Source: Saccoglossus kowalevskii
Lineage: Eukaryota; Hemichordata; Enteropneusta; Harrimaniidae
DNA: 37,687 bases
Assembly (NCBI RefSeq): GCF_000003605.2
Contig: NW_003121383.1
Coordinates: forward strand, 1 to 37,687
Direction: 5' to 3'
Each line of letters begins with the position of its first letter. Positions within the stretch are counted from its first letter, which is position 1. The notes beneath the pieces are model-generated. The model was not told the origin of the DNA. It did no database searches and saw only the letters and a program-made list of their open reading frames with translations. Positions 1-37,687 of this stretch are shown here, piece by piece. A program made the position numbers and the translations under genes.

Positions 1-793
1 GGAGATTTCTTAATGGAATTACAACAACTGTATACGCATACAATTGTTCACTGTGAGAGTTGGCAGAATTCTAATGGAATAACAACAACTGTATATGCAT
101 ACAAGTGTTCACTGTGAGAGTTGGGAGAATTCTAATGAAATTACAACAACTGTATATGCATACAAGTGTTCACTGTGAGAGTTGGGGGAATTCCAATGGA
201 ATTACAACAACTGTATACGCATACAAGTGTTCACTGTGAGAGTTGGGGGAATTCTAATGGAATTACAACAACTGTATATGCATACAAGTATTCACTGTGA
301 GAGTTGGCGGAATTCTAATGGAATTAAAACAACTGTATATGCATACAAGTGTTCACTGTGAGAGTTGGCAGAATTTTAATGGAATTACAACAACTGTATA
401 CGCATACAAGTGTTCACTGTGAGAGTTGGGAGAATTCTAATGGAATTACAACAACTGTATACGCATACAAGTGTTCACTGTGAGAGTTGGCGGATTTCTA
501 ATGGAATTACAACAACTGTATACGCATACAAGTGTTCACTGTGAGAGTTGGCGGAATTCTAATGGAATAACAACAACTGTATATGCATACAAGTGTTCAA
601 TGTGAGAGTTGGGAGAATTCTAATGGAATTACAACAACTGTATACACATACAAGTGTTCACTGTGAGAGTTGGCGGAATTCTAATGAAATTACAACAACT
701 GTATATGCATACAAGTGTTCACTGTGAGAGTTGGCGGAATTCTAATGGAATTACAACAACTGTATATGCATACAAGTGTTCACTGTGAGAGTT
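1..793. repeat. Array segment: HOR slots 26-28 joined to slots 54-5
   Basis: Thirteen monomers. The first three (GAt with caattg; CA-o-T; GA-k-T) are the P-module string seen also at 31458-31640. They are followed directly by a ccaatgg monomer (184), which belongs elsewhere in the cycle, so a junction lies near 183/184. The same junction recurs at 31640/31641. Positions 184-366 (ccaatgg; GG with a private gtattc; attaaaac with centre T) match 28468-28650. Positions 367-671 (tttt head, GA, CGt, CG-o with ttcaatg, GA with centre A) match 31763-32067 in order and variant state. No gene or other element is seen here. Confidence 0.85.
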
Positions 794-1525
794 GGGAGAA
801 TTCTAATGAAATTACAACAACTGTATATGCATACAAGTGTTCACTGTGAGAGTTGGCGGAATTCTAATGGAATTACAACAACTGTATACGCATACAAGTG
901 TTCACTGTGAGAGTTGGGAGAATTCTAATGGAATAACAACAACTGTATACGCATACAAGTGTTCACTGTGAGAGTTGACAGAATTCTAATGGAATTACAA
1001 CAACTGTATATGCATACAAGTGTTTACTGTGAGAGTTGACAGAATTCTAATGGAATTACAACAACTGTATACACATACAAGTGTTCACTGTGAGAGTTGG
1101 GGGAATTCTAATGGAATTACAACAACTGTATACGCATACAAGTGTTCACTGTGAGAGTTGGGAGAATTCTAATGAAATTACAACAACTGTATATGCATAC
1201 AAGTGTTCACTGTGAGAGTTGGCGGAATTCTAATGGAATTACAACAACTGTATACGCATACAAGTGTTCACTGTGAGAGTTGGGAGAATTCTAATGGAAT
1301 AACAACAACTGTATACGCATACAAGTGTTCACTGTGAGAGTTGACAGAATTCTAATGGAATTACAACAACTGTATATGCATACAAGTGTTTACTGTGAGA
1401 GTTGACAGAATTCTAATGGAATTACAACAACTGTATACACATACAAGTGTTCACTGTGAGAGTTGGGGGAATTCTAATGGAATTACAACAACTGTATACG
1501 CATACAAGTGTTCACTGTGAGAGTT
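794..1525. repeat. Tandem duplication of a 366-bp six-monomer block
   Basis: The six-monomer string GA-k-T, CG-n-C, GA-o-C, AC-n-T with tttac, AC-n-A, GG-n-C occupies 794-1159 and is repeated at 1160-1525 with no difference I can see by eye. The GA-o combination is rare elsewhere, which supports a local, recent duplication rather than shared ancestry of the whole array. Confidence 0.9.
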
Positions 1526-2316
1526 GGGAGAATTCTAATGGAATTACAACAACTATATACGCATACAAGTGTTCACTGTGAGAGTTGGCGGATTTCTAAT
1601 GGAATTACAACAACTGTATACGCATACAAGTGTTCACTGTGAGAGTTGGGAGAATTCTAATGGAATTACAACAACTGTATACGCATACAAGTGTTCACTG
1701 TGAGAGTTGGCGGATTTCTAATGGAATTACAACAACTGTATATGCATACAAGTGTTCACTGTGAGAGTTGGCAGAATTCTAATGGAATAACAACAACTGT
1801 ATACGCATACAAGTGTTCACTGTGAGAGTTGGCGGAATTCTAATGGAATTACAACAACTGTATATGCATACAAGTGTTCACTGTGAGAGTTGGGGGAATT
1901 CTAATGGAATTACAACAACTGTATACACATACAAGTGTTCACTGTGAGAGTTGGGGTATTCTAATGGAATTACAACAACTGTATACGCATACAAGTGTTC
2001 ACTGTGAGAGTTGGCGGAATTCTAATGGAATTACAACAACTGTATACGCATACAAGTGTTCTCTGTGAGAGTTGGGGGAATTCTAATGGAATTACAACAA
2101 CTGTATACGCATACAAGTGTTCACTGTGAGAGTTGGCGAAATTCTAATGGAATTACAACAACTGTATACGCATACAAGTGTTCACTGTGAGAGTTGGGGA
2201 ATTCTAATGGAATTACAACAACTGTATACGCATACAAGTGTTCACTGTGAGGATTGGGGGAATTCTAATGAAATTACAACAACTGTATACGCATACAAGT
2301 GTTCACTGTGAGAGTT
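1526..2316. repeat. Q module copy 1 (slots 41-53)
   Basis: Begins with the ctatatac monomer (1526) and runs CGt, GA, CGt, CA-o-C, CG-T, GG-A, a 60-bp GG monomer (1953-2012), CG, GG, a ggcgaaattc monomer (2135), a 60-bp GG monomer ending in gaggatt (2196-2255), then GG-k (2256-2316). The first 730 bp match 19696-20425 and 25606-26335 monomer for monomer. This copy has private changes: ggggtattc at 1953, centre T rather than C in the 1709 monomer, and ttctctg near 2061. Confidence 0.9.
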
Positions 2317-3900
2317 GGCGGAATTCTATTGAAATTACAACAACTGTATATGCATACAAGTGTTCACTGTGAGAGTTGGCAGAATTCTAATGGAATTACA
2401 ACAACTGTATATGCATACAAGTGTTCACTGTGAGAGTCGGCAGAATTCTAATGGAATTACAACAACTGTATACACATACAAGTGTTCACTGTGAGAGTTG
2501 GGGGATTTCTAATGGAATTACAACAACTGTATACGCATACAAGTGTTCACTGTGAGAGTTGGCAGAATTCTAATGGAATTACAACAACTGTATACACATA
2601 CAAGTGTTCACTGTGAGAGTTGGCGGAATTCTAATGGAATTACAACAACTGTATACACATACAAGTGTTCACTGTGAGAGTTGGGAGAATTCTAATGGAA
2701 TTACAACAACTGTATACGCATACAAGTGTTCACTGTGAGAGTTGGCGGATTTCTAATGGAATTACAACAACTGTATACGCATACAAGTGTTCACTGTGAG
2801 AGTTGGCAGAATTCTAATGGAATAACAACAACTGTATACGCATACAAGTGTTCACTGTGAGAGTTGGGAGATTTCTAATGGAATTACAACAACTGTATAC
2901 GCATACAATTGTTCACTGTGAGAGTTGGCAGAATTCTAATGGAATAACAACAACTGTATATGCATACAAGTGTTCACTGTGAGAGTTGGGAGAATTCTAA
3001 TGAAATTACAACAACTGTATATGCATACAAGTGTTCACTGTGAGAGTTGGCGGAATTCTAATGGAATAACAACAACTGTATATGCATACAAGTGTTCAAT
3101 GTGAGAGTTGGGAGAATTCTAATGGAATTACAACAACTGTATACACATACAAGTGTTCACTGTGAGAGTTGGCGGAATTCTAATGAAATTACAACAACTG
3201 TATACGCATACAAGTGTTCACTGAGAGTTGGCAGAATTCTAATGGAATTACAACAACTGTATATGCATACAATTGTTCACTGTGAGAGTTGGCAGAATTC
3301 TAATGGAATAACAACAACTGTATACACATACAAGTGTTCACTGTGAGAGTTGGCGGAATTCTAATGGAATAACAACAACTGTATATGCATACAAGTGTTC
3401 AATGTGAGAGTTGGGAGAATTCTAATGGAATTACAACAACTGTATACACATACAAGTGTTCACTGTGAGAGTTGGCGGAATTCTAATGAAATTACAACAA
3501 CTGTATATGCATACAAGTGTTCACTGTGAGAGTTGGCAGAATTCTAATGGAATTACAACAACTGTATATGCATACAAGTGTTTACTGTGAGAGTTGACAG
3601 AATTCTAATGGAATTACAACAACTGTATACACATACAAGTGTTCACTGTGAGAGTTGGGGGAATTCTAATGGAATTACAACAACTGTATACGCATACAAG
3701 TGTTCACTGTGAGAGTTGGGAGAATTCTAATGGAATTACAACAACTATATACGCATACAAGTGTTCACTGTGAGAGTTGGCGGATTTCTAATGGAATTAC
3801 AACAACTGTATACGCATACAAGTGTTCACTGTGAGAGTTGGGAGAATTCTAATGGAATTACAACAACTGTATACGCATACAAGTGTTCACTGTGAGAGTT
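2317..3900. repeat. P module copy 1 (slots 16, 18-43)
   Basis: Starts with a tattgaaatt monomer (2317), a CA monomer (2378) and the tcgg-marked monomer (tcgg at 2437). It then follows the fixed order GGt, CA-A, CG-A, GA-C, CGt, CA-o-C, GAt with caattg, CA-o-T, GA-k-T, CG-o with ttcaatg, GA-A, a 59-bp CG-k (3171-3229), CA-T with caattg, CA-o-A. The part from 2805 parallels 11825-12798 and 24083-25056 but lacks one CG-k-T monomer between 3291 and 3352. It ends with ctatatac (3718), CGt and GA before a homogenised GG run. Confidence 0.88.
3171..3229. repeat. 59-bp monomer (TG deleted from the tail)
   Basis: The tail reads ttcactgagag instead of ttcactgtgagag, a loss of two bases. This is a lineage mark of slot 31: the same 59-bp CG-k-C monomer occurs at 10363-10421, 12191-12249 and 24449-24507 with the same neighbours. 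Confidence 0.92.
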
Positions 3901-4631
3901 GGGGGAATTCTAATGGAATTACAACAACTGTATACGCATACAAGTGTTCACTGTGAGAGTTGGGGGAATTCTAATAGAATTACAACAACTGTATACGCAT
4001 ACAAGTGTTCACTGTGAGAGTTGGGGGAATTCTAATGGAATTACAACAACTGTATACGCATACAAGTGTTCACTGTGAGAGTTGGGGGAATTCTAATAGA
4101 ATTACAACAACTGTATACGCATACAAGTGTTCACTGTGAGAGTTGGGGGAATTCTAATGGAATTACAACAACTGTATATGCATACAAGTGTTCACTGTGA
4201 GAGTTGGGGGAATTCTAATGGAATTACAACAACTGTATACGCATACAAGTGTTCACTGTGAGAGTTGGTGGAATTCTAATGGAATTACAACAACTGTATA
4301 CGCATACAAGTGTTCACTGTTAGAGTTGGGGGAATTCTAATGGAATTACAACAACTGTATATGCATACAAGTGTTCACTGTGAGAGTTGGGGGAATTCTA
4401 ATAGAATTACAACAACTGTATACGCATACAAGTGTTCACTGTGAGAGTTGGGGGAATTCTAATGGAATTACAACAACTGTATATGCATACAGTGTTCACT
4501 GTGAGAGTTGGGGGAATTCTAATGGAATTACAACAACTGTATACGCATACAAGTGTTCACTGTGAGAGTTGGTGGAATTCTAATGGAATTACAACAACTG
4601 TATATGCATACAAGTGTTCACTGTGAGAGTT
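3901..4631. repeat. Homogenised run of GG-head monomers with taatag dimers
   Basis: Twelve consecutive monomers, ten with gggggaattc heads and two with ggtggaattc (4267, 4571). Early in the run a GG-n monomer alternates with one carrying taatagaatt (3962, 4084), giving a 122-bp dimer repeated twice; a third taatag monomer is at 4389. One 60-bp monomer (4450-4509) has lost an A (catacagtg). A tail mark ctgttag lies near 4320. The run replaces the ordered slots that would be expected after slot 43. Confidence 0.88.
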
Positions 4632-5973
4632 GGCGGAATTCTAATGGAATTAAAACAACTGTATACGCATACAAGTGTTCACTGTGAGAGTTGGCAGAAT
4701 TTTAATGGAATTACAACAACTGTATACGCATACAAGTGTTCACTGTGAGAGTTGGCGGATTTCTAATGGAATTACAACAACTGTATACGCATACAAGTGT
4801 TCACTGTGAGAGTTGGCGGAATTCTAATGGAATAACAACAACTGTATATGCATACAAGTGTTCACTGTGAGAGTTGGGAGAATTCTAATGGAATTACAAC
4901 AACTGTATACGCATACAAGTGTTCACTGTGAGAGTTGGCGGAATTCTAATGGAATTACAACAACTGTATACGCATACAAGTGTTCACTGTGAGAGTTGGG
5001 AGAATTCTAATGGAATTACAACAACTGTATACACATACAAGTGTTCACTGTGAGAGTTGGGGGAATTCTAATGGAATTACAACAACTGTATACGCATACA
5101 AGTGTTCACTGTGAGAGTTGACAGAATTCTAATGGAATTACAACAACTGTATACACATACAAGTGTTCACTGTGAGAGTTGGGGGAATTCTAATGGAATT
5201 ACAACAACTGTATACGCATACAAGTGTTCACTGTGAGAGTTGGCGGAATTCTAATGGAATTACAACAACTGTATACGCATACAAGTGTTCACTGTGAGAG
5301 TTGGGAGAATTCTAATGGAATTACAACAACTGTATACGCATACAAGTGTTCACTGTAAGAGTTGGCGGATTTCTAATGGAATTACAACAACTGTATACGC
5401 ATACAAGTGTTCACTGTGAGAGTTGGCGGAATTCTAATGGAATTACAACAACTGTATACACATACAAGTGTTCACTGTGAGAGTTGACAGAATTCTAATG
5501 GAATTACAACAACTGTATACGCATACAAGTGTTCACTGTGAGAGTTGGCGGAATTCTATTGAAATTACAACAACTGTATATGCATACAAGTGTTCACTGT
5601 GAGAGTTGGGAGAATTCTAATGGAATTACAACAACTGTATACGCATACAAGTGTTCACTGTGAGAGTTGGGGGAATTCTAATGGAATTACAACAACTGTA
5701 TACACATACAAGTGTTCACTGTGAGAGTTGGGGGATTTCTAATGGAATTACAACAACTGTATACGCATACAAGTGTTCACTGTGAGAGTTGGCGGATTTC
5801 TAATGGAATTACAACAACTGTATACGCATACAAGTGTTCACTGTGAGAGTTGGCAGAATTCTAATGGAATAACAACAACTGTATACGCATACAAGTGTTC
5901 ACTGTGAGAGTTGGGAGAATTCTAATGGAATTACAACAACTGTATACGCATACAAGTGTTCACTGTGAGAGTT
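4632..5973. repeat. Shortened HOR cycle (slots 1-17, then a jump to 20-25)
   Basis: Opens with attaaaac (4632) and the tttt-head monomer (4693), then CGt, CG-o-T, GA, CG, GA-A, GG, AC-A, GG, CG, GA with ctgtaag, CGt, CG-A, AC-C and tattgaaatt (5547). The order from AC-A onward is the same as at 30482-30969 and, with the 65-bp variant, 15060-15551. The tcgg-marked monomer expected afterwards is absent; instead GG-A, GGt, CGt and CA-o-C follow. Confidence 0.82.
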
Positions 5974-6947
5974 GGGGGAATTCTAATGGAATTACAACAA
6001 CTGTATACACATACAAGTGTTCACTGTGAGAGTTTGGGGAATTCTAATGGAATTACAACAACTGTATACACATACAAGTGTTCACTGTGAGAGTTGGGGG
6101 AATTCTAATGGAATTACAACAACTGTATACACATACAAGTGTTCACTGTGAGAGTTGGGGGAATTCTAATGGAATTACAACAACTGTATACACATACAAG
6201 TGTTCACTGTGAGAGTTGGGGGAATTCTAATGGAATTACAACAACTGTATACACATACAAGTGTTCACTGTGAGAGTTGGGGGAATTCTAATGAAATTAC
6301 AACAACTGTATATGCATACAAGTGTTCACTGTGAGAGTTGGGGGAATTCTAATGGAATTACAACAACTGTATACGCATACAAGTGTTCACTGTGAGAGTT
6401 GGGGGAATTCTAATGGAATTACAACAACTGTATACGCATACAAGTGTTCACTGTGAGAGTTGGGGGATTCTAATGGAATTACAACAACTGTATATGCATA
6501 CAAGTGTTCACTGTGAGAGTTGGGGGAATTCTAATGGAATTACAACAACTGTATACACATACAAGTGTTCACTGTGAGAGTTGGGGGAATTCTAATGGAA
6601 TTACAACAACTGTATACACATACAAGTGTTCACTGTGAGAGTTGGGGGAATTCTAATGGAATTACAACAACTGTATACACATACAAGTGTTCACTGTGAG
6701 AGTTGGGGGATTCTAATGGAATTACAACAACTGTATACGCATACAAGTGTTCACTGTGAGAGTTGGCGGAATTCTAATGGAATTACAACAACTGTATACG
6801 CATACAAGTGTTCACTGTGAGAGTTGGGGGAATTCTAATGAAATTACAACAACTGTATATGCATACAAGTGTTCACTGTGAGAGTTGGGGGAATTCCAAT
6901 GGAATTACAACAACTGTATACGCATACAAGTGTTCACTGTGAGAATT
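5974..6947. repeat. GG-head run rich in tatacac centres, with two 60-bp monomers
   Basis: Nearly all of the sixteen monomers have the gggggaattc head, and many consecutive ones have the tatacac centre. One head reads agtttgggga (near 6033). Two 60-bp GG monomers (6462-6521 and 6705-6764) sit 243 bp apart, the same spacing as the pair in Q modules, so this run may be an expanded and homogenised Q module. It ends with GG-k-T (6826) and ccaatgg (6887), as Q modules do. Confidence 0.82.
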
Positions 6948-8045
6948 GGGGGAATTCTAATGGAATTACAACAACTGTAAATGCATACAAGTGTTCACTG
7001 TGAGAGTTGGCGGAATTCTAATGGAATTAAAACAACTGTATACGCATACAAGTTTTCACTGTGAGAGTTGGCAGAATTGTAATGGAATTACAACAACTGT
7101 ATACGCATACAAGTTTTCACTGTGAGAGTTGGCAGAATTGTAATGGAATTACAACAACTGTATACGCATACAAGTGTTCACTGTGAGAGTTGGGAGAATT
7201 CTAATGGAATTACAACAACTGTATACGCATACAAGTGTTCACTGTGAGAGTTGGCGGATTTCTAATGGAATTACAACAACTGTATACGCATACAAGTGTT
7301 CACTGTGAGAGTTGGCGGAATTCTAATGGAATAACAACAACTGTATATGCATACAAGTGTTCACTGTGAGAGTTGACAGAATTCTAATGGAATTACAACA
7401 ACTGTATACACATACAAGTGTTCACTGTGAGAGTTGACAGAATTCTAATGGAATAACAACAACTGTATACGCATACAAGTGTTCACTGTGAGAGTTGGCG
7501 GAATTCTAATGGAATAACAACAACTGTATATGCATACAAGTGTTCACTGTGAGAGTTGACAGAATTCTAATGGAATTACAACAACTGTATACACATACAA
7601 GTGTTCACTGTGAGAGTTGACAGAATTCTAATGGAATAACAACAACTGTATACGCATACAAGTGTTCACTGTGAGAGTTGGCGGAATTCTAATGGAATTA
7701 CAACAACTGTATATGCATACAAGTGTTCACTGTGAGAGTTGACAGAATTCTAATGGAATTACAACAACTGTATACGCATACAAGTGTTCACTGTGAGAGT
7801 TGGCAGAATTCTAATGGAATTACAACAACTGTATACGCATACAAGTGTTCACTGTGAGAATTGGGGGAATTCTAATGGAATTACAACAACTGTAAATGCA
7901 TACAAGTGTTCACTGTGAGAGTTGGCGGAATTCTAATGGAATTAAAACAACTGTATACGCATACAAGTTTTCACTGTGAGAGTTGGCAGAATTGTAATGG
8001 AATTACAACAACTGTATACGCATACAAGTGTTCACTGTGAGAGTT
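6948..8045. repeat. 915-bp (15-monomer) tandem duplication, second copy partial
   Basis: A distinctive pair of marks, gagaatt before the head and gtaaatgc in the centre, begins a block at 6948 and again at 7863, exactly 15 x 61 = 915 bp apart. Both are followed by attaaaac with aagttttc and then a gaattgtaatgg monomer. The first copy has two successive gaattgtaatgg monomers (7070, 7131), the second has one (7985). After 8046 the two copies share GA and CGt and then diverge. Confidence 0.88.
7314..7679. repeat. 183-bp trimer repeated twice
   Basis: CG-o-T, AC-n-A, AC-o-C occupies 7314-7496 and is repeated at 7497-7679 without visible differences. It is nested inside the first copy of the 915-bp duplication. 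Confidence 0.88.
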
Positions 8046-9387
8046 GGGAGAATTCTAATGGAATTACAACAACTGTATACGCATACAAGTGTTCACTGTG
8101 AGAGTTGGCGGATTTCTAATGGAATTACAACAACTGTATACGCATACAAGTGTTCACTGTGAGAGTTGGCGGAATTCTAATGGAATTACAACAACTGTAT
8201 ACGCATACAAGTGTTCACTGTGAGAGTTGGCGGAATTCTAATGGAATTACAACAACTGTATACGCATACAAGTGTTCACTGTGAGAGTTGGCAGAATTCT
8301 AATGGAATAACAACAACTGTATATGCATACAAGTGTTCACTGTGAGAGTTGGGAGAATTCTAATGGAATTACAACAACTGTATACGCATACAAGTGTTCA
8401 CTGTGAGAGTTGGCGGAATTCTAATGAAATTACAACAACTGTATATGCATACAAGTGTTCACTGTGAGAGTTGGCGGAATTCTAATGGAATTACAACAAC
8501 TGTATATGCATACAAGTGTTCACTGTGAGAGTTGGCGGAATTCTAATGGAATTACAACAACTGTATACGCATACAAGTGTTCACTGTGAGAGTTGGGAGA
8601 ATTCTAATGGAATTACAACAACTGTATACGCATACAAGTGTTCACTGTGAGAGTTGGCGGATTTCTAATGGAATTACAACAACTGTATACGCATACAAGT
8701 GTTCACTGTGAGAGTTGGCAGAATTCTAATGGAATAACAACAACTGTATACGCATACAAGTGTTCACTGTGAGAGTTGGGAGAATTCTAATGGAATTACA
8801 ACAACTGTATACGCATACAAGTGTTCACTGTGAGAGTTGGCAGAATTCTAATGGAATAACAACAACTGTATACGCATACAAGTGTTCACTGTGAGAGTTG
8901 GGAGAATTCTAATGGAATTACAACAACTCTATACGCATACAAGTGTTCACTGTAAGAGTTGGCGGATTTCTAATGGAATTACAACAACTGTATACGCATA
9001 CAAGTGTTCACTGTGAGAGTTGGGAGAATTCTAATGGAATTACAACAACTGTATACACATACAAGTGTTCACTGTGAGAGTTGACAGAATTCTAATGGAA
9101 TAACAACAACTGTATACGCATACAAGTGTTCACTGTGAGAGTTGGCGGAATTCTAATGGAATTACAACAACTGTATATGCATACAAGTGTTCACTGTGAG
9201 AGTTGACAGAATTCTAATGGAATTACAACAACTGTATACGCATACAAGTGTTCACTGTGAGAGTTGGCAGAATTCTAATGGAATTACAACAACTGTATAC
9301 GCATACAAGTGTTCACTGTGAGAGTTGGGGGAATTCTAATGGAATAACAACAACTGTATATGCATACAAGTGTTCACTGTGAGAGTT
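8046..9387. repeat. Mixed-order satellite segment
   Basis: Twenty-two monomers of the CG, CA, GA, CGt and AC types, without a strong match to a single stretch of the HOR cycle. GA-C / CA-o-C pairs alternate around 8717-8899. One monomer has the private centre ctctatac (8900, with ctgtaag). Positions 9083-9326 (AC-o-C, CG-T, AC-C, CA-C) match 7619-7862. Nothing other than satellite is present. Confidence 0.8.
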
Positions 9388-10543
9388 GGGAGAATTCTAA
9401 TGGAATTACAACAACTGTATACGCATACAAGTGTTCACTGTGAGAGTTGGGGAATTCTATTGAAATTACAACAACTGTATATGCATACAAGTGTTCACTG
9501 TGAGAGTTGGGAGAATTCTAATGGAATTACAACAACTGTATACGCATACAAGTGTTCACTGTGAGAGTTGGCGGAATTCTAATGGAATTACAACAACTGT
9601 TTATGCATACAAGTGTTCACTGTGAGAGTCGGCAGAATTCTAATGGAATTACAACAACTGTATACACATACAAGTGTTCACTGTGAGAGTTGGGGGATTT
9701 CTAATGGAATTACAACAACTGTATACGCATACAAGTGTTCACTGTGAGAGTTGGCAGAATTCTAATGGAATTACAACAACTGTATACACATACAAGTGTT
9801 CACTGTGAGAGTTGGCGGAATTCTAATGGAATTACAACAACTGTATACACATACAAGTGTTCACTGTGAGAGTTGGGAGAATTCTAATGGAATTACAACA
9901 ACTGTATACGCATACAAGTGTTCACTGTGAGAGTTGGCGGATTTCTAATGGAATTACAACAACTGTATACGCATACAAGTGTTCACTGTGAGAGTTGGCA
10001 GAATTCTAATGGAATAACAACAACTGTATACGCATACAAGTGTTCACTGTGAGAGTTGGGAGATTTCTAATGGAATTACAACAACTGTATACGCATACAA
10101 TTGTTCACTGTGAGAGTTGGCAGAATTCTAATGGAATAACAACAACTGTATATGCATACAAGTGTTCACTGTGAGAGTTGGGAGAATTCTAATGAAATTA
10201 CAACAACTGTATATGCATACAAGTGTTCACTGTGAGAGTTGGCGGAATTCTAATGGAATAACAACAACTGTATATGCATACAAGTGTTCAATGTGAGAGT
10301 TGGGAGAATTCTAATGGAATTACAACAACTGTATACACATACAAGTGTTCACTGTGAGAGTTGGCGGAATTCTAATGAAATTACAACAACTGTATACGCA
10401 TACAAGTGTTCACTGAGAGTTGGCAGAATTCTAATGGAATTACAACAACTGTATATGCATACAATTGTTCACTGTGAGAGTTGGCAGAATTCTAATGGAA
10501 TAACAACAACTGTATACACATACAAGTGTTCACTGTGAGAGTT
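9388..10543. repeat. P module copy 2 (slots 15/16-33)
   Basis: GA, a 60-bp tattgaaatt monomer (9449-9508), GA, tttatgc (9570), then the tcgg-marked monomer (tcgg at 9629) and the same ordered string as copy 1 through CA-o-A ending at 10543. The offset from copy 1 is 7192 bp at the tcgg mark, at slot 25 (2805 to 9997) and at the GTG just before the ga-A monomer, so no net indel separates them across that stretch. A 59-bp monomer lies at 10363-10421. Confidence 0.9.
10363..10421. repeat. 59-bp monomer (TG deleted from the tail)
   Basis: CG-k-C monomer with ttcactgagag, in the same slot and with the same neighbours as the copies at 3171 and 12191. Confidence 0.92.
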
Positions 10544-10970
10544 GGCAGAATTCTAATGGAATAACAACAACTGTATACGCATACAAGTGTTCACTGTGAG
10601 AGTTGGGAGATTTCTAATGGAATTACAACAACTGTATACGCATACAATTGTTCACTGTGAGAGTTGGCAGAATTCTAATGGAATAACAACAACTGTATAT
10701 GCATACAAGTGTTCACTGTGAGAGTTGGGAGAATTCTAATGAAATTACAACAACTGTATACGCATACAAGTGTTCACTGTGAGAGTTGGCGGAATTCTAA
10801 TGGAATAACAACAACTGTATATGCATACAAGTGTTCACTGTGAGAGTTGGCGGAATTCTAATGGAATAACAACAACTTTATATGCATACAAGTGTTCACT
10901 GTGAGAGTTGGGAGAATTCTAATGGAATTACAACAACTGTATACGCATACAAGTGTTCACTGTGAGAGTT
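10544..10970. repeat. Partial second copy of the slot 25-29 string
   Basis: CA-o-C, GAt with caattg, CA-o-T, GA-k-C, CG-o-T restarts here, 547 bp after the same string at 9997. It then departs into a second CG-o with the private centre ctttatatgc (10849) and GA-C. This is a local duplication of the beginning of the preceding block. Confidence 0.82.
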
Positions 10971-11824
10971 GGGGGAATTCTAATGGAATTACAACAACTG
11001 TATACGCATACAAGTGTTCACTGTGAGAGTTGGGGGAATTCTAATGGAATTACAACAACTGTATATGCATACAAGTGTTCACTGTGAGAGTTGGGGGAAT
11101 TCTAATGGAATTACAACAACTGTATACACATACAAGTGTTCACTGTGAGAGTTGGGGGAATTCTAATGGAATTACAACAACTGTATACACATACAAGTGT
11201 TCACTGTGAGAGTTGGGGGAATTCTAATGAAATAACAACAACTGTATACACATACAAGTGTTCACTGTGAGAATTGGGGGAATTCTAATGGAATTACAAC
11301 AACTGTATACACATACAAGTGTTCACTGTGAGAGTTGGGGGAATTCTAATGGAATTACAACAACTGTATACACATACAAGTGTTCACTGTGAGAGTTGGG
11401 GGAATTCTAATGGAATTACAACAACTGTATACACATACAAGTGTTCACTGTGAGAGTTGGGAGAATTCTAATGGAATTACAACAACTGTATACACATACA
11501 AGTGTTCACTGTGAGAGTTGGGGGAATTCTAATGGAATTACAACAACTGTATACACATACAAGTGTTCACTGTGAGAGTTGGGGGAATTCTAATGGAATT
11601 ACAACAACTGTATACACATACAAGTGTTCACTGTGAGAGTTGGGGGAATTCTAATGAAATTACAACAACTGTATATGCATACAAGTGTTCACTGTGAGAG
11701 TTGGGGGAATTCTAATGGAATTACAACAACTGTATACGCATACAAGTGTTCACTGTGAGAGTTGGGGGAATTCTAATGGAATTACAACAACTGTATACGC
11801 ATACAAGTGTTCACTGTGAGAGTT
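10971..11824. repeat. Homogenised GG-head run, mostly tatacac centres
   Basis: Fourteen consecutive monomers, almost all GG-head and about half with tatacac. One monomer combines the k and o changes (taatgaaataac, 11215-11275) and is followed by gagaatt. The same k+o monomer occurs at 27616, also among GG-A monomers. The run resembles 5974-6947 in composition, suggesting shared origin. Confidence 0.85.
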
Positions 11825-12798
11825 GGCAGAATTCTAATGGAATAACAACAACTGTATACGCATACAAGTGTTCACTGTGAGAGTTGGGAGATTTCTAATG
11901 GAATTACAACAACTGTATACGCATACAATTGTTCACTGTGAGAGTTGGCAGAATTCTAATGGAATAACAACAACTGTATATGCATACAAGTGTTCACTGT
12001 GAGAGTTGGGAGAATTCTAATGAAATTACAACAACTGTATATGCATACAAGTGTTCACTGTGAGAGTTGGCGGAATTCTAATGGAATAACAACAACTGTA
12101 TATGCATACAAGTGTTCAATGTGAGAGTTGGGAGAATTCTAATGGAATTACAACAACTGTATACACATACAAGTGTTCACTGTGAGAGTTGGCGGAATTC
12201 TAATGAAATTACAACAACTGTATACGCATACAAGTGTTCACTGAGAGTTGGCAGAATTCTAATGGAATTACAACAACTGTATATGCATACAATTGTTCAC
12301 TGTGAGAGTTGGCAGAATTCTAATGGAATAACAACAACTGTATACACATACAAGTGTTCACTGTGAGAGTTGGCGGAATTCTAATGAAATTACAACAACT
12401 GTATATGCATACAAGTGTTCACTGTGAGAGTTGGCGGAATTCTAATGGAATAACAACAACTGTATATGCATACAAGTGTTCAATGTGAGAGTTGGGAGAA
12501 TTCTAATGGAATTACAACAACTGTATACACATACAAGTGTTCACTGTGAGAGTTGGCGGAATTCTAATGAAATTACAACAACTGTATATGCATACAAGTG
12601 TTCACTGTGAGAGTTGGCAGAATTCTAATGGAATTACAACAACTGTATATGCATACAAGTGTTTACTGTGAGAGTTGACAGAATTCTAATGGAATTACAA
12701 CAACTGTATACACATACAAGTGTTCACTGTGAGAGTTGGGGGAATTCTAATGGAATTACAACAACTGTATACGCATACAAGTGTTCACTGTGAGAGTT
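11825..12798. repeat. 974-bp P-tail block, twin of 24083-25056
   Basis: Sixteen monomers: CA-o-C, GAt with caattg, CA-o-T, GA-k-T, CG-o with ttcaatg, GA-A, 59-bp CG-k-C, CA-T with caattg, CA-o-A, CG-k-T, CG-o with ttcaatg, GA-A, CG-k-T, CA-T with tttac, AC-A, GG-C. Every variant site I compared agrees with 24083-25056 at a constant offset of 12258 bp. The monomers before both copies differ, which marks a sharp left boundary. Confidence 0.92.
12191..12249. repeat. 59-bp monomer (TG deleted from the tail)
   Basis: CG-k-C monomer with ttcactgagag, slot 31 of the cycle, between GA-A and CA-T with caattg. Confidence 0.92.
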
Positions 12799-13839
12799 GG
12801 GAGAATTCTAATGGAATTACAACAACTATATACGCATACAAGTGTTCACTGTGAGAGTTGGCGGATTTCTAATGGAATTACAACAACTGTATACGCATAC
12901 AAGTGTTCACTGTGAGAGTTGGGAGAATTCTAATGGAATTACAACAACTGTATACGCATACAAGTGTTCACTGTGAGAGTTGGCGGATTTCTAATGGAAT
13001 TACAACAACTGTATACGCATACAAGTGTTCACTGTGAGAGTTGGCAGAATTCTAATGGAATAACAACAACTGTATACGCATACAAGTGTTCACTGTGAGA
13101 GTTGGCGGAATTCTAATGGAATTACAACAACTGTATACGCATACAAGTGTTCACTGTGAGAGTTGACAGAATTCTAATGGAATTACAACAACTGTATACA
13201 CATACAAGTGTTCACTGTGAGAGTTGGGGGAATTCTAATGGAATTACAACAACTGTATACGCATACAAGTGTTCACTGTGAGAGTTGGCGGAATTCTAAT
13301 GGAATTACAACAACTGTATACGCATATATACAAGTGTTCACTGTGAGAGTTGGGAGAATTCTAATGGAATTACAACAACTGTATACGCATACAAATGTTC
13401 ACTGTGAGAGTTGGCAGAATTCTAATGGAATAACAACAACTGTATACGCATACAAGTGTTCACTGTGAGAGTTGGCGGAATTCTAATGGAATTACAACAA
13501 CTGTATATGCATACAAGTGTTTACTGTGAGAGTTGACAGAATTCTAATGGAATTACAACAACTGTATACGCATACAAGTGTTCACTGTGAGAGTTGGGGG
13601 AATTCTAATGGAATTACAACAACTGTATACGCATACAAGTGTTTACTGTGAGAGTTGACAGAATTCTAATGGAATTACAACAACTGTATACGCATACAAG
13701 TGTTTACTGTGAGAGTTGACAGAATTCTAATGGAATTACAACAACTGTATACACATACAAGTGTTCACTGTGAGAGTTGGGGGAATTCTAATGGAATTAC
13801 AACAACTGTATACGCATACAAGTGTTCACTGTGAGAGTT
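12799..13839. repeat. Slots 41-46 followed by a 65-bp monomer and AC/tttac series
   Basis: ctatatac, CGt, GA, CGt, CA-o-C, CG-C, then AC-A, GG-C and a 65-bp CG monomer (13287-13351). From 13413 the string CA-o-C, CG with tttac, AC, GG with tttac, AC with tttac, AC-A, GG, ctatatac, CGt, GA (to 14022) matches 32678-33287 at an offset of 19265 bp. Confidence 0.87.
13287..13351. repeat. 65-bp monomer with 4-bp TATA-type insertion
   Basis: The centre reads gcatatatacaag rather than gcatacaag, adding four bases. It is followed by a GA monomer with a private caaatg change. The insertion is slot-specific: the other three copies follow AC-A and GG-C in the same way. Confidence 0.92.
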
Positions 13840-14449
13840 GGGAGAATTCTAATGGAATTACAACAACTATATACGCATACAAGTGTTCACTGTGAGAGTT
13901 GGCGGATTTCTAATGGAATTACAACAACTGTATACGCATACAAGTGTTCACTGTGAGAGTTGGGAGAATTCTAATGGAATTACAACAACTGTATACGCAT
14001 ACAAGTGTTCACTGTGAGAGTTGGCGGATTTCTAATGGAATTACAACAACTGTATACGCATACAAGTGTTCACTGTGAGAGTTGGCAGAATTCTAATGGA
14101 ATAACAACAACTGTATACGCATACAAGTGTTCACTGTGAGAGTTGGCGGAATTCTAATGGAATTACAACAACTGTATACGCATACAAGTGTTCACTGTGA
14201 GAGTTGGGAGAATTCTAATGGAATTACAACAACTATATACGCATACAAGTGTTCACTGTGAGAGTTGGCGGATTTCTAATGGAATTACAACAACTGTATA
14301 CGCATACAAGTGTTCACTGTGAGAGTTGGGAGAATTCTAATGGAATTACAACAACTGTATACGCATACAAGTGTTCACTGTGAGAGTTGGCGGATTTCTA
14401 ATGGAATTACAACAACTGTATACGCATACAAGTGTTCACTGTGAGAGTT
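13840..14449. repeat. 366-bp six-monomer duplication of slots 41-46
   Basis: ctatatac, CGt, GA, CGt, CA-o-C, CG-C at 13840-14205 is followed by ctatatac, CGt, GA, CGt at 14206-14449. The second copy stops after four monomers and runs into GG-T and attaaaac (14511). Confidence 0.88.
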
Positions 14450-14510
14450 GGGGGAATTCTAATGGAATTACAACAACTGTATATGCATACAAGTGTTCAC
14501 TGTGAGAGTT

Positions 14511-16830
14511 GGCGGAATTCTAATGGAATTAAAACAACTGTATACGCATACAAGTGTTCACTGTGAGAGTTGGCGGGATTCTAATGGAATTACAACAACT
14601 GTATATGCATACAAGTGTTCACTGTGAGAGTTGGCGGAATTCTAATGGAATTACAACAACTGTATACACATACAAGTGTTCACTGTGAGAGTTGGCAGAA
14701 TTTTAATGGAATTACAACAACTGTATACGCATACAAGTGTTCACTGTGAGAGTTGGCGGATTTCTAATGGAATTACAACAACTGTATACGCATACAAGTG
14801 TTCACTGTGAGAGTTGGCAGAATTCTAATGGAATAACAACAACTGTATATGCATACAAGTGTTCACTGTGAGAGTTGGGAGAATTCTAATGGAATTACAA
14901 CAACTGTATACGCATACAAGTGTTCACTGTGAGAGTTGGCAGAATTCTAATGAAATTACAACAACTGTATATGCATACATGTGTTCACTGTGAGAGTTGG
15001 CGGAATTCTAATGGAATTACAACAACTGTATATGCATACAAGTGTTCACTGTGAGAGTTGACAGAATTCTAATGGAATTACAACAACTGTATACACATAC
15101 AAGTGTTCACTGTGAGAGTTGGGGGAATTCTAATGGAATTACAACAACTGTATACGCATACAAGTGTTCACTGTGAGAGTTGGCGGAATTCTAATGGAAT
15201 TACAACAACTGTATACGCATATATACAAGTGTTCACTGTGAGAGTTGGGAGAATTCTAATGGAATTACAACAACTGTATACGCATACAAGTGTTCACTGT
15301 GAGAGTTGGCGGATTTCTAATGGAATTACAACAACTGTATACGCATACAAGTGTTCACTGTGAGAGTTGGCGGAATTCTAATGGAATTACAACAACTGTA
15401 TACACATACAAGTGTTCACTGTGAGAGTTGACAGAATTCTAATGGAATTACAACAACTGTATACGCATACAAGTGTTCACTGTGAGAGTTGGCGGAATTC
15501 TATTGAAATTACAACAACTGTATATGCATACAAGTGTTCACTGTGAGAGTTGGCGGAATTCTAATGGAATTACAACAACTGTTTATGCATACAAGTGTTC
15601 ACTGTGAGAGTCGGCAGAATTCTAATGGAATTACAACAACTGTATACACATACAAGTGTTCACTGTGAGAGTTGGGGGATTTCTAATGGAATTACAACAA
15701 CTGTATACGCATACAAGTGTTCACTGTGAGAGTTGGCAGAATTCTAATGGAATTACAACAACTGTATACACATACAAGTGTTCACTGTGAGAGTTGGCGG
15801 AATTCTAATGGAATTACAACAACTGTATACACATACAAGTGTTCACTGTGAGAGTTGGCAGAATTCTAATGGAATTACAACAACTGTATACGCATACAAG
15901 TGTTCACTGTGAGAGTTGGGAGAATTCTAATGGAATTACAACAACTGTATACGCATACAAGTGTTCACTGTGAGAGTTGGGAGAATTCTAATGGAATTAC
16001 AACAACTGTATACGCATACAAGTGTTCACTGTGAGAGTTGGCGGATTTCTAATGGAATTACAACAACTGTATACGCATACAAGTGTTCACTGTGAGAGTT
16101 GGCAGAATTCTAATGGAATAACAACAACTGTATACGCATACAAGTGTTCACTGTGAGAGTTGGTGGAATTCTAATGGAATTACAACAACTGTATATGCAT
16201 ACAAGTGTTCACTGTGAGAGTTGGGGGAATTCTAATGGAATTACAACAACTGTATACACATACAAGTGTTCACTGTGAGAGTTGGGGGATTCTAATGGAA
16301 TTACAACAACTGTATACGCATACAAGTGTTCACTGTGAGAGTTGGCGGAATTCTAATGGAATTACAACAACTGTATACGCATACAAGTGTTCACTGTGAG
16401 AGTTGGGGGAATTCTAATGAAATTACAACAACTGTATACGCATACAAGTGTTCACTGTGAGAGTTGGCGGAATTCTAATGGAATTACAACAACTGTATAC
16501 GCATACAAGTGTTCACTGTGAGAGTTGGGGAATTCTAATGGAATTACAACAACTGTATACGCATACAAGTGTTCACTGTGAGGATTGGGGGAATTCTAAT
16601 GAAATTACAACAACTGTATACGCATACAAGTGTTCACTGTGAGGATTGGGGGAATTCTAATGGAATTACAACAACTGTATATGCATACAAGTGTTCACTG
16701 TGAGAGTTGGGGGAATTCCAATGGAATTACAACAACTGTATACGCATACAAGTGTTCACTGTGAGAGTTGGGGGAATTCTAATGGAATTACAACAACTGT
16801 ATATGCATACAAGTGTTCACTGTGAGAGTT
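14511..16830. repeat. Short HOR cycle of 2320 bp (slots 1-25 joined to 46-55)
   Basis: From attaaaac at 14511 to the next attaaaac at 16831 lie 38 monomers in cycle order: tttt head (14694), CGt, CA-o-T, GA, CA-k with catgtg (14938), CG, AC-A, GG, 65-bp CG, GA, CGt, CG-A, AC, tattgaaatt (15491), tttatgc (15552), tcgg (15611), GGt, CA-A, CG-A, CA/GA/GA, CGt, CA-o-C (16101), then a jump to ggtgg-T (16162), GG-A, 60-bp GG, CG, GG-k, CG, 60-bp GG with gaggatt, GG-k, GG-T, ccaatgg, GG-T. About twenty slots (26-45) are missing. The first 549 bp match 29201-29749, including a private ggcgggattc at 14572 and 29262. Confidence 0.87.
15182..15246. repeat. 65-bp monomer with 4-bp TATA-type insertion
   Basis: CG-head monomer with gcatatatacaag, between GG-C and GA-C. 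This slot and its flanks recur at 33532 and 36096. Confidence 0.92.
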
Positions 16831-18109
16831 GGCGGAATTCTAATGGAATTAAAACAACTGTATACGCATACAAGTGTTCACTGTGAGAGTTGGCAGAATT
16901 TTAATGGAATTACAACAACTGTATACGCATACAAGTGTTCACTGTGAGAGTTGGGAGAATTCTAATGGAATTACAACAACTGTATACGCATACAAGTGTT
17001 CACTGTGAGAGTTGGCAGATTTCTAATGGAATTACAACAACTGTATATGCATACATGTGTTCACTGTGAGAGTTGGCAGAATTCTAATGGAATTACAACA
17101 ACTGTATATGCATACAAGTGTTCACTGTGAGAGTTGACAGAATTCTAATGGAATTACAACAACTGTATACACATACAAGTGTTCACTGTGAGAGTTGGGG
17201 GAATTCTAATGGAATTACAACAACTGTATACGCATACAAGTGTTCACTGTGAGAGTTGGGAGAATTCTAATGGAATTACAACAACTGTATACGCATACAA
17301 GTGTTCACTGTGAGAGTTGGCGGATTTCTAATGGAATTACAACAACTGTATACGCATACAAGTGTTCACTGTGAGAGTTGGGGGAATTCTAATGGAATTA
17401 CAACAACTGTATACACATACAAGTGTTCACTGTGAGAGTTGACAGAATTCTAATGGAATTACAACAACTGTATACGCATACAAGTGTTCACTGTGAGAGT
17501 TGGGGAATTCTAATGAAATTACAACAACTGTATATGCATACAAGTGTTCACTGTGAGAGTTGGCGGAATTCTAATGGAATTACAACAACTGTATATGCAT
17601 ACAAGTGTTCACTGTGAGAGTCGGCATAATTCTAATGGAATTACAACAACTGTATACACATACAAGTGTTCACTGTGAGAGTTGGGGGATTTCTAATGGA
17701 ATTACAACAACTGTATACACATACAAGTGTTCACTGTGAGAGTTGACAGAATTCTAATGGAATTACAACAACTGTATACGCATACAAGTGTTGACTGTGA
17801 GAGTTGGGGAATTCTAATGAAATTACAACAACTGTATATGCATACAAGTGTTCACTGTGAGAGTTGGCGGAATTCTAATGGAATTACAACAACTGTATAT
17901 GCATACAAGTGTTCACTGTGAGAGTCGGCATAATTCTAATGGAATTACAACAACTGTATATGCATACAAGTGTTCACTGTGAGAGTTGGCAGAATTCTAA
18001 TGGAATTACAACAACTGTATACACATACAAGTGTTCACTGTGAGAGTTGGCGGATTTCTAATGGAATTACAACAACTGTATACGCATACAAGTGTTCACT
18101 GTGAGAGTT
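16831..18109. repeat. Scrambled cycle start with hybrid monomers and a 304-bp duplication
   Basis: Starts attaaaac, tttt head, GA, then a monomer at 17014 with a unique ggcagatttc head plus tatatgc and catgtg, which looks like a fusion of two slots. From 17441 the five monomers AC-C, 60-bp GG-k (17502-17561), CG-T, tcgg-preceded ggcataattc (17623), GGt-A span 304 bp and are repeated from 17745, with the 60-bp monomer at 17806-17865 and ggcataattc at 17927. The ggcataattc head occurs only in these two monomers, so this duplication is local and recent. A private ttgactg lies near 17791. Confidence 0.85.
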
Positions 18110-18719
18110 GGGAGAATTCTAATGGAATTACAACAACTGTATACGCATACAAGTGTTCACTGTGAGAGTTGGCGGATTTCTAATGGAATTACAACAACTG
18201 TATACGCATACATGTGTTCACTGTGAGAGTTGGCAGAATTCTAATGGAATAACAACAACTGTATACGCATACAAGTGTTCACTGTGAGAGTTGGGAGATT
18301 TCTAATGGAATTACAACAACTGTATACGCATACAAGTGTTCACTGTGAGAGTTGGCAGAATTCTAATGGAATAACAACAACTGTATATGCATACAAGTGT
18401 TCACTGTGAGAGTTGGGAGAATTCTAATGGAATTACAACAACTGTATACGCATACAAGTGTTCACTGTGAGAGTTGGCGGATTTCTAATGGAATTACAAC
18501 AACTGTATACGCATACATGTGTTCACTGTGAGAGTTGGCAGAATTCTAATGGAATAACAACAACTGTATACGCATACAAGTGTTCACTGTGAGAGTTGGG
18601 AGATTTCTAATGGAATTACAACAACTGTATACGCATACAAGTGTTCACTGTGAGAGTTGGCAGAATTCTAATGGAATAACAACAACTGTATATGCATACA
18701 AGTGTTCACTGTGAGAGTT
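18110..18719. repeat. 305-bp five-monomer block repeated twice
   Basis: GA-C, CGt with catgtg, CA-o-C, GAt-C, CA-o-T fills 18110-18414 and is repeated at 18415-18719 with no visible difference. The CGt plus catgtg combination with tatacgc is seen only in these two monomers (18171, 18476). Confidence 0.9.
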
Positions 18720-19695
18720 GGGAGAATTCTAATGGAATTACAACAACTGTATACGCATACAAGTGTTCACTGTGAGAGTTGGCGGAATTCTAATGGAATT
18801 ACAACAACTGTATACGCATACAAGTGTTCACTGTGAGAGTTGGCGGATTTCTAATGGAATTACAACAACTGTATACGCATACAAGTGTTCACTGTGAGAG
18901 TTGGGAGAATTCTAATGGAATTACAACAACTGTATACGCATACAAGTGTTCACTGTGAGAGTTGGCAGAATTCTAATGGACTAACAACAACTGTATACGC
19001 ATACAAGTGTTCACTGTGAGAGTTGGGAGAATTCTAATGGAATTACAACAACTGTATACGCATACAAGTGTTCACTGTGAGAGTTGGGGGAATTCTAATA
19101 GAATTACAACAACTGTATACGCATACAAGTGTTCACTGTGAGAGTTGGGAGAATTCTAATGGAATTACAACAACTGTATACGCATACAAGTGTTCACTGT
19201 GAGAGTTGGGAGAATTCTAATGGAATTACAACAACTGTATACGCATACAAGTGTTCACTGTGAGAGTTGGCGGATTTCTAATGGAATTACAACAACTGTA
19301 TACGCATACAAGTGTTCACTGTGAGAGTTGGGAGAATTCTAATGGAATTACAACAACTGTATACGCATACAAGTGTTCACTGTGAGAGTTGGCGGATTTC
19401 TAATGGAATTACAACAACTGTATACGCATACAAGTGTTCACTGTGAGAGTTGGCAGAATTCTAATGGAATAACAACAACTGTATACGCATACAAGTGTTC
19501 ACTGTGAGAGTTGGCAGAATTCTAATGGAATAACAACAACTGTATATGCATACAAGTGTTCACTGTGAGAGTTGGGAGAATTCTAATGGAATTACAACAA
19601 CTGTATACGCATACAAGTGTTCACTGTGAGAGTTGGCGGATTTCTAATGGAATTACAACAACTGTATACGCATACAAGTGTTCACTGTGAGAGTT
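18720..19695. repeat. Mixed GA/CGt/CA-o segment
   Basis: Sixteen monomers dominated by GA-n-C and CGt-n-C with occasional CA-o. One core reads taatggactaac (18964), a private change, and one GG monomer has taatagaatt (19086). It appears to be an amplified stretch of the GA / CGt / CA-o units that make up slots 23-25 and 43-45. No non-satellite sequence is present. Confidence 0.82.
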
Positions 19696-20547
19696 GGGAG
19701 AATTCTAATGGAATTACAACAACTATATACGCATACAAGTGTTCACTGTGAGAGTTGGCGGATTTCTAATGGAATTACAACAACTGTATACGCATACAAG
19801 TGTTCACTGTGAGAGTTGGGAGAATTCTAATGGAATTACAACAACTGTATACGCATACAAGTGTTCACTGTGAGAGTTGGCGGATTTCTAATGGAATTAC
19901 AACAACTGTATACGCATACAAGTGTTCACTGTGAGAGTTGGCAGAATTCTAATGGAATAACAACAACTGTATACGCATACAAGTGTTCACTGTGAGAGTT
20001 GGCGGAATTCTAATGGAATTACAACAACTGTATATGCATACAAGTGTTCACTGTGAGAGTTGGGGGAATTCTAATGGAATTACAACAACTGTATACACAT
20101 ACAAGTGTTCACTGTGAGAGTTGGGGGATTCTAATGGAATTACAACAACTGTATACGCATACAAGTGTTCACTGTGAGAGTTGGCGGAATTCTAATGGAA
20201 TTACAACAACTGTATACGCATACAAGTGTTCACTGTGAGAGTTGGGGGAATTCTAATGGAATTACAACAACTGTATACGCATACAAGTGTTCACTGTGAG
20301 AGTTGGCGAAATTCTAATGGAATTACAACAACTGTATACGCATACAAGTGTTCACTGTGAGAGTTGGGGAATTCTAATGGAATTACAACAACTGTATACG
20401 CATACAAGTGTTCACTGTGAGGATTGGGGGAATTCTAATGAAATTACAACAACTGTATATGCATACAAGTGTTCACTGTGAGAGTTGGGGGAATTCCAAT
20501 GGAATTACAACAACTGTATACGCATACAAGTGTTCACTGTGAGAGTT
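19696..20547. repeat. Q module copy 2 (slots 41-54)
   Basis: ctatatac, CGt, GA, CGt, CA-o-C, CG-T, GG-A, 60-bp GG (20123-20182), CG, GG, ggcgaaattc (20305), 60-bp GG with gaggatt (20366-20425), GG-k-T, ccaatgg (20487-20547). The first 730 bp match 25606-26335 at an offset of 5910 bp, and most of it matches 21646-22314 at 1828 bp. Confidence 0.92.
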
Positions 20548-21828
20548 GGGGGAATTCTAATGGAATTACAACAACTGTATATGCATACAAGTGTTTACTG
20601 TGAGAGTTGACAGAATTCTAATGGAATTACAACAACTGTATACACATACAAGTGTTCACTGTGAGAGTTGGGGGAATTCTAATGGAATTACAACAACTGT
20701 ATACGCATACAAGTGTTCACTGTGAGAGTTGGCGGAATTCTAATGGAATTACAACAACTGTATACACATACAAGTGTTCACTGTGAGAGTTGGCGGAATT
20801 CTAATGAAATTACAACAACTGTATATGCATACAAGTGTTCACTGTGAGAGTTGGCGGAATTCTAATGGAATTACAACAACTGTATATGCATACAAGTGTT
20901 TACTGTGAGAGTTGACAGAATTCTAATGGAATAACAACAACTATATACGCATACAATTGTTCACTGTGAGAGTTGGCAGAATTCTAATGGAATAACAACA
21001 ACTGTATACACATACAAGTGTTCACTGTGAGAGTTGGCGGAATTCTAATGAAATTACAACAACTGTATATGCATACAAGTGTTCACTGTGAGAGTTGGCG
21101 GAATTCTAATGGAATTACAACAACTGTATATGCATACAAGTGTTTACTGTGAGAGTTGACAGAATTCTAATGGAATTACAACAACTGTATACACATACAA
21201 GTGTTCACTGTGAGAGTTGGGGGAATTCTAATGGAATTACAACAACTGTATACGCATACAAGTGTTCACTGTGAGAGTTGGGAGAATTCTAATGGAATTA
21301 CAACAACTATATACGCATACAAGTGTTCACTGTGAGAGTTGGCGGATTTCTAATGGAATTACAACAACTGTATACGCATACAAGTGTTCACTGTGAGAGT
21401 TGGGGGGATTCTAATGGAATTACAACAACTGTATATGCATACAAGTGTTCACTGTGAGAGTTGGCAGAATTCTAATGGAATTACAACAACTGTATACGCA
21501 TACAAGTGTTCACTGTAAGAGTTGGCGGATTTCTAATGGAATTACAACAACTGTATACGCATACAAGTGTTCACTGTGAGAGTTGGCAGAATTCTAATGG
21601 AATAACAACAACTGTATACGCATACAAGTGTTCACTGTGAGAGTTGGGAGAATTCTAATGGAATTACAACAACTGTATACGCATACAAGTGTTCACTGTA
21701 AGAGTTGGCGGATTTCTAATGGAATTACAACAACTGTATACGCATACAAGTGTTCACTGTGAGAGTTGGCAGAATTCTAATGGAATAACAACAACTGTAT
21801 ACGCATACAAGTGTTCACTGTGAGAGTT
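20548..21828. repeat. tttac/AC/CG-k segment with internal duplications
   Basis: GG-T with tttac, AC-A, GG, CG-A, CG-k, CG with tttac, then a rare AC-o monomer with ctatatac and caattg (20914). Most of 20548-20974 is mirrored at 37258-37684. A partial repeat follows (CG-k, CG with tttac, AC, 21036 on). At 21402 the head is ggggggattc. CA-C/CGt/CA-o at 21463-21645 and GA-C/CGt/CA-o at 21646-21828 form a 183-bp trimer repeat, both starting with a ctgtaag-tailed monomer. Confidence 0.84.
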
Positions 21829-22619
21829 GGCGGAATTCTAATGGAATTACAACAACTGTATATGCATACAAGTGTTCACTGTGAGAGTTGGGGGAATTCT
21901 AATGGAATTACAACAACTGTATACACATACAAGTGTTCACTGTGAGAGTTGGGGGATTCTAATGGAATTACAACAACTGTATACGCATACAAGTGTTCAC
22001 TGTGAGAGTTGGCGGAATTCTAATGGAATTACAACAACTGTATACGCATACAAGTGTTCACTGTGAGAGTTGGGGGAATTCTAATGGAATTACAACAACT
22101 GTATACGCATACAAGTGTTCACTGTGAGAGTTGGCGAAATTCTAATGGAATTACAACAACTGTATACGCATACAAGTGTTCACTGTGAGAGTTGGGGAAT
22201 TCTAATGGAATTACAACAACTGTATACGCATACAAGTGTTCACTGTGAGGATTGGGGGAATTCTAATGAAATTACAACAACTGTATATGCATACAAGTGT
22301 TCACTGTGAGAGTTGGGAGAATTCTAATGGAATTACAACAACTGTATACGCATACAAGTGTTCACTGTGAGAGTTGGGGGAATTCCAATGGAATTACAAC
22401 AACTGTATACGCATACAAGTGTTCACTGTGAGAGTTGGGGGAATTCTAATGGAATTACAACAACTGTATATGCATACAAGTGTTCACTGTGAGAGTTGGG
22501 GGAATTCCAATGGAATTACAACAACTGTATACGCATACAAGTGTTCACTGTGAGAGTTGGGGGAATTCTAATGGAATTACAACAACTGTATATGCATACA
22601 AGTGTTCACTGTGAGAGTT
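21829..22619. repeat. Q module copy 3 with a duplicated ccaatgg/GG pair
   Basis: CG-T, GG-A, 60-bp GG (21951-22010), CG, GG, ggcgaaattc (22133), 60-bp GG with gaggatt (22194-22253), GG-k-T, an added GA-C (22315), then ccaatgg plus GG-T twice (22376-22497, 22498-22619), a 122-bp dimer duplication. It leads straight into attaaaac at 22620, which is the link that closes the HOR cycle. Confidence 0.9.
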
Positions 22620-24082
22620 GGCGGAATTCTAATGGAATTAAAACAACTGTATACGCATACAAGTGTTCACTGTGAGAGTTGGCAGAATTTTAATGGAATT
22701 ACAACAACTGTATACGCACACAAGTGTTCACTGTGAGAGTTGGCGGATTTCTAATGGAATTACAACAACTGTATATGCATACAAGTGTTCACTGTGAGAG
22801 TTGGCAGAATTTTAATGGAATTACAACAACTGTATACGCACACAAGTGTTCACTGTGAGAGTTGGCGGATTTCTAATGGAATTACAACAACTGTATATGC
22901 ATACAAGTTTTCACTGTGAGAGTTGGCGGAATTCTAATGGAATAACAACAACTGTATATGCATACAAGTGTTCACTGTGAGAGTTGGGAGAATTCTAATG
23001 GAATTACAACAACTGTATACGCATACAAGTGTTCACTGTGAGAGTTGGCAGAATTCTAATGAAATTACAACAACTGTATATGCATACATGTGTTCACTGT
23101 GAGAGTTGGCGGAATTCTAATGGAATTACAACAACTGTATATGCATACAAGTGTTCACTGTGAGAGTTGACAGAATTCTAATGGAATTACAACAACTGTA
23201 TACACATACAAGTGTTCACTGTGAGAGTTGGGGGAATTCTAATGGAATTACAACAACTGTATACGCATACAAGTGTTCACTGTGAGAGTTGGCGGAATTC
23301 TAATGGAATTACAACAACTGTATACGCATACAAGTGTTCACTGTGAGAGTTGGGAGAATTCTAATAGAATTACAACAACTGTATACGCATACAAGTGTTC
23401 ACTGTGAGAGTTGGCGGATTTCTAATGGAATTACAACAACTGTATACGCATACAAGTGTTCACTGTGAGAGTTGGCGGAATTCTAATGGAATTACAACAA
23501 CTGTATACACATACAAGTGTTCACTGTGAGAGTTGACAGAATTCTAATGGAATTACAACAACTGTATACGCATACAAGTGTTCACTGTGAGAGTTGGGGA
23601 ATTCTATTGAAATTACAACAACTGTATATGCATACAAGTGTTCACTGTGAGAGTTGGCGGAATTCTAATGGAATTACAACAACTGTTTATGCATACAAGT
23701 GTTCACTGTGAGAGTCGGCAGAATTCTAATGGAATTACAACAACTGTATACACATACAAGTGTTCACTGTGAGAGTTGGGGGATTTCTAATGGAATTACA
23801 ACAACTGTATACGCATACAAGTGTTCACTGTGAGAGTTGGCAGAATTCTAATGGAATTACAACAACTGTATACACATACAAGTGTTCACTGTGAGAGTTG
23901 GCGGAATTCTAATGGAATTACAACAACTGTATACACATACAAGTGTTCACTGTGAGAGTTGGGAGAATTCTAATGGAATTACAACAACTGTATACGCATA
24001 CAAGTGTTCACTGTGAGAGTTGGCGGATTTGTAATGGAATTACAACAACTGTATACGCATACAAGTGTTCACTGTGAGAGTT

Positions 24083-25056
24083 GGCAGAATTCTAATGGAA
24101 TAACAACAACTGTATACGCATACAAGTGTTCACTGTGAGAGTTGGGAGATTTCTAATGGAATTACAACAACTGTATACGCATACAATTGTTCACTGTGAG
24201 AGTTGGCAGAATTCTAATGGAATAACAACAACTGTATATGCATACAAGTGTTCACTGTGAGAGTTGGGAGAATTCTAATGAAATTACAACAACTGTATAT
24301 GCATACAAGTGTTCACTGTGAGAGTTGGCGGAATTCTAATGGAATAACAACAACTGTATATGCATACAAGTGTTCAATGTGAGAGTTGGGAGAATTCTAA
24401 TGGAATTACAACAACTGTATACACATACAAGTGTTCACTGTGAGAGTTGGCGGAATTCTAATGAAATTACAACAACTGTATACGCATACAAGTGTTCACT
24501 GAGAGTTGGCAGAATTCTAATGGAATTACAACAACTGTATATGCATACAATTGTTCACTGTGAGAGTTGGCAGAATTCTAATGGAATAACAACAACTGTA
24601 TACACATACAAGTGTTCACTGTGAGAGTTGGCGGAATTCTAATGAAATTACAACAACTGTATATGCATACAAGTGTTCACTGTGAGAGTTGGCGGAATTC
24701 TAATGGAATAACAACAACTGTATATGCATACAAGTGTTCAATGTGAGAGTTGGGAGAATTCTAATGGAATTACAACAACTGTATACACATACAAGTGTTC
24801 ACTGTGAGAGTTGGCGGAATTCTAATGAAATTACAACAACTGTATATGCATACAAGTGTTCACTGTGAGAGTTGGCAGAATTCTAATGGAATTACAACAA
24901 CTGTATATGCATACAAGTGTTTACTGTGAGAGTTGACAGAATTCTAATGGAATTACAACAACTGTATACACATACAAGTGTTCACTGTGAGAGTTGGGGG
25001 AATTCTAATGGAATTACAACAACTGTATACGCATACAAGTGTTCACTGTGAGAGTT
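24083..25056. repeat. 974-bp P-tail block, twin of 11825-12798
   Basis: Same sixteen monomers in the same variant states as 11825-12798. The right end is marked by a 122-bp insertion (CA-A, CG-k-T), after which the order resumes with ctatatac at 25179, exactly 122 bp further from its counterpart at 12799. Confidence 0.92.
24449..24507. repeat. 59-bp monomer (TG deleted from the tail)
   Basis: CG-k-C with ttcactgagag, slot 31, inside the 974-bp twin block. Confidence 0.92.
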
Positions 25057-25178
25057 GGCAGAATTCTAATGGAATTACAACAACTGTATACACATACAAG
25101 TGTTCACTGTGAGAGTTGGCGGAATTCTAATGAAATTACAACAACTGTATATGCATACAAGTGTTCACTGTGAGAGTT

Positions 25179-25971
25179 GGGAGAATTCTAATGGAATTAC
25201 AACAACTATATACGCATACAAGTGTTCACTGTGAGAGTTGGCGGATTTCTAATGGAATTACAACAACTGTATACGCATACAAGTGTTCACTGTGAGAGTT
25301 GGGAGAATTCTAATGGAATTACAACAACTGTATACGCATACAAGTGTTCACTGTGAGAGTTGGCGGATTTCTAATGGAATTACAACAACTGTATACGCAT
25401 ACAAGTGTTCACTGTGAGAGTTGGCAGAATTCTAATGGAATAACAACAACTGTATACGCATACAAGTGTTCACTGTGAGAGTTGGCGGAATTCTAATGGA
25501 ATTACAACAACTGTATATGCATACAAGTGTTCACTGTGAGAGTTGGGGGAATTCTAATGGAATTACAACAACTGTATATGCATACAAGTGTTCACTGTGA
25601 GAGTTGGGAGAATTCTAATGGAATTACAACAACTATATACGCATACAAGTGTTCACTGTGAGAGTTGGCGGATTTCTAATGGAATTACAACAACTGTATA
25701 CGCATACAAGTGTTCACTGTGAGAGTTGGGAGAATTCTAATGGAATTACAACAACTGTATACGCATACAAGTGTTCACTGTGAGAGTTGGCGGATTTCTA
25801 ATGGAATTACAACAACTGTATACGCATACAAGTGTTCACTGTGAGAGTTGGCAGAATTCTAATGGAATAACAACAACTGTATACGCATACAAGTGTTCAC
25901 TGTGAGAGTTGGCGGAATTCTAATGGAATTACAACAACTGTATATGCATACAAGTGTTCACTGTGAGAGTT
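25179..25971. repeat. 427-bp seven-monomer duplication of slots 41-46
   Basis: ctatatac, CGt, GA, CGt, CA-o-C, CG-T, GG-T at 25179-25605, then ctatatac, CGt, GA, CGt, CA-o-C, CG-T at 25606-25971, leading into the Q module. The same slots are duplicated independently, as a six-mer, at 13840. Confidence 0.88.
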
Positions 25972-26457
25972 GGGGGAATTCTAATGGAATTACAACAACT
26001 GTATACACATACAAGTGTTCACTGTGAGAGTTGGGGGATTCTAATGGAATTACAACAACTGTATACGCATACAAGTGTTCACTGTGAGAGTTGGCGGAAT
26101 TCTAATGGAATTACAACAACTGTATACGCATACAAGTGTTCACTGTGAGAGTTGGGGGAATTCTAATGGAATTACAACAACTGTATACGCATACAAGTGT
26201 TCACTGTGAGAGTTGGCGAAATTCTAATGGAATTACAACAACTGTATACGCATACAAGTGTTCACTGTGAGAGTTGGGGAATTCTAATGGAATTACAACA
26301 ACTGTATACGCATACAAGTGTTCACTGTGAGGATTGGGGGAATTCCAATGGAATTACAACAACTGTATACGCATACAAGTGTTCACTGTGAGAGTTGGGG
26401 GAATTCTAATGGAATTACAACAACTGTATATGCATACAAGTGTTCACTGTGAGAGTT

Positions 26458-27066
26458 GGTGGAATTCTAATGGAATTACAACAACTGTTTATGCATACAA
26501 GTGTTCACTGTGAGAGTCGGCAGAATTCTAATGGAATTACAACAACTGTATACACATACAAGTGTTCACTGTGAGAGTTGGGGGATTTCTAATGGAATTA
26601 CAACAACTGTATACGCATACAAGTGTTCACTGTGAGAGTTGGCAGAATTCTAATGGAATTACAACAACTGTATACACATACAAGTGTTCACTGTGAGAGT
26701 TGGCGGAATTCTAATGGAATTACAACAACTGTATACACATACAAGTGTTCACTGTGAGAGTTGGGAGAATTCTAATGGAATTACAACAACTGTATACGCA
26801 TACAAGTGTTCACTGTGAGAGTTGGCGGATTTCTAATGGAATTACACAACTGTATACGCATACAAGTGTTCACTGTGAGAGTTGGCAGAATTCTAATGGA
26901 ATAACAACAACTGTATACGCATACAAGTGTTCACTGTGAGAGTTGGGAGATTTCTAATGGAATTACAACAACTGTATACGCATACAATTGTTCACTGTGA
27001 GAGTTGGCAGAATTCTAATGGAATAACAACAACTGTATATGCATACAAGTGTTCACTGTGAGAGTT
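26458..27066. repeat. P module copy, entered from slot 55 by a junction
   Basis: A ggtggaattc monomer with tttatgc (26458) directly follows the Q module, then tcgg (26517), GGt, CA-A, CG-A, GA, a 60-bp CGt (26824-26883, attacacaac, one A lost), CA-o-C, GAt with caattg, CA-o-T. Slots 1-17 are missing. The 60-bp CGt is private to this copy. Confidence 0.88.
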
Positions 27067-28589
27067 GGGGGAATTCTAATGGAATTACAACAACTGTATA
27101 CACATACAAGTGTTCACTGTGAGAGTTGGCAGAATTCTAATGGAATTACAACAACTGTATACGCATACAAGTGTTCACTGTGAGAGTTGGCGGAATTCTA
27201 ATGGAATAACAACAACTGTATATGCATACAAGTGTTCAATGTGAGAGTTGGGAGAATTCTAATGGAATTACAACAACTGTATACACATACAAGTGTTCAC
27301 TATGAGAGTTGGCGGAATTCTAATGAAATTACAACAACTGTATATGCATACAAGTGTTCACTGTGAGAGTTGGCGGAATTCTAATGGAATTACAACAACT
27401 GTATATGCATACAAGTGTTTACTGTGAGAGTTGACAGAATTCTAATGGAATTACAACAACTGTATACACATACAAGTGTTCACTGTGAGAGTTGGGGGAA
27501 TTCTAATGGAATTACAACAACTGTATACGCATACAAGTGTTCACTGTGAGAGTTGGCAGAATTCTAATGGAATTACAACAACTGTATACACATACAAGTG
27601 TTCACTGTGAGAGTTGGGGGAATTCTAATGAAATAACAACAACTGTATACACATACAAGTGTTCACTGTGAGAGTTGGGGGAATTCTAATGGAATTACAA
27701 CAACTGTATACACATACAAGTGTTCACTGTGAGAGTTGGGGGAATTCTAATGGAATTACAACAACTGTATACACATACAAGTGTTCACTGTGAGAGTTGA
27801 CAGAATTCTAATGGAATTACAACAACTGTATACGCATACAAGTGTTCACTGTGAGAGTTGGCGGATTTCTAATGGAATTACAACAACTGTATACGCATAC
27901 AAGTGTTCACTGTGAGAGTTGGCAGAATTCTAATGGAATAACAACAACTGTATACGCATACAAGTGTTCACTGTGAGAGTTGGGAGATTTCTAATGGAAT
28001 TACAACAACTGTATACGCATACAATTGTTCACTGTGAGAGTTGGCAGAATTCTAATGGAATAACAACAACTGTATATGCATACAAGTGTTCACTGTGAGA
28101 GTTGGGAGAATTCTAATGAAATTACAACAACTGTATATGCATACAAGTGTTCACTGTGAGAGTTGGCGGAATTCTAATGGAATTACAACAACTGTATACG
28201 CATACAAGTGTTCACTGTGAGAGTTGGGAGAATTCTAATGGAATTACAACAACTGTATATGCATACAAGTGTTCACTGTGAGAGTCGGCAGAATTCTAAT
28301 GGAATTAAAACAACTGTATACGCATACAAGTGTTCACTGTGAGAGTTGGCAGAATTTTAATGGAATTACAACAACTGTATATGCATACAAGTGTTCACTG
28401 TGAGAGTTGGCGGAATTCTAATGAAATTACAACAACTGTATACGCATACAAGTGTTCACTGAGAGTTGGGGGAATTCCAATGGAATTACAACAACTGTAT
28501 ACGCATACAAGTGTTCACTGTGAGAGTTGGGGGAATTCTAATGGAATTACAACAACTGTATATGCATACAAGTATTCACTGTGAGAGTT
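27067..28589. repeat. Mixed segment with P-tail pieces and a hybrid tcgg/attaaaac monomer
   Basis: GG-A, CA-C, CG-o with ttcaatg, GA-A with ctatgag, CG-k, CG with tttac, AC-A, GG, CA-A, then the k+o GG monomer (27616) and two GG-A. CGt, CA-o-C, GAt with caattg, CA-o-T, GA-k-T (27860-28164) repeats slots 24-28. At 28287 one monomer carries both the tcgg mark of slot 19 and the attaaaac core of slot 1. A fifth 59-bp monomer (28409-28467) follows a tttt head rather than GA-A. Confidence 0.82.
28409..28467. repeat. 59-bp monomer in an atypical context
   Basis: CG-k-C with ttcactgagag, like the four others, but preceded by a tttt-head monomer and followed by ccaatgg. Its flanks therefore come from another part of the cycle. 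Confidence 0.92.
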
Positions 28590-29200
28590 GGCGGAATTCT
28601 AATGGAATTAAAACAACTGTATATGCATACAAGTGTTCACTGTGAGAGTTGGCAGAATTTTAATGGAATTACAACAACTGTATACACATACAAGTGTTCA
28701 CTGTGAGAGTTGGGGGAATTCTAATGGAATTACAACAACTGTATACGCATACAAGTGTTCACTGTGAGAGTTGGCAGAATTCTAATGGAATTACAACAAC
28801 TGTATACACATACAAGTGTTCACTGTGAGAGTTGGCGGAATTCTAATGAAATTACAACAACTGTATATGCATACAAGTGTTCACTGTGAGAGTTGGCGGA
28901 ATTCTAATGGAATTACAACAACTGTATACACATACAAGTGTTCACTGTGAGAGTTGGGGGAATTCTAATGGAATTACAACAACTGTATACGCATACAAGT
29001 GTTCACTGTGAGAGTTGGCAGAAATTCTAATGGAATTACAACAACTGTATACACGTACAAGTGTTCACTGTGAGAGTTGGCGGAATTCTAATGGAATTAC
29101 AACAACTGTATACGCATACAAGTGTTCACTGTGAGAGTTGGGAGAATTCTAATGGAATTACAACAACTGTATATGCATACAAGTGTTCACTGTGAGAGTT
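28590..29200. repeat. Mixed segment containing the only 62-bp monomer
   Basis: attaaaac with centre T, tttt head with centre A, GG, CA-A, CG-k, CG-A, GG, then a 62-bp CA monomer (29017-29078) with an extra A (cagaaattc) and a private acacgtac centre, then CG and GA-T. It does not match one continuous stretch of the HOR cycle. Confidence 0.82.
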
Positions 29201-29749
29201 GGCGGAATTCTAATGGAATTAAAACAACTGTATACGCATACAAGTGTTCACTGTGAGAGTTGGCGGGATTCTAATGGAATTACAACAACTGTATATGCAT
29301 ACAAGTGTTCACTGTGAGAGTTGGCGGAATTCTAATGGAATTACAACAACTGTATACACATACAAGTGTTCACTGTGAGAGTTGGCAGAATTTTAATGGA
29401 ATTACAACAACTGTATACGCATACAAGTGTTCACTGTGAGAGTTGGCGGATTTCTAATGGAATTACAACAACTGTATACGCATACAAGTGTTCACTGTGA
29501 GAGTTGGCAGAATTCTAATGGAATAACAACAACTGTATATGCATACAAGTGTTCACTGTGAGAGTTGGGAGAATTCTAATGGAATTACAACAACTGTATA
29601 CGCATACAAGTGTTCACTGTGAGAGTTGGCAGAATTCTAATGAAATTACAACAACTGTATATGCATACATGTGTTCACTGTGAGAGTTGGCGGAATTCTA
29701 ATGGAATTACAACAACTGTATATGCATACAAGTGTTCACTGTGAGAGTT
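29201..29749. repeat. 549-bp nine-monomer block, twin of 14511-15059
   Basis: attaaaac, ggcgggattc (29262), CG-A, tttt head, CGt, CA-o-T, GA-C, CA-k with catgtg, CG-T, matching 14511-15059 at a constant offset of 14690 bp. The private ggcgggattc confirms common descent of the two copies. Confidence 0.9.
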
Positions 29750-31030
29750 GGCGGAATTCTAATGGAATTACAACAACTGTATATGCATACAAGTGTTCAC
29801 TGTGAGAGTTGGGGGAATTCTAATGGAATTACAACAACTGTATATGCATACAAGTGTTCACTGTGAGAGTTGGCAGAATTTTAATGGAATTACAACAACT
29901 GTATACGCATACAAGTGTTCACTGTGAGAGTTGGCGGATTTCTAATGGAATTACAACAACTGTATACGCATACAAGTGTTCACTGTGAGAGTTGGCGGAA
30001 TTCTAATGGAATAACAACAACTGTATATGCATACAAGTGTTCACTGTGAGAGTTGGGAGAATTTTAATGGAATTACAACAACTGTATACGCATACAAGTG
30101 TTCACTGTGAGAGTTGGCGGATTTCTAATGGAATTACAACAACTGTATACGCATACAAGTGTTCACTGTGAGAGTTGGCGGAATTCTAATGGAATAACAA
30201 CAACTGTATATGCATACAAGTGTTCACTGTGAGAGTTGGGAGAATTCTAATGGAATTACAACAACTGTATACGCATACAAGTGTTCACTGTGAGAGTTGG
30301 CGGAATTCTAATGGAATTACAACAACTGTATACGCATACAAGTGTTCACTGTGAGAGTTGGCAGAATTCTAATGAAATTACAACAACTGTATATGCATAC
30401 ATGTGTTCACTGTGAGAGTTGGCGGAATTCTAATGGAATTACAACAACTGTATATGCATACAAGTGTTCACTGTGAGAGTTGACAGAATTCTAATGGAAT
30501 TACAACAACTGTATACACATACAAGTGTTCACTGTGAGAGTTGGGGGAATTCTAATGGAATTACAACAACTGTATACGCATACAAGTGTTCACTGTGAGA
30601 GTTGGCGGAATTCTAATGGAATTACAACAACTGTATACGCATACAAGTGTTCACTGTGAGAGTTGGGAGAATTCTAATGGAATTACAACAACTGTATACG
30701 CATACAAGTGTTCACTGTAAGAGTTGGCGGATTTCTAATGGAATTACAACAACTGTATACGCATACAAGTGTTCACTGTGAGAGTTGGCGGAATTCTAAT
30801 GGAATTACAACAACTGTATACACATACAAGTGTTCACTGTGAGAGTTGACAGAATTCTAATGGAATTACAACAACTGTATACGCATACAAGTGTTCACTG
30901 TGAGAGTTGGCGGAATTCTATTGAAATTACAACAACTGTATATGCATACAAGTGTTCACTGTGAGAGTTGGCGGAATTCTAATGGAATTACAACAACTGT
31001 ATATGCATACAAGTGTTCACTGTGAGAGTC
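29750..31030. repeat. Slots 2-18 with a repeated CGt / CG-o / GA unit
   Basis: CG-T, GG-T, then tttt head, CGt, CG-o-T, GA (with gaatttt), CGt, CG-o-T, GA, CG (183-bp trimer repeated, 29933-30298), CA-k with catgtg (30360), CG, AC-A, GG, CG, GA with ctgtaag, CGt, CG-A, AC, tattgaaatt (30909), CG-T, reaching tcgg at 31029. In this copy slot 11 is 61 bp, without the 4-bp insertion. Confidence 0.86.
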
Positions 31031-32067
31031 GGCAGAATTCTAATGGAATTACAACAACTGTATACACATACAAGTGTTCACTGTGAGAGTTGGGCGATTT
31101 CTAATGGAATTACAACAACTGTATACGCATACAAGTGTTCACTGTGAGAGTTGGCAGAATTCTAATGGAATTACAACAACTGTATACACATACAAGTGTT
31201 CACTGTGAGAGTTGGCGGAATTCTAATGGAATTACAACAACTGTATACACATACAAGTGTTCACTGTGAGAGTTGGGAGAATTCTAATGGAATTACAACA
31301 ACTGTATACGCATACAAGTGTTCACTGTGAGAGTTGGCGGATTTCTAATGGAATTACAACAACTGTATACGCATACAAGTGTTCACTGTGAGAGTTGGCA
31401 GAATTCTAATGGAATAACAACAACTGTATACGCATACAAGTGTTCACTGTGAGAGTTGGGAGATTTCTAATGGAATTACAACAACTGTATACGCATACAA
31501 TTGTTCACTGTGAGAGTTGGCAGAATTCTAATGGAATAACAACAACTGTATATGCATACAAGTGTTCACTGTGAGAGTTGGGAGAATTCTAATGAAATTA
31601 CAACAACTGTATATGCATACAAGTGTTCACTGTGAGAGTTGGGGGAATTCCAATGGAATTACAACAACTGTATACGCATACAAGTGTTCACTGTGAGAGT
31701 TGGGGGAATTCTAATGGAATTAAAACAACTGTATATGCATACAAGTGTTCACTGTGAGAGTTGGCAGAATTTTAATGGAATTACAACAACTGTATACGCA
31801 TACAAGTGTTCACTGTGAGAGTTGGGAGAATTCTAATGGAATTACAACAACTGTATACGCATACAAGTGTTCACTGTGAGAGTTGGCGGATTTCTAATGG
31901 AATTACAACAACTGTATACGCATACAAGTGTTCACTGTGAGAGTTGGCGGAATTCTAATGGAATAACAACAACTGTATATGCATACAAGTGTTCAATGTG
32001 AGAGTTGGGAGAATTCTAATGGAATTACAACAACTGTATACACATACAAGTGTTCACTGTGAGAGTT
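31031..32067. repeat. P module copy joined to slots 54-5
   Basis: tcgg-marked CA-A, a gggcgatttc monomer (31092, private), CA-A, CG-A, GA, CGt, CA-o-C, GAt with caattg, CA-o-T, GA-k-T, then ccaatgg (31641), a GG-head attaaaac (31702), tttt head, GA, CGt, CG-o with ttcaatg, GA-A. It shares the slot 28 to 54 junction with the left end of the window, but slot 55 and slot 1 are fused into one monomer at 31702. Confidence 0.87.
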
Positions 32068-33409
32068 GGGGGAATTCTAATGGAATTACAACAACTGTAT
32101 ATGCATACAAGTGTTCACTGTGAGAGTTGGCAGAATTCTAATGGAATTACAACAACTGTATACACATACAAGTGTTCACTGTGAGAGTTGGTGGAATTCT
32201 AATGAAATTACAACAACTGTATATGCATACAAGTGTTCACTGTGAGAGTTGGCGGAATTCTAATGAAATTACAACAACTGTATACGCATACAAGTGTTCA
32301 CTGTGAGTGTTGGGGGAATTCTAATGGAATTACAACAACTGTATACACATACAAGTGTTCACTGTGAGAGTTGGGGGAATTCTAATGGAATTACAACAAC
32401 TGTATACGCATACAAGTGTTCACTGTGAGAGTTGGGAGAATTCTAATGGAATTACAACAACTATATACGCATACAAGTGTTCACTGTGAGAGTTGGCGGA
32501 TTTCTAATGGAATTACAACAACTGTATACGCATACAAGTGTTCACTGTGAGAGTTGGGAGAATTCTAATGGAATTACAACAACTGTATACGCATACAAGT
32601 GTTCACTGTGAGAGTTGGCGGATTTCTAATGGAATTACAACAACTGTATACGCATACAAGTGTTCACTGTGAGAGTTGGCAGAATTCTAATGGAATAACA
32701 ACAACTGTATACGCATACAAGTGTTCACTGTGAGAGTTGGCGGAATTCTAATGGAATTACAACAACTGTATATGCATACAAGTGTTTACTGTGAGAGTTG
32801 ACAGAATTCTAATGGAATTACAACAACTGTATACGCATACAAGTGTTCACTGTGAGAGTTGGGGGAATTCTAATGGAATTACAACAACTGTATACGCATA
32901 CAAGTGTTTACTGTGAGAGTTGACAGAATTCTAATGGAATTACAACAACTGTATACGCATACAAGTGTTTACTGTGAGAGTTGACAGAATTCTAATGGAA
33001 TTACAACAACTGTATACACATACAAGTGTTCACTGTGAGAGTTGGGGGAATTCTAATGGAATTACAACAACTGTATACGCATACAAGTGTTCACTGTGAG
33101 AGTTGGGAGAATTCTAATGGAATTACAACAACTATATACGCATACAAGTGTTCACTGTGAGAGTTGGCGGATTTCTAATGGAATTACAACAACTGTATAC
33201 GCATACAAGTGTTCACTGTGAGAGTTGGGAGAATTCTAATGGAATTACAACAACTGTATACGCATACAAGTGTTCACTGTGAGAGTTGGCAGAATTCTAA
33301 TGAAATTACAACAACTGTATATGCATACATGTGTTCACTGTGAGAGTTGGCGGAATTCTAATGGAATTACAACAACTGTATATGCATACAAGTGTTCACT
33401 GTGAGAGTT
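32068..33409. repeat. Mixed segment including the twin of 13413-14022
   Basis: GG-T, CA-A, ggtgg-k (32190), CG-k with gtgagtgtt, GG-A, GG, then ctatatac, CGt, GA, CGt. From 32678 to 33287 ten monomers match 13413-14022. GA-C (33227) then joins CA-k with catgtg (33288) and CG-T, leading into the slot 9 block. Confidence 0.85.
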
Positions 33410-34571
33410 GACAGAATTCTAATGGAATTACAACAACTGTATACACATACAAGTGTTCACTGTGAGAGTTGGGGGAATTCTAATGGAATTACAACAACTG
33501 TATACGCATACAAGTGTTCACTGTGAGAGTTGGCGGAATTCTAATGGAATTACAACAACTGTATACGCATATATACAAGTGTTCACTGTGAGAGTTGGGA
33601 GAATTCTAATGGAATTACAACAACTGTATACGCATACAAGTGTTCACTGTGAGAGTTGGCGGATTTCTAATGGAATTACAACAACTGTATACGCATACAA
33701 GTGTTCACTGTGAGAGTTGGCGGAATTCTAATGGAATTACAACAACTGTATACACATACAAGTGTTCACTGTGAGAGTTGACAGAATTCTAATGGAATTA
33801 CAACAACTGTATACGCATACAAGTGTTCACTGTGAGAGTTGGGGAATTCTATTGAAATTACAACAACTGTATATGCATACAAGTGTTCACTGTGAGAGTT
33901 GGGAGAATTCTAATGGAATTACAACAACTGTATACGCATACAAGTGTTCACTGTGAGAGTTGGCGGAATTCTAATGGAATTACAACAACTGTTTATGCAT
34001 ACAAGTGTTCACTGTGAGAGTCGGCAGAATTCTAATGGAATTACAACAACTGTATACACATACAAGTGTTCACTGTGAGAGTTGGGGGATTTCTAATGGA
34101 ATTACAACAACTGTATACGCATACAAGTGTTCACTGTGAGAGTTGGCAGAATTCTAATGGAATTACAACAACTGTATACACATACAAGTGTTCACTGTGA
34201 GAGTTGGCGGAATTCTAATGGAATTACAACAACTGTATACACATACAAGTGTTCACTGTGAGAGTTGGGAGAATTCTAATGGAATTACAACAACTGTATA
34301 CGCATACAAGTGTTCACTGTGAGAGTTGGCGGATTTCTAATGGAATTACAACAACTGTATACGCATACAAGTGTTCACTGTGAGAGTTGGCAGAATTCTA
34401 ATGGAATAACAACAACTGTATACGCATACAAGTGTTCACTGTGAGAGTTGGGAGATTTCTAATGGAATTACAACAACTGTATACGCATACAATTGTTCAC
34501 TGTGAGAGTTGGCAGAATTCTAATGGAATAACAACAACTGTATATGCATACAAGTGTTCACTGTGAGAGTT
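33410..34571. repeat. 1162-bp block (slots 9-27), twin of 35974-37135
   Basis: Nineteen monomers: AC-A, GG, 65-bp CG (33532-33596), GA, CGt, CG-A, AC, 60-bp tattgaaatt (33841-33900), GA, tttatgc (33962), tcgg (34021), GGt, CA-A, CG-A, GA, CGt, CA-o-C, GAt with caattg, CA-o-T. The copy 2564 bp downstream has the same order and length; I see only three differences. Confidence 0.93.
33532..33596. repeat. 65-bp monomer with 4-bp TATA-type insertion
   Basis: CG-head monomer with gcatatatacaag, third monomer of the 1162-bp block. Confidence 0.92.
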
Positions 34572-35973
34572 GGGAGAATTCTAATGAAATTACAACAACT
34601 GTATACGCATACAAGTGTTCACTGTGAGAGTTGGCGGAATTCTAATGGAATAACAACAACTGTATATGCATACAAGTGTTCACTGTGAGAGTTGGCGGAA
34701 TTCTAATGGAATAACAACAACTGTATATGCATACAAGTGTTCACTGTGAGAGTTGGCGGAATTCTAATGGAATAACAACAACTGTATACGCATACAAGTG
34801 TTCACTGTGAGAGTTGGCGGAATTCTAATGGAATAACAACAACTGTATATGCATACAAGTGTTCACTGTGAGAGTTGGCGGAATTCTAATGGAATAACAA
34901 CAACTGTATATGCATACAAGTGTTCAATGTGAGAGTTGGGAGAATTCTAATGGAATTACAACAACTGTATACACATACAAGTGTTCACTGTGAGAGTTGG
35001 CGGAATTCTAATGAAATTACAACAACTGTATATGCATACAAGTGTTCACTGTGAGAGTTGGCAGAATTCTAATGGAATTACAACAACTGTATATGCATAC
35101 AAGTGTTTACTGTGAGAGTTGACAGAATTCTAATGGAATTACAACAACTGTATACACATACAAGTGTTCACTGTGAGAGTTGGGGGAATTCTAATGGAAT
35201 TACAACAACTGTATACGCATACAAGTGTTCACTGTGAGAGTTGGGAGAATTCTAATGGAATTACAACAACTATATACGCATACAAGTGTTCACTGTGAGA
35301 GTTGGCGGATTTCTAATGGAATTACAACAACTGTATACGCATACAAGTGTTCACTGTGAGAGTTGGGAGAATTCTAATGGAATTACAACAACTGTATACG
35401 CATACAAGTGTTCACTGTGAGAGTTGGCGGATTTCTAATGGAATTACAACAACTGTATACGCATACAAGTGTTCACTGTGAGAGTTGGGGGAATTCTAAT
35501 GGAATTACAACAACTGTATATGCATACAAGTGTTCACTGTGAGAGTTGGCGGAATTCTAATGGAATTAAAACAACTGTATACGCATACAAGTGTTCACTG
35601 TGAGAGTTGGCAGAATTTTAATGGAATTACAACAACTGTATACGCATACAAGTGTTCACTGTGAGAGTTGGCGGATTTCTAATGGAATTACAACAACTGT
35701 ATACGCATACAAGTGTTCACTGTGAGAGTTGGCGGAATTCTAATGGAATTACAACAACTGTATACACATACAAGTGTTCACTGTGAGAGTTGACAGAATT
35801 CTAATGGAATTACAACAACTGTATACGCATACAAGTGTTCACTGTGAGAGTTGGGGAATTCTATTGAAATTACAACAACTGTATATGCATACAAGTGTTC
35901 ACTGTGAGAGTTGGGAGAATTCTAATGGAATTACAACAACTGTATACGCATACAAGTGTTCACTGTGAGAGTT
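34572..35973. repeat. CG-o run, then slots 36-44, 55-4 and 14-17
   Basis: GA-k-C is followed by five consecutive CG-o monomers (34633-34937; the last has ttcaatg), a local expansion of slot 29/35. Then GA-A, CG-k, CA with tttac, AC-A, GG, ctatatac (35243), CGt, GA, CGt, GG-T, attaaaac (35548), tttt head, CGt (35670), CG-A, AC, 60-bp tattgaaatt (35853-35912), GA. The last five monomers recur 552 bp later at 36222-36525. Confidence 0.87.
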
Positions 35974-37135
35974 GACAGAATTCTAATGGAATTACAACAA
36001 CTGTATACACATACAAGTGTTCACTGTGAGAGTTGGGGGAATTCTAATGGAATTACAACAACTGTATACGCATACAAGTGTTCACTGTGAGAGTTGGCAG
36101 AATTCTAATGGAATTACAACAACTGTATACGCATATATACAAGTGTTCACTGTGAGAGTTGGGAGAATTCTAATGGAATTACAACAACTGTATACGCATA
36201 CAAGTGTTCACTGTGAGAGTTGGCGGATTTCTAATGGAATTACAACAACTGTATACGCATACAAGTGTTCACTGTGAGAGTTGGCGGAATTCTAATGGAA
36301 TTACAACAACTGTATACACATACAAGTGTTCACTGTGAGAGTTGACAGAATTCTAATGGAATTACAACAACTGTATACGCATACAAGTGTTCACTGTGAG
36401 AGTTGGGGAATTCTATTGAAATTACAACAACTGTATATGCATACAAGTGTTCACTGTGAGAGTTGGGAGAATTCTAATGGAATTACAACAACTGTATTCG
36501 CATACAAGTGTTCACTGTGAGAGTTGGCGGAATTCTAATGGAATTACAACAACTGTTTATGCATACAAGTGTTCACTGTGAGAGTCGGCAGAATTCTAAT
36601 GGAATTACAACAACTGTATACACATACAAGTGTTCACTGTGAGAGTTGGGGGATTTCTAATGGAATTACAACAACTGTATACGCATACAAGTGTTCACTG
36701 TGAGAGTTGGCAGAATTCTAATGGAATTACAACAACTGTATACACATACAAGTGTTCACTGTGAGAGTTGGCGGAATTCTAATGGAATTACAACAACTGT
36801 ATACACATACAAGTGTTCACTGTGAGAGTTGGGAGAATTCTAATGGAATTACAACAACTGTATACGCATACAAGTGTTCACTGTGAGAGTTGGCGGATTT
36901 CTAATGGAATTACAACAACTGTATACGCATACAAGTGTTCACTGTGAGAGTTGGCAGAATTCTAATGGAATAACAACAACTGTATACGCATACAAGTGTT
37001 CACTGTGAGAGTTGGGAGATTTCTAATGGAATTACAACAACTGTATACGCATACAATTGTTCACTGTGAGAGTTGGCAGAATTCTAATGGAATAACAACA
37101 ACTGTATATGCATACAAGTGTTCAATGTGAGAGTT
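35974..37135. repeat. 1162-bp block (slots 9-27), twin of 33410-34571
   Basis: Same nineteen monomers as the upstream block. Differences seen: the 65-bp monomer has a CA head (36096) where the twin has CG; the GA monomer at 36465 reads tattcgc for tatacgc; the last monomer ends ttcaatg instead of ttcactg. Confidence 0.93.
36096..36160. repeat. 65-bp monomer with 4-bp TATA-type insertion, CA head
   Basis: Carries gcatatatacaag like the other three, but its head is ggcagaattc, a CpG-to-CpA change relative to them. Confidence 0.92.
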
Positions 37136-37687
37136 GGGAGAATTCTAATGGAATTACAACAACTGTATACGCATACAAGTGTTCACTATGAGAGTTGGCG
37201 GAATTCTAATGAAATTACAACAACTGTATATGCATACAAGTGTTCACTGTGAGAGTTGGCGGAATTCTAATGGAATTACAACAACTGTATATGCATACAA
37301 GTGTTTACTGTGAGAGTTGACAGAATTCTAATGGAATTACAACAACTGTATACACATACAAGTGTTCACTGTGAGAGTTGGGGGAATTCTAATGGAATTA
37401 CAACAACTGTATACGCATACAAGTGTTCACTGTGAGAGTTGGCGGAATTCTAATGGAATTACAACAACTGTATACACATACAAGTGTTCACTGTGAGAGT
37501 TGGCGGAATTCTAATGAAATTACAACAACTGTATATGCATACAAGTGTTCACTGTGAGAGTTGGCGGAATTCTAATGGAATTACAACAACTGTATATGCA
37601 TACAAGTGTTTACTGTGAGAGTTGACAGAATTCTAATGGAATAACAACAACTATATACACATACAATTGTTCACTGTGAGAGTTGGC
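37136..37687. repeat. Array tail running off the window
   Basis: GA with ctatgag, CG-k, CG with tttac, AC-A, GG, CG-A, CG-k, CG with tttac, AC-o with ctatatac and caattg (37624), then three bases of the next monomer. 37258-37684 parallels 20548-20974 apart from the first head and the last centre. The ctatgag tail is shared with 27250-27310. There is no sign of the array ending. Confidence 0.88.

Follow-up and report, generated by a model that had tools for sequence, protein, structure and literature searches.

The window analysed here, a stretch of 37,687 bases that makes up the whole of one contig (C1411), is a 61-bp satellite from end to end, without flank. Strings of monomer variants recur in this array in one local, partly cyclic order, the edge that closes the cycle also recurs, and beyond about ten monomers the sharing of strings stays flat over 37 kb. 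The array is a higher-order repeat (HOR) in the matching-block sense and fails the period test of the strict sense. It probably represents a private animal 61-bp satellite in which a higher-order unit of tens of monomers, with a ring of about 56, spread and was then repeatedly cut and recombined.

Monomers of the array

TRF analysis of the 37,687-base window returned a single 61-bp satellite array at 11-37687 (plus strand; 617.9 copies, 94% matches). Cutting at one anchor yielded 617 monomers, all in the same (+) orientation. They fall into 105 exact variants, and 43 of these are singletons. Monomers of 61 bp predominate (n=586) and are accompanied by monomers of 60 bp (n=21), 59 bp (n=5), 65 bp (n=4) and 62 bp (n=1); the length variants recur beside the same neighbours. 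The four 65-bp monomers, at 13297, 15192, 33542 and 36106, have a common four-base insertion and occur mostly in shared variant contexts.

The mean difference was 3.35 between adjacent monomers, 2.93 at a distance of two and 3.14-3.15 at distances of three to nine. From 10 to 615 monomers it stayed at 3.18-3.28 in every distance bin. Identity is independent of distance past about ten monomers, and a dependence of identity on distance alone, which the preliminary description had named as counter-evidence to a higher-order structure, was not found.

The two most variable site pairs of the monomer, positions 25-26 and 54-55, are both CpGs of the consensus. Deamination of methylated CpG turns CG into TG or CA. 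Positions 25-26 (n=586) read CG in 314 monomers, TG in 164, CA in 108 and TA in none; the presence of CG, TG and CA without TA fits what is expected of CpG decay. Positions 54-55 (n=586) read CG in 200 monomers, CA in 151, GG in 117, GA in 112, TG in 5 and GC in 1, and the G at position 54 is not accounted for by methyl-CpG deamination.

Recurrence of variant strings

Strings of variants were compared by exact identity with those of shuffled monomers. Repeated three-monomer strings were present at 329 of 615 positions against a shuffled mean of 11.5, and repeated five-monomer strings at 188 of 613 positions against 0.01 (200 shuffles). Strings of eight and ten monomers were repeated at 75 of 610 and 39 of 608 positions respectively, with a shuffled mean of 0 in both cases. 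The longest repeated run comprised 16 monomers as compared to 3-4 in 20 shuffles. The earlier claim that the same long strings of variants recur in a set order is thus borne out far above the shuffled level, and the order of variants is not that of shuffled monomers.

The longest exact repeat measures 1,027 bp. Its two copies, at 11774-12800 and 24032-25058 (both plus strand), are 12.3 kb apart, and the second lies within the region 22620-26457 described below. In seven places, moreover, a block of 2-6 monomers is followed directly by an exact copy of itself. Examples with exact monomer identity, all on the plus strand, are a six-monomer block duplicated in tandem at 804-1535, a five-monomer block at 18120-18729 and a three-monomer block at 7324-7689. 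What characterizes an irregular HOR is that blocks of at least three monomers return in unchanged order more often than chance allows, and such blocks are present in the array.

Period and unit length

The preliminary description proposed a HOR unit of about 3.1-3.4 kb, or 50-55 monomers, visible as diagonals at about 3 kb. A unit of this length was not supported. Match-by-lag profiles of the whole array showed scattered lags with no single standout and no common period, and no dominant lag was seen at about 3 kb. The return distances of three-monomer strings (n=227) peaked at 30-49 monomers (47 returns). The bins on either side were sparse (20-29 monomers, 3 returns; 50-59 monomers, 4 returns). 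Further clumps were found at 0-9 (22 returns), 110-119 (16) and 200-209 monomers (13). The mark attaaaac occurs twelve times in the window with a mean of one per 3.1 kb, as had been reported. Its gaps range from 303 to 6,587 bp (CV 0.69); the figure of 3.1 kb is therefore an average spacing and not a period.

The number of slots was assessed by held-out log-likelihood. A scheme of 56 slots (-1888) was level with a first-order chain (-1887), and 100 slots gave -1752. The best value was that of 100 slots, the largest number tried, with no optimum near 55. In the short-jump test from random starts, P was 0.21 at 55 slots and 0.04 at 52 slots. At 50, 54, 56, 57 and 60 slots it did not exceed 0.0035. 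The 55-slot scheme suggested earlier was thus selected neither by held-out likelihood nor by the short-jump test. A strict HOR consists of one canonical unit in tandem. The array has no dominant period and does not carry several complete units in tandem, its longest run covering 24 of 56 slots.

Order of marks and the closing edge

The order of marks that had been claimed for 22620-26457 agrees with the positions of the marks. The early marks are attaaaac (22637), tattgaaatt (23605), tttatgc (23686) and tcgg (23715). They are followed by caattg (24184 and 24548), a 59-bp monomer (24459) and gtttac (24919), and then by ctatatac (25206 and 25633), 60-bp monomers (25982 and 26225) and ccaatgg (26345). 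The most complete pass of the cycle, from attaaaac to ccaatgg, comprises monomers 371-432 at 22630-26406 (plus strand) and is supported by this mark order and by the ability of its ring to predict the rest of the array. The near-complete ordered set of marks is seen once, in 22620-26457; other passes skip or repeat parts.

The strings were further said to chain into a cycle, with ccaatgg leading back to attaaaac. In the array as a whole this closing edge was recovered: of the nine ccaatgg monomers, six have attaaaac no more than two monomers further on, as compared to a maximum of 3 in 20,000 random placements. The six instances, all on the plus strand, are at 194-376, 6897-7079, 16719-16901, 22508-22690 (the start of the reported region), 28478-28660 and 31651-31772, where the two monomers are adjacent. 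The end of the region itself, however, does not close. Past the ccaatgg at 26345 the array runs to tcgg, and the next attaaaac is 32 monomers on.

Ring tests on the array

A circular order of 23 marks, each present in 4-25 monomers and picked by count, was fitted on one half of the array and tested on the other. It required 33.9 turns where random rings required 50.4; for the reciprocal fit the figures were 24.2 and 42.1. None of 5,000 random rings matched the fitted ring in either direction.

A 56-slot ring was built from the region and neighbouring contexts (fit -1131.2 as against -1151.4 for the best of 60 random starts). This ring drew on places outside the region, and for this reason a ring made from the region only served as the strict held-out test. 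The region-only ring was derived from monomers 371-432 (62 monomers) by dropping nine (372-373 and 413-419), which left 53 slots, and was used to decode the 555 held-out monomers, with background variant frequencies taken from the whole array. Of 84 held-out junctions, 38 spanned no more than six slots, where 22.2 would be expected. Jumps averaged 9.5 as against 12.9, and none of 2,000 segment permutations gave a mean as short. Outside the region the closing edge was used 5 times, and no edge was used fewer than 2 times. With the uncollapsed 62-slot ring the corresponding values were 29 against 17.9 expected and 0 of 2,000, with the closing edge used 4 times. Among 185 other windows of the array, about 4% predict the rest better than the region does; the best of these, beginning at monomer 357, partly coincides with the region.

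On the 56-slot ring the array is decoded as 67 segments with a median length of 7 monomers and a maximum of 24, and no full turn is made without a jump. The 66 jumps are distributed over 62 distinct junctions, 32 being backward and 34 forward. Identity was 97.7% between monomers of the same slot and 94.7% between those of different slots, a contrast that is inflated because the same data had served to fit the slots. The ring order holds locally and across single breaks.

Simulated processes and origin of the array

Whether ring-like order requires a HOR was addressed by simulation. Among 14 arrays generated by tandem duplication without a HOR, short-jump P was 0.01 or less in 8, and every ring edge was used at least 4 times in 10. 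The real array, fitted in the same manner, gave a short-jump P of 0.004 and an edge-use minimum of 4. Ring-like order can thus arise without any HOR, and ring-likeness alone proves little. One common cyclic order has held-out support in the array, but similar ring-like values appear in simulations without a ring.

Six processes were then compared with the array by summary statistics, with 5,000 runs each. The 100 nearest runs comprised 51 of a ring with copying, 35 of copying alone and 14 of a ring with tandem events; the three tandem-only models contributed none. The best distances were 0.118 and 0.130 for the ring models, 0.136 for copying alone, and 0.200, 0.209 and 0.215 for the tandem-only models. 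Unit size in the ring models among the nearest runs was 34-120 monomers (5-95%), with a median of 69. Of the processes simulated, an ancestral ring with distance-independent segment exchange is the best fit.

These results are in keeping with the following scheme. A higher-order unit, made up of some tens of monomers that can be told apart and best represented by a ring of about 56 slots, would have spread to form the array. Short blocks may then have been shifted, both near and far, by unequal exchange, by gene conversion or by circles that were excised and reinserted. The blocks, with a median of 7 monomers between breaks, would have retained the ring order while the period was lost.

The nearest competitor, to which we assign a clearly smaller though appreciable probability, dispenses with the ancestral ring. 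The array would be a steady-state mosaic in which segments of about ten monomers are copied between random places, and the cycle would have been chained together after the fact. Copying alone accounts for more than a third of the nearest runs and its best distance is near those of the ring models, and the flat relation of identity to distance and the dispersal of the ring jumps over mostly different junctions are also in its favour. The same holds for the memory of order between matched places. This amounted to 3.06, 2.40, 1.78, 0.99 and 1.09 times the baseline at 10, 15, 20, 30 and 40 monomers. In 200 block-shuffled arrays the corresponding means were 1.70, 1.39, 1.28, 1.24 and 1.20, the maxima being 2.90, 2.80, 2.54, 2.38 and 2.15. 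The memory exceeds all block shuffles at 10 monomers only and is gone by 30, as copying alone would have it.

The mark ring and the closing edge argue against copying alone. In the real array the mark-ring ratio is 0.69 when held out and 0.56 for the whole fit. Simulated runs were kept only if they had 17-30 marks and 140-420 mark occurrences, which left 184 of 400 runs of copying alone, 65 of 120 of a ring with copying, 52 of 100 of a ring with tandem events and 69 of 150 of mixed-length tandem events. The held-out ratio was reached in 9 of the 184 runs of copying alone, the whole-fit ratio in 7 and both in 3. With a ring and copying the held-out ratio was reached in 23 of 65 runs and both ratios in 18. 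All 52 runs of a ring with tandem events were more ordered than the real array on the held-out ratio. The return of attaaaac after ccaatgg in 6 of 9 cases is a further point against random copying. Copying without a ring is therefore disfavoured, and an ancestral ring is the better explanation, short of being demonstrated.

Tandem duplication and deletion on many scales by unequal crossing-over, with no dominant unit, appears quite unlikely. This process produced the ring-like statistics of the 14 simulated arrays described above in 8 of them, reached the held-out ratio in 19 of 69 kept mixed-length runs and both ratios in 9, and is also favoured by the seven exact adjacent duplications. The tandem-only models are nevertheless the most distant from the array and absent from its nearest runs, and in the 14 arrays the density of matches mostly declines with distance, unlike in the real array. 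That the scrambled order is an artefact of a mis-joined or collapsed contig is very improbable: the contig is all satellite, without flank, and an assembler might be misled by exact repeats that reach 1,027 bp, but the breaks have a median spacing of 7 monomers (about 430 bp), shorter than long reads, the length variants recur with the same neighbours and unique variants make up only 43 of the 617 monomers.

Beyond the spread and scrambling of a higher-order unit, a wider picture can be drawn, which as a whole we regard as unlikely. In it, short blocks of several monomers are copied irrespective of distance, for example through extrachromosomal circles, and this homogenises the array: neighbouring monomers differ as much as monomers 37 kb apart, while strings of neighbours are kept. 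At the same time, the satellite would be confined to one locus without relics elsewhere, at a stage where one higher-order unit has gone and another is yet to arise.

Comparison with known repeats

Irregular HORs have been described in a human array of 61-bp repeats. At Xp22.33, an 18-kb array of a 61-bp VNTR contains irregular HORs, 1.6 and 2.5 kb in size, that are arranged in a complex way, according to the part of the report available (PMC2588610), and the array studied here thus belongs to a known kind. The two are alike in having a 61-bp repeat with irregular HORs, a likeness at the level of description. As far as that part of the report goes, the Saccoglossus array differs in being longer, in having no standout unit length, in lying on an unplaced contig and in coming from another animal. 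A 61-bp repeat is also mentioned for the human Y chromosome in the accessible portion of another source (PMC2817707).

Units of more than 50 monomers are known. The orangutan Y chromosome carries a cascading 58mer alpha-satellite superHOR of 171-bp monomers, with 44 monomer types in 58, a dominant period of 58, a divergence of 0.25% between canonical copies and variants with row insertions and deletions (PMC12428378, in the section available). The large unit, the recurrence of monomer types inside it and the insertion and deletion variants resemble what is proposed here, whereas the 61-bp array has neither canonical copies nor a dominant period. A 52mer is reported for human chromosome 21 in the excerpt at hand (PMC12385485).

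In the portion of the TRASH description that deals with Arabidopsis CEN178, HORs are pairs of matching blocks of at least three monomers, and no fixed period is needed (PMC10199239). The 61-bp array is similar in that blocks of at least three monomers recur at many distances. The default tolerance given there is five differences, which nearly any pair of monomers would pass at a mean difference of 3.2; for this reason exact identity was used here instead. Satellite-derived extrachromosomal circles of plants come in multiples of the monomer or HOR length, going by the available text of one study (PMC2543021), and by analogy such circles are a candidate route for the long-range spread of short blocks. 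The array is a degraded example of a known repeat organisation, the irregular HOR, with a monomer that has no match in the sources searched.

Arrays listed as simple satellites may hide scrambled higher-order structure that is missed by period-based tools; TRF reported one 61-bp array here and nothing further. Strings that are kept together with a near-flat curve of identity against distance distinguish local tandem duplication from longer-range exchange, and the two combined are a usable statistic for the mode of satellite homogenisation. The importance of the array would be greatest if a sister species has retained an intact unit.

Coding potential and occurrence elsewhere

The 31 open reading frames of at least 60 aa in the array (64-86 aa, all on the plus strand) were rejected as genes; they sit where 59-, 60- and 65-bp monomers shift the frame. 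A search of 22500-26500 for RNA families gave nothing convincing among three matches with E values up to 5, the best being SNORD62 (E 1), whose 21.4 bits fall short of the gathering score, 39. The hairpin of one monomer had a DNA fold z of -0.34, with 65 of 200 shuffles folding equally well, and one weak inverted repeat was found in 171 bases. The array most likely behaves as an ordinary non-coding satellite.

The assembly searched comprises 572.1 Mb in 4,830 contigs. A 30-base attaaaac pattern had 12 matches, all in this contig. A 20-base monomer pattern with up to 2 mismatches gave 613 forward and 0 reverse matches in the assembly, and 613 in the window. A second monomer pattern gave 689 forward and 50 reverse matches, of which the window accounts for 618 and 0. 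The remaining 71 forward and 50 reverse matches compare with 56 and 75 for a backward control. Contig C974, which holds one match to the second pattern, contained no satellite by loose whole-monomer matching. No other copy of the satellite was thus found in the searchable assembly at up to 2 mismatches in 20 bases; 5 of 16 stretches sampled elsewhere were all N, and part of the genome is therefore not visible to the search. Within the searchable assembly the satellite appears to be confined to this contig. Phage sequences gave no match to 401 bases of the array, one degenerate 35-base pattern had no exact match in genomic or viral contig collections, and six monomer stretches were not found in literature text.

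Some observations were made on other contigs of the assembly. C366 and C685 contain long open frames of short tandem peptide repeats, for example around HPRFICNIIHSVI and TTFTSSECLDI, which are probably other tandem repeats of the same genome. A 554-aa open frame belongs to the rhodopsin-like receptor family. The mitochondrial-like contig C4830 (17,037 bp) has a COX1 with 7 TGA codons, two rRNAs and 15 tRNA matches. Together with the receptor frame these features indicate that the genome is that of an animal, probably a bilaterian. COX1 is on the strand opposite to the rRNAs, the order being tRNA-Phe, small rRNA, large rRNA and tRNA-Leu(taa), and ATA, judged by eye, seemed to fit Ile.
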